The notes under the pieces were generated by a model. The model was not told where the DNA came from and ran no database searches. It saw nothing but the letters and a program-made list of their open reading frames with translations. The position numbers and the translations under genes are program-made. Positions 1-64,000 of a stretch of 64,000 bases of DNA are shown here, in pieces. Source of the DNA: Diatrype stigma (Eukaryota; Ascomycota; Sordariomycetes; Xylariales; Diatrypaceae); the NCBI GenBank assembly GCA_022225965.2, contig JAKJXP020000161.1, positions 1 to 64,000 on the forward strand, written 5' to 3'. The stretch's first letter is position 1; each line of letters starts with the position of its first letter.

Positions 1-355
1 TACGATTCCCGGGCAGATTACGTAATACAATATTTACCTAGCCCAATTCAAATAAGCAGCAAAAAGCAATTCCCTTAAAGGTCTCCGCGCGAAGCGCGGA
101 GCCGGCGTCAGCTGGTACAGACGACATTGAGGTAAAAACATATGGCTACTTATTCATTACTCATATCTCTCATTGATTTATCTGTGGTGCCCGTACATAT
201 ATGCATGGATTAATCACTTCGTCGGGTCACAGGATGCAATAACACAACCGGTAGCTCAGATAGGATTCTTCCATTCATGGCATGTATGTACATATGTATC
301 GCTTATATTCAAAAACGCAAATGGTATCTCTCGCAATTCGCTGGTGTTCCCTCCT
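1..355. other. Spacer 3' of the ferric reductase
   Basis: I see no gene here. The stretch is AT-rich 3' flank of the reductase that ends at 356 and contains one GC-rich hairpin at 83-101. Confidence 0.6.
83..101. repeat. GC-rich perfect hairpin
   Basis: Two 8-nt arms (CTCCGCGC and GCGCGGAG) flank a GAA loop. The core GCGAAGCG recurs in a second GC-rich palindrome near 5087-5094. Function is unknown; it may be an insertion scar or a short palindromic repeat. Confidence 0.6.
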
Positions 356-2332
356 TCACCACTCAAGTCTATCATCACATGTCAAGCGGACATCGAACCG
401 CTCGTTCCCCCTCCACACTTTCGATCCCGAATTGCAGGATGCCACGATGCTTCTCAAGTCGCTGATCATGCCACCAGGCCCGCTAGCATACACAACACTA
501 GGGCCCCTCACCGTGTTTTCCACGAACGTATTCACCAGCTCTTTCAGATCCGGGTGTCTATGGTAGTCCTCCCCGCCGATCTTCTGGACGTCTAGCGTCG
601 AGATTGACTGCGTGCCCTTCAAGGATGAATTCGAAGAAGACGTGGTGGCGGCTTCTTGAACGTCCGCTTCTTTCTCGATGGCCTTCTCGTCTCGGACCAG
701 TGTGGTCGTACTGGCCTGTTCCCTAGTGACGAAGATATGTATGGCTATCTGGTGAGTCTTGGCCGCACGTCGGATGACGTTGAGTTCTTTCTCTACCCAA
801 CGGATATCGTCCTTCCTCCTGACAGCCCAGAGCAGCTCTATCTTTCGATCTTTTGAAGCAGGCTTCTGTGCTAAGTCGAGGAGTACGGGGAGCACGTATG
901 TAAGACCTGTCCCACCCGCCACGCAAAGCACGTTTGTATCTGCCGTCAAGTCCTCGGAAATGGACTCGCCATAAGCGCCCTGTAAGATAACGGGTGTCGT
1001 GGCGTCCTTGGACTCTGAGAGCTTCTTAACAGCCAGCTCGGCAATCTTCTTTGTCTCTCCACCTTTGGCGCGGAATATATACGAATGTGCGACTGCCCCA
1101 TTTCGTACCTCTGGGAGGTTCAAGGGTGTGAAAGGATGTGACTGCCAGATGCTTCCTTCGGTGAAGCACAGGTAGTAATGCTGTCCAACTTTCCAGGGCT
1201 CTTGGCGATGCTCAAAGTCTAAGCGGATCACATCACCGTGTTCCGGATCAGGGAATTGAGTCAGTCGGCCAGTTGCCGCCTTGAATCCCATCCGCTCCTC
1301 GGGCAAATATTGGTGATGGATTAGTGCCGTGCGAATAAGCCTTGCCAGTCGATCCAAGAACCAGAGAAGCAGTGACGGTAGCATGAAGCATCTTAACTGT
1401 TTCCAGTGGCCCCAGCACGCGCCGATGTAAACCATGGCCAAAACATAGTGAGCCTTGCGGAAGAACTCGTACCCTGTCAGCCGGATACCCCACCGCGTGC
1501 TCAGTGCGAAAATAAGAAGCAGCAGGATTTGAGCGACGATGCCCCAAATGATGTAGAGTTGAACGACCCATTCCCTGGCGGTTTGGGGTTGAGGCTGGTA
1601 GAGCTTGACCTCAACGATGGTCCATCCAATTGTATGCATGCTTCCCTGTATCACGATAATATATCCAAGCCATCGATGGAGGAAGTTGAAACTCTGGTAG
1701 GGTACTCCGGTGAGGAGCGAAAGGAGCGATTCCCTGCTCGCTAGCATGACAGATAGTGGCGTAAGAGCGTATGCAAGGACACCAACTCGGTCGGACCACG
1801 GTCCCAGACCGGAGCGTATATTGAAAAGGTCGGGGTGTTTTTTGACAGGTGTAACCCATTTTTCGTAGACGATACCGACATGAGTCCAGATCAGAAGATA
1901 GCCAGCTAGGATAGCCAATATCAGAACTTGTAATCGCGTCGTGCGACCGAAGATCGCTCTCGCAGCATCAGGAAGCAGATAGCGACGACCATGGGCAGCC
2001 AGTGTCCGCCTCAACCGTGAAGTCCCCGAGTTAGATGTCTTGAACGCATCGCCCTCCACGATGCCGGATGTGACTAATTCAACTTGTGGTGATGGGCAGA
2101 GTCTTCTAGCGATCGACCAAGCAAACACAATCCCCACAATCGTCGCCCACAAGATGGCGCAATATATCATGCCAAGGTCATGGCCACCATAGACAGCATC
2201 CAGGTATTCGCAAGAGCCTATGTCGTTTGTACAGGGAAGGACTCGGTCTACGTAACCCCAGTGAGGCTCCATGCCCTCTGCTGTGGTCGGATCCTGGATG
2301 TGTCGAACGCTGAGATGCTTGACTGTCTCCAT
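356..2332 (-). CDS. Ferric/cupric reductase transmembrane component (FRE family)
   Basis: This is a single-exon 658-residue membrane oxidoreductase predicted to move electrons from NAD(P)H through FAD and two hemes to extracellular Fe(III) or Cu(II). The N-terminal half is hydrophobic, with helices between roughly residues 50 and 340. Two histidine pairs with equal 14-residue spacing (about H219/H233 and H295/H309) fit bis-heme ligation. The FAD motif HPFTPL lies near 399-404, a VAGGTGLT nucleotide-binding motif near 470, and the closing YASGPGGM motif near the C-terminus. Length and domain order match the family. I took the first ATG because hydrophobic sequence begins soon after it. A copper transporter is divergently transcribed about 1.1 kb away, which suggests that reduced metal is handed to it. 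Substrate preference (iron or copper) cannot be read from sequence. Confidence 0.93.
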   Translation of the reverse strand: METVKHLSVRHIQDPTTAEGMEPHWGYVDRVLPCTNDIGSCEYLDAVYGGHDLGMIYCAILWATIVGIVFAWSIARRLCPSPQVELVTSGIVEGDAFKTSNSGTSRLRRTLAAHGRRYLLPDAARAIFGRTTRLQVLILAILAGYLLIWTHVGIVYEKWVTPVKKHPDLFNIRSGLGPWSDRVGVLAYALTPLSVMLASRESLLSLLTGVPYQSFNFLHRWLGYIIVIQGSMHTIGWTIVEVKLYQPQPQTAREWVVQLYIIWGIVAQILLLLIFALSTRWGIRLTGYEFFRKAHYVLAMVYIGACWGHWKQLRCFMLPSLLLWFLDRLARLIRTALIHHQYLPEERMGFKAATGRLTQFPDPEHGDVIRLDFEHRQEPWKVGQHYYLCFTEGSIWQSHPFTPLNLPEVRNGAVAHSYIFRAKGGETKKIAELAVKKLSESKDATTPVILQGAYGESISEDLTADTNVLCVAGGTGLTYVLPVLLDLAQKPASKDRKIELLWAVRRKDDIRWVEKELNVIRRAAKTHQIAIHIFVTREQASTTTLVRDEKAIEKEADVQEAATTSSSNSSLKGTQSISTLDVQKIGGEDYHRHPDLKELVNTFVENTVRGPSVVYASGPGGMISDLRSIVASCNSGSKVWRGNERFDVRLTCDDRLEW

Positions 2333-3454
2333 CTTGCCGGCCGTGGGAAGGACCTGCCTATCCAGTCTGTAACGAGGGTCTGGTCAGAGAGGACCGACGG
2401 CTGCGTAGCCGTGAATCGGTGACGTTGGTAAGGGTTCGTTGAAGTCGGCCAGGCGTATTCGTTAATCGTCTGATATCATTATGGAATAGGGCCAGGAACT
2501 AGGTGGGAGTTGTTAGATCTTAAAGTAAAGACTGTGAAACCTGAAGATGTGTCTAGATCCCAGGACACGTATCGGCGTAGGTGCCCGCCTCTATTAAACG
2601 GTCGCACCATCCTATCACTTAGACGACCTGCCACCCGAAGAAGGTTACCACTTGTGCGCACTGCTACGTACTACCCAGCTGTGTAGGGTAATGCCAATAC
2701 GGGACAATCAATTGACGAGCTGCCTAATATCTAGGGAGATCTATCCAGCCCTAGCCGCCTCGCAAGCCGGATGCGCAAGATCGTGGGAGTGGTTCGTTTC
2801 CTGGTAGTGGAGCATGTCATGTGGAGCAAGTGAGAAGAATTGAGCACGTTTCGAGATCCACATGGGACGCTATAGCGGGCTAGGCAATACCCACACGGAC
2901 CTAGCCGCTCCATTGCTGTACGTGGAATTATAGCAAGCCGTGCTATATGTTGCTATATGGCGACGGTGAATGGCTGCACTTCGGCGAGGAACCCGATCTT
3001 ATTACGTGCAGCAACCCCACATCCTTCGAGACCCCACGACCCTTGTGCCAGCTAGTGCTACCTACATATGCGACTTGCCTCCTAGGGGATGTGATGTTAT
3101 CCCGCCAAGGCTACACTAACGAAGATAAATGCTGCGTAAAGCAAGAAGGCCTGCGAGTAGCGGCGGCGAACTACAAGGAGTCGTAAAACGATAGGCTAGG
3201 CAGAACCTCTCAAATTAGCTCATATGTAGATTGTCTTCCTGCCTTGCGATAGACACCCAAATAAAGCTCAGTTCCAGTACTTCCATTAGATATCTCTTCC
3301 ACAACTTCAACTTGTCTCTTAGTTGCGCAGCCAAATTATCTAGTCAGGACCTATTTCTTAGCTCAAGTAAATCCGCAACTCACGAACTCTGAGCTATAGC
3401 CAAGCGATTGTATACCTGGGATTACCAATCTCGAGCTTGAACGACTCGCCCACT
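2333..3454. promoter_or_regulatory. Shared upstream region of reductase and copper transporter
   Basis: This 1.1-kb divergent intergenic region must hold both promoters. I found no convincing gene, no exact Mac1-type TTTGCTC element and no strong TATA box. The plus-strand 79-codon frame at 2947-3186 has no recognisable features. Confidence 0.5.
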
Positions 3455-4139
3455 ATGGATATGAGCAGTATGGATACGGGCGACAGCGATGCCTGCAAAG
3501 TTGATGTGAGTCGCCCAGAAGCTGTCTGCTAGAAATATTGAGAACAACAATAAACTAACGGACACAGATGCTGTGGAATTGGTACACGATTGATGCTTGT
3601 ACGTCCGGGACCAACCGAGATGAGAGAAATCCCCGCATTTGGAAGCTAACAGCACGTGCCCAGGCTTTCTCACTTCATCATGGCGGATCCGAAACGAGGG
3701 CATGATGGCCGCGACCTGCATCGGCGTGATACTGATGGTCGTGCTCCTCGAGTTCCTCCGCCGGCTCGGCAAGGAGTACGACGGGCTGATCCAGCGTCAA
3801 TTTCAACGGCACATTTCCGCGCGGGTGAAAACCACCCAGTCGTTGAGCGGTGGCTGCAATGCCGACCTGCCGGCGGCGGACCCGCGAACGGTCACGTTCC
3901 GGGCGAGCCCGCTGCAGCAGATCATCCGCTCCGTCATCCACGCGGCGACGTTCGGGCTCGCGTACCTCATCATGCTGCTCGCCATGTACTTCAACGGCTA
4001 TATCATCATCTCCATCTTCATCGGCGCGGGGCTCGGGAAGTTCTTCTGCGACTGGATGGTCGTCAAGGTCTTAATAGACGGCGACCAGAACGGGAAGGAC
4101 CCCGCGGGGATTGAGGAAACGACGGTGTGCTGTGGTTGA
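3455..4139 (+). CDS. Ctr-family copper transporter
   Basis: Exons 3455-3505, 3568-3598 and 3664-4139 give a 185-residue protein. Introns 3506-3567 and 3599-3663 have GTGAGT and GTACGT donors and CTAAC-type branch points. The short Met-rich N-terminus (MDMSSMDTG) leads to the Ctr2/Ctr3-type MLWNWYTIDACF segment, then TM1. A polar loop (about 75-105) follows. TM2 carries the MxxxM copper motif (MLLAM), TM3 the GxxxG packing motif (GAGLG), and the C-terminus ends in CC. These are the diagnostic features of trimeric Cu(I) channels. The second exon is only 31 nt, so an uncorrected reading frame misses the WNWYTIDA segment. Plasma or vacuolar membrane location is undecided. The divergent neighbour is a metalloreductase that could supply Cu(I). 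Confidence 0.93.
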
Positions 4140-5230
4140 CGGAATGGGACTGCTTTTTGACGGCAAAGGCATTTAGCGACGGAGTAAGGGAGCAGCTCTC
4201 GAATTTATGGGTTTTGCGGCATTTATTTACGATCAGTGTCATTAGAACTAACTATACCAGAGTCTTTGATGTATCATGTATACTCAACCTAATATCAGCA
4301 TCAGGCCAGTTCGCCAGTCCTTAGTTGCGATGGCCCTCTGAACGAATAGCTTGGCGGATTTCATACTGCTACAAAACTTGATTCATCCTGGAATTGTAGA
4401 ATGGGCGTGTTGAGTGTACAATGGATATTATTATGATACTCCGGTGGTGTTGAAATCGACCTGTATTATCTTGATTACTACGTAGGCATATATCAAATGG
4501 CTGGGGAGGCTGCGGTAGACAGCAGACATGGAAACTATTCTGAACGACAAAGTTAAGAACATTGATATTGACCTTCACTTCAGTGCCCTCACTCTTCCTC
4601 ATTTTTTAACTCCGTTCCCTATCCGCCTTTTCTTTCATTGCCTTTTTAGCTGTATGGTTGTTGTTGGGTGGCTAGTGCCTTCGTCATCCTATCCACACCA
4701 GTATATACCTAGGTAGGCTAGCTTTCACATTTAGCTTTATAGCTGTATTTTATATATCTATATATACCAATTTTACTACTTCCTCTCCCTTATTTCCTAT
4801 AGGTGACTTATATTGTACCTGTATTAGTTGTAGATCTCCTGTAAAAGTCAAGGGCATGATAGGAAATGACGATAGATTGAGTGTATTGAATATTACCAGT
4901 CCTAGGCATTATAAAATCCTAACACGGTTAGCCAATCACAAGAACTAGAGATAGGAGTAAGGTATGCAATTAATAATAGCAATACTACTACCACCAGAAC
5001 CACTTAGGCAAAGATGCCAAGGTCTGCTGTCTCGCTACAAATTCAGGTAGTACTAGTGGTAGTAGTTATCAACGCGGGAGGCGGCTGCGAAGCGTCGCCT
5101 CAGAGCCCCCCCTTGGGGCATACGGCCATGTTAGGCTAGGATGCTATACTAATATACATAGAAGCCAATCTTATGAATCTCATCCGAAGACACATCGCCT
5201 TATAGGCGGGCCAAAGTGTATCCCCCTCAG
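4140..5230. other. Spacer between copper transporter and HMG copy A
   Basis: This is convergent 3' flank, AT-rich in its middle (TATATATC runs near 4740-4770), with a GC-rich palindrome at 5078-5101. I see no credible gene. Confidence 0.55.
5078..5101. repeat. GC-rich palindrome with GCGAAGCG core
   Basis: The arms GAGGCG and CGCCTC enclose an imperfectly paired centre that contains GCGAAGCG at 5087-5094, the core of the hairpin at 83-101. It sits just 3' of HMG copy A. Confidence 0.45.
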
Positions 5231-6746
5231 CTACAAACCCAAGTCGCCGTAAAGGGAACCCCAAGTTTGATCCCCCTCATAACTTCCCTCCTCGTCGCCT
5301 GTACCGAAAAGAGCATTGAAGTCGGCATCCGGCTGAAAGCTGAATTGATCCTGTGGATCAATAGAGGAGACGTTATTCTCTAATATGCCTACGTCGGGGT
5401 TTGGTGCTGAGTCGTTACTCCAAATGTTGTTATCTTGGATAACAGTGGCATTCTCGGAAGGATGAGGCACGTTCAAATCCTTAGCAATTGCAACTTCTCC
5501 ATGGGATGCTTGGACTTGCTTCTGGGCACGCCGAATTATCTCGGATGAATTTCGTCGTTGTGGGCGCCACTCCGGGTGCTTCAACTTGAACTCCGCTGCG
5601 ATGCGGTCCGCGCGGCCCTTCCATACCTTCTTCTCTTGCCGAGATAGAGAAGCCCACATCTTGGAAGCTATCTTTGCTGTATCACGATGTTAGTATTACC
5701 ATGTGTATGAGACTTCCTGCGTAAACAGAGAGAGAGGAGGATAAAGAAACAAAAGTCAAAAGCTATGATACTTACACACTTCCGGGGCCTTGAGCCCGGG
5801 GTTTTGCATAAGGATAGAGGGCTGAACATGCATCCGGAACAGGCACCAGCAGTTCGGGGGTTTGGGAAGACCCGACTTTGGTGGCTTCGTTCTCGACTTC
5901 CGGGTCTTCGTGCCTGCAAGCACCGTCCTGCCCTGGTCCCCTGATGTTGTGTTTGTCTGTGGAGAACCGATGGATAACTAGTCCATGCCAGGTTCCTCTT
6001 TGACAGCGTCAACTGCGTTCATGTTGAATGGGGTTGTTACTAGTCCAGGTGCTGAGGCGATGACCGGTTCGGGTTGTTGTTGAGAAACAGGTTGCGGTTC
6101 GCCAATTGGCATGGCCAAGAAGTGCAATGAAGTTCTTTCGAAGTCGAGGGCAGATCCTAGATAGATTCTGTCGGCATACGATATATCCTGGGCGTAATGG
6201 ACATCGTTGGCGAAGATTGTCTGTCTATTGGTGTGTAAGTAGAGAGATAGGAAATCATACAGTAAGCACGTCCGTAGGTCTTGGTATACAACACTCGGGG
6301 GGTCATAAGGACATGAAAAAACGATGATAAAGAGAGGGGTACATGTAGGAAGAGGTGGCGAGGGAGATAAAGGGACTGTGGACGAAAGTAAAGCTAAGAT
6401 AAGGTAGGTAGGGTTGATCAAGGAGACGTCGTAGTGCTAACTTGGGGATGGAAGTTTCCGTGAATCGTTAAGCGACATACCTCATTAACGCGAGAAGCGC
6501 GTGCTTCTGCGTGAGATCCAATCTCTGAAAGCACGTTATAGGGACACTGATAATTCGATTGAAAAGATTTACCTGGACCTTGAGGTAGTCCCAGGTCGGT
6601 GCCATCTTCGCGGCCTCTGCCTCCACATCCTTGTTCACAAAACCATGGATCTGTATTTCTCTCTCTAGACCTGGCACCATATTATCCCCCAGGTGCCCAG
6701 GCGAAGCAGAAGCATGGCTTCCAATCAGGTCATTGGGAAATTCCAT
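5231..6746 (-). CDS. MATA_HMG-box protein, MAT1-2-1-like (copy A), with in-frame TAG
   Basis: In transcript order the exons are 6481-6746, 6224-5776 and 5676-5231: 387 codons including the final stop. Exon 1 ends with the family's N-terminal motif (WDYLKVQV...FNRIISVP). Exon 2 opens with a YAQD...DRIYLGS block and runs into a basic linker (PPKSG) and the first part of the HMG box (PKPPNCWCLFR). The HMG intron splits a Ser codon (T|CA), the position used in MAT1-2-1 genes. Exon 3 completes the box (SKIASKMW...PQRRNSSEIIRRA). A tail with ALFGTG and YGDLGL motifs follows and is shared with copy E. Codon 171 (5978-5980) is TAG; the frame is open on both sides. A VKEE sumoylation-like site lies just before it. 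DNA binding and a transcription-factor role are inferred from the box. Confidence 0.82.
5978..5980 (-). other. In-frame TAG in HMG copy A
   Basis: GAC-TAG-TTA within exon 2, codon 171, lies 31 codons before PPKSG. It is at the same place as the TAG codons in B, C and D and the TTG in E. See the findings for the editing/readthrough proposal. Confidence 0.9.
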
Positions 6747-6904
6747 CTTGGTAATGGAGGTAGTTCTGAGAAGCGTAGGAGAATTGATGGGAAGGGGAAT
6801 GATGGAATGAATGGTGAAGATACGGACAGGGTAATGACGGAAGGTTGAATGATGTAAGTGTAAAGGTGGAGGAAAATTGAATGAGAAGAAGGGAGAAGTG
6901 GTGC

Positions 6905-6913
6905 CTTAAGTAG
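6905..6913 (-). promoter_or_regulatory. CTTAAGTAG box upstream of copy A
   Basis: The plus-strand nonamer CTTAAGTAG lies about 160 bp upstream of the copy A ATG, followed by a T-run. The same nonamer is found about 200 bp upstream of copies C and D. It may be a promoter element kept by duplication, or simple sequence inheritance. Confidence 0.4.
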
Positions 6914-7802
6914 TTTTTCCAGTTGTGGTCTGCCCAGTAACTGATGGAGGTACCAACAACGTGCATTGGGCATGTGCCGAGAAGTATTACCTTCTAAACC
7001 TGGCAGGCTTGGTTATTCACTTTACCTACTACCGAAGGAGTTTTCCATATCGATTAAATAAAGTGGTTGGCCCCGAGCCGAGCAAGGCAGCTGACCTTCG
7101 CACAGTATGGCATGCCTATGAATGTATACAGTAACTTTGTGCTTTGGCCAACTACGTGAATATAACATCGTATTCGGTTTGCACAGTGCGTTGGACGTCG
7201 TGTATTTATAGTATTCGGGTGAAAGAAGTTCGACTTATGACTGTGATCCTATACAGTATCAATCCATGTACAATATCTTGGATGGTATTGCTTACCGAGC
7301 TGGTCACGCCTTAAGATGTACGTTGAACAAATACTATCGTTGGCCTTCTCGATCCTCAGTTTCAAACAAATTAGTTTGCCTGAAATTTTCAAGTAAGCTT
7401 CCAGGTGCTACTTTACCACCGTGATATCTGAAAATTTTGGCCTTACGCATCATATTTCATCACGAGTGGCAAGTTCCGATCTGTATCACCGTAGCTGCAC
7501 CAGGGACAAATGAGTATCATTCATCAAGGCTAGATAGGTCTGCTGAAGTAGCATATCTTAAATGGAAACTTTATACTTCTGGCACGCTTTTCAGAATGTA
7601 ATTGTGTTGCGTGGCTAGTGCCCTAGTGGCACTACCCACACCTAAGCAACCGCCTTCTAGCACTCCACCTGCTTAGATTCCTTTGAATCTACATCATCAG
7701 TTTCTTTCCTGCAGCTGCTTTCTGCTTTGCACCTGCAATAAATTGTGAGCTGGTACACACATAATGATTGGCAGCAGGGTGTAATTGGGAACGCCTGGGA
7801 GG

Positions 7803-7862
7803 CATAGCACCACTTGGACGTTATCAATCATGATAAAAGATAAGAGAGGAGATTTATTCAGC
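7803..7862. repeat. Duplicated 3'-flank block (copy 1)
   Basis: This block of about 60 bp begins CATAGCACCACTTGGACG and includes TTATCAATCATGATAA. It matches 9742-9801 with scattered substitutions. Both copies lie 3' of an HMG gene (B and C), consistent with a duplication unit that included the downstream flank. Confidence 0.7.
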
Positions 7863-8019
7863 GATTGTGTGGACTGTCCTAGAATACACTCAAGAGAAGT
7901 AGCGATAGGTACATAGTGGATGAATACAGATGTACGAAGTTATGAACCTAGGGCAAATTCGTACGTTCCATGAAACCCTATGTCATCCGCATGGTAACGC
8001 GAAGATAGTACATCACCAG

Positions 8020-9444
8020 CTACTGCTTCCCCTTCTTCGCCCGCTTCTGAATCTCTGAAGGCTTGCGGGGACTGTAGACATAATCTGGGTACATCAGACG
8101 ATGTCGCTCTTTCTCCGCCCTTTGACGTTGTCGCCAGGGCTCCTTCTGAGCTCCTGAATACCCCTTCCAAATCTTCCTAGCGGAAGAGACTACAGGGCCT
8201 GGTTAGTATGATCTTACGTTGAAACCTAGTAGTAGTACAGTACTCACTGACATCCTGTGCCTTCATGCCAGGATTCTGCTTCAGGATCTCGACCCTGATA
8301 TGCTGGAGAAAGATTATCCAGCTATTTCGCGGCCGGCGAATGCCGTTCTTGGGTTCCTTTGACCTGCTGGCTTTTACGTGACCAGACACCTGCTTGGGTT
8401 GCTCGCTTCCTCCGTTATTATCCGCCCCAGTCGAGGACACAGGCACCTAATCCATGTTCTGTTCGTAGGGGACATCACGCTCTTGGATCTTTGCCAAGCC
8501 ATTGGGCAGCTTTTGATCAGAGAACTTCTGCTCGGAAAGTATAATCTCGGGTAACTTCAACTCGGGCTCTTCGATCGAGATGGCTTTAAAGGCCGTCGGT
8601 AGAGTAATGAAGTGTGAGCCAGAACCCAGGTAGATTCGGTCAGGTAAGGTCAAGTCTTCGGTATAGATGAGGTCGCCCTTTCCAGTGGTGTACCTAATAA
8701 CATATATGTAAGGACCAAACAGTTAAGACAAAACAAGAAAATCCGCTAGGCTGGTACATATTATTCGATTTTACATTTGCAGAATCGTACAACAGCGTAA
8801 CATATCTGATCGGATGAAAACAAAATTTGAATGTAAATTGAGTTTGGGAATACTTACTGCATAAGTAAAAGTATCGTCTTCTTGTCCTCGACAGTCCAGT
8901 CTCGGAAGCAAGTAGCAGGGATGGAGATGATCTTGTTGAACGGGCTGATTTGGACTTTCAATTCATCCCAAACGCTCGAAACCTTGTGGTTTGGTCTGAT
9001 CGGCTGGAGAGGACCAAGGTTGGGCGATTGAATAGGTGGCATCGTAGCATTGCCACCATTGCCGTGATCAACTCCCCAGTAATCAGGTACCGGAGTATTG
9101 CCATTCAATGACAACATAGCATTGCCATCATCGCTGTAATCAGCGCCAAGGTTGAAGGATTGGGTGGATGGCGCAGTAACATTGCCATCATTGCCGTTAT
9201 CAACTCCCCAGTAATCTGGAGTTGCGGTGCTGCCATTCGATGGCATCGTAGACTCAATTCCCCAGTAGTCTGGAGTTGTGGTGCTGCCATTCGATTGGGT
9301 CGTAGAATCAATTCCCCAGTAGTCTGGAGTTGTGGTGCTGCCATTCGATTGGGTCGTAGAATCAATTCCCCAGTAGTCTGGAGTTGTGGTGCTGCCATCC
9401 GATGGGATCGTAGAATCAACTCCCCAGTAATCCATCTTGCACAT
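8020..9444 (-). CDS. MATA_HMG-box protein, MAT1-2-1-like (copy B), with in-frame TAG and N-terminal repeats
   Basis: Exons in transcript order are 9444-8858, 8693-8248 and 8189-8020: 401 codons including the final stop. The N-terminus is expanded by 18-residue repeats of the type PDYWGIDSTTQSNGSTTT (about residues 4-80). The shared block then follows (WDELKVQISPFNKIISIP...RDWTVEDKK). Exon 2 carries DRIYLGS, the TAG at 8447-8449 (codon 278), then EPKNG and the divergent box start RRPRNSWIIFLQH. The HMG intron is phase 1 but yields Ile (A|TC), not Ser. Exon 3 supplies SSARKIWKGYS and PRKPSEIQKRAKK and ends directly after the basic stretch, without the tail seen in A and E. ATG at 9435, three codons in, is an equally possible start. 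Confidence 0.8.
8447..8449 (-). other. In-frame TAG in HMG copy B
   Basis: GAT-TAG-GTG in exon 2, codon 278, is 30 codons before EPKNG. From the exon 2 start to the TAG there are 244 nt, identical to copy A. Confidence 0.9.
9202..9417. repeat. 54-bp coding minisatellite in copy B exon 1
   Basis: Four 54-bp units start at 9202, 9256, 9310 and 9364, with a partial fifth from 9418. They keep the reading frame and encode DYWG-centred 18-residue repeats. The two middle units are nearly identical, suggesting recent expansion. Single DYWG motifs occur in copy C, so the unit probably arose from an ancestral N-terminal motif. Confidence 0.9.
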
Positions 9445-9451
9445 AGAGATG

Positions 9452-9640
9452 GAGATGAAAGTAAAGAATCAATGTATTTGGATTGGTTCTTGGGATGGAG
9501 GTGAGTTGATGGTGGAGATGGAAGTAAAGAATCAATGTACTTGAATTGGTTCTTGGTACGGAGGTGAATTGATGGTAGAGATGAAAGTAAAGAATCAATG
9601 TACTTGGATTGGTTCTTGGGATGGAGGTGAATCGATGGTG
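9452..9640. repeat. 63-bp minisatellite, three copies, in the copy B leader
   Basis: Tandem units 9452-9514, 9515-9577 and 9578-9640 share the core GTAAAGAATCAATGTA followed by TTGGTTCTTGG. They sit immediately upstream of the copy B start, probably in the 5' UTR or core promoter. A single diverged copy precedes copy C near 11420-11460. Confidence 0.9.
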
Positions 9641-9741
9641 GAATTGATAATAGAACTGTTGGGGGAGTGTTGGTTGAAGGTTGGATGGAAGTAGTACTAC
9701 CGATTGATGGAAGTATTGCAATTGGTGGGCGGTGCTTAGAG

Positions 9742-9801
9742 CCATATCACCACCTGGACGTTATCAGCCATGATAATAGATAAGAAAAGAATTCATTCAG
9801 C
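9742..9801. repeat. Duplicated 3'-flank block (copy 2)
   Basis: This is the partner of 7803-7862, sharing CACCACTTGGACG / CACCACCTGGACG and the following TTATCA..CATGATAA segment. It lies 3' of copy C. Confidence 0.7.
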
Positions 9802-10137
9802 ACCTGTCGAAAATATATACAGGCACAAAGTACGGCTATAGATAGTAGGTTTATGAAGCATTAATACCTACATACAAAGTGATGAACCTATGAAAACTGT
9901 ACACCCCATAAGGCCATATACCGCCTGAATCTTAACGCGAAGACTTCCAACTCTCTCAACAGCATTGGTGACGGTGCTTTCATGTGACCAGTTGGTACCA
10001 TCAACGGCCTATTTGTTTCCAGCCGTGACTCATTTTCTTGGTGTTGCCAAGCTCTCAGCCCGTAGCCTCCGCCAGATTCTCCAAGTTACTCTCAATATGA
10101 TCGAGGACAGAGTCCGTATACATACAGCCGGATATAT

Positions 10138-11409
10138 TCACTGCTTCTTAGCCCGTCTCTTGATCTCCGATGGCTTACGGGGATTGTATACATAGTCCGG
10201 GTTTCTGATTTTATGCAACCACGCCTCCCGCTTTGCCATCTCCTTGAATGGGTACTTCTGCTGCTCCGAATATCCCTTCCAAATCTTTCTGGCGAGCGCA
10301 ACTATGGAGTATGATTAGTGTAATGATACGACAGAGCATGGCGAATTCAGTACTTACTAACGTCCTGGGCCTTCATTCCGGGATGGTCTTCCAGAATCTC
10401 CACTCGGATGTGTCGGAGAAAAAGCATCCAGCAGTTGAGCGGTCGAGTGACACCACTCTTGGGTGCCTTGGTTCTGGGGGCCTTTTGGCCACCGTTCACT
10501 TTCGTGGGTGGCTTTTTCTCCTTGCCATTCGCCTGAGTAGAGGGTATAGGTTCCTAACCCGTTACCTCGTTTTCGTTGGCGAAAGGCTGGTGGGTAATGA
10601 AATTGTTGGCTCTCTCGGCATGGGTGTTACCCATATGGGGGGCCATCTCATTCCGCGGCTCTAAGCCGCTTCTGGGCTCACGGTGGTGCTCTTGATACAT
10701 GTTCATATTGCCTTCGTGAGAAAAGTCGAGCTCAGGAGCGTGGTGCAGACTGTTAGGAAGCTTTAGGTCTGACAGCTTCTCTCCGGGAATTGCATCAGTC
10801 GGAATGATGACAAAAGCTACTGATAGATTCTGGAAGTCCGTGAATGAACCGAGGTAAACTCGGTCAGGGAATCCCATGTCATGAGCATAAGTAACGTTGT
10901 CCTTGCCGGTGGTTTGCCTAGCAAAGTATGAGTAAGGGCCAAATAATCCCCATGTTAAAAGGAATAGACACATAGCCTTAGGTAATAGATATTATCCGAT
11001 AGCTTATGTAACAGGATAGCAACTTTGATTGGGCGAGATTGAAAGATGGTTTGAAGGCACAATAACGTGGGGTTCGAAAGTGAACGAGGCGTGGAGTTCA
11101 GAATACTCACTTCATCAGGGATTGGACAATTTTCTTATCCTCAGCAGTCCAATGTTGGTACTGATTGGCAGGAATAGAGATGATACTGTTAAACTGGCTA
11201 ACCTGCACCCTAAGATCATCCCAAGTGGTGAGGATATTGTTCGTCTTGGCGGGCTGGAAGTCGCCAAGATCGAATGACTGTTCAGAGGACATTGTAACAT
11301 TGTCATCCGTCTTGGTTGGCTGGAAAGCATCAAAGATGAATGATTGATCAGAGGATATGGTAGTGTTGTCCTCATCACCGTAGTCAACAACTCCCCAATA
11401 GTCAGGCAT
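10138..11409 (-). CDS. MATA_HMG-box protein, MAT1-2-1-like (copy C), with in-frame TAG
   Basis: Exons in transcript order are 11409-11111, 10917-10358 and 10301-10138: 341 codons including the final stop. The N-terminus has one DYWG motif, then WDDLRVQVSQFNSIISIP and HWTAEDKK. Exon 2 encodes the YAHD...DRVYLGS block and a His/Asn/Glu-rich insert of about 40 residues, longer than in A or B. The TAG at 10554-10556 is codon 221. Then come APKSG and RPLNCWMLFLRH. The HMG intron is phase 1 (A|TT, Ile). Exon 3 gives ALARKIWKGYS and PRKPSEIKRRAKKQ and stops, so this copy is short-tailed like B and D. I chose the ATG at 11409 because the longer upstream frame starts in sequence resembling the leaders of the other copies. 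Confidence 0.82.
10554..10556 (-). other. In-frame TAG in HMG copy C
   Basis: GGT-TAG-GAA in exon 2, codon 221, is 29 codons before APKSG. The flanking bases ACGGGTTAGGA are nearly the same as in copy D. Confidence 0.9.
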
Positions 11410-11606
11410 CCTTAGAATAGAGATGGGGATGAAGGTTAAGAACCAATACGTTTGTATGGACTGTCGAATTGATGAGATTTGGGTCAATTGACGGCACGAT
11501 TCAGGATGCAATTGATGGGTGCAATTGATGGATGAAATTGACGGATGAAGTTGATGAAAAGAAAAGGTTGGGAGAAGGGTTGAAGTCGTGAAAGCTGGAC
11601 GCGGTG

Positions 11607-11615
11607 CTTAAGTAG
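11607..11615 (-). promoter_or_regulatory. CTTAAGTAG box upstream of copy C
   Basis: Same plus-strand nonamer as upstream of A and D, about 200 bp before the copy C ATG. Confidence 0.4.
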
Positions 11616-12503
11616 AAAATTCCTCAGTGCTGGTACCGAAATTAATACTGGGTGAAGAGGGCCAAAGCTTATTAGTACCTTGCAGTTGAAGATAAGGATC
11701 ATTTCCTTGATTTATGTTTCCCAGGTGCCCAGTAGCCAGGTAGGGTACAGATCGGTAGAGTCATATGACCCCGGGAGCAGGTCACTGTGGTGATGGGTTG
11801 TGAGTCTTACCTATTGTCTGATAAGCGGTGTTGATAGACATCTGCGAATCTATCTGCATTCAATACCTAGTGAAGCCATGTGTCTACTGGCCGGTATGAA
11901 AGTACACGGTACTATGAAAACATTATGTCTATACATTTTACCTTATATGAAGCTGATTCATCTCCCGCCTCTTCAATCGCAGCCCTACATCAAATTTATT
12001 TCTAAGATGTGTATTGAAGATACATGAACGTACCTTTCTATCGTGAACTGCATCATAATTGGTAGTCCTATACCGGATTATATAGCAACTCTTCACGAGC
12101 ATTTAAAAGAATGAAGGTTGCTACATACTACGTATTCACTGTGATCTCCAATGTTCACAAGCAGCAAGCCTTAAGCAGCAACACTACATACATGGAGCAA
12201 CATCGGTGGTACATATCAATGGCAAATTATGTTCGATAAGAACCTGTTTCTTATCCCGTGAAAAGTTCGAACGCAAGACACATTTTTTTAGATGGTGATT
12301 GTAGATTGACGTAGATGTATGCTAATAGACATGATATTTACCACCGATGTGATATTGGATTGCTTTAGGGACATCACCACCATAACTTCGTCGGCGACAG
12401 TGTCACATATATATACAAACTCTCCCATGTTTGGTTTGCACTGAACCTATCACAAACGCATCACAGTCTTGTATTCCTATCCTCTATCGCGAGATAGGGG
12501 CGG

Positions 12504-12558
12504 CTAGATAGGGGAGCTGGATTACCTAAGGTGATCGACATCTAGTGGCTTGGCACAC
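12504..12558. repeat. Dispersed direct repeat (copy 1)
   Basis: Starts CTAGATAGGGGAG, then GGATTAC and CTAGTGGCTTGGC. A similar, slightly longer block lies at 16923-16990. Together the two blocks bracket copies D and E. Confidence 0.5.
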
Positions 12559-12829
12559 ATTGTACAGACCTCTTCCGCCCCGAAGACAAGATCAATCCTA
12601 TCCCTTCTGTATGATATTGGGTATCTTTCCGAATCACGTTGCATTTGATTATCTGAAAGCGAACTCTTCATTCTCCGATATCTGCTATGAACACTACTTA
12701 GGTAGGTAGATAATAGCTACCCCAATCTCAAGCTACACCCAGAGTCTACTAGAGTGGAATGTATGTCCCACGACTACATGTAAGCTACATAACAGCAGTA
12801 CCAAAGGATGAGTTCTGCCAGTATCCCCG

Positions 12830-13937
12830 TTAGTTCTTGGATCGTCGCTTGATCTCAGAGGGACGACGCGGCTGGTATTTGTAGGTCGGATTGTCCCGCT
12901 TGTGTTGCTCTGCGAGGCGCTTCGCCTCGGCCTTCCAGGGGGCCTTCTCAGCCGCGGATAGGGCTTTCCAGATTCGGGAGACAATGCGGGCTGTAGAGCG
13001 TGGTCAGTGTCGTTGTGCAGCAAATCAAGAATTCATGTACTCACAAACTTGTTTGGTCAGCAGAGTGGGATTCTCTCTTAGAACCTCAACACGCTTGTGT
13101 GCGAGGAACAGCAGCCAGCAATTCTTCGGTCTGGTGATGCCCGATTTTGGCGCCTTTGACCTCTTAGTCTTCGGTTTGGTGACGCCCGATTTTGGCGCCT
13201 TTGACTTCTTAGTCTTCGCTCCCTTGGAGGCTGGTTGCGGCTTTGGGATCTCGCCAATAGCTTCTTCCTTGATCGGAGGCACGGGATCCTAACCCGTAGC
13301 ACCTCCTTGATCGAGGATTGGATAATCAACAGGCTCAACAGCCGTGATAGTGTTCAATTGCCCGGCCATATCTCCACCCATCCAATCGTTGTCGGGAAGC
13401 GCATTGTCAAAAAACATAGGTTCTGGCAACATTGGCTGCGGATACATCGGTTGAACGTCGTCAATTGGGATGATTACCATCGATGCCGATGTCTTCTCGA
13501 AGTCTGAACGAGATCCAAGATAATAGCGGTCTAGTAGGGTAACATCTTGAGCGTAAAATACGTCCTTTTTGCCGATTTCCCTGATAATTAATAAGTAAGT
13601 GGTGGAGATATGAAGTTTCAACTGGATGATGGAACAATGAAAATAGCCCAGGGTACAGAAGAATGTGAGATAGGGATTGTAGGGTTCGGGAATCTTCTTA
13701 CATCATGAACGATTGTATCATCTGCTTGTCCAGAATGCTCCATCCGTGAAACACGGTAGCTGGGATGGTGATGATTTGGTTGAATTGGCTCAATTGGACC
13801 TTCAAAGAGTCCCAATTCGCCCAGTGTCTGTCCATACCGTTGGAAGGCTGGACATAATCCTGACCAAAAAGCTGTCCAGACGGCATAGAGATTCCATTAC
13901 CAGCAGCATAGTCAATTACTCCATTAAAGAGATCCAT
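12830..13937 (-). CDS. MATA_HMG-box protein, MAT1-2-1-like (copy D), with in-frame TAG
   Basis: Exons in transcript order are 13937-13702, 13580-13045 and 12990-12830: 311 codons including the final stop. Exon 1 contains WDSLKVQLSQFNQIITIP and GWSILDKQ. Exon 2 has YAQD...DRYYLGS, a Met/Pro-rich stretch, and TAG at 13289-13291 (codon 176). An IKEE sumoylation-like site follows, then a duplicated basic linker (APKSGVT..APKSGIT) and RPKNCWLLFLAHKR. The HMG intron splits a Ser codon (T|CC) as in A and E and in MAT1-2-1. Exon 3 encodes SRIVSRIWKALSAAEK and YQPRRPSEIKRRSKN, the most canonical box end of the array. There is no C-terminal tail. It is divergent to copy E, with about 940 bp between the start codons. 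Confidence 0.83.
13133..13222. repeat. 45-bp in-frame tandem duplication in copy D
   Basis: Units 13133-13177 and 13178-13222 duplicate the APKSG-(I/V)T-(R/K)PK linker just before the HMG box, adding 15 residues without changing frame. Confidence 0.85.
13289..13291 (-). other. In-frame TAG in HMG copy D
   Basis: GGT-TAG-GAT in exon 2, codon 176, is 30 codons before the first APKSG. Confidence 0.9.
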
Positions 13938-14875
13938 CTTGAAGAATCAAGATTCCAATTGGTGTGAATGGGTCAAAAATGAAGTAGGATGGTTGATTGA
14001 AAAGAAAAGAAAGGTTGGTGAAGTACCGATGGTGTTCTTTTGTAGAGATTTGGTCTAGAAAAGGTAGAATGAAGGCAGAGATGGTGAGAACCAGAAGGAT
14101 TGATTGAAGATTTAATCTGCAATGAGGAGGGAGGAGGTCCTTAAGTAGTTTTTCTTTCCCAGGGTGCCCGGCTGCCGAACAAGTTGGCTGGTGGGCAACG
14201 ACTGAGTTGGAAGAGTCATCTGATCCGTAGATTGGGTTATCATGGCGAGGGGGTGTAGCTCGGCTTATCTATGAGGTACCTTGCGTCGAAATTGTCTTTT
14301 CCCCTCTTCGTATTCACTGCTTAGTCCGCTATCAATTGGTCTGTGTGGAAGTTCGTATATAGTAGCCGGTTGGTACTTCGCCTCCTACTGGGTATACGGC
14401 TGAGCTAGATCAGCGGAGAGAATGTACAATTTATACCCCTCGTCTGACCCCTCGTTTGACCTCCTTTTGATTCCTCAGGAATTTATATTAGTCTAGATAT
14501 AAAACTGGGGCTCCAGATATTCCCGTCACATACAACCTTGATGTAGCCAAGCTAGGACCATCTAAATAGAAAGTGAATGCAAACATCATATGAAAATATA
14601 AAAGACTAACAATAGGACAATAGGAAGCGGGGTAAGACGTTCATTATAGCTGACTCATCCGTAGCGAATAATTATCTAGAAGCCTCATCTAGGAATTTAT
14701 ATATAAAGCTGTCTTGCTCAATCCTTTTCAATCCTCTCTATTCGTCTTCTCTGCAACTCCTTCTCCAGCATTCCTGTCTCTCCAGAATTCCCGTCAATAC
14801 TTTCTTTTATCCCGACGCCTGTTCTCGATTCAATTCATCCTTGACCTTCACTGGTTCTCTCTATCAAGCCATCAC
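13938..14875. promoter_or_regulatory. Divergent promoter region of copies D and E
   Basis: On the D side there is a CTTAAGTAG box (14140-14148). On the E side a TATATATAAAG box (14698-14708) lies about 170 bp before the E start, with pyrimidine-rich leader sequence after it. No gene is seen. Confidence 0.55.
14140..14148 (-). promoter_or_regulatory. CTTAAGTAG box upstream of copy D
   Basis: Same nonamer as in A and C, about 205 bp before the copy D ATG and followed by a T-run as in A. Confidence 0.4.
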
Positions 14876-16292
14876 ATGGACTTTACGAACGAGTTTGCCG
14901 ACCATACCATGAGCATCATGGCTACTTCATCTCCGCAGTTCCTCGATGCTGGCGCTATTAATTCAGCCCAAACCTGGAACCATCTAAAAATCCAGCTAAC
15001 ACCCTTCAACCGGATTATCAGTATCCCAATCAAGACGTTTCGGAATTGGACAGTTGAAGAGAAATTCAACTTCATCTTTCTTATGAAGTACGTTCTTACA
15101 TATATTTACCTTGCTTGCTTCATGTTGAATGGAACAAGGTAGTCCGACAGCCTTTCCACGTCCTTATTCTCAAATCTTCAAGTACCAGCACATTCCACAT
15201 TTGATCTATCCATGTAGTCTGTCTACGTATCACTGTCTATATATCCATTTTCTCTTCTACCTTCTACAATCACGTCTATTAATAATTGCATACCCTCATA
15301 CCTTACCAATGGTTAGTTTAATATTTTTACTTACGCGTTATTATTAGGCAAACTATTCACTTAGATGATGTCCAATACTCCATGGACGCGGCGTTTCCTG
15401 ATAGGGTCTACCTAGGCTCAGTCTTTGACTTCCAGCAGACATCAGCAAACCTAACGACCATCCCAATTGGCAATGCCTTGCCATACAACGCTCAGGTCGC
15501 CAGCAGCTCGTCTACTCCCAAGCTAACAGCCATTCCGGCCGGTAGAGCTCCGACCCATTACGCACACAACCCCAATATGGATTTGGCATCCATTAATTCT
15601 ATCAATACGAATGGCCTGCTCAAGTCTGATAATAACAATACGAACAAGACTAAGAGACCGAGATCAAAGGCCCCGAAATCGGGAATTACACGACCACCGA
15701 ACTGCTGGATGCTCTTTCGTAAGCATTGGGATGGTCCTGTATCTAAGGCTCATCCGGGGATGAAAACCCCACAAATCTGTAAGCACATTGCCCTTGAATC
15801 CTTGCGGTGGGATGGTATTAACCTCCATTCACAGCGAAGATAATTGCTAAGATGTGGCATGCTCTACCTCAACATCATAAGCAGGTCTGGAAAGACCGTG
15901 CGCAGCAGTTGAAGGCAGAGCACAAGCTGCTATATCCCAACTACGAGTACCAACCGCGTCGTCCGAGCGAGATAAAACGACGAGCCAAGACAATCGCCAA
16001 ACAGGAACTTGGTGACATTCCCAGCATCCCCGAAGAGGTTGCCATTCCTCACAATGCGGCTGTTCCCAACAATACTACTCGTTTGGGAAACATTCTGGAG
16101 TTCGACCTCAACATGGGCTCGGAGTTTCCATCCAATGCTCAATACCACAACGATTTCGGTGACAGACCCCATGGAGACTTTTCAGGCCTCTTTGGAGCTG
16201 GGCATATAAAGCAGGAAAGCCCCGCTGAAGACCTTTATGGCCTTGCGGACGACCTTGGCCTTATCGATATTTCTACGAAAGGATGGGCCTGA
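14876..16292 (+). CDS. MATA_HMG-box protein, MAT1-2-1-like (copy E), uninterrupted
   Basis: Exons 14876-15087, 15348-15778 and 15835-16292 give 366 residues with no internal stop. The N-terminus has WNHLKIQLTPFNRIISIP and NWTVEEK. Exon 2 has YSMD...DRVYLGS, then TTG (15583-15585, codon 150) at the place where A-D have TAG, then APKSG and RPPNCWMLFRKH. The phase-1 HMG intron splits a Ser codon (T|CG). Exon 3 encodes SKIIAKMWHALPQHHKQ and YQPRRPSEIKRRAK. An acidic tail with GLFGAG and ADDLGL follows, matching copy A; it also has an IKQE sumoylation-like site. It is the only copy on the plus strand and the only one that can be translated without recoding, so it may be the constitutively functional or ancestral member. 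An in-frame ATG upstream at 14714 exists, but the 14876 start aligns with the family. Confidence 0.9.
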
Positions 16293-17748
16293 ATAATCTT
16301 TGAGCCGATCAGTATACCAATCTGATTGGAAGAGGAGACTGTGTCACCCCTAAGACTAAGCACAGAGATACCAATGCGGGACAAGCCTCGCCTCGATCGT
16401 TCATTCTTCACATACCTATAGCTACTTTCCTAGAGTTTGACTGTTTTCTTTCCTACTTTTCCTAGAGTCATGCATCGTCTTTCTTTTCCCAAAATACATG
16501 CGGAACGATAGTAATGGTATTGGAAGGACCATGAGGTCCAGGAGACATTGGAGGCATATGGGTAGCCTAGATCATAATATATTTCTTTACACTGTCGAGA
16601 ATCATTTTATTTGCTAATTCCCTGTGTTCCTAAGTCTTTCCCATGATCACTGCCATAATCTGTGAAGTCTGTCGCGATAAGGGTGCGATGGCACTGGTTT
16701 GAGAAAAGATAAAGTCGCATACTGCCGGGAATAAGGTAAAGTAACGAGTCAAGGGCCAAGAGAAACGCTGTAATGGCAGACTGCCAATTGCTTTATATAC
16801 ATAGGTAATACTAACAATAGGATGGTGTTCCTATTATGCCGTCCGTAGCCCCCCTGGCACCTTATCTTATCATCCAGACCACTACCGTAACAACAGGGGC
16901 TACATACTACCTACCTACCTACCTAGATAGGGGAGTTCGGATTACATAATGCGGGCGATCCGTAGCTTGCTTACTAGCGGCTTGGCGCATACTATGTGGA
17001 GCTCTCCCGCTGCTTATTTAGACTACAAACTTACAGGGGTCACCGGGGCTTACAAGGCAGGCAAGGGTAACGAGAAATCGGTTCTTTCTTTCCGTGTGAC
17101 GATAAATCTGTTTGCGAACCCTCGTTATCTTTGGCCTCCTAGATACAACATTGCTAAATTGTAATCGAGTCGTATCTAGACCATCGACTCTATATTCATC
17201 TTGTGTTCCTGTTTGATAATGAGTTATCCTTGCGTGCGTGACACATGTGAAAGTCGAGCTTGCATAGCTGAGGATACCAAGCAGCGCTGGAGTGAAGGAC
17301 ATCACTATAGGGATGCCAAGACCAGACACCGCTCATCTTTCCTTAGGCCGGAAGGGAATCTTGAAACTCGAAGAAACTAATGACACCAAGTAATACTCTT
17401 CGATTAGAATATGAAAACTTCACGTTGGGACCTTGGCTGCCGTTGGTCCTCAAGCTAAGTGCAACCCCAGGTCCCCGGATCGCCAAGCCGGCTGATTGCC
17501 AGCACGTTTGACGAGGCACCGTGCCTATTCAGGCAACCTCCGTGTTTAGCCACTTGGTATCTGGTGTAGACGTGAACTCGATCTTCGGCATTGGCTATAA
17601 TAGAGTTTGGAACGCCCACTTCATGAAGAGGAGTGGTCAAATAACTACACCCTTCCAGCCACCTCTATTACGGCTCTACAGGATCCAGAAAAGTTTGCAC
17701 TGGCACGAACCACCAAACATCTTCTATCCTTACTTGAAATTATCCAGC
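16293..17748. other. Spacer between copy E and the PEBP-like gene
   Basis: It contains the second copy of the repeat at 16923-16990, preceded by ACCT runs. I see no credible gene. Confidence 0.5.
16923..16990. repeat. Dispersed direct repeat (copy 2)
   Basis: Starts CTAGATAGGGGAG, then GGATTACATAATG and CTAGCGGCTTGGCGC. Partner of 12504-12558. Confidence 0.5.
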
Positions 17749-18734
17749 ATGAAGGCCTCCCAGATCCTCTCGACGGTCGGCTTAGCGGCGGTGTCCCTGG
17801 GGCAAACACCACCGGGCTTCACGCCGAGCGTTGAGACCAAGCTAGAAGTTATATTCGGTACTAAGGCGGTGTCGACCCCAGGAGACTCCTTCACAATAGC
17901 AGGTAAGGTCGATGGGTTCAACTCGTACTATCTGAGATATGGTTACTGACAGCTTCGTGAAGAGACTTCCCGGCAGCCCTCGATCGGGACTACCACTGCC
18001 TTGAACGGGACCGCCTATCTATGGATGATGATTGGTAAGCTTCTTTTCCCGTCCAGGGCTCAAACCACCTTAAGTTAGATGCCAAAAAAGTGCTAACGAA
18101 CCACAGATCTCGATGCGTATGCAGGATCCCCTGCCTCCTCCCCTTCGCTCAAAAGCTGACTAACACCGGTTGCCCCACAAACAGATCGACAACCTCGACG
18201 TACCTTCACACCGTCATCCGGGACTTTGCTCCGGCGGCTGAGGCGGACGCCAACGGGGTGTACCCACTTACGACCCAGCAAACCGGCCCGGTGACATGGT
18301 TCGGGCCAATGCCGCCGGCCGAGAACCCACCACGCGCACACCGCTACACGAACCGTAAGTAACTAGTTTGCTTCCCCTCCTTCAAGCCTACCCCCTCAAA
18401 ATTTGTTTGCTGCATTCCGGGGAAGGGGGCGGGAAGACTAGGCGCGGGGGTGGGGGGCCGCGAAGGACCACCAGATGCTAGACTCTAGTGTCGCATTAGT
18501 GCCAAGCTAAGCCACAGGGTCATGTGTCTAAAATAGAAGAGGACGGTTGCTAACTAACTCAATACGTCATGCTTAGTGATCTGGGAGCAGCCAGACGGCA
18601 CGGGCTGGACTATTCCGCAGTCAGCATCTTCGATGTTGCAGACCCAGAGGTTCGGCTTCAACGTCGCGAGCTTCCAGACCGCTGCCGCACTCGAGGACCC
18701 CATCAGCGCTGTCTGGTTCAACGTCACGGGATGA
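17749..18734 (+). CDS. Secreted PEBP-like protein with a 10-nt micro-exon
   Basis: Exons 17749-17902, 17963-18034, 18107-18116, 18185-18354 and 18577-18734 give 187 residues. The N-terminus (MKASQILSTVGLAAVSLG) is a signal peptide. Family motifs in order are YLWMMIDLDA (the D-x-D-A anion-pocket motif), YLHTVIRDF, GPMPP and HRYTNLIWEQP, and the C-terminus NVASF..AVWFNVTG. The third exon of 10 nt encodes most of DLDA and is needed to keep frame; its flanking introns have GTAAGC and GTATGC donors. The first intron uses a less usual AAG acceptor (17962), probably because the nearer CAG is too close to the branch point. The role of secreted fungal PEBPs is not well defined. No neighbour suggests a pathway. 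Confidence 0.82.
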
Positions 18735-19005
18735 GTGGTGGTAGGGCGGGCATGCACAAGGGTATACGTTCGATGGGAAGGAATTCAATGACGATGTGTA
18801 CTCGATGTAGGGAGGATACGGGATTGCACATGAACAGGGACCGGGGGAGATGTATCATTATGTCTTCAAAAGTATAACGAGAATATATGAATCCTCCGCG
18901 CCAATAAGGCCCTCGTAGAGTTCTGGGACATACAGATAATGAAATTATACTCGGCGTATAAAGAAAATCTCGATACCCCATACTAATATTCGCATATACC
19001 CCTCA

Positions 19006-20709
19006 TCATGAAGGAGGCGCACCAGGGAAGTACGACCCCTTCGGCAGGGAGTCCAGGGCATCACGGTCGATCTCCTGCAAGTTAGGGTAGCCCGCGACAT
19101 TCATCAAAATATCGAGGTCAGCCAAGAGGGCCTTCATCTCGTGTCTGACGCCCTCCTCGCCACCGACAGCGAGCGCGTACACCCACAGACGCCCAACGAA
19201 GACGAACTTGGCGCCAAGCGCGAGAGCCTTGAAGACATCGGCGGCACCGCGGATACCCGAGTCAAACATAACCTACATAACGCAGTTTGGTGAGTCAGGA
19301 TCGCCAGCAATTCACGTGCCTAACTACCGAGTAATTCGCGGCAGCATCAGGTACAGAAGTACCACTGAAGCGAGCGCCAACAGTGGAAGGGGAAGAGGTA
19401 GAGACGGCAAGGCAAGGCACTCACATAAGTCTTATCGCCCACAGCCTCCACAATCCTCTCCAGCGCATCCAAACTCGCGACCGCGCCATCGACCTGGCGC
19501 CCAGCATGATTGCTAACAACAATACCATCGACGCCCAACTCCACCGCCCTCCTTGCATCGCCCGGGTGCTGTATACCCTTGATGCAGAACGGCCTGCCCC
19601 CGCTGATCCGGCGCCACTGGTCCATGAGCCAGGGGACGCGGTCCCAGGTGAAGGAGTGGCCGTGCCAGATATGGCCGTCGATCCAGCGGGCGCCGGCCTC
19701 CTTCGGGCTCGTCTCGGGGTCGATCCCCTCCTCCTTCAACCGCTGCCGGAACGCCGCGTCGCTAAGCCCCAGGTCGCCCGCCCCGTGCTCGTGGTAGAAG
19801 GCGTAGTTGCCCGCGGCGGCGTCGTCGTGCCGCCACCCCAGCTGCCACGTGTCGGTCGTCAGGAGCAGGGCGGCGTAGCCGGCGCGCGCAGCGCGCTCCA
19901 GCATGCTGAGGGTCACGGCGTCGTCGGGGCTCCAGTACAGCTGGTAGAAGCGGAGGGCGCCACCGTCCCCATTACCGTCACCAGTACCACTGCCTCCCTT
20001 ACTAGCACTCCCACTCCCACCACCACCCTCACCCTCCCGAAACCCCTCCTCATTCGCCTCCGCGACCTCCTCAATGCCGTAGCTCGCCGCGGAGCTAAGA
20101 CAGTACGCGAGCCCGAGCTGGCCGGCGACGCGGGCGGGCGACCGCTCGCCCGTGGCGTGGTAGATGCGGTTGATGCCGATGGGGGCGAAGCCGACGGGGG
20201 CAGCGGCGCGGTAGCTAAATTTGCACTTACCGCCAAACATGGTCGTCGCCGTGTCCCGGGCCCGCGTGTCCGCCAGCGTCCGCGGCACGATCTGGTGCCG
20301 GTAGAAGGCCGCGCGGTTCGCGTGGTGCGTCCACGACAGGCCTGCGTTGCAGGAGGCGTAGAGCCTGGGTAGCGGTCAGTCTTTTATAAGGAGTGATAGA
20401 GCTACCTGCTAGGTAATGGTAAAGATGGGATGCGCCAACGTACCATCCGCCCTTCGATAAGCGCTCCTCGGCGAGTTCGCGCAGCTTGTCGGGGTCTTGG
20501 TTGATAGGTATGTTAGTCTACGCAGTCATCACTCGCGAATGCAGCCAAGGATGAGATAGATCACGAATTGGGCTCTGAACAGGTAGCGACTGACGTGTGT
20601 TGAAAGGCGGGCGCTTCCCTTCATTGGGGCCCCAGAAAAGCTCCCGCTGGTACAGACCCCATTGGGGTGTGGTGCGGTTCGCAACGTTCGGGTTGTTGGG
20701 ATCACTCAT
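19006..20709 (-). CDS. FMN-dependent alpha-hydroxy-acid oxidase (lactate 2-monooxygenase-like)
   Basis: Exons in transcript order are 20709-20595, 20495-20444, 20364-19425 and 19272-19006: 457 residues. The TIM-barrel FMN_dh signatures are present: PVGFAPIGINRIYH near 110, YQLYWSPDD, LLLTTDTWQLGWR, CIKGIQHP with the FMN lysine, the catalytic SNHAGRQ, and FDSGIRGAADVFKAL with FVGR. Predicted chemistry is flavin oxidation of lactate or a similar 2-hydroxy acid, probably cytosolic. A Gly/Ser-rich insertion (GEGGGGSGSAS type) interrupts the barrel near residue 185. An in-frame 16-nt GTAAGT..TTTAG segment (20215-20230) looks like an intron but is too short and would shift the frame, so I kept it as coding. 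No partner genes are nearby. Confidence 0.88.
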
Positions 20710-21264
20710 ACTTGACGGCTTGTGCGTTCTATGAATCTCAATCTGTTATGTATCTTTTCTTTTCTACCTATGCCTTCAGTTGTGAGATCTTGTCTCGACA
20801 GTAATCAAGACAGTAATCGATCAAGCGAAGAGGCACACTCACTACTGCTAGATGACATCATACCCCGTCCAACATACGCATCATTGAATCACGATGACAT
20901 GTGCAGCCCTTATGCCGATATTGCCAGCCCTTTCGGCCGAGAAAGTGCAGATGCTGGTGCTGTAACGCGTGTCGATAGTTTCCGTGGATTTCAGATTATT
21001 CTGCCCAATTAGGCTGAGCATTGAGATATCCGATTAAATGGTTCATATAGATTGAAGGAGATACTAGGAGTGGCGGAGACCATGAGATGCGACAGAGCTC
21101 CTAGAATGATTTCCCATTTCAAGCATAGTAATACCAAGTCCTTCAATCCCTCCTAATGGTCCGGTACCAAAGACGCCGGGAGATTATGGGTGTTTATATA
21201 TATGAAGAAATTCAGGCCGTTCCGGGGGCATAAATCATTAATTAATTCTGAATGCGATTGTCGA
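20710..21264. other. Spacer between oxidase and YTP1-like gene
   Basis: Upstream of the oxidase and downstream of the YTP1-like gene, both on the minus strand. No gene or clear motif seen. Confidence 0.5.
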
Positions 21265-22940
21265 TTACCGCGCATTTCCATTTCCGGCCTTTTCCTCCCC
21301 ATTAGGGGTGTCAAGACTCGCTGGACCTTTATTGCCTGGGGTGTCATCATCGTCGTCGTCGCTCATCAAGCCTTCAAGCTCGAACTCTTGCGCATCCCTA
21401 ACGGGGACACCCCCATTGAGACGTGGGCCCAACCTACCCTCGGGCAATTCCTTGTCCGGAGAGCCAGGCGCCATAGCATTGTCATACACCGAAACGAGCA
21501 TGCTGACGAACAAGAAAGCCATGAAGGCGAGGGAGTAGAGGATCAGGATATATGCGACGTGGTCCATGCCCGACTCGGACACGAGATCCATTTGCTCTTC
21601 GTTCGACCCCATGAACAGGAACCCCGAAGCGTACAGTAACTGTTTGCGTGGTAAGCACTACTTATTTCGATACAATCCAAGTATGTTGGGGAGAAGGCTT
21701 ACGAAGATGGGAATGTACTGGAAACTGCTGATCGCACGGCCGTCCTCCGAGAGACCCACGCGATCTCGGAGCACAAAGGAGATCTCGATGATCCTTGTGA
21801 TACCGACTCCCATCAAGGTATAACCAAAGACGGTATGCGATTGGGCGCTGATTGGGTGTTCTTGGGTGTGGGCACTCATGGCCCACCCTGTCATCAGCAG
21901 CACAAAACCAGGGATGAAGTTGCGCTGAGGACGGCCATCGCGGTCCTTGCTGAACCAGATGCCCGCCAGACCGGCACACCACCAGATGATGCCCATCGTA
22001 GTGTGCTGCCAGTCGTTCTGAGCCCAGCTAGTGCCCCACCTATGCTCGGTAAAAGTGTTGACGCAGCCCCACGCGGCAATCACGACGCTATCGAAGAATT
22101 CCTGCGACCGGCCGGTACGCCTGATCCACAGCTGTCCGACGAGCAGCATTATGGTCAGAATGATTCCGTACGCGATGAACGAACTGCCCATGATGAAATG
22201 CGCCAGACACCCTCCGACGTGATCGCCCTGGCAGAGCCCTAGCGCCGTGATGCCGCCGAACACCATCTGGACCCATGCGAACACCGGCATCATCTTACCC
22301 AGGATGCTGTGCCCTATCCTGACGAAGGGTCGCACCTTGCCATTTATGCCCCTCTCGAGGTGTAGTTTGAGATAGATGCCCATGACGACTTGCAGGAGCA
22401 AGAGGAGCGAGATCGGCGATGCGAATTTACCGTGGACGTTGTGACGGAACACGCGACCCTTGTGCAAATGACCTAAGAAATATCCGAGGATAGAGATGAC
22501 GGTGCCGGCTGATTGGACTGGGACGTGCCATCGAGATTTCACGATCTAGAGCAAGAGAATCGACCCGGTCAGAAAGGAGTTGAATTTTGGTGGTGAGAAC
22601 CCACGGCGTCAAGGTCAAGTATGCGTATATGCATGCGTGCATGCGCACATGTATGTACTCACCCCAAGGACCATCCCAAAGGGAAATATGACACCCCAAG
22701 CAACCGTCTGAATTAAGATATGTGCCCATAATGTCGTGTCCTGTCGTACCAATCAGCTTCTGCGTGTTCCTTCAGACCGTCTCTTATCGGTAGGCCTGAA
22801 ATGCATACAATAGGGTCTTTTGAGATAGCCTCGCCTTCTGGGATCTTTGTCATATCGTGTCCATGCCCCGCGACGTAAGGCACGGCGGCCAAACCTAGCA
22901 GACATGTGTATAACGGTACCAGAGGGGATATGGGCGCCAT
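21265..22940 (-). CDS. YTP1-like multi-spanning membrane protein (DUF2427)
   Basis: Exons in transcript order are 22940-22809, 22740-22663, 22545-21703 and 21639-21265: 475 residues, all introns phase 0. A signal-like start (MAPISPLVPLYTCLLGLAAV, ending ..AGHGHD) is followed by a DUF2427-type cytochrome b561-like bundle. It contains WAHILIQTVAWGVIFPFGMVLG and several His residues (GYFLGHLHKG, HSILGKMMP). The YTP1 C-terminal part includes TEHRWG, WQHTTMGIIWWCAGL and HTQEHPIS, and a final TM precedes an acidic tail (SDDDDDD). The b561-like fold suggests a heme membrane protein, but the function of YTP1 proteins is not established. The compartment (Golgi, endosome or plasma membrane) cannot be told from sequence. 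Confidence 0.88.
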
Positions 22941-24081
22941 CTTGCAGTCTATTCGCTGTGGTCGCAGAATCGATCGGACTCGTAATGGTATTTACTATTA
23001 TGCTGATTATGTGTTCGCGTTGACTTGTGTCGTAGCGCTACGAAGGGCACTCGACGCTGCTGCTGACAGGATCGAGAGGGGGTCGAATCGCGTAGGCAGA
23101 CGGTCGGAGGCGGTACGGTACGTAAAGGCTGCAACTACAGAGCATACGCGCGAAACGAACCCGAGAAGGCAAAACCTAAGACGTTACGATAGCAGTCCCA
23201 ATAGATCAGACACCTAAGTCATCTACAGAGAAATGCAACAGTCAACAAATGTTGGATCTTGAGTGTCCCGCTCTGTCCCTCGCCGGCAGAAGTAAGAGGT
23301 GGAGTGAGTAAGTGGTGTACGTAGGTTGTATGCTTGCTATGTACGGATGACAGGCTTGCGTGCTGGTGTTGGTACTGGCTGCTGGCTGCTGGCAGGAGGG
23401 GATCCTAGTTGTTTTGACAGTTATTACTGCTAATATCCACTGCCTAGGGAGGTAAAGTGCATACATAATCCCTGCTAGACCTTCCTAGCGTCCCGAGCTT
23501 CCCGACTCCGACATCTCACACTTGACACTTCTTGGGCCGTAGACGGGAATAACATGCGTTTACATCGTAGTAAAGCCCCTTTATGATAATATATACTGGT
23601 ATAAGCAGCTTCAAACCGCATTGGTGGAGACATCACTTAGTAACTTCATGGCTTGGATTGGCTGGCTAGCTGGCCATATTCATGACGCGTCTTTTAATAG
23701 TTAAGTCATGTAACTAAATACTTCCGGTTTTAGGATTCTGCAGTAGTAGTAATAGTAATGAGGTAGTATTTAACGCCACATGAGAGCGCGACCGTATAGT
23801 CGCGTTACAGCCCGACCTTTCTTGGGGTTTTGGGCGTGCTATGTAAGTTAGGACAACTTAGGTACCCCGTACCTATTAGCTTCACCAAGTATATTACTAT
23901 AGCGATGACTTAACTAAACGAGTCATACATAGTGCGTCGCACTTTAATAATCACCGAGATCGTACTTCGTAAAGGCGCTAAGTCGTCGCCTACCAAAAAA
24001 TTATATAGGGCGGAGCAGGCTTAATTGAAGGAAAGGCAGTGTAACCACTTGCCCAGTGTGGAAGAAAGGACAAAAAAGACG
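22941..24081. other. Spacer before tRNA-Glu
   Basis: Upstream region of the YTP1-like gene, turning AT-rich after about 23500 with GTAGTAGTAATAGTAATG-type low complexity. No gene seen. Confidence 0.5.
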
Positions 24082-24178
24082 CTCCGCATCGGGGAGTCGA
24101 ACCCCGCGCTACTCGGACCTTCACAGCTTCGAAGAAGCATATTGAAAGCGAATTATGTTACCGATACACCAATGCGGA
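24082..24178 (-). tRNA. tRNA-Glu(UUC) with an intron
   Basis: On the minus strand a perfect 7-bp acceptor stem (TCCGCAT/ATGCGGA, discriminator G) encloses a D-arm (GTGT/ACAT with GG in the loop). The anticodon stem is ATTCG/CGAGT and the loop is CTTTCA+C, giving anticodon TTC. The T-arm is CGGGG-TTCGACT-CCCCG. An intron of about 26 nt sits after position 37, the canonical nuclear tRNA intron site. Length without intron is about 71 nt. Confidence 0.92.
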
Positions 24179-25410
24179 TTCAAGATTCCTGAATACTCAG
24201 TATGAGTCGTGAGTATCAGTTGTCCCTGTTGTGTGAGAACATTTGTGTTCTTTCTTGTCGTTCTATTCCCGCGCTTGAATTGACAGGGTTGATAATTGGA
24301 TTCATATACACTTGTTTGAAGCAGTGTGGCGGACAACTTGCCATGAGTGCTTAACTACTAGGTACTACGGTACCTAGCTACCTGCCTAGAGGTTTGCCAA
24401 GCGATGTGAGCCCCACCATCCGGTGCATTGTGACGTAAGAAGTATGCGCAACCACTTCCGAAGACTGCGCCGTCCGCGGCGTCGGGTGGGGCCGGACCTG
24501 GTCTGGCCGGTTGACCACCTGTTTAGCCGGTTCGGATTATGGCCGCGGTCACAGCGCTTCCGAAGTCCCATGCCGACGAGTCAAAGCTGCCGAACACCTC
24601 CTCCGGTGGTGGGCCCACTCCGCCGTGTATGCGCTCACGGCTACTCCGAAAGAGTCGACGAGTGAATCGAATGCGAACGCATCAGTTCGAGCTCTAAGAG
24701 GAAGAGCATATCTACAAATGAGGCCCGATCACAACCTGCAGGTAGTATCTGCGTGGTGAAGTTGGTAAAATATAAATGACCAAGTTTAACCAAGGTGTCG
24801 ACCGATCCATCGACGAGAGGTGCTAGTTGTAGCAGGTTGGGTTTCTTAACACCTTGAGCTGACTGTGAATAAGGTAAGTTCTGCCTATCACTTGTCTTCA
24901 CGTATAGGTTCTTAACCCCCCTCCCTTCTTTTTTTCTTCTTCTTATTTTCTTTTTCTTTTACCTTCCACTCAAGTGTCTTAAAGTGTTTCAGGGTGTACT
25001 TATCCTAAGCTCACGTTGGCTATTTTCTATTTCCCAGGCCAGAGCGAGCGTCACAATCAAGTCGCCCCGTGTGGGCTGCTCAGGTGATGTAGGCAATAGG
25101 CGAAGGTCTATGGGGGACCTTCAAACTATGGAACGAATCAGAAACTAAATATACAGCTAGCTCTCAGTAATGAAGACGCACCCATGCAGGAGAATACGGC
25201 ATCGACGTAGTGCAAGTTAAAGGAATTGGTCTTAAATTGGTACTATACAAAACTAGATGAAGCAGATAATATCCCGCCAACACTTGCTTCGCCAACATAA
25301 AACATCAACCAGTCCACCAACTTCGAAACCTAGTCTGCGTGACAAACTAAACGTCCGCGCGAAATTTAAAAGACCAATAGTATCCCTCCCGTACTTCCAT
25401 TCGCAAGCAT
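24179..25410. other. Spacer after tRNA-Glu
   Basis: It includes a GC-rich segment at 24420-24620 and a long pyrimidine tract at 24920-24970. Short frames here show no recognisable protein features. The 3' UTR of the small secreted protein must end in this region. Confidence 0.45.
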
Positions 25411-25776
25411 TTAACGGCAGGAGACGATACCAACGTCGTCATCGCAATCGGATCCCTCCTCCGAGCACTATATACTTGGTTAGCACATTGCCGGAAATAC
25501 GAAAACACGAGGGAACTCAAGAAGGGAAGACTGACCCTTCCAACCTGGCAGGTCTTACGAACGCCCTGAACAGTACAGTAACCGTCATAGCTGCAGAGCT
25601 GTTTGAAGGTGTTAGCGACGTCATCACCTTGATAAAAGCTAAGAAGCGTGAATACGTACCCCAGTAGCGCGTTTGGCCGGGACGACTCCGCGCCCACTGT
25701 TCAGCTTAGGGGGAACAGTAGCTCCGTGGACGCCGAATACGGCGAGGGAGGAAACGAAGAGTGTGAGGAACTGCAT
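25411..25776 (-). CDS. Small secreted six-cysteine protein
   Basis: Exons in transcript order are 25776-25660, 25598-25536 and 25467-25411: 78 residues with both introns in phase 0 (GTACGT and GTCAGT donors; branch GCTAAC in each). Residues 1-18 (MQFLTLFVSSLAVFGVHG) form a signal peptide. A linker ending VVPAKRATG suggests Kex2-like processing at KR. The mature part has six cysteines (spacing C-x5-C-x8-C-x4-C-x6-C-x8-C) and ends SCR. Exon 3 is acidic (EEGSDCDDD). It is the size and design of a fungal effector or antimicrobial-type peptide, but I recognise no specific family. The second intron's donor is weaker, so the C-terminus is less certain. Confidence 0.65.
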
Positions 25777-27417
25777 GTTGAGGGATTTGCTGAGGTGCTT
25801 GTCGTAAGTGATAATTGGATTGTGCTCGTGATTGTGAGTGACAGGTTCAGATGCTGGGCGAATCAGTTTTTGATTTAGGTGGTGAAGTAGCATGTTACTT
25901 ATACTCGTCCACCAGGCCGCCTCTGTTCGCCAAAGTCAATGCACGCATTAACATCAATCGACATATGCAAGGCTACAGCTATTGTTCCAGATGATCTTAA
26001 CGATACATAGGCATAGTGTAGATTGCGGGCCTCACGGTGAGGCCCGCGGCGGACTAGCGGCCCTAAGTCTACTCCCAGTGGGCTCTCAGCAAGTCTCCTT
26101 TTATAAATATAGCGTTATATACATAGGATAGGTATAGCATGTCAGACAATAATGATTCGGGAGCTTTGATCATACCACAACTACGTAGACTCTTCGTACA
26201 GCACCAGTCCCAAGTGACCATTGCGATATGGATTGTGATCCTTTTGGCGCCGAGACTCTGGGCAAGCCTAAGCAAGCTGTAACTCCACATCCTTCCATGC
26301 ATAAAGAATCCCTGGTGGAGATGGTGGGGAGAAACAAGAATTCTAGCTAGATACATAGCCAGGAAATGAGAACCGCGGAAGATCATGTCCACATACCACA
26401 ATAGGTCCGAAAGAAGGCTTTGATAACAGCAGCTGAACGTTTACATCCTTGACTGATTACAAGCTGTGGGGCGAACCGTGGAGACCGTGAAGTGGAGCGG
26501 CATCAAAGCCTGGCTGGGCTGGGAAATGCGTAATATCAACAAGCCCGGGTCTGGGGTTGAGACTATATCTTATGTAATTATTCCCCTACCCATAGGCCCC
26601 TTTATATGGCGTACTCTATACTTCATTTCACGTACACTACACGCATATGTATGAGAATGCCATAGCGTATACTGACACACTAAGACACATACACGTGGCC
26701 TTCTAACGATAAAGGTACACCAAAAGGGCCGGTGCGTATAGGCTTCTTAGCAGTACAAACAATTCGTGGACAGCATTGTATAAGTGGTTTGTGAATTAGA
26801 CCTCTGGTCCCAGCAGTTTAAGACAGAAACATATGATGTTGTTGTCAGCCCCGTAGGATTCTAATAAGATCGATCGACGTCCTAAGATGTTGGTCACAAT
26901 TTACTCTGTCGAGAACGACGGCAAAACCCGATGAGCCTACCAATGGCGATATATCCTAGCCCAATGGAGGCGGGCCCAGATATTAGCCGCAATGGTCATT
27001 GCACGGATAGCTCTGTTCTGATTGTCGGTCGAAGTGCAGTCATCGGATCGTCGCTGCTTCTCTATAACCTGGTCGCTCGATGGCAATGACGACGATCAAA
27101 GCTAGGATACAATTCCTGTATTACAGCTCGACTGGACCAAGAGATCCTTCACCGCTCGCGTCGTCTCCCGGACAAGGCTATCGGTGACATTGGAGTCTCG
27201 GTTAGAAACTAAGCCTTGCTGCTGGATGCGATGAATTGTCTTCTGAGACAACCATTTGCGAATTCCTATAAAGGCCTCCCAGTAGTCAGGTTCCAGGACG
27301 AAAAGAATTAACCATCTCATCCAACACAGCATCCTCCTCTGTTTCCATCTAGACATCCTTCACTCAACTCACAACCAACCACCAAAGTACACCCATTTCA
27401 ACTCTACTTCATTCATC
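25777..27417. other. Spacer between two small secreted protein genes
   Basis: Contains the palindrome at 26025-26047. The 110-codon minus-strand frame at 26069-26401 lacks any signal or motif. I see no credible gene. Confidence 0.5.
26025..26047. repeat. 23-bp GC-rich perfect palindrome
   Basis: Eleven-nt arms (GCGGGCCTCAC and its complement) flank a single central G in otherwise AT-rich DNA. It may be a palindromic regulatory site or an insertion scar; I see no adjacent gene that decides this. Confidence 0.6.
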
Positions 27418-27844
27418 ATGCATGTCTCCATCCTCGCCCTTGTCGCCACGGCCTCTTCGGTGATGGCCGGCTGCTTCAGTGGCGGCGAGAACTTCGCGAC
27501 GCAGAAGGCCATAGCGCTCAGCAGTGCACAGGATGTGTGCAACTCCAAGTACAGCCAGAAGGACTGGTCCGACAACAACCCGCTAGCCGCCTGCTACGAC
27601 CTTGACAGCGGCAAGAAGGTCGACTTCGTTCTCCAGAGGATCAGCACCGGTGGAACCAGATACATCAGTCCTGCGGAGTGCTACGATGGCTTCCAGAAGG
27701 AGGTCAATGGCTGCGAATATGGTGGCAGCACGTCATACACGAACTGGCAGTATACGTTAGTATTCCCTGCCTCATGGATAGTCTCTACTTTTCATGTGCT
27801 AACCAAGGTCTAGTGCCGACGTGAACGCCGGCTCTTGTGCTTAG
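27418..27844 (+). CDS. Small secreted protein with C-terminal NAGSCA motif
   Basis: Exons 27418-27755 and 27814-27844 give 122 residues. The second exon is only 31 nt and encodes ADVNAGSCA after a GCTAAC branch point and TAG acceptor. Signal peptide MHVSILALVATASSVMAG is followed by a mature domain with five cysteines after the first (GCFSGG, DVCNSKY, AACYD, AECYDGF, NGCEYGG) and the C-terminal Cys. The ending resembles the DPNAGxC terminus found in many fungal small secreted proteins. It is likely extracellular; the role is unknown. Confidence 0.78.
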
Positions 27845-29615
27845 GGCTGACGGGATCTACGATTTTCTGGGGCTGTTTTGTGCTAGAGGGTTGTGTAGTG
27901 GATTGCAGCGGCAGGGGGCGGCAGTTGGGTAGGGAGTGGTTTTGATTCTCTAGGTAGTAGCTTATTACCAATCTTCTTGTTTGTACCAGCTGCAAAACAC
28001 CGGGTACGTTATTCAATAGACGAGGACATTTAATATAGCCATCTCGAAGATTATTTTCGTACCTGTTGTCCGAAGCGTGCCAACGAAAAGCATGATGGTG
28101 CGCCTATTTGTAGCTCGTCACTAGACACCTTGCTTGAAGTTGCTAGCTGGATATCACAACTCGGGCTTCCAGTAATCTGAGCTTCTTCTTCGCTACTAGA
28201 ATATGGGTATTCCTTACGCGGATACTTTTCGTACTTCTGTTGCCAAAGGTTTCTCGCTACTAGAGTCCATGCTCTCGGCCCTGTAGCGTAGTGCTAGTTG
28301 TAATTTAACTCCCTGCTACAAAGCCGTGTTTCTCTACAGTCATACGAGGCTCGTTGATTATAGGCAGATCAAGACCAAATAAACCCGCCGGGAATGCTGC
28401 GCTGGAAATGCTGAAAGTAACTAGTGACTGGACATTTCATGCATATCCACACCCCTATTCCACAGCGCTAACAGCAACTATCTCGACACTCAGCCACCAA
28501 CGAAGCCAGACCGCTGGACGGTGATCCTGAGGTGATCCTGACTGGTATCATTATAATGCATCAACGCCAGGGGTCCAAGCCACTACACATAACCATACTA
28601 TCACGCATACTGAGAGAGAGAGAGATTCATGCTATAGAAAGATGGAATAATCTATGCGTGGATCTTGCATGGATCTTGCGTGGGTCTTGCATGGGTCTCC
28701 ACATCCTACAGTACCCACTTAAGGGGCACAAAGCCCTATCCGATCTGCCGGCGTCGCAGCAAGCAGTGAGCTGACGCGCCCCACGCCAGCCGAGTCCGCT
28801 AGCGCGATGGTTCCTGCCGTCCATGTGGATTCCCTGCCACTACCTGAACTAACTGTTTCTTAGCTGAGCTGATAGTTAGCTTAGGTACCTAGAAGCCCCA
28901 GTTAGCTTTACCATGTACGGGTTGCCAAGGCAGCCAAGCTATAGTAGGTAGTAGGAGGTTGAGGGTAGAAGGATGAGGGTAGAAGAACGCGGCCGCTAGG
29001 TTTCCGGCCGCTATGTCCCCGCCCTCCGCAAGCGAGCCCGACGATCAACTGAATGATGCCTAGGTATTTATTGGGTATTACGTAGTGCACTGCTTGGCAA
29101 CCGGCCTGGCTTCCAGGTATGTCCTCCAACTTAGGCCCTCCGCCAGATTAATTTAGATTTGCATCATGTCCGTAGCATATCCGAGCCGCCGTTTTTCGTG
29201 ATAGCTGCGATGCCGCGTCTCAACCACTGCCTGCCACCCACAAAAGATGCCGGCCGCCATCTCCGCAGGTAGAGTTGTAGGCTTACCAAAGTGTTGATAT
29301 AGTCACGACGATCACGATATGGTCAGCTCAGGTTGCCGATCACTTGTTAGTTACTCGTTACATTCCTCCTCACCGACTATGCATCCACGCTCCAAGTTAT
29401 GGTACCTGGGATAGTTCTTGCGAAACGAGATTATGATATGGAGAAACCCAAATTACACACACCATATATATACCCAGATGTGTTGTTCGACATGGCGACC
29501 AACTTCGCAGATGGGACTTATTTAAGCTCGACAGCAAACTCAAAGGCGAGACAATAAGCCCGGACACATCACCTTGCCTTGCTATTATCGGAACCAGCAG
29601 CCACAACTCGCCATC
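27845..29615. other. Spacer with an 11-bp minisatellite
   Basis: Apart from the tandem repeat at 28655-28698 and a short GAGAGA run at 28612-28625 I see no gene. Frames here are short and lack protein-like features. Confidence 0.5.
28655..28698. repeat. 11-bp tandem repeat, four copies
   Basis: Four units of TGC(G/A)TGG(A/G)TCT without interruptions. Intergenic. Confidence 0.85.
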
Positions 29616-30382
29616 ATGATTCCACTTTTGCTTCCTTTGCTGCTCACCATCGTCAATGCTGGGGTATGTTTGGGACCTGTGCTACTCCATATATGCTGCC
29701 ATCTGGCTAACAAACTGACGTTGCACAGGCTTTGCCTGAGGCCTTTTCCGCCCCGTACAGGGAGGCGACCCGAGATGTTGCGATGAAGGCGCCGTCTGGA
29801 ACGTTCCTGGACAACTTCAGCGAGAGCGGTCTCGAATTCCACGAGTGGGTGGACCAGATGGTCACGCAGGGCCACCTGGTCTACCCCAGCACCAACCTCA
29901 CGGCCGCGGACGGCAGCCTGATGGTGTACGCCCGCGACGGCAGTGGCTGGTACGTGAAGCTGAAGAACGTGGGCTGCGCCACCATCGACGGAAACCACGA
30001 CCTCGTGGGCAAGGCGCAGGAGCACTTCTGCGGCTTCGTGCAGAGGGCAGAGCAGATCAAGGCCTTGGAGATGGAGACGGACGTGACGCGCATCATCTGC
30101 AACGACCACAAGATCTGCCGCCTGGGCGTCCGGGCCGCCTTCGATTTCTTCGGCGTCTTCAAGGACGTCGACGACTTCACCCAGCTCTGCCACGAGATGT
30201 TCGACGCTATCAACAACGCGTGCCCCGGCGGCGGCGGCGTCGCCGATACCGAGGTCGGCGCCAACAGCGGCGGGGACTCCTATTCGGGCCAGCTCGAGTC
30301 GGCGTATGCCCTGGATGATGGCAGCTTTACTTGTGAACAAGGTGCTACGAGGGAGTGCTTCGATCGTGATGTACCATCATGA
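29616..30382 (+). CDS. Secreted protein of unknown function
   Basis: Exons 29616-29663 and 29729-30382 give 233 residues. Exon 1 encodes only the signal peptide (MIPLLLPLLLTIVNAG); the intron has GTATGT and CACAG ends. The mature part is acidic and GC-rich in codon use. It has cysteines spread across it (VGCATIDG, HFCGF, IICNDHKICRLG, QLCHEMF, NACPGGGG) and a C-terminal pair (FTCEQGATREC). The Gly-rich hinge near residue 190 separates an alpha/beta-looking region from the tail. I do not recognise a family. It lies between two other predicted secreted proteins on the same strand. Confidence 0.72.
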
Positions 30383-31452
30383 TTGAGAATTCCGATGATC
30401 CTTTGGGCTTTTGTCTCTCTTCTCTAGACAACATCCCCAACCTTGAGGGTAGCTGAGAGTGGCATGGAGAGTAACATGCTTGTGTGGTGCGTTTTGTATA
30501 CTTCTAAACTCAATGGTGCTCTGCGGAGTCCATTCGAACGTGTATATACCTTAGGCTTTACATAATGTCTTCGTGCGAAGAGAATGCAAGGAGCGACCCA
30601 CAGGTGCATACAATTTATCCTAATCTTGTTCTTAGCTGTAGTAGTACTTGGGGTGGAGGTCACAGTTTGGGCTGTTCCAGTCAAAAACCCTCAGATTGAT
30701 GCGGTAAACCATCCTTCGGGGAAACATTCTGTTTGCTTCGAAGGCCCTACAGCAGTTAGGGTGAAACAAAGTACTTGACAATGTAATACTTGCAATAGAC
30801 TCAAGCTGCCAATGTAGCCGCTAGGTTTGTAATGGGGATATGTAGAACAAACACCTGGCTTTCAGTCCTTAAATGTCTTGTAAGTGCAGAACCTTGATAC
30901 GTGCTTTGTAGTCGCTAGCTAGGGGACAAGAGGAAATGGGGGATATACCTTCAAGAAGAAGCAAAACCATACACTAAGATAGATCAACAACGTCACACTC
31001 AACTATTTGCCAATCAAGAGACTTCAGGTCGTGAGTTTTAGTATCAAGATTAAGCCTTATCCGTTTGCGGCGGGCACTGTTGACAAGGGGTCACTCCAAG
31101 GGGTCTTTGTATCAAATTTTCTGAAGAACTCGGCACGGCCTGTGGCTTTGTTCGGGCCGAGGGGCTAAACAACATCCCGTGTTGTTATCCACCGCTATTC
31201 AACGGGTCCCTTTACCCCCTTTGATGGCCTTTGCCACCATGAGTCTATATGAGGCAGTTTAGAGTCAAGAAGAGCTACCAGCGGATGGGGTTCCACCCCC
31301 ATTTACGCAGGATCCCAGGAAGTCTTAGGATCTGTCGTTCGTAATAAAGAACTATACCTCAACTCCAGTCTCATCACTTCGACTTGAAGCGTAAGGGACT
31401 CCTTCAATAAGTAAATAAAAAGGCATTTGATCAAAACCAAACCTCACCGACG
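30383..31452. other. Spacer upstream of the WSC gene
   Basis: No credible gene or repeat seen. The proximal promoter of the WSC gene has an A-rich leader just before the start. Confidence 0.5.
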
Positions 31453-32334
31453 ATGCTCACGGCCCTCTTCTCCACCCTCGCGCTCTTCGGCACCCTCGCC
31501 GCCGCTGCGTGGGAGGGCACGCCGAAGAACAACGCGGTCGCGAACGGGCTCAAGTTCCTGGGGTGCACGAACGAGGTCCCGGGGCGGGCGCTGACGGGGC
31601 CGAGCTACTCGGCGGACGACATGACGGTGGAGAGCTGCCTGAAGTACTGCCAGGCGGGCAACTACTGGATGTCCGGGGTCGAGGCCGGGCGGGAGTGCTA
31701 CTGCGGCAAGTACGTGGCGCCGCCGGCGTCGTTCCACGGCGACGCCGGCGCGTGCGACATGCCGTGCACGGGCGACCCGCGGCAGCGGTGCGGCGGCTGG
31801 GGCAAGATGTCCGTCTTCAACAACACGGCGTACAAGGGCGCGTCGGCGCCGGCCGGCGCCGCCAACTACGCCTTCGAGTCGTGCTACATGGAGCCCATGT
31901 GGGACCGCGCCCTGGCCAACCTCGTCCTCGCCGACGACGCCATGACCGTCGAGAAGTGCATGGCGGCCTGCGGCGCCGGCGCCGGCTACAAGTACTGCGG
32001 CCTCGAGTACGGCCGCGAGTGCTACGGCGGCAACACCCTCGACCCCCGCCTGCAGGACGCCAACGACCCCACCTGCGCCATGCAGTGCGACATGCCGTGC
32101 GGCGGCAACCGGGCGCAGATGTGCGGCGGCCGGTCGACCATCGCCGTCTACCAGAAGAAGGGCACTACCAGGAGAGAGGACGGGGAAGATGATGATGGTG
32201 GCTCGGGCGCGAACCTAGAAATGGTGCGCGCCATGAAGGGCCGCTTCATCAGGGTTCGGAAGCCAGCCAAGGGCATGGAGCGGGGTGTGGAGAAGGTGCA
32301 AGAGAGAGATGTCGACGTGGAGAATGACGAATAG
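31453..32334 (+). CDS. Secreted protein with two WSC domains
   Basis: This single-exon gene of 293 residues starts with a signal peptide (MLTALFSTLALFGTLAAAA). Two WSC carbohydrate-binding domains follow at about residues 30-125 and 135-230. Each shows the Cys pattern and signatures of the family (CLKYCQAGNYWMSGVEAGRECYCG; CMAAC..YKYCGLEYGRECYGG; DMPCTGD and DMPCGGN). The tail (after about 235) is charged and has no transmembrane helix, so this is probably a soluble wall- or glycan-binding protein, not a Wsc1-type stress sensor. The gene is strongly GC-rich compared with its flanks. Confidence 0.88.
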   Translation: MLTALFSTLALFGTLAAAAWEGTPKNNAVANGLKFLGCTNEVPGRALTGPSYSADDMTVESCLKYCQAGNYWMSGVEAGRECYCGKYVAPPASFHGDAGACDMPCTGDPRQRCGGWGKMSVFNNTAYKGASAPAGAANYAFESCYMEPMWDRALANLVLADDAMTVEKCMAACGAGAGYKYCGLEYGRECYGGNTLDPRLQDANDPTCAMQCDMPCGGNRAQMCGGRSTIAVYQKKGTTRREDGEDDDGGSGANLEMVRAMKGRFIRVRKPAKGMERGVEKVQERDVDVENDE

Positions 32335-33881
32335 GGATGAGGTACTACGTGGAGGATTCTTTATATCATAGGATGGTTTAACGGTATCTCTGTCGGTGGT
32401 TCTATAAAAGCATGCCAGGGTTTGGCTGGTATTGGAGTCGGGTATATAGGTGTGGGCTATTCTATGTCTGTTCGACTTTTCCTTTGCAGTCTCTATCTAT
32501 AACGAAATATACTCTTTCAAGCCATGGTCTTTCTGTGACTCCCCCACCTGTTCGAAGCCCTCAACCCCATGCGACGATGCTCTTGTGAGGTGTTCTGGTG
32601 CCTTCATACCATCGCCTCGAAATCCCCTTCCCTGATGCATACATTTGCCGTAAGCAGCCATCATATCCTGTGTAACTTGTACATCAAAGTAGAAGAATAT
32701 CTATAACAAACATTGTGAGGCCTGAGTCACAGCTAGTCATGATGACAAATGGGAATTCCTCTCGTGATTGCGTTCCCGTCTGATTCTGTCGACTGTGCGA
32801 TGCTATCGAGCCGGCTAGCCCAAATTATTGCTAAGATAAACGTGACAACACGATCTTAGCTGAGTATCAATTAGCTCACCTTTGGTTTCACATTTTCAAA
32901 GATGAGTCCCGTAACAGCATCGTAGTACGCGGAGGGGTGAGCGGTGTTCCTGTTTGCTTTCTCATCATTCTGCAACAGACTCGTTAGTTTGCGGTGTAAT
33001 GTTCATGACGTGGTTTCGTCGTGCCTCCACCGCGCCTCCCAGGTTTCCTGTTATAAGTGTGGGCCACCTCCCTATTCCAAAAACATCATGACACCATTAG
33101 ATGAATGGGCAGACGAGAAGCTGCACCGCCTTCACCAATACTGGATTCAGTCGCCCAACCTTGATAGCATCCAGAACCAGCAACAAGTGAAAAGCCACTG
33201 CTCCCCTTATAGAACAAGGCGATCCTGTTAGGCTCTGGTGAGATCTATCGACGGCGCCAGCCAAGCTAGCCAGTGAAGAGCCGTTGCGATGGCAAAGAAA
33301 CGGAATAAAGGCAAGAAACGGCAGCTGTCTCCAAGACGCGGACCCAACATAGCGGGCTCGTGGACGAACTTTTCGAGCGACTCGAGTATCGATAACACCC
33401 ACTCGACAGGGTTCCGGAGGTTACTAGGGCGGTTGTTCAGGGGGCTGAGAATGCGCTCCGGTGGCCGGCGGCAACGACACCGAGTAGGCAGTGATAATCG
33501 CCGTCGACTCCCTGACCAAGATCCTCCGCAGAGACCTATCTATCACTGGAGATAAGCTTCAGGTATTTACACAATAAAGGCGACACCAATGGAGAGCTGG
33601 GGCAGGGGCTTCTCGTGGAGCAGGCGTTGGATAATTTTGATCGAGTTCAAGGGATTATATTTATGAAATATGAGCCTTGAGAACTATCTTGGATATATCT
33701 GTATAAATACTTGTCTTGCCTGTGATCAATATTGCATATAGATGTAGATACACGGCAGTTTGAAGAGGAAAGCCTAATATCAACACAAAGTCTAACATAT
33801 TTTAGCTAGGGCACCACCGGGCGGGCACGCCAGGGGCGGGCCAAGCATCCAACTAACGCCCATCATAACTATCATAATCCA
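32335..33881. other. Spacer with possible decayed coding remnant
   Basis: The part at about 33064-33600 reads like coding sequence in pieces of different frames (see the pseudogene entry). The rest shows nothing. Confidence 0.4.
33064..33600 (+). pseudogene. Possible degraded coding sequence, family unknown
   Basis: From 33088 a frame reads MTPLDEWADEKLHRLHQYW and stops at 33231. Protein-like phrases such as LVDELFERLEYR and AVIIAVDSLTKILRRDL then appear in other plus-strand frames, with stops and frame changes between them. No intron set that I tried joins them cleanly. This could be a decayed gene or chance; I do not assign a family. Confidence 0.25.
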
Positions 33882-35264
33882 TTACCGCGTCCAACCGACC
33901 ACATCCTCGAACCAATCCAGCACGACCTGGTTAGACAGGACGCTCGCACCGAGCGAGCAGTGCTCGCCGGCTCCGTCGGCGTTCAGGAAGTTGCGGTAGG
34001 TAGCGCGGTCGCCGAGGGCCTGCGCGAGCGCGACGGCCTGGCCGGGGAAGAACTGGTCGTTCTGGGCATCGCCGACGTAGACGGGCACGGTGATGTTCTG
34101 CACGAGGCCCTCCAGGGTGTACTTCTGGACGTCGGAGAACCACTCGTAGGGGGTGTCGGCGTTGAAGGACCACATGCCCTGCTCGATGCCCCACTTGGTG
34201 CCGGTCGAGGCCTTGGGCGATACCAGGGCGGCCTCGAGCGCGAGGTTGAAGGCCGTCTTGTTGCCCGACTTGAACAGCGCGACGGCGTCGGCCCCGAACT
34301 GCTTGGCGATGCCGTCGGCGAAGCTGTAGATGCCGTCGAAGGCGACGACGGCCGCGAGGCGGTGCTCGACGGCCGCGGCGCGCGGGGCCAGGTAGCCGCC
34401 GAACGAGGAGCCCCAGAGGCCGACCTTGTGCGGGTCGACCTCGCGGCGCTTCAGGGCCCAGTCGAGCACGGGCGTCACGACCTTCTCCCACTCCGGGATG
34501 AAGCCGAGGTTCTGCTGGCGCCGCACCGTCGGCTGGCCTGGCCCCTCGAACGTGATCACGTTCATGCCGCGCTGCACCACGGCCTCGCCCACCTGGTGGT
34601 ACATCTCCTCCTGCGAGCCGTCGAAGCCGCTGCACATGAGCATCGTGGGGCGCCGGCCGGGCAGGCCGGTGCCGTAGAAGATGGCGGGGATCGTGAAGCC
34701 GTCGGCCTGGATCGTGATCCGCTTGCCGGGCACGGGGAGCAGGGCGATGGCGGCATCGAACGACGCGAGCTGCTGCTCCCAGAGGGAGTTGATCCTGGGA
34801 TCGCTCTTGTTGCCGTGCAGGTAGAAATCGGCCGAGCGGTAGTAGGTGGCTTCTCTGAACAGGGCGTTCCGGGCCGAAACAGGGTACTTCTTGGAGTCGA
34901 TGGCCTGAGAGGTGCTGTGCACCCGGCTAGCGAGGTCGTAGAAGGCGCTGTAGTAGCTCTCAAAATCGCCCGGCACGATCTTGTTCGCTGCCACCAGAAC
35001 CTCGCCGATATCTGCGCCTTGGTAAGGCGCCCCGGACAAGACTCGAAGGATCTCAAAGTGGAAGGAGGAATCCGAGCTTAGTTGAAGCATAGGGTCTGTA
35101 GTCCCGTTGTCCCTCTTGACATTGCCAATCTTTTCCCGTAGCCATGGTGCTCCCTATATCCGTGTGTTAGTCAGGCTTTTCATAGTTCCTTGGAGGAAAG
35201 GCTTTCTCACCTGGACTAGGCCTGAGAAGCCCATGAGAAGCGCGGAAGTCTGAGAGATCTTCAT
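33882..35264 (-). CDS. Secreted alpha/beta hydrolase (Ayg1 / dihydropseudooxynicotine-hydrolase-like)
   Basis: Exons in transcript order are 35264-35211 and 35153-33882: 441 residues. Exon 1 is the signal peptide (MKISQTSALLMGFSGLVQ, then GAPW); the intron has GTGAGA and CTAAC signals. The N-terminal helical cap is followed by the hydrolase core. The nucleophile elbow is GLWGSSFGG, the acid region is VGDAQNDQFFPG, and the catalytic His is in GEHCSLG near the end. The cap-plus-core arrangement matches the family containing C-C bond hydrolases and the melanin-pathway enzyme Ayg1. The substrate is not predictable, and the signal peptide is unusual for an Ayg1-type enzyme. A Zn2Cys6 regulator lies directly upstream on the same strand. 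Confidence 0.87.
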
Positions 35265-35632
35265 CTTGTCTGTTTGGTATTGTGTTGGCGGAAGATGCTG
35301 GCTGGATGGTCCATTGCAAAAGACTCCCACAACCAGCGAGGACGTCTTGGCTTTTATATACGAATAGCGACCTCCTGAGTTCAACTATCGAGGTACGAAG
35401 TAATACATATTTACTTACTTGAATTGGGCAAAGGTGTGGCTGTTGGAGAGCGGCACAGCTCTACCTAGCACCACCTACGTAATGATGCTACTTTTAGGTG
35501 TGGGTACCGGCATGAACCGAGAACGAGAACGAGAGCGATGGCGAAAACGATGCCGGATTGCCCTAAGACTTTTTGCATAGACTTCCGTACCAACCGAAAT
35601 TCTTCAGATGTAAGCTGGCAATAAGCCATGCA
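35265..35632. promoter_or_regulatory. Promoter of the hydrolase
   Basis: A 368-bp gap between the regulator's stop and the hydrolase start. It contains a GAACGAGAACGAGAGCGA run; no clear Zn2Cys6 CGG-CGG pair was found. Confidence 0.4.
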
Positions 35633-37098
35633 TCAACCAATAACACTGTATTTCTCTATCATATTCAAAGGCCAAACCATGAGCTCTTTCCATCTCCCTG
35701 TCAACTCGCCCGCGATGGCCCTGACCTCCTTCACGCCCGAGTCTCCCAACCACCAGAACTCGTGATACTCTGCGAGCAGGGCGAAGTAATGGGCTAATAT
35801 CACCAGGGCCCGGGGCGATGCAGCCCGCACCAGGTCGACGTATCGCATGTCCGCTAGCATGGGGAACATCACCAGCATCCTGCAAACGTTGCCCGACGGC
35901 CCGTCCAGCTCGATGACGCCGAGGATATTGCTGATGTAGTCGATCGCGCTCTCATAAGCCGCCTGGATATCTGCGTCCCAGGGCTCGGGGGTGGCGTCGC
36001 CATCGCTCAAGCTGCGATCCAGCAGGTGCTCGAAACATCGACGACCGCGCCCGTTATTACTATCTCTACTCTTAAGAATACCACTATCGCGATTTTGACT
36101 GGAAATGCCTCTGGCTGGCTCGTGGATGTGTCGGGTGCCCTTGATCAGCTGGAAGGCTATGGATTTGGGTTCTATCCCGACCAGCCTCCACGCCTCGGCG
36201 AAGACGGTGGTCGAGCTCTTCGTCACGATGAGCCACTCCCACGGCGGCGTGTACGGCTGGCGCGACCGGTCCTGCAGCTGGATGGACGCGTAGTTGCGCA
36301 TGAGGCAGGACGTGAGGCAGACGGGGTCGACCGTGTCCGGGGTGAGCTGAGAGATCTCCTTCCGGTGCTCCCGTAGTGCCATGGAGAAGTACTTGCCCGC
36401 CACGCCTGGTTCCACGACGGGGGCGGCGGCAGGATCTGTTTTATCGTGGAGCTTCCCCAGGTGTAGGGCCGCGATGGTGTATATCGAGTACAGCAGAGCA
36501 TCCGACCGAAACGCGAGCTGAGGGGTCAGCCGAGCGAAGACGTCCCGCGAGACCTCGTCGATCGCGATCGAGCTACCCGTCTCGGTGACGTACTGGTGCA
36601 TCAGCCGCGCCTCCAGCATCCGTCGCGCCCGTCCCTCCGGAGGGTCGTTATCGCCATCGTCCTCAGCGCCCTCTCTCCCGGCGCCGAAAAAGTGTTGGTC
36701 CAAAGACCATTCCCTGCTCTCCCGCTTCTCGTACGGCCCCTCTCCGGATGATGACGCAGGGGAACTCTTGTCCGATGCCCTGGGCGATCTTTTCACATGG
36801 CGCCCATCGCGGTCATAGACGCATGGCACCTGATGCCGCTCACAGTTGTGGCATACAGGCTTCGCCTCATTACACTAGGAGCCACACGAGTGCACCTTGT
36901 TAAAATCTTGATTGATATGATATGATTATGTCACTAGAGTAGCTTACTACTAGTAGTGCTAGGTATTAGATAGCGAATAGCAAAGGACACACACACCTTG
37001 ACCCTCCGCGCTCGACACCGTTGGCAGCCGAACATGGATTTCTTATGGCCCAGCTTCGGGACCCTAAGGCCACTAGCCGACGCGGTGGACTCGGACAT
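35633..37098 (-). CDS. Zn2Cys6 fungal transcription factor
   Basis: Exons in transcript order are 37098-36997 and 36874-35633: 447 residues. The zinc cluster is split by the 122-nt intron: exon 1 ends FGCQRCRARRVK and exon 2 begins CNEAKPVCHNCERHQVPC, giving C-x2-C-x6-C-x6-C-x2-C-x6-C. Without exon 1 the zinc cluster is lost. A Ser/Arg linker (about 60-85) leads to a Fungal_trans_2-like regulatory region of the type found in sterol- and wall-related regulators (LEARLMHQYVTETGSSIA, then ALREHRKEISQL). It is probably nuclear. The target is unknown; the secreted hydrolase immediately downstream is a candidate by position only. Confidence 0.88.
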
Positions 37099-38269
37099 TA
37101 TTTCGCATTATCCGCAATTGACAAAGGATTTGCTGCCTGCCTCACGTGTAATCGTATGTAAGATGCGAGATGTTCGTGCAATCTTTGAGTAGGGCGATCT
37201 TCCACTCGCAGCAGTTACACAGCATGACAACCTACGCAATGTAGATTGATGTGTGCTGGGGTACTTGGACCCTTGGATGCAGGTACGGTGATGGAGTTGA
37301 GGTGTCACGACTCGTTGAGGTCCACCGCCAACCACGAACTAGTCGGAATTCCCTGTTCGGAACCGGATTTAAGGCGGGACTGGTAGCTGGCATGCAGTTA
37401 TAGGGGCAACTCCATCGAAGCCAAGTGCAGTTAACCAGTATGGTGATCCTTGGCATCCTTGGCGTCTGTTTATTCTTGAACTTGCCAACTACTGAGGCGC
37501 CAGCCGTGCCACGTAATTTTCCCCTGGGGAATGTCACGCTAGGTAGTTGACAAGTGCACTCAGCGGAGAAGATCCCACATAAGCAAGGATATACATAAGT
37601 TGCCTAGGTACGTAGCTGGTGGGCGACCGTTGATTCATATCAGATGTTAGGCACCTATAACTATAGATGCTATGCATTATACGGTGTGCACCTGAATCGG
37701 AATCGTCGTCTTTAGTACATATTTCAAGGGGCTCCTGGCAACCCGGTGGCATGGGTAGTCAGCAGCTTGGCATTACTTGGCATAGCCCTATGGGGCGGCT
37801 GAGCTTCAGCTCACCCACTAACTAGGTAGATCATGAAGCGAGTGCGAGCACTGCCTTCAAGCTGCAACGTCGCCACGACATTTTCGTGGCCGAATGCCGA
37901 AGGCCGAAGCAAAGTATTTATCAACCTTATACTTCCGAAACATCGGATGGGATCCTAATCTCAGTTGGTATCAATGCATGTTCCCTGTTGTGTGATAGAA
38001 GTCCTGCAAATCCATATACTTACCATGCAATGAAATGTTACGGTACTGGTCAGAAAAGGGCATAGTAGTCATCCTATACTACATAATGATCAGATCATCT
38101 CGGAAAGTACTTCCGTATATCATAGAAGCATAGAAACACAGTAGGGCACCATTGCGTTCATGTTTTATCCCGAGTAGACCCGGTGACTTAAGTACTTAGT
38201 CGGTTGTCTTATTGGCAAGACGCGATCGACAAAGAAGCGGGCTCCTGAAGGGTAAATAAGTTACATACC

Positions 38270-38583
38270 ATGACTGCAACCCAGGCTACCCGGTCCCACT
38301 GCTTCAACCACTCCTTTACAAGGCTCGCAATGTTTTCCCTGACTCCTTTGATAGCATCGGGCGGAAGGTCCAACGTGGTCTAGTTCTCGAACAAGCCGTT
38401 CTTGCCCCAGTGGTGCACAGCGTTGTCGATCAGGATGTAGTGTAAGGCTCGTAAGTCGTTGTGATCGCTCGGGCGGCGGAGGCGCGTCGAGGCCAGCCCC
38501 CCTACATCCATGGGTCCCACTCGCCGTCGATGAAGGCTAACCTGGAGTGGTGGATCTGGAAGGCGGGTTCCTCTCCACATCAC
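38270..38583 (-). pseudogene. Coding-like fragment with an in-frame stop, family unknown
   Basis: A minus-strand frame reads ALHYILIDNAVHHWGKNG then ends LFEN-stop (TAG at 38380-38382). In the same frame TTLDLPPDAIKGVRENI and SLVKEWLKQWDRVAW follow up to about 38270. The even protein-like composition on both sides of the stop suggests a decayed gene or a small gene with an unrecognised intron. I do not recognise the family. Confidence 0.3.
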
Positions 38584-39351
38584 CCGGCTTTGTCAAGTTG
38601 AACGCTCTTCGGCAGACGATCGACGCATGTTGGAGGTCAACCATGCGCGAAACCACGCGCATTCGATCATACGGGGGAACTCCCATCTATGTATAATCTT
38701 ATAACCAATCCATGATCAACTCGTGCCTGTCAAACTCGGCATGATGGCCGAGCCAATCCATATCAGCAATAACTTACTCTATTGCCAAGAATTTTAAATC
38801 GTCAATACCAAAGCTGTCGACAGGGATGCTATCGCCAGAGTAGCAATGTTCGAGAATGCCTATGCCTCCCGTCGCCTCCGCGAGCTCGCATCAGATGCCC
38901 ACCCCTAGGAAGGGAAATTAATCAGCCTCACCCGTCTCTCCGGCGCAGAGCACAATCACCGGACCTCTTTGCTCTAAGTTGGGTCAAACCAGTAACTAAG
39001 GCCGAATGCACTATTCACACGCGGCCGGTATTCTGGATTCAGGGGAAAGTGGTTGATGGGGATACCCATCTTACACTCTGCGTAGCTACGCATCTTTGAG
39101 AGAATTCATCCAGGCTTTTCGAAGTTTTAGGACTCGAGCCTTAGGTTCTGGAGCCGTCGGTATGTATTCTAAAGTATACGTACGATGTTCGAACGGTATA
39201 GAGTCGTGTGTAGTCATGTTATGACGGCATACATCAATGAATCTTAGATGCAATTGGCAAAATTCGCCAAGGAATAGACGGGCACTGATGCCTCCTATTG
39301 GGCAGTTCAAGCTGAGCTACTGTAGGGGTCTTTTTTACCCGTAACTATATT

Positions 39352-39376
39352 GTACATACATACATACATACATACT
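39352..39376. repeat. TACA microsatellite
   Basis: About six units of (TACA) upstream of the cyclic phosphodiesterase-like gene. Confidence 0.8.
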
Positions 39377-39507
39377 AATATGTAGTACGCATCTAGACAC
39401 CATTGAACCTCTCCTAGGCATCTCTAAGAACAGTACTACACCTTACCTAGGTAGTACGATTGATCAAGGCAAATAAGCATCAGTACTTAGTTAAACGACG
39501 CGAAAAA

Positions 39508-40238
39508 ATGCCTGGATCCTCTCTCTGGCTAATCCCACCGCCCTCGCACCCGCTGCACCGCATCGTCTCCGAGCTCATAACCAAGGACCTGCCGTCCGGG
39601 TTCCCCGACGTGTGCGGGCCGCCCTTCGCCCCGCACATGACGCTGACGTCCAACATACCCCCGGCCCTATACGGCGACCAGCCCCAGGCATGGCTGGACG
39701 CCATCCCCTGGCCGGCGGCCGGCGACGTGCGGGTCCGGTTCGAGGCCGTGCGCACCGAGGACGTGTTCTTCCGGCGCTGCTACCTCAAGGTCGCCTTCGA
39801 CGGGGTGCGGGGCATCGCCGGCCTGGCGCGGGCCCGCGGGGTCAACGGCGAGGAGAGCGCTGGCAGCGGCAGCAAGACGGAGCAGTGGCTGCACGAGTGG
39901 AAGGCCGCTTTCGGCCCGCATGTCAGCTTGATTTAGTGAGTTCCTTTCCCTTGCGCTTGAGCAGATCCGCGGCGAATTTATCTGTGTTACAAACCTAGCG
40001 GCTTAGTCGCGTCTCGTCTCACCACTAACCCGGCTTAACTAGTGGGGATACTTTGATCGAGGAGGACAAGTTGCAGGAGATTACAGACTTGGTCAAATCG
40101 AAAAAGATATCGCTCGGAGGATCCGAATCAAGTGCTTCGGAAGAAGGCTTTGGTGGCTGGGAAGGTGGTGTCGTCTGGTTGGTACCTACGGATAAGCCTA
40201 TTGCAGATTGGAAGCCCATTGCGACGAAGACGCTCTAA
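39508..40238 (+). CDS. Cyclic phosphodiesterase-like 2H protein
   Basis: Exons 39508-39935 and 40043-40238 give 207 residues. The two catalytic H-x-T/S-x motifs of the 2H phosphoesterase fold are present: HMTLTS near residue 51 and HVSLIY near 139. The intron splits the Tyr codon directly after the second motif. Start MPGSSLWLIPPP matches the strand that opens CPDase-type proteins (yeast Cpd1 family), which hydrolyse ADP-ribose 1'',2''-cyclic phosphate from tRNA splicing. Length is normal for the family. The residue 115-130 loop is Gly/Ser-rich. Confidence 0.87.
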
Positions 40239-41017
40239 GTTCCAGAGCTATACAACAGTGAACCACTAAAAGAGTAGGGGGCAAGAAGCATCCCGATACC
40301 AATGCATATGATCTGTTTCTCGATTTTGGTATTCGGTGGGGTTCAGGGTTCCTCCGAAGACGCTGAAGTAGACAATGATGGATATCAGCGTTGCATATTG
40401 TCGAAGGTCTACTAAACCCACACCATTGCTGGCAGTCTGTATAGGGGGTTCAGGATAAGGATAATCATAAGGGGGCTCATATAGACGATACACACTCCAT
40501 GCCCGAAAAGTAATATTCGAAAACTTGTGAAATCGTTCCTGGGGAGTCGACCACTTCGTCTCACTCATGCTTTTCTTCCCCCTGATTTCAGGGAATGTTC
40601 GCCGCCCCGCCCCCCTCCCTCCCCTCCCGTGGTAACGCCGCCTCATAACCTTTTCACGATGTATTCTTAAGGCATTATACAATGCAGTTCTTTCACGTAC
40701 GACCATACCATCTAGAAAATTCGGGATCCCGTCCGCTCTCCCCTAGACAAACTGGGTAGGGCCAAATCAGTAGTTGGGTCGGTGACGACCAGCGAATCCT
40801 TGGTGTTGTACGTTTTTCTTTTTTCTTTTTTGCTTACTTTATAGTATTCGCCATGACACGGTTTAGCATTTGTTCTGTAAGATTGACAGTGTTGGTGTTG
40901 TTAAGGTGGTGTACTGATGGGTCAAGGGTAATTCCAAGATAACCGAAAGCTGAGGATAGTACATATTGCAGAGTAATCGCAACGTTAAAGTACCGTAGAA
41001 CATACAAGACATACCCA
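40239..41017. other. Spacer; possible small minus-strand frame
   Basis: A minus-strand frame from an ATG at 40568 to 40266 (MSETKWSTPQERFHKF..., one hydrophobic stretch QYATLISIIVYFSVFGG) could encode about 100 residues. It has no recognisable family and I give it low weight. Otherwise nothing. Confidence 0.3.
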
Positions 41018-41979
41018 CTATTTGTTTCTTTTCCTTCGGTGCTTTGAGGATTCTGAATGGGGCTCTTGTGGTTTGCCGCGGGAGCGCAACTGACGCCTCG
41101 AAAAAACAAAGACTTTCAAGGTGGTCTTGATCTCTTCATCCTCGATCATCTCCTTGAAATTGAGAAAATCCTTCATCCTCCACGTATAAGCCTCCTTCGG
41201 ATACTTCGTATCCATAAACTCGAGTACGTCGTAGGGCTCAGTCCAAGCTCTGCCAAAGTCCACAAGCCGACAGTTGACGAAATTGTCCGCTCGAATATCG
41301 GTGTTATATATCTTGAGATCGTTCAGCCGTTTCACTCTCTCAAGTGTGCGACGAACGGTTTTCGAATTGATCTGGGTGCGGTCTGTTTCAAGGTCCTTCA
41401 CAATGGCTCGAATCCGGACGTCATTCCCTAGTACCTCGCGCAGACTGGTATCAATAATATCAGTGCAGAAGTCAAGGTGCTCCTTCTCTTCGAGGTATAA
41501 CCTGTCTTGATCCTCCAAGAATATGTACCCATGGCATTTCACTGCAATTTGCTCACGTGGTCCAATTCGACCCTCGTCTCTAGCTTCTTGGATTCTTCCA
41601 TAGGCCCGACGTTCAGCATAGAAAGGATCCGTGTAGAAGATGTCCTTATCAATGGCGCAAGTGCTGCCGAGATATGTGCTTCGGAAGGACCTTTCAGCTT
41701 CTGGGTGGTGGAATTTGAACTGTGGGATCCAAGATCAACTAAAAGGGACCCGTAATGTTTGAGGCTGCTACTTACAACTTTCAGAGCATACTGTTTGGAC
41801 TCAATTCTCACTTGGAAGACATACCCGTCGGCGGCTGAAGCATTACTTCGATGCTTATCAAGCCGCGAACCCCGTTGGATTGGAGACTTTCGATGCTTGA
41901 ATGGGAGCAATTTCGGTCCTTCACAGGAGGGCAAAGCAAGTTCGGGAGAACCGTCCGTTTGGCGTTTGCGCTTTCCCAT
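41018..41979 (-). CDS. Kinetochore Sim4-complex FTA2-like protein (kinase-like fold)
   Basis: Exons in transcript order are 41979-41776 and 41719-41018: 301 residues, intron phase 0 (GTAAGT, CACAG). The N-terminal basic head is followed by VFQVRIESKQYALKV, a VAIK-like strand. Then come FYTDPFYAERRAYGRI, VKCHGYIFLED and IYNTDIRADNFVNCRLVDFGRAWTEP. The last block keeps D-x4-N and DFG-like residues of a protein-kinase catalytic loop. This order fits the FTA2/Sim4 family and related fungal kinase-like proteins. The C-terminus is basic (SRRQLRSRGK, HRRKRNK). A kinetochore role is family-based only; many fungal members are uncharacterised paralogs, and catalytic competence is doubtful. Confidence 0.72.
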
Positions 41980-44280
41980 CTCTCACTTGTCGGGCATGAA
42001 TAAAGTAGTCACAGTACTGACCTGAAGAATATGCTCATGAAGAGAACGATGGCTTACAGAAAAAGTAAGGACTAGAAAAAGTAAAGGGACGAGTCTCCCC
42101 TCCCTATCTGCGCAGTAAAACCCGCTAAGGGTTTTTACCTTGTTTAAGGAAAGAATGTGGCCATCTCAAGGTGTAATGTGATTAGGCTAGATGCTTTGCG
42201 GAGACTGGCGTTACAGCCAACCCTGTGCTTACAGATTTCGTGTAAGGTAACACGCGTTGCACGAAGACAGTAACAGCGTATTGAATTCCAATGGCAGGTA
42301 CTAGTTAATCGAACGCTGACGTCGTCTCTCGTTTTTCCCCGGCCTATATCAAGACCTTGTCCTGTTTCCCGCGCTGCGAGCTGTTGAGAGAGTAACCCAC
42401 GTATTCGGAAGCCAGTGACGGGGAGTGCCCGAGCAGTGAGAAGACCTTCGGCAAGGATAAAGCCAGTGGCGACACAGATACGAAAAGGAAACAACGATCC
42501 AAGGTCAGACTTCCCCTTTCTCAGCTTTATCTCAGCTCCAACGATATATATCAGCAGCAACGAGAAGAGAAGGGAGATTCGCAACCTGGATATCGAAGGC
42601 TAAGATCATGCATAGTCCCCACATATCGACGATTACCGGGGTCATATACACAATACATAATACCTATCAGCATGTCCTCATCAAGTCCCGCCACACCGCC
42701 CCTCATCAAGTCGAGGCTACGACGAATGCAAGCAGAGAGCTCAGCGCGCCAGGTAAGTCGGCCACCAGCCCGCGCACGACATTCAGGCTGACCCAGTCAG
42801 CCGTAGCTGTAGAGTTCTCCTTCCCTTGTCGGCATCCACCTTTGCCTCATCCATGACCATCACTCAGGGCCATATCGCGGGGTCCAAAGTATGTGACGAG
42901 GATGGGAAGATATGAGTAGTAAGAATGTTTTAATGAAGAAATACTTTTGCGGCTTATGTTCTTAAGGAAAGGGGCACTTGCCGGCAAAGCAAACAGTGTT
43001 ATGTGTACGAATCCATCCATATATCTGTCCGCATGGGTAATGCTTAAGACACAAGTCCAGCTTGTCAGGCCCAAGTGCCGAGACGGGATGCAGGTGGTTG
43101 GTGCAGGTGGCACGTTAGTCATCTTGTCACGGTGGTGCAACGTCCCACTCGTTCGTACCTGTCTGGTCTAGCCCTACAAGGGCGCCGCCAAGACACGCCG
43201 CCGCCCCTGTCCAACCCCTGTCCAAAAGCCTGGCGTGCCTGGGTGGATCCGCCTATCGACACGGAAATCCGTACGGAGCGCATTCCGGGGAACGACTCGC
43301 GAAGTTCGCTTCTCCTGGAAATCACCAATCCCATTCCATTCTCAGCTGTTCGGGAAACGGTCACGGTAGCACCATTTCGAGAACCCTTTCAAGTAAATTG
43401 CATCATCGCCGCTCGTGTCATAATCGCTATGATTTGATGGATGTCTTAAGTTACGGGGGTTGCAGAGCTAGTGAAAATAAGAAGGGGGGTGGTGGTTAGA
43501 AGATGGATCGGGGGTTCGCTCTATTCAACGGCAGCGCTTGCATACAATAGCGCTTACACCTAGACTCTAAAGTACATACTTCACAAGAAGCAGCTAAGTG
43601 TCGGGCGGCACTTCCCGCTCACATTTGAACTATGTAGGTACGAAATCCATAGGGCAGGTACTAGACGAATAAGAATAAAGCTTGATCAGAGAGCTGCAAG
43701 TCTAATTGCCAAGGCTCGCATCCGCGTCATCTCGCTGCTGATAGCCGTGGGCGGTGCATCGCCTCCTCCTCCTTGGATGGCTGGGCGCTGGGCTATGCTC
43801 GAGCCCACTCTCTTCTTCAGCTCGATCTACTCAAAACCACGTTGTAGTAGCAGTAACAGCAGTAGTAGCAGAAAAAAGGCAAAGAAAGCCATCAAACAGC
43901 CACATCAGCTGCTCATTCGTCAGGCTGTTCGTCCATCTCTTCTAACTACCGTGTATGCAAACCTCGGAAAGCAAGAAAATAGTCCGTCCTAACCTTCTCC
44001 CCCACCACACAAAGAAAGAACAGGAGAACTTCTGTCGTCGGATTAAAGTGATTACCTTGGCAAGCCCTTCGTTTCCCTCCCGTTGTGCTCCCACACGCCC
44101 CCCTCCCCGCCTTTGCACACACGTACACGACAGAGGCAGTTGCTCAGATTGGCCACATTCCTTGGGACGTGGGTGGTTTTCTCGGGTTCTGCATGCGGAA
44201 TTGGGGCAGAGCAAATGAACCAACATACCAAGACAACGAAAGACAAGAAGTAGGCAGTTGGGTTCCAGGATAGTTTTACT
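41980..44280. other. Long spacer
   Basis: 2.3 kb with no gene I can support. The minus-strand frame 42144-42584 starts with a hydrophobic stretch (MRISLLFSLLLIYIVG) but the rest lacks protein-like composition, and its 3' half overlaps AT-rich sequence. Confidence 0.45.
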
Positions 44281-46272
44281 ATGGGGGACACGTTGTCGCC
44301 ATCCTCGCCGCCTAGGCACACGTCGGCGGAGTTACAACAGCGCTCCAATCTCTCCGACATAGTCATCCCTGGGAAACAGCGGGCGCATCAGCATATACCG
44401 CTGCCGCGACTAGCAGCAGTAGGAACATCCACGGGTAGTCACGCACACCCAGCAAGCTCCGGCCCTCCCCAGGGGGCGGCACCAGCAGGCTTCAGCCATC
44501 ACCAGACACCAGCCACGAGCCTGTCGCAATGGCCGCAGCAGTCGCAATCGCAATCGCAATCCCGGACGTCGAATGTCACCACCACCAGCAACGGAAGCGG
44601 AAGCGCAAGCGGAAGCGGAAGCGGAAGCGGGAATAAGACCAACCACCTCATCTCCCCAACAGCCACAGCATCAGCATCAGCATCTCCCTCCACATGGTCG
44701 CCGGTGTCCATCACAGCGACAGCAGCGGTGGCGCACCCGCTCGGGGCCCCGGCGACGATCCGGCTCTCGCCGCAGGTAGAGGAGGACATCAAGGCGGCGG
44801 TGCTAGAGGCGGCGGCGAAAAGCAGCAAGAGCAAGCGGGACGCCCACGGTAATAGTAGTGGTAAGAACGACCCGAAGATCAAGAGCAGGAGCAGGGAGAA
44901 GGACAAGAAGGAGAAGAAGAAGAAGACGGTGCGGCGGGCGCCCGACGGCCGCCGCGAGAGCCCCCAGACGACGCGCAACTGGCTCATCGCCAAGAAGGTC
45001 CTGCGGTGGGTGTCGCTGACCATCTGCGCCATGATGGTCGTCGGCGAGGCCGTGCTGGCCATTTTTGACGGCGCGTACGCCGACACGACGCTGGGGATCT
45101 GCTTGGTACGTTCTTCAAACTTACCCCCCGCCATCCCTCACCTTTTTTTTTTTTTTTTTTTTTCTTTTTTTCTTTCTCTTTATTGCAAAGTGACAAATCA
45201 TAATATATGATGATATGATGTGATATGCTATGATGTGTATTATATGGCGGTACCCCCTGGTTCTGATTACCATTCGATAACGGAGAGGGGGCCGTTCGGT
45301 GAATCCGTGCGCCTGCTACCGTGCTGGTCGGGGTGGGGGCTTCGGAGTTGCTCCACCGGAGCAGTGTGTGGGGTCGGTGTTAGCTAGCCACCTCCAAGTA
45401 GCTAGCGGCAGAGCGGCTCACTTCCATCTCATCATGCCCCCTTTTTTAGTTCAATTTTTCTACTTGTCTTTGGTTCGCTTACAGCTAACGAAAGAGCCAC
45501 ACTCTAGGGCTTCCTGCTCGGCATCTGGGACACAGTCCGGCTCGTCCGGCTCCGCCTGAAGCGGGACATCGAGCCGGTGTCGATCTTCCACTTGGTGGCC
45601 GAGGGCACCTTCACGGTCGCTATCATCGTCGCAGTCGCCTGTATAGTGGACCAGGTGCGGAGGTTCTGGGCCGGCGAGTTCCTGATTCGGGGATGGGTCT
45701 TCTCGGCGGGCATGCTGGTGCAGGAGTACGTCCCCCTTAGTCCATGTTTTACTACTGGTTACAAGTCGAACAGTAGTTCTTCTGTTTCCCCCCTTCCCTC
45801 GTACCTTGCAAAAATTTCCCATTATCATGGTTCTGCCGCATCCTTGCCCTTGCCTTTTGGCCCGACCCCCTTTTCTTCTGGGACCAGAAATTGATTGACC
45901 TGCTTACCTGATACCAAAAATAGGGGTATTCATATCACGCTCTTCGCACGCGCCTGCGTCGACAAGTACCTACACAGGGACGCGGTCGACTTCCGGCGCT
46001 ACCACGGTTGGGAACTCCCCTGGTACACGGACCCGCAGCCGACGGAGATCGTCGTCCGGTACGTCCATGTGTGCCCGCGGTGTGAATGCGAGTTTTCCCC
46101 GCACAATGGTGACGATGACGGTGTCTACGACGACGATGATGATGATGACGCCGATGACGATGCCGATGCCGAGAATAGGGACGAGAAAACAGTGACGGAG
46201 ACGCGGTACAAGACGGAGAGAGGCGAGGTACAGCAGCCTCAAAGTGGTGTTCCCTCCGTTGTTGTTACATGA
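44281..46272 (+). CDS. Integral membrane protein with long disordered N-terminus
   Basis: Exons 44281-45105, 45508-45725 and 45924-46272 give 463 residues. The first 250 residues are low complexity (Ser/Gln/Gly/Ala repeats such as SQSQSQS and GSASGSGSGSG) and end in a basic stretch (KDKKEKKKKTVRRA). Three or four transmembrane helices follow: LTICAMMVVGEAVLAIFDG, LGICLGFLLGIWDTV, IFHLVAEGTFTVAIIVAVAC and one near GWVFSAGMLVQEG. The C-terminal domain after YHGWELPWYTDPQP ends in a long Asp run. The first intron (402 nt) holds a 20-plus T tract. No known family is recognised; the architecture is like fungal MARVEL/tetraspan membrane proteins. Confidence 0.78.
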
Positions 46273-47111
46273 TGCGCCGTGGGAGCGACAATAATCCGAT
46301 TGAGCACTTTGGGTGAGTAGGCTTGGTGTTTCCGCAAGGATCGCTTCGTCTATATTCTTATTCGATAGGCGTTGACGATCGGTCTCGGTCGACGAAGTGC
46401 CGCTCCAGATGCCTAAATTTCATCATCCGACTATAAACACTTGGGCCATACACGGTTGATAGAAATCCGTAGCTATTATAATTAGTAGTAAACCTAATAA
46501 ATCATCAATTCGTTACTTGGTCTGAAAGCATGAGATCCACGTACTAAAAGTTAGAAGACACGAGGCAACATTGATCCCATGGGGGTGAGAAACACTGCCG
46601 CGTTGACTTCAAATGTATCAAATGATGCTTGCTAGTGATGCTGTATCAACGGAGAGATGGGAAAAGGTTGCTCTAACCAGGATGGCAACTACCTGGGTAG
46701 CTCAGGAATTCGTCATACGAGGAATCTGCTATTCACAGTTCAGGAACATATCGGTCCAGATGAACCACATTCACTAAGAGACGTAGCAGCACTCCATCAC
46801 ATCAGTAGGTTACTGCTTGATTTTGGTTCATTTTTCATTCGGGGTACCTAGACGACGGATTGAACCGGGTCCGAAACCAGGACCTGTAGAGCCGGCGACA
46901 TGACAAATCCCCTACCCTATGACCTTTTCGCCCCTTGCCTTTCCTCGAATTGCGCGGCACGACAAGAGCCGGATACGATCTGATCGAGTTTCCCTTAATA
47001 AAACCCACACGCCGAATCTAGTTGCAAGTTGCGATTGATTGATGATGATGTATTGATATCATGCGAAGTTGTGTTGAAAACAGAAGAACGATAGCCCAGG
47101 CATCAGCCAAA
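46273..47111. other. Spacer between two convergent genes
   Basis: No gene seen. A tRNA-like T-loop phrase near 46860-46905 does not fold (see rejected). Confidence 0.5.
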
Positions 47112-48240
47112 TTAGTAGCCGAATGCCTTGAGGGCGTCTTCCGTCTTGGCGCTCACAGTCGCGCTCTTCTTGGCTTCTGATTGCTGTCTCAGCGCCAGCT
47201 TCTTGCGCTCGTAGTAGGCCGCGCCCTTGGCCTTGCGTCGCTCCTCCAGTCTGTGATTAATAAGTCAGCATGCGAAATCCTGTATAGGTGATGACAATAG
47301 GCGTTTCGAGAGGAGCCACGTCAGAGCGTCACCTCGCCAATGCATATAACGTACCTCTCAACAACATCCTGGTACTTCCAGCCAACCTCGTGGCTCAGAC
47401 GACCGACGGTGCAGAACTTGCGGCCGGGTTGCAGTCTGAGGACACGGAGGGCCTGGGGAACGACAACCTTCTTCTTCTTGTCGTAAGGGGGAGGGACACC
47501 CTCGAAGACCTTAAGTCTCTCGAGAGCGGCAGCACCTCGAGCGGTCTTGTGGGGAATCATTCCACGGACGGTCTTGTAGAAGATTCTTGAGGGGGCACGG
47601 AAATGGAAAGGACCACCCCGGGTTGGGTTGTACCGAGTCATCTTGCGCAGGTAGGCATGGTACTTGACTGTAGTCCAAGTTAGTTGTTATCTGTTTCGAT
47701 TCATTCGCTCCATCCAGCAAGCCATGAGCTCTTCAGTCCAATTCCAGCCTCGCCAATATCCAGGACGCAATAACTAAAAGCCACGGAACGAAACAGTCGC
47801 TGGGAGACGAATAAGGAACAGTGGTGACGTACGCTTAGCGCGGAAGAACTCGCCGGAGATGTTGAGGGCCTCGGTGCGGACGACAACGATCTTCTGACCG
47901 TTGAGCAGCTGCTTCGCGACAATACTGGCGAGTCTACCGAGGAGGTGACCCTTGCCATCGATGACGATCTAGAAAGTGAGAGAACTTGAGTCAGCCTTCT
48001 GATGAGAGGTTTCTGGACAGTGACCATATGCGTCCATCCAATGCACCCGGCGCGATATTGATTCTAATCCCGAAGCCAGGATCTCCGCGCCCGTTCTTCC
48101 AGTCGCAAATTGACGTCCCAAATTCTCCCCATTCTCGAGTGTTTTACGCAATTGGGCTCCTTCCATCAGGTGCAGGTGGCACGGGGGGGAAGAATCGGAT
48201 CGGAGTGGTTAGTACTTACAACAGGCTCGAAAGAAGACAT
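47112..48240 (-). CDS. 60S ribosomal protein uL13 (L16/L13a)
   Basis: Exons in transcript order are 48240-48220, 47968-47833, 47667-47355 and 47250-47112: 202 residues. Exon 1 encodes only MSSFEPV. The core reads [20 protein letters not shown], then [43 protein letters not shown] and [19 protein letters not shown], all diagnostic for eukaryotic uL13. The basic C-terminal helix is [19 protein letters not shown], ending KAFGY. The tiny first exon followed by a 251-nt intron is typical of fungal ribosomal protein genes. It is a cytosolic large-subunit component. Confidence 0.97.
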
Positions 48241-49547
48241 CTTTCCGGATCGTCAGCCAGGCGGTTGGCAGGTTTCGCGAAAAGAAAGGAAGGGAAGGGG
48301 AGATCGTTCGGAAGCAAGCTCACAAGAACGCAAAACAAGAGTTGTTGTTTGCGTTGCTTTGCCGAGAGCTTTACTTACTGTCGTAATCCTCACGGGTGGG
48401 ATTTCGTGGTTGGTGGTTGTCGGTCGTTGGGCGTGGGTTGATGTTGATATTCTGAAAATGCCCCAGGTTAAGAATTATCAACCACAGAATGTGATCGGGC
48501 AATGGCCGCCTTTCCGGATCTGGTGTTAGTGGGGCACAAGCAGTCCAAGCGAAAATTGATTGAAAGAAGTCGGTTGTGTGCCTTCCAAGGTTGTGTGCCA
48601 AGTGTGTGCTTGTCGGAAAGAGACGGTGGTGTTAGGGCAAGCCGACAAGCGGCCAAGCGGGATAGGGCTAAAATTTATCGCCACTTGTCACCGGCTGACT
48701 CTTGGCTACCCAAGCTGCCAGGCGGTAGGTACCACATGCACCCGCATGACGGCATGGAGCTTTACCGCCACTGATCCACAGGTACAGAGGTACTTTACCC
48801 CAGCACAGAAAATTCTGGGTCCACGTGCACTTGATCTAATCTCATGTCAGGGTGTTCATTTTCTTAGGTCATCAATTGAGGTCACTGAGGGTTCCATTCC
48901 AGCTATGGATTCCTTACACCCGATTCATCAGCTCATGCAGCCTGCCCTACCCCCTACCCTTGCCTGCGTAGATGCATTCTTTTTCAAGCAGCTCCAATAA
49001 CACTGATATCATAATGGCCAGGTACTGTAGACATCTCCTGAAAATCATGTAGCCAGCACTGCAAGGCCAATAAGGTCAATACCAGCTTCCAAACTGCTCA
49101 CGCCATATGACCCTACCTAGGTACCAAACCATACACACATCATCATAATCTACAGCATGAATACATGCTATGGATTCTAGTACTCATAGAATCATGTTTG
49201 CATTTGCATATTTCATTCCATCGCAGGCAAACTTGTGTCTTATCAATACAAGCTGAAAAGGTTGCCAGGCTACTACCCTGCCATGCCATATCTGCTATGC
49301 CTTGCCTGCCATGCCTGCCTTGCCATACTGAATTCTGGTCAGATGAAAATAAATCCCGTAGTTCCAACCTGTTGATACCCGATAACTAGCATCAATTGGT
49401 AAGTACCTATGCCTTTGAAAAAATGTCTTTGACTGTCTTCAAATATAGTACACCAGAAGGGTCTGACTCGGTCGATATATAAGTAGCATAGAACCCCGTC
49501 TCGAGTCATTCGTGAACAGGCTGTAGCCGGTGAGCGGCTCGTACAGA
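48241..49547. other. Spacer upstream of rpl16
   Basis: The 5' part is presumably the rpl16 promoter and leader. Later sequence includes CTGCCATGCCT-type low complexity at 49280-49325. No gene seen. Confidence 0.5.
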
Positions 49548-50783
49548 TCAGAATCGTGCCTTGGATTCGTCAACGTGCTTGAGGATGCCCTGGACACGAG
49601 TGACCAACTCTTTCCTCCGTGCCCGGATTTCCGGGTCGCCACCGGTTTCCACCTCATCCAGCTTCAGCAGAACATGCTGCATCACCGTCTCGCTGATTTT
49701 CCGATGCTCGTCCTCGCGCTTCTTCGCGTCGGTGGGGGGCTTAGCAATGAAGTCCCTGCAGATCGGCAGCATCTGGGTTTCGAAGTGTTCGCTGATAGCA
49801 TCCAGCTTCTCCAAGGGGCCTAACGGTACTGCGGGCGACGGCATTCTAGAGGGATGCCTTGACTTTTCATCTGACGGCGGCGACCTTCCGCTAGCACTGT
49901 TGTCTTTCTCCCGGTCCGGCACGTGCAGGTATGGGGCGCTTTCGCGCTGGGGGGCTTGCTCCTTCCTCCTCTTCTTCTTGCCCTTGGTCTTCTTGTTCTT
50001 GCGAGCCTTTGCCGCAACAACGACTTCTTCACCGCTGTCACTACCGCTGCTTCTTCCATCCTCCTCCTCTTCGTCGGATAGCTTGCCCTCGGGCATCATG
50101 AGGAGAAGCTCGCTATTGTTCTTAACGCCGTAATCCCGGATGGGCTTGTCTTGCACCTTCAGGTGGCGGCCCTTGTACAGCATCTTAACGCGGCGCTTGC
50201 GGCGATCGCTCAGCTTCATGATCAAGGCAATGCGGTCGAGGACATCCTGGACGTAAACCTTCCCATCGCCAATGGAGTACGCTGGAAAGAGGACAGGATA
50301 CGAAGCTTTAGCATGCTTAATCATAAGTATGTCGTCCTCTTCGTCATCTATAGGAGGCGGGGCGTGTCTGTTATCCGGCTCGTAGGTTCGGGGTGTTGAC
50401 CGCTCGAGGTCCTCGGATGTGATATAACTGTAATCTTCGTCGGTGACTTGGGGGATGCCCTGATCATCGGTCTGCGATGAGTAAGGCGAGATGCCATCGC
50501 GAGTCGAAATCCATCCTCCACTGTATCGAGACATGCCGTAGGGGACCGCGAGGGCAACGCAGGCTAAGGTGGAGTAGAGGAGTGTAGGGGAAAGACCGCG
50601 GGCCTCGAGAAACTCGTTAGACCCGACAAATGCGTCGGAGAGTTGTCCGACGGCGCTGTGGACGTACGTCTGCAAGGCTGGTGGCAGGTATGCGGTGATG
50701 TTCTGGAAAGCACCAGATGATGCCAAAAAGGCTTGGTTGGAAGCCACCTTGGCGAGGTTTATGTTGTCCTTGAAAAAGGACAC
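49548..50783 (-). CDS. BAG-domain cochaperone with ubiquitin-like domain and membrane anchor
   Basis: A single-exon 411-residue protein. A hydrophobic helix lies near residues 67-82 (LLYSTLACVALAVPYG). An acidic linker precedes a ubiquitin-like domain at about 160-235 (VYVQDVLDRIALIMKLSDRR, KMLYKGRHL, NNSELLLMMPEG). A Lys-rich stretch (KNKKTKGKKKRRK) near 260 follows, then a C-terminal BAG domain at about 325-405 ending in LVTRVQGILKHVDESKAR. BAG domains release nucleotide from Hsp70; the TM suggests ER or nuclear-envelope tethering as in Snl1-type proteins. Length and order agree with fungal Bag1-like proteins. Confidence 0.88.
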   Translation of the reverse strand: MSFFKDNINLAKVASNQAFLASSGAFQNITAYLPPALQTYVHSAVGQLSDAFVGSNEFLEARGLSPTLLYSTLACVALAVPYGMSRYSGGWISTRDGISPYSSQTDDQGIPQVTDEDYSYITSEDLERSTPRTYEPDNRHAPPPIDDEEDDILMIKHAKASYPVLFPAYSIGDGKVYVQDVLDRIALIMKLSDRRKRRVKMLYKGRHLKVQDKPIRDYGVKNNSELLLMMPEGKLSDEEEEDGRSSGSDSGEEVVVAAKARKNKKTKGKKKRRKEQAPQRESAPYLHVPDREKDNSASGRSPPSDEKSRHPSRMPSPAVPLGPLEKLDAISEHFETQMLPICRDFIAKPPTDAKKREDEHRKISETVMQHVLLKLDEVETGGDPEIRARRKELVTRVQGILKHVDESKARF

Positions 50784-52508
50784 CCAATCAATGAACGAAC
50801 AATAAACTGGAGCCCTCCTTGTTCGGATCGAATGATGTTTTCTTTACTGATTGTCCTAGGTACCCTTTTCCTAGGTACCCCAGCGGAGTCGACGGAGAAG
50901 ATAGGTACGTCTGTCAACGGGTGTTGGTGTGTGATGCACGATGCCGGTCTCGAGTGCAGAATCGACAGGCGATAGGCAACTGTTGTAGGAGGCTGTTGAG
51001 TCCTCGGCTCGACTGCCTAATGAGAGCTATGTTTGCAATCCTGCGCAAATATGTGTCGAACAGGCAAACAAGATACAGTTCCAGTGTCAATACTGGTTTG
51101 TATAAGATTTATTAGTAGGTAGCTTGAGAGTCACTAAGCAGCTGCAGTTATTAAGGCCGGCGGCGTATAGGTAGTTGGATAAGGTAGTTGGACTGGAGGG
51201 TCGATGACGATTGGTTGTACAGAGGCAGCAGAGTGGCCCAATTGGGGGATGAATGTTCTTGATGAGTTGTCATTGCCTGCGAGCCGTTACGTTAAAGAAA
51301 ACCGCGTGACATTCAGTCAGTCATTGTCGAAATGTTCAATTGGTCTGAATTGGTGAAGAAGAGCTGGGTATCAGCCGACTAGGTGTAGTAGGTACCTATT
51401 GTTGGGTACTGTCAGACCGTCAAGCAGAGGCCACTTTGGGGAATCTTGAGAATAATACGTACGTACAGCCGTTGATCCCTGTCTCACCAAGGACGATTCT
51501 TACCTAATGCAAGGCCAGATTCTTCTGCAGACCCATAATTCGAGGTCCTTCCTTCCGAGTACTTCCAGCTGAAGTCTTCAATTCATCATCAGGTTCATAC
51601 GCAGACGAGTTCAACAACATTTGGTCATCTAGCTTTATATACATAAATCCTAGCATTGTGGCACTTCATATTCTCGCATTCTCGCACTCTAGATGTCCGG
51701 TGCAAAGTATGACGGTATGTAACAGAGCATGGCACTATTGGACCTACGGAAGGCCAATGCATACCTACAGTAGTCCACTAGTATGTGCTTATGTCTGGTT
51801 TCATCTGATTATACGACAGGTTACCTCTGTACGACGTATCTCTCGAGTCGATGAACGAGTAAAACCCATTCTTAGGGAAGCAAGATAATGCATACATGGG
51901 TAGTCATATAAGCACCCAGCAATAAGCTGGAATGCAAAAGCATTGTACGCCTACTATATATGTACCTAGTATTTTATCTATGGCCTCAAGCAACGAGGCT
52001 TGTCGGAAACGCCATCGACCTCGAATTACATAAGTTCGCAGCAATTACTAAAAATGTTGCGTCATTCTGCGAACCCGTCGCCTAAGCTCCGGGAATCTGT
52101 GGTCCCGGTCCCCTGTTACCTATGACGGAGAGGCTTGACCACTTCTGTCCGATAAGATCTCAAATCATTTCTCGGGTCAATTGCGTCTTTCTTTGCCGTA
52201 GTTACCCAAGCGCCTATCCTCCACTTGGAAATCGCCATCGTTGCAAGTCACGCAGTCAACAGTACGGTACATTCGATCCTACCATACATACCTCATAATC
52301 GCGTTTAACCTAGACCCTTCCGTATGTACCTGCCTTAGCTACGCTACCTAGTGTACCTTCTGCCCTCGGCGATTCGTGAATCCCGCCTGACAAATACAGT
52401 TTAGACCTGTCCCACCCATTGTCCCATCCAGCAGCAGTATATATCCAACAACCCCCCACCTTGCCTTCTCCTGTTTGCATCACCACAGTTCAGCTCGGAC
52501 TACATTTC
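50784..52508. other. Spacer between BAG gene and glutaredoxin
   Basis: 1.7 kb with scattered CTAGGTACC motifs and no gene I can support. The last 150 bp are pyrimidine-rich leader of the glutaredoxin gene. Confidence 0.5.
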
Positions 52509-53082
52509 ATGTACTTCTTCCGCCGACTCTTCCAAACATCCGCATCACCAGGAACCATGTCTGCCGCAAAGACCAAGGCCCAGGAGATCATTGACGGGAA
52601 CGCCGTCGGTACGTCACCCTCATCTTTCCCTTTCCCCCTTGACTGCGCCCTCCCACTACCCCTCCTTAACCCCACGACAACACCCATGCCCAAGTGCCCC
52701 TCTCCCTCATCGCAACACCTCGCACATACTTGATCATACATGCATGCACGCAGCGCGCGCTGCAGTATAATGCAGCCAACAACACAAGATCACCAACTAA
52801 CACGACCTGCCTACCTCCCCCATTATAGCGGTCTTCTCCAAGTCCTACTGCCCGTACTGCAAGGCCACCAAGAGCCTGCTCGACAGCGCCGGTGCCAAGT
52901 ACTATGCGCTGGAGCTGGACCAGGTCCCCGACGGGTCCGAGATCCAGGCCGCGCTGCAGGAGCTCACCAGCCAGCGCACTGTGCCCAACGTCTTCATCGG
53001 CCGCAAGCACATCGGCGGCAACTCGGACCTCCAGGGCCGGTCCGACCTGAAGGAGCTGCTCTCCAGCGCCGGCGCCCTCTGA
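52509..53082 (+). CDS. Dithiol glutaredoxin with alternative mitochondrial start
   Basis: Exons 52509-52608 and 52829-53082. From ATG 52509 the protein has 117 residues; from the in-frame ATG 52557 it has 101. The extra 16 residues (MYFFRRLFQTSASPGT) are basic and hydroxylated like a matrix-targeting peptide, so two isoforms by leaky scanning are plausible. The active site CPYC sits in FSKSYCPYCKATK; glutathione-binding TVPNVFIG and GGNSDLQ follow. This is a class I glutaredoxin that reduces protein and glutathione disulfides. The second exon starts right at the first core beta-strand. Confidence 0.92.
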
Positions 53083-53666
53083 AGCCAGGAGTTCGAGGTT
53101 CGACCTAAGATATGATCATGTGGGGGCGCTGGGTAGAAAGGGAAGCGATGTGCGTTTTGCGCAAAGTGAAGTGAGATGTGATGGAGAGGTCGAAAAGGGG
53201 CTGGCTTGTTACACGGATCGGATGGGTCAGAGCCCTATAGCCTCTCCTACGCTTTGTCGGAGAAACGTATTACATTCTGTTATTAAAGAATGCGAGGTTG
53301 ACGGAGACGAGGCGTGCGTACGCTACTACTGGGTGTGTGCGATGGTAGATGGAATGCGGAGTGAACGCTCAGCATGACTCACTGTCGTACAAATATCGAT
53401 GCAAAGAAAGAGAAACGAAAGAAGAAAGCATGTTAGATGATGATTCTAGAGCAATCAGCTACCTACCTGAGTCATAGGCCATTGTTTCAATGCATCAGTG
53501 ACAGTGAGGATACATTAAACTTCGCGTATGTGTTTCGAAGCGGAGAGCCTAAATCCCGTAACTATTTGATCTGATTGCTATATCAAGGAGGGGCCTGCGC
53601 CCCCTTTGCTCTGAATGAGCGTGGCAAGCGATATTTTACACCAGTCCTCTCATTCGATCTAGGCCT
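53083..53666. other. Spacer 3' of glutaredoxin
   Basis: Mostly the 3' flank of the glutaredoxin gene. A short GC palindrome (GGGGC..GCCCC) lies near 53590. No gene seen. Confidence 0.5.
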
Positions 53667-54053
53667 GTGAACAGGCAAATTTCAACAGGCACAAGTGTTC
53701 CCTCGAATGTTTCCATGTTTCCAACCTTACCTACTGACCCAAGTAAATCCCCGCTGTCCTGGTCCTCTCACATGCATATGCATATACACATAACCGCTGT
53801 CATTGTCCCCGTACTAGTGATTGCCGCCCTCCTGGCCACCCTCGGCGCCTTCTACTGGCGGCGTCGTCGTCGTCATAGCGGCAACGACAACGACGACCGC
53901 AGTGGGAGTAACACCAGCAGCATCATCGTCATAAACAACAATAGCAACAGCAACAGCAATAGCGCAAAGGGGGACACCATCAGCGTGCCCGGTTATGTCG
54001 TGCCGGAGCGTGATTTCAGCGGGCTGTCAGTCATCTCGGAAGAGCCGGAGTAA
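53667..54053 (+). CDS. Small single-span membrane protein, hypothetical
   Basis: A 128-residue frame with a Ser/Thr-rich N-terminal segment, one strong transmembrane helix at about 42-64 (ITAVIVPVLVIAALLATLGAFY), a stop-transfer RRRRR run, and a polar tail with an Asn/Ser repeat. There is no signal peptide, so the start may be incomplete or an upstream exon may be missing. The layout resembles the C-terminal half of mucin-like or WSC-type surface proteins, but I recognise no family. Confidence 0.5.
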   Translation: MNRQISTGTSVPSNVSMFPTLPTDPSKSPLSWSSHMHMHIHITAVIVPVLVIAALLATLGAFYWRRRRRHSGNDNDDRSGSNTSSIIVINNNSNSNSNSAKGDTISVPGYVVPERDFSGLSVISEEPE

Positions 54054-54435
54054 TACGGCAGAAAAGGGGGTAGACAGGCAAGGCAGACAAGGCGGGCAGG
54101 ATGATGAGGCGCCCATCATCTAGTATCCAGACTCGGCAGCCCCCTAAGAAGGATGTGCAGGCCATTTGTTCGCCCTGGGTAAGAAGCATATCTCATCTAC
54201 CTACCTATGCGTACACATGTCTGACAGCGGCGGATCTGAAGTGATCGGAAGGGGTAGTGATATGCATCGAATCGTCGGCTATCATACAAGTCTGCATGCA
54301 CTGTAGCGCGCAGGGCAGGGAACAATGGCAAAAATTCGTCGACCATACATCCAGTTTTCTCCACCTTTCCTCGAATATCATTCCTCTCGGAAGGCGTAAC
54401 GTCAAAGTACCAAGCAATCAATATGTATCAGACCT
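54054..54435. other. Spacer between two convergent genes
   Basis: 382 bp between stops at 54053 and 54436. Nothing seen. Confidence 0.5.
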
Positions 54436-55734
54436 CTACAAGACCTGCGTTGCAACCGTGCCGATAGGCCTCTCGACAAACTCCATGATCCCCTCGACGA
54501 TGTTCTTCCGCGCCGGCTCGGACGCCACCTTGCTGCCGGCGAGGTAGTTGAGCCACAGCAGCCGCGAGATCCGCTCGTCGGCCACACGGCCGATGGTCCC
54601 CGAACCGCTGCCGCCGTCGCTCTTCTTCTCCTCCTCCCTCTCCTCCCCCTTCTTCTTCTTTTTGCCATCGTCGTACGCGACGACCAGCTCGCCAGCCCCG
54701 TCGCGGAACAGCAGCAGCTCCCCGTTCTTGGGGACGTTGCCGCGGTTGAACATGGTCTTGAAGTCGCGCATGGCGGCGCCGAACGCCTCGTCCCCGAACT
54801 CGTCCTTGCCGCCGCTGGGAGGCGAGGGCGAGGACGTCCGGGCCTGGATGGCCCGCACGAACCCGTCGCGCAGGTGGTGGAAGTTGGTGTCGCGGACGGG
54901 GACGATGCGGAACAGCGAGCGCGGGCGGACGGACGCGAGGATGTCGGCCCAGAGCTGCTCGCCGCGGGCCGGGTCCAGCAGCGCGCGCCGCAGCTCCTCC
55001 TTCTCCGACGGGATCAGCGTCGACGCGATGGGGTTGATCTCGCGCACGAGCCGCGCCTGGATCGCCGCGATGTCCTGCGTCGCCACGTAGAACCCCACCA
55101 CGTACACCCGGATGCCGAACATGCTGACCGTCCGCGTGCCGAGCCCCACCAGCATGTACTCCACCCCGTTGATGCGCTCCTGGCCCTGGCTCGGCCTGTA
55201 GCTCGCTTGCGGCAGCGTCGAAGCCGAGGCGGGGGAGGAGGAGGAGGAGGAAGGGTCGACGCTCAGCACCCGCGGGAACGTCGGCACGGTGCTGTCGCCC
55301 GTGGGGACGAGCTCCCTGCCGTCGGCGTCGTGTATGACCGTCTTGCGCTTGGTGCCGGCCTCGTCCGTGAAGGGGTCCAGCTTGTCGGGCGGCAGGCCGC
55401 CTGCATCGAGCTTTTTAGGCTTTCGCATCGCGACCACGAGCATGTAGGTGGAGTAGCCGAAGATGGACAGGCTGACGGTCAGGCCGAACAGCAGGAAATT
55501 TCGCCGCCGCACACGGTAGCCGTACGCCTCCTTGTGCAGGCGTTCGACGTTGAGGTTCTCCACGGCGCGGCCAGTCGGCTGGGCGGCCCCCCGGAGGAAC
55601 GTCCGGCATTGCTGTTGTGGGCGTGGATGTACTTGTGGACGCAGGCATGGTAAGCGAGACGGGCGGTTCGGGGAGGGTCGAGTAAGGCCGCGCAGACCCC
55701 GGGTGGGTGTTGGTAATGATCGTGCTGTTTTCAT
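54436..55734 (-). CDS. Mitochondrial chalcone-isomerase-fold protein (Aim18/Aim46-like)
   Basis: A single-exon 432-residue protein. The Arg/Pro-rich N-terminus (about 1-55) is a matrix-targeting sequence, followed by a TM helix near 78-98 (NFLLFGLTVSLSIFGYSTYML). The chalcone-isomerase domain starts near 195 (GVEYMLVGLGTRTVSMFGIRVYVVGFYV), with RIVPVRDTNFHHLRDGFVRAI and LLLFRDGAGELVVAYDD further on. It closes with ISRLLWLNYLAGSKVASEPARKN. Two low-complexity stretches (a Ser run near 165; Lys/Glu near 370) are insertions in the usual layout. Yeast relatives sit in the inner membrane and are not enzymes of flavonoid metabolism. Confidence 0.88.
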   Translation of the reverse strand: MKTARSLPTPTRGLRGLTRPSPNRPSRLPCLRPQVHPRPQQQCRTFLRGAAQPTGRAVENLNVERLHKEAYGYRVRRRNFLLFGLTVSLSIFGYSTYMLVVAMRKPKKLDAGGLPPDKLDPFTDEAGTKRKTVIHDADGRELVPTGDSTVPTFPRVLSVDPSSSSSSPASASTLPQASYRPSQGQERINGVEYMLVGLGTRTVSMFGIRVYVVGFYVATQDIAAIQARLVREINPIASTLIPSEKEELRRALLDPARGEQLWADILASVRPRSLFRIVPVRDTNFHHLRDGFVRAIQARTSSPSPPSGGKDEFGDEAFGAAMRDFKTMFNRGNVPKNGELLLFRDGAGELVVAYDDGKKKKKGEEREEEKKSDGGSGSGTIGRVADERISRLLWLNYLAGSKVASEPARKNIVEGIMEFVERPIGTVATQVL

Positions 55735-60284
<4,550 letters not shown>

Positions 60285-60785
60285 GGATGATGAATTGGTT
60301 TACGATACATGTATATTCCATGATGTGAATGGTTGTATTTAGGTTCTCTTTTTTACATTACGATAATGAATCCAAATTTAATATGAATGCGCAACCTGTA
60401 AAAATGCCGTGGTCACCCCCGTGGGCCCCTGATACGTCTGAGTTTACAGCATGGTCGTCGTTAAATGAGAATTGACTCTAGGTAATTGTGGAACCTTCAA
60501 GAACGGAAAAGCCTACATAGGGCTGGGGTATAACTTCCCGATGATTGCTTGTTGGAGTCAATCATGGATCCGGACTAGAAAGCCGTTGGGCACCCCTTTT
60601 GATCGAACCCCGCATTCCTATGCGACCTGTATGGTGGGAAAATTGATGCACCCCTGAATCAGTCTAGTATATCTGAGCAAGTAGCTAGCTTGCCCCGAGG
60701 ATCTGTTACCATAACATGGAACAGTCTTGCTATACATGAAATGTAGAAGTTCATAGCTGGGCTATAGTTTCTCTTCCTCCAGGGA
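60285..60785. other. Spacer between protease and GH95 gene
   Basis: 501 bp holding the protease 3' flank and the GH95 promoter. No gene or clear element. Confidence 0.5.
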
Positions 60786-63446
60786 ATGCCCACTATGCTT
60801 TCGTTGTGTGCTTGTTTCCTGTTCAGCGGTATTGTGGCTTCAGTGGCCCAGGCCAGATTACTCTGGTCATCCCGTCCAGCCGTATTTGGTCCCCAGGATA
60901 GCGATGACTGGATTATGAAGACGGGCTATCCAGTGGGAAATGGGCGACTCGGAGGTAGGAAGCCCCTCGCGCTGTTGTGTTACTGCCCGTCTGACTGTTA
61001 CCTCCTCTTAAGCTATCCCGTTTGGTGCACCTGGTTCGGAGAAAGCTGTCCTGAATATAGACTCCTTGTGGTCTGGTGGCCCTTTTGAAGCTGCAGTAAG
61101 TGAGGGGAATTGCACTACCCAGTGCGGTGCATGTTGACAATGTAGAATTATACAGGGGGCAATCCTGAGACTCAGAAATACTCGGCATTATCTGCGGTGC
61201 GAAGAACTATCTTTGAGAACGGGACAGGAGGTAAGAATGCTCGGAGTCTGTTGATCGAAAATATCTAACACATGACTAGACGTATCTGCGTTGTCAGGCC
61301 CGGATGGCAACTATGGTTCCTATAGAGCTCTGGGTAACCTCAGTGTTACTTTAGACGGAATTACAAATTACAGCAACTATAGGAGAACACTAGATTTGAA
61401 AACTGGCGTGCATACGACAACATTTCATTCGGGCAATGAGAGTTTTGTCAACACTTTCTTTTGCTCTTACCCGGACCAGGTTTGTGTTTATACCATCTCA
61501 GCCAACACCGACTTGCCACCCATCAAGATCCAACTTGAAAATCATCTCGTGGAACAAGAATTGTTGAACGTCACATGTGGATATAACCATGTACGTCTGG
61601 CTGGGTATACGCAGGCTGGTCCGCCCCTTGGGATGAAATTTGATGCCGTTGCCCAGATACAATCTGGCGCCAACTCGAATATCTCCAACTCGACGTTTTG
61701 CTCAAGCGATGGAGTCTTAACCATTGACACCGCCCGAGGCCAGAAGTCGCTGTTCATTGCCGTTGGCGCAGGTACAGATTTTGATCAAACCAAAGGGAAC
61801 GCGGAACATGGTTACTCGTTCAGGGGAGTCGATCCCGGCCCGGCGATTGAGAAGATCACTGCCGCTGCGACGTCGAAGTCCTATGAAGACCTCTTAAAGG
61901 GCCATATCGATGATTACAGTGGCCTAGAAGCGAGTTTCGAGCTCAATCTTCCAGATCCCGAAGGCTCTGCAGTGACCGAGACTTCGGCCCTGATAGCAGG
62001 TTACTCCTCAGAGGGCTCTGGGAACCCATACTTAGAAGCGCTGCTTTTCGACTACTCCCGCCATTTGATCATCTCTTCGTCTCGCGAGAATTCCCTCCCT
62101 GCAAACCTTCAGGGCCGCTGGGCTGAGAGCCTGTATCCGGCCTGGAGTGGCGATTACCACGCGAACATCAACATACAGATGAACTACTGGGCTACGGACC
62201 AGACCGGGCTCAGCAGGACGCATGACGCTCTCTGGAACTACATGGAACTCAATTGGGTGCCCCGAGGGTCCGAGACCGCTAGGTTGCTCTACAATGCCAG
62301 CGGCTGGGTTGTGCATGACGAAATGAATATATTCGGGCACACTGCCATGGAGTCCGATCCGAGCTGGGCAAATTGTGAGTATATTCAGCCCCAACACCAC
62401 TGTGCCTCTGACGCACAATACACCCACTCAGCTTTGGCTAATGTGTCCAAGATCCTGCGGCTCCTGCATGGATGATGCAGCATGTTTGGAACAACTTCGA
62501 CTATACCCAGAACGCCACCTGGCTCAAGAACCAAGGCTATCCTCTAATAAAAGGGGTCGCCGAGTTCTGGCTTTCGCAACTGCAGGAGGATGCCTTCACC
62601 AACGATGGTTCCCTGGTTGTAAATCCGTGCAACAGCCCAGAGCACGGACCGACGACCTTTGGGTGCGCACATTACCAGCAAGAGATCCACCACGTCTTCG
62701 AAGCCGTCTTATCGAGCGCGCCGGTTGTGTCGGAGGCAGATGCCGACTTCCTCGATGCGGTCAAGCTGAGCCTCAGTCGGCTGGACAAGGGCCTCCATCT
62801 CACGGACTGGGGCGGCATCAAGGAGTGGAAGCTCCCGGACTCGTACGGGTACGACGTGGAGAACACGCACCGCCACCTCTCGCACCTGACGGGATGGTAC
62901 CCCGGATACTCCGTCTCGTCGTTCCAGAAGGGCTACGCGAACGCCACCGTCAAGTCCGCCGTCGAGGCGACCCTCGTCGCCCGCGGCAACGGGAACGCCG
63001 CGGACGCCAATGCCGGGTGGGCCAAGGTGTGGCGCGCCGCGTGCTGGGCGCGGCTGAACAATGCCGAGAAGGCCTACGAGCTGCTCCGGTATGCCATCGA
63101 CGTCAACTTTGCCGGCAACGGCTTCAGCATGTACTCAGCCGAGAACGAGCCGTTTCAGATCGATGCGAACTTTGGTCTGGCGGGCGCGATCTTGAGCATG
63201 CTGGTCGTAGATCTGCCTCTGTCGTATGCGGAAGCGAAAGCGAGTCCTACTAGGACGGTCGTGCTCGGTCCCGCTATCCCCGAGCGCTGGAAAGGGGGAA
63301 GTGTCAAGGGGTTGCGGATCCGTGGGGGAGGCTCCGTAGATTTCAGCTGGGACGATGCAGGCGTGGTTACTGAGGCCACATTGACGAATAGTCAAACCAG
63401 CGTCAAGCTCGTAAATGTCGCTGGTGATCTATTGGCGCAAATATGA
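60786..63446 (+). CDS. Secreted GH95 alpha-L-fucosidase
   Basis: Five exons (60786-60954, 61013-61095, 61146-61230, 61280-62374, 62452-63446) encode 808 residues. Signal peptide [23 protein letters not shown] precedes the N-terminal beta-domain ([45 protein letters not shown]). The (alpha/alpha)6 barrel holds family residues in [36 protein letters not shown] with the probable acid, [14 protein letters not shown] and [11 protein letters not shown]. The C-terminal beta-domain ends LLAQI. All intron phases close and restore conserved blocks. Many N-glycosylation sequons are present. It is predicted to release alpha-1,2-linked fucose (or related galactose) from plant or other glycans. Confidence 0.94.
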
Positions 63447-64000
63447 ACCGAAGGCTTCGATGCCGGTGGTACATGATCTTCACATGACCATGGCTCTGAT
63501 ATATACTCCCATATCTATGTTTTGGCAGCCTTCACTGAAGCCTGTATCGTGGAGTGCGGTCCCCATTGGGATATCAAGGTAGTGGCCAAAAGTCGGTAGG
63601 CACTTTACCTTTGAAACAATGCTTACATTTCTGGGCTCGGAAAAGCAGCTGGCGTTCTGTATATATTTGCCATGATTGGATTGGGACTTGAGCTGGCAAT
63701 GCAGCCTGGCGCTCTTGCCAGCTTGCATCCCAAGTACGGGGAAGTGCTAGTTAGGAAGTATGTGTTAGTGCACGATTGGTTATCGACTTCGAGGGTTTGG
63801 TATTGAAGGCTGCCTGGGCGGGCTTCAACTATCGTCAGGTCCTCATTCTCATGTATTTACTTGACTGGTTGAACTTTGCCTATGTTGGAGGGTTGGTATT
63901 ATTGCGCAGGTTTTAACATGAAATTAGGTGCATGAAAATGGCTTGGAGGAACCGCGATTACGTGGACGCGTCGTAGATTAGTAGATGACGTAGTACCCGC
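63447..64000. other. Right-end spacer
   Basis: 3' flank of the GH95 gene. The short frames here show no family features. Confidence 0.5.

Follow-up and report, generated by a model that had tools for sequence, protein, structure and literature searches.

In-frame TAG codons enclosed by a predicted hairpin suggest A-to-I mRNA editing in a family of HMG-box genes in Diatrype stigma

Twelve diverged HMG-box genes in the genome of Diatrype stigma each carry a lone in-frame TAG upstream of the HMG box, and these genes are very likely functional, with A-to-I editing of the mRNA required for the full-length product. The preliminary description of a window of 64,000 nucleotides (the whole stretch of DNA analysed) had proposed that in four of these genes UAG is edited to UGG (Trp). 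We find this proposal supported, and the best supported of the available readings, in view of the position of the adenosine in a predicted loop, the paired changes in the surrounding stem, the presence in this genome of an editing apparatus together with a target of an established type, and the evidence disfavouring introns. With the same stop and the same hairpin retained in 12 strongly diverged paralogs, selection for editability can be read from the genome itself.

The window contains five genes of the family, for which we built spliced gene models (Table 1). All four TAG codons attributed to exon 2 of genes A to D were found at the positions given for them, on the minus strand, and each of these genes has exactly one internal stop, as had been claimed, with none in gene E. 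The distance from the TAG to the (A/P/E)PK(S/N)G motif, said to be 29-31 codons, is 31, 30, 29, and 30 codons in A, B, C, and D, respectively, when counted to the first occurrence of the motif, which gene D carries twice. Further copies with a TAG at this site lie outside the window, namely G and H (contig C55), I and O (C19), K, L, and M (C61), and N (C34). TAG is thus present in 12 of the 14 scorable paralogs, on five contigs, and no other stop codon occurs there. Whole gene models are available for A-D, H, and I, the remaining TAG copies being represented by exons 2 and 3 only. Not scorable were F (C55), whose N-terminal part is missing, and two relics (C50 and C61:198 kb); the weak genome matches C12:295801 and C59, as well as C38, were left out of the paralog count, and the count of TAG copies leaves out the HMG-box matches C12:587034, C33, C1, C132, C28, and C30.

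Table 1. Positions in the window of the gene models, the in-frame TAG codons, and the stretches that pair around them.
Feature	Gene	Position	Strand	Details
HMG-box gene	A	5231..6746	-	exons 6746-6481, 6224-5776, 5676-5231; spliced model; single in-frame TAG, exon 2
Gene	B	8020..9435	-	exons 9435-8858, 8693-8248, 8189-8020; spliced model; single in-frame TAG, exon 2
Gene	C	10138..11409	-	exons 11409-11111, 10917-10358, 10301-10138; spliced model; single in-frame TAG, exon 2
Gene	D	12830..13937	-	exons 13937-13702, 13580-13045, 12990-12830; spliced model; single in-frame TAG, exon 2
Gene	E	14876..16292	+	exons 14876-15087, 15348-15778, 15835-16292; spliced model; no internal stops
In-frame TAG	A	5978-5980	-	candidate edited adenosine at 5979
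In-frame TAG	B	8447-8449	-	
In-frame TAG	C	10554-10556	-	
In-frame TAG	D	13289-13291	-	
Hairpin ATGGA-CUAGUUA-UCCAU	A	5970..5986	-	5-bp stem, 7-nt loop, A third
Pairing-register stretch	B	8439..8455	-	4/5 register pairs, two G-U; absent from minimum-energy fold
Pairing-register stretch	C	10546..10562	-	4/5 register pairs, one G-U; loop of 3 nt in the predicted fold
Hairpin ACGGG-UUAGGAU-CCCGU	D	13281..13297	-	5-bp stem, 7-nt loop, A third

The two scorable copies that lack the TAG are J (C19), with a Tyr codon, and E, with Leu codons at the site in a by-eye alignment; the same Leu is found in the NCBI protein SLS62_010984 (P0001), annotated for E, and in a 63%-identical partial relative (P0002). 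Two protein searches for the family, one with E alone and one with seven proteins, gave no member with Trp at the site among P0001, P0002, P0004, P0012, and P0013. The description of the TAGs as occupying one homologous codon stands insofar as each is a lone TAG between two conserved blocks, with alike flanking nucleotides, but automatic protein alignments split the TAGs over several columns. The TAG sits in a rapidly evolving linker, and this linker is too variable for the TAGs to be placed in a single column. Were the three stop codons equally likely, 12 TAGs would be drawn by chance with a probability of ~2e-6, a figure that treats as independent copies that are in fact related. In the family tree, with Penicillium high-mobility-group proteins as the outgroup, TAG is found in every multi-copy subclade of the deep tree, with at least two changes of state, and terminal branches of 0.31-1.7 changes per column mark the 12 TAG paralogs as strongly diverged.

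The RNA flanks of 11 copies pair across the TAG, with paired changes on the two sides. The covariation score of these 11 copies is 0.433, compared with 0.207 for shuffles (0/500 as high) and at most 0.211 for slid registers, and RNAalifold, run unaided on the same copies, returned the same helix with one extra inner pair. Two of the five pair measures were no better than shuffles, namely changes on both sides (237/500 as high) and further pair types (236/500). At least three of the four inner register pairs can form in 11 of the 12 TAG copies versus 14 of 112 control TAGs, and the loop of a predicted hairpin contains the adenosine in 11/12 TAG copies versus 31/112 other TAGs from the same gene regions (Fisher p 2e-5), gene B being the sole copy in which the predicted fold pairs it. 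In a synonymous-codon control over all 12 copies, the folding energy at the site gave a z of -5.53 (0/1000); an excess in folding energy is also present elsewhere, with a z of -2.49 in the folding window at +90 nt and -3.8 at +120 nt. A hairpin is kept in J at the site without a TAG, and the predicted fold of gene E has no hairpin there.

In the register that we tested, the TAG adenosine is third in a 7-nt loop, which shrinks to 5 nt if the innermost pair closes. The top-scoring register is one with an extra inner pair and a 5-nt loop (41/48, versus 40 for the 7-nt-loop register), and among the predicted folds a 7-nt loop with the adenosine third appears in A and D only, the loops of the other copies ranging from 3 to 9 nt. 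An adenosine that follows U and stands third in a 7-nt loop, as in the tested register, recalls A34 in the tRNA anticodon arm, the substrate of Tad2-Tad3; the tRNA-Val(AAC) of D. stigma likewise has an anticodon loop of 7 nt with A third. Unlike the tRNA arm, the element described here lies in an mRNA, its stems are short and variable, and several predicted folds close more pairs and leave smaller loops. The fungal editing papers that we read describe both a preference for hairpin loops and a likeness to A34 sites, and terms for loop size and loop position were not found in the accessible portion of the paper on cis-elements of fungal editing. The register found here lends support to the view that mRNA editing in fungi makes use of a shape resembling that of the tRNA on which the same enzyme acts.

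The bases next to the TAG adenosine can be compared with the preference reported for Fusarium graminearum in the accessible text, which is C/U at -2, G at +2, and A/G at both +3 and +4 (PMC9600606). Among the TAG copies, the -2 base is C/U in 12/12, the +2 base G in 9/12, and the +4 base A/G in 11/12; the +3 base is A/G in only 4/12, against the preference. The U at -1 and the G at +1 are dictated by the UAG codon itself.

The host is, as had been claimed, a sordariomycete. Its Ame1 ortholog, SLS62_004227, has the residues MV and not KN at the position located by motif, MV being the variant described as able to support editing (PMC11087585, accessible text). Among the best 120 of 1577 Ame1 relatives, D. 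stigma included, 67 have MV, 3 have KN, 2 have other pairs, 1 is unresolved, and 47 are without the GYSLG anchor. A PUK1-like kinase in the same genome reads TAG-TGG where solved kinases read CDWWSLG, which puts the TAG at a conserved Trp; the call of PUK1 orthology is defined by this feature and the kinase type only, and the predicted hairpin at its TAG is weak. The genome gave 137 kinase matches, and in the 14 with stops that we read, most stops fell at match ends or in intron-like stretches, TAGs inside a contiguous domain being limited to the PUK1-like one and one on C140. RID was considered as a second positive control and rejected, with six of seven DNA methyltransferase (PF00145) matches free of stops and the weakest carrying one TAG and one TAA.

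As to the identity of the proteins, gene A matches PF00505 with 56 bits against a curated cut-off of 25.4, fragments of exons from B, C, D, and E also score above the cut-off, and all seven proteins scanned match this family (best E 1.7e-17). Among named proteins of other organisms, the nearest are high-mobility-group proteins of Penicillium. The suggestion that these genes are mating-type-like is weakly supported: apart from this similarity, a Pfam scan of 20 of the 147 listed window ORFs gave no MAT-locus marker (APN2, SLA2). The family resembles the mating-type HMG-box proteins (MAT1-2-1, MAT1-1-3, and the PaHMG8 group) in the HMG box (PF00505) and differs from them in being multicopy.

Three other explanations of the TAG have to be weighed against editing. 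Removal of the TAG by splicing of a cryptic or alternative intron, or use of the TAG as a 3' splice site, we regard as highly improbable. Our yardstick was a set of 16 introns inferred in 8 of these genes, which is a strict one since its 16 donors were picked partly by consensus; 9 of the 16 do have a TAG acceptor. No donor that matches the weakest of the 16 (7.21) lies 30-200 nt upstream of the TAG in any of the 12 copies, the best being GTGAGC in C, which scores 5.4 without preserving the frame, and GTCAGT in K and L, which scores 4.99. The branch-point pattern CTRAC occurs within 42 nt upstream in 0/12 copies versus 7/16 inferred introns, and the looser pattern YTVAY in four of the 12 (A, D, K, and L) versus 15/16. 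The statement that no shared GT-AG pair removes the TAG was borne out, as candidate introns of 40-160 nt that preserve the frame exist in none of the 12 copies; the accompanying figure of 26-36 nt for the nearest pairs is roughly right, the shortest in-frame GT-AG pairs measuring 9-75 nt in 10 copies and being absent in H and O. Moreover, the frame is open on either side of the TAG, and the RNA pairing bridges it. The NCBI annotation, which agrees with those of our models that were compared by eye in gene A (intron 1) and in genes C and I, and differs at intron 2 of E, does favour splicing in two genes: the model of gene I (P0012) takes the TAG as a splice acceptor, and SLS62_010982 (P0004) bypasses the TAG of gene C via a 33-nt 'intron'. 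False introns placed over editing sites are a known artefact of automated annotation, according to the accessible text of two studies (PMC4817773, PMC11169179).

Programmed readthrough, by which a near-cognate tRNA would decode UAG in part of the passages and yield a short and a long product with a hairpin assisting, is very unlikely. A lone UAG with an open frame downstream is also what readthrough would leave, and it can be stimulated by RNA structure in the vicinity of a stop codon, but the paired structure here encloses the stop codon, a hairpin that readthrough does not predict. Nor do UAA and UGA ever occur at the site, and the three bases 3' of the TAG vary among the copies. In the spliced models, A, B, H, and I have TAG as their terminal stop codon, so TAG is not generally reassigned. 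No CUA anticodon was reported among 20 of 44 tRNA matches, 9 of which 20 gave no gene, which leaves room for a suppressor tRNA encoded elsewhere; the locus L084 was assigned to tRNA-Stop(TTA) when introns were disallowed and to tRNA-Lys(TTT) when they were permitted. That the genes are decaying pseudogenes, or that they function through the short product, is scarcely credible. Decay does occur in the family, as a frameshift in J and two related relic loci indicate, and the 170-aa NCBI protein of gene A, SLS62_010980 (P0013), ends precisely at the TAG. Against this stand a single stop of one type in 12 diverged copies, an open HMG box downstream, and the PF00505 match of every protein scanned. 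The check for purifying selection after the TAG, which the preliminary description had called for, gave pN < pS in 9/9 selected pairs, dS being saturated in 4; upstream of the site, the B-C pair has dN > dS.

Editing, the preferred reading, would act as follows. The UAG would be displayed in a hairpin loop, similar to A34 of the tRNA anticodon arm, where an active Tad2-Tad3-Ame1 complex would deaminate the adenosine, so that UAG would be decoded as UGG (Trp) and translation would continue through the HMG box. With the complex inactive, translation would stop upstream of the HMG box, and the unedited mRNA may be degraded, given that an intron lies downstream of the TAG. The activity of the complex would, as in related fungi, fall mainly in sexual development, and editing would probably take place during sexual reproduction. 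As TGG (Trp) stands at the site in none of the 14 scorable copies, it is from DNA that we infer the occurrence of editing, the stage at which it takes place, its role as a switch, and the usefulness of Trp as a residue.

Beyond the single genes, we think it reasonably probable that the editing-gated stop is an ancestral, inherited switch of the whole HMG-box paralog family, an RNA cassette, with the UAG in a hairpin like an anticodon arm, that has been more durable than the protein sequence around it and through which one deaminase complex can turn on much of the family together, as a developmental checkpoint. This broader reading is weakened by the 7-nt loop being the second-best register and present in 2/12 folds, and by the lack of a common alignment column for the TAGs. 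The family suggests that editing could act on several regulators at once, and it offers 12 natural test substrates for editing. A search of the open-licence literature found no editing reports for Diatrypaceae, to which such editing would, if the reading is true, be extended.

The closest known systems are cases of premature-stop-correction (PSC) A-to-I editing in F. graminearum and Neurospora, such as PUK1, AMD1, FgRID, FgAMA1, and FgBUD14 (PMC4817773, PMC11156358). As far as the accessible text of these studies goes, the D. stigma genes share with them a UAG in an open frame, a preference for hairpin loops, a sordariomycete host, and false introns in the annotation. Those cases differ in being single genes and their orthologs in which editing was measured, whereas here there are 12 paralogs with hairpin covariation, known from DNA alone. 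CHE1, a C2H2 zinc-finger PSC gene of Fusarium, is likewise transcription-factor-like, with a conserved TAG in a predicted hairpin loop, the DNA-binding part beyond the stop, and the same annotation errors (PMC11169179, accessible text). It is, in contrast, a single gene that related species have in common, with editing in hyphae (PMC11169179), while the HMG-box genes form a multigene family in a single genome. The restorative-editing literature may already hold an HMG-box case; what is new here is one editing-type site common to a diverged paralog family.

The preliminary description had placed a single in-frame stop, TAG, in exon 2 of each of the HMG-box paralogs A to D, and the spliced models bear this out; the TAG lies between a YLGS motif and the HMG box, and gene E is without an in-frame stop. 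All seven family proteins with full gene models (A to E, plus H and I from other contigs; stop written as X) matched PF00505, with a best E-value of 1.7e-17. The NCBI Diatrype stigma proteins SLS62_010980, SLS62_010982 and SLS62_010984 correspond to A, C and E. The NCBI model of A terminates at the TAG, that of C bypasses it with a 33-nt intron, and that of I takes it as a splice acceptor, which are the usual annotation signs of a premature-stop site.

HMG-box genes of the window and their in-frame TAGs
Feature	Position	Strand	Description
Genes A-D	5231-13937	minus	three-exon HMG-box genes (inferred models)
TAG of A	5978-5980	minus	exon 2
TAG of B	8447-8449	minus	exon 2
TAG of C	10554-10556	minus	exon 2
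TAG of D	13289-13291	minus	exon 2
Gene E	14876-16292	plus	three-exon HMG-box gene (inferred model)

A short DYWG motif occurs in repeats in exon 1 of gene B (window 8858-9435) and in copy L, and once each in C, where it is N-terminal, and in I, where it is C-terminal. In gene D, the APKSG-containing segment ahead of the HMG box is duplicated (window about 13060-13210). No MAT-locus marker was found among 20 window ORFs scanned (1-5000 and 16300-64000), where the domains matched were ferric reductase, Ctr copper transporter, YTP1, WSC, BAG, chalcone isomerase-like, FTA2, subtilase and GH95.

Querying the D. stigma genome with exon 2 of E, M, H and I brought up additional family copies on four other contigs, all copy counts being lower bounds since the search scores only the best candidates. 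Copies K to O were read in exons 2 and 3 only, and the automatic model of G began at a wrong start. At least 14 copies are readable at the site, and 12 of these (A, B, C, D, G, H, I, K, L, M, N and O) have TAG; in the other two, aligned by eye, the site reads TAT (J) and CTG-CTC (E). Excluded from the 14 were F, which is without the N-terminal part (L028, about 2560-3200), and relics on contigs C50 (L032) and C61 (at 198 kb; L072). Because the linker is too variable, the TAGs do not all line up in one column of protein alignments, and their proposed homology is argued from a lone TAG flanked by conserved blocks, together with similar nucleotide context. In a maximum-likelihood tree with 7 of 15 inner branches open, every multi-copy subclade contains TAG and at least two changes of state are needed; an ancestral TAG later lost in E and J would fit this tree. 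Copy J, which has no TAG at the shared site, has an in-frame one elsewhere, in exon 3 (C19, L029, about 7300-7345; EKEY*KNLA vs EKKVWKGRA), at an HMG-box position that is Trp in 10 and Phe or Tyr in 4 of the 14 other copies read, and since it has a frameshift in exon 2 as well, J may be decaying. Intron 2 of copy N (C34, L031) holds a G run, unknown bases and a C run, probably an assembly gap.

Exon 2 is weakly conserved (mean column identity of 31% over 12 copies), and despite this the bases on either side of the TAG pair with one another. When 96 pairing registers were scored over the 12 copies, the top four shared one axis, with 41, 40, 35 and 35 of 48 pairs formed, against a mean of 18.8 and a maximum of 33 (register 8/11) in the 88 off-axis registers. 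In the second-best register the adenosine of the TAG is the third base of a 7-nt loop, and the best adds one inner pair, leaving a 5-nt loop. The hairpins read ACGGG-UUAGGAU-CCCGU in D and AUGGA-CUAGUUA-UCCAU in A, and the stem of K pairs CGAA with UUCG. Covariation was assessed in 11 copies, O having been found later. The score was 0.433 vs 0.207 in shuffles (0/500 as high), and slid registers reached no more than 0.211; paired cells made up 74.5% vs 60.9% (0/500), and cells changed on both sides numbered 9 vs 3.8 (1/500). Neither pairs changed on both sides (237/500 as high) nor further pair types (236/500) exceeded the shuffles. RNAalifold recovered the same axis in 61-nt windows, inner pair included.

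Fold prediction puts the TAG adenosine in a hairpin loop in 11/12 copies, compared with 31/112 for the other sense-strand TAGs of these gene regions; at least three of four register pairs are formed in 11/12 vs 14/112. Only A and D individually fold with a 7-nt loop and the adenosine third; the remaining nine predicted loops span 3-9 nt, and in B the adenosine is predicted to be paired. By the same predictions, J keeps a hairpin at the site though without the TAG, and E has none there. K, L, N and G have a longer outer helix outside the inner stem (predicted folds, 61-nt windows).

To see whether protein coding alone could yield this structure, codons were replaced by synonymous ones. Over 1000 rounds in the 12 copies, hairpins averaged 5.9 of 12 vs 11 in the real sequences (2/1000 as high), register pairs 33.1 vs 40 (2/1000), and the real folding energy stood at z -5.53 (0/1000). 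Windows displaced by -120, -90, -60 and +60 nt gave z of -0.49, +0.39, -0.84 and -0.64, and those at +90 and +120 nt gave -2.49 and -3.8. Taken by itself the energy test is therefore not TAG-specific, whereas the register and covariation tests are.

Removal of the TAG with an intron was tested against 16 reference introns, deduced from frame and consensus rather than from RNA. None of the 12 copies has a donor 30-200 nt upstream matching even the weakest of these 16, none has CTRAC within 42 nt upstream (7/16 reference introns do), and none allows a frame-preserving intron of 40-160 nt covering the TAG; the looser YTVAY is present in 4/12 copies vs 15/16 introns. As for decay, downstream of the site pN was lower than pS in 9/9 pairs of our choosing, with dN/dS of 0.26-0.79 in the five with finite dS. 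A reassigned stop is countered by A, B, H and I, which end in TAG, so that TAG still terminates. Premature-stop-correction editing (A-to-I, UAG to UGG, Trp) is the simplest account of the family TAGs.

Sexual-stage A-to-I editing in Sordariomycetes has been linked to Tad2-Tad3, the tRNA A34 deaminase, plus its partner Ame1, and to Ame1 residues MV, with KN at the same place in Leotiomycetes (PMC11087585). The D. stigma DUF726 protein has MV at the corresponding place, located by motif, as do the Neurospora and Sordaria proteins listed beside it. The three listed proteins with KN are from the leotiomycetes Rutstroemia and Clarireedia. A PUK1-like kinase (G000:C5:144190-144471; L058) has TAG-TGG at the CDWWSLG position of three solved kinases, the situation reported for the N. 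crassa PUK1 ortholog NCU03242 (PMC4817773); its TAG site has a weak predicted fold only. A second kinase (G000:C140:83504-83827; L059) has a lone TAG (YTI*DCLRHPWM) in the interior of an unbroken domain match; here the adenosine is predicted to be paired.

Editing itself, its timing and the usefulness of Trp are parts of the proposal that we infer. Unedited mRNA would give a protein without the HMG box, and might undergo nonsense-mediated decay because an intron lies downstream of the TAG in the modelled genes. Premature-stop editing is already known, the transcription factor CHE1 included (PMC11169179); searches of open-licence literature, of incomplete coverage, turned up neither a paralogous family reported to have one common premature-stop editing site nor HMG-box genes with such a site. 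Of the base preferences of F. graminearum (PMC9600606), those at -2, +2 and +4 are matched in 12/12, 9/12 and 11/12 copies, whereas that at +3 is matched in 4/12. In this account the mRNA hairpin would present the UAG as a tRNA anticodon arm presents U33-A34, and D. stigma's own tRNA-Val(AAC) has the U33-A34 arm to which we liken it.
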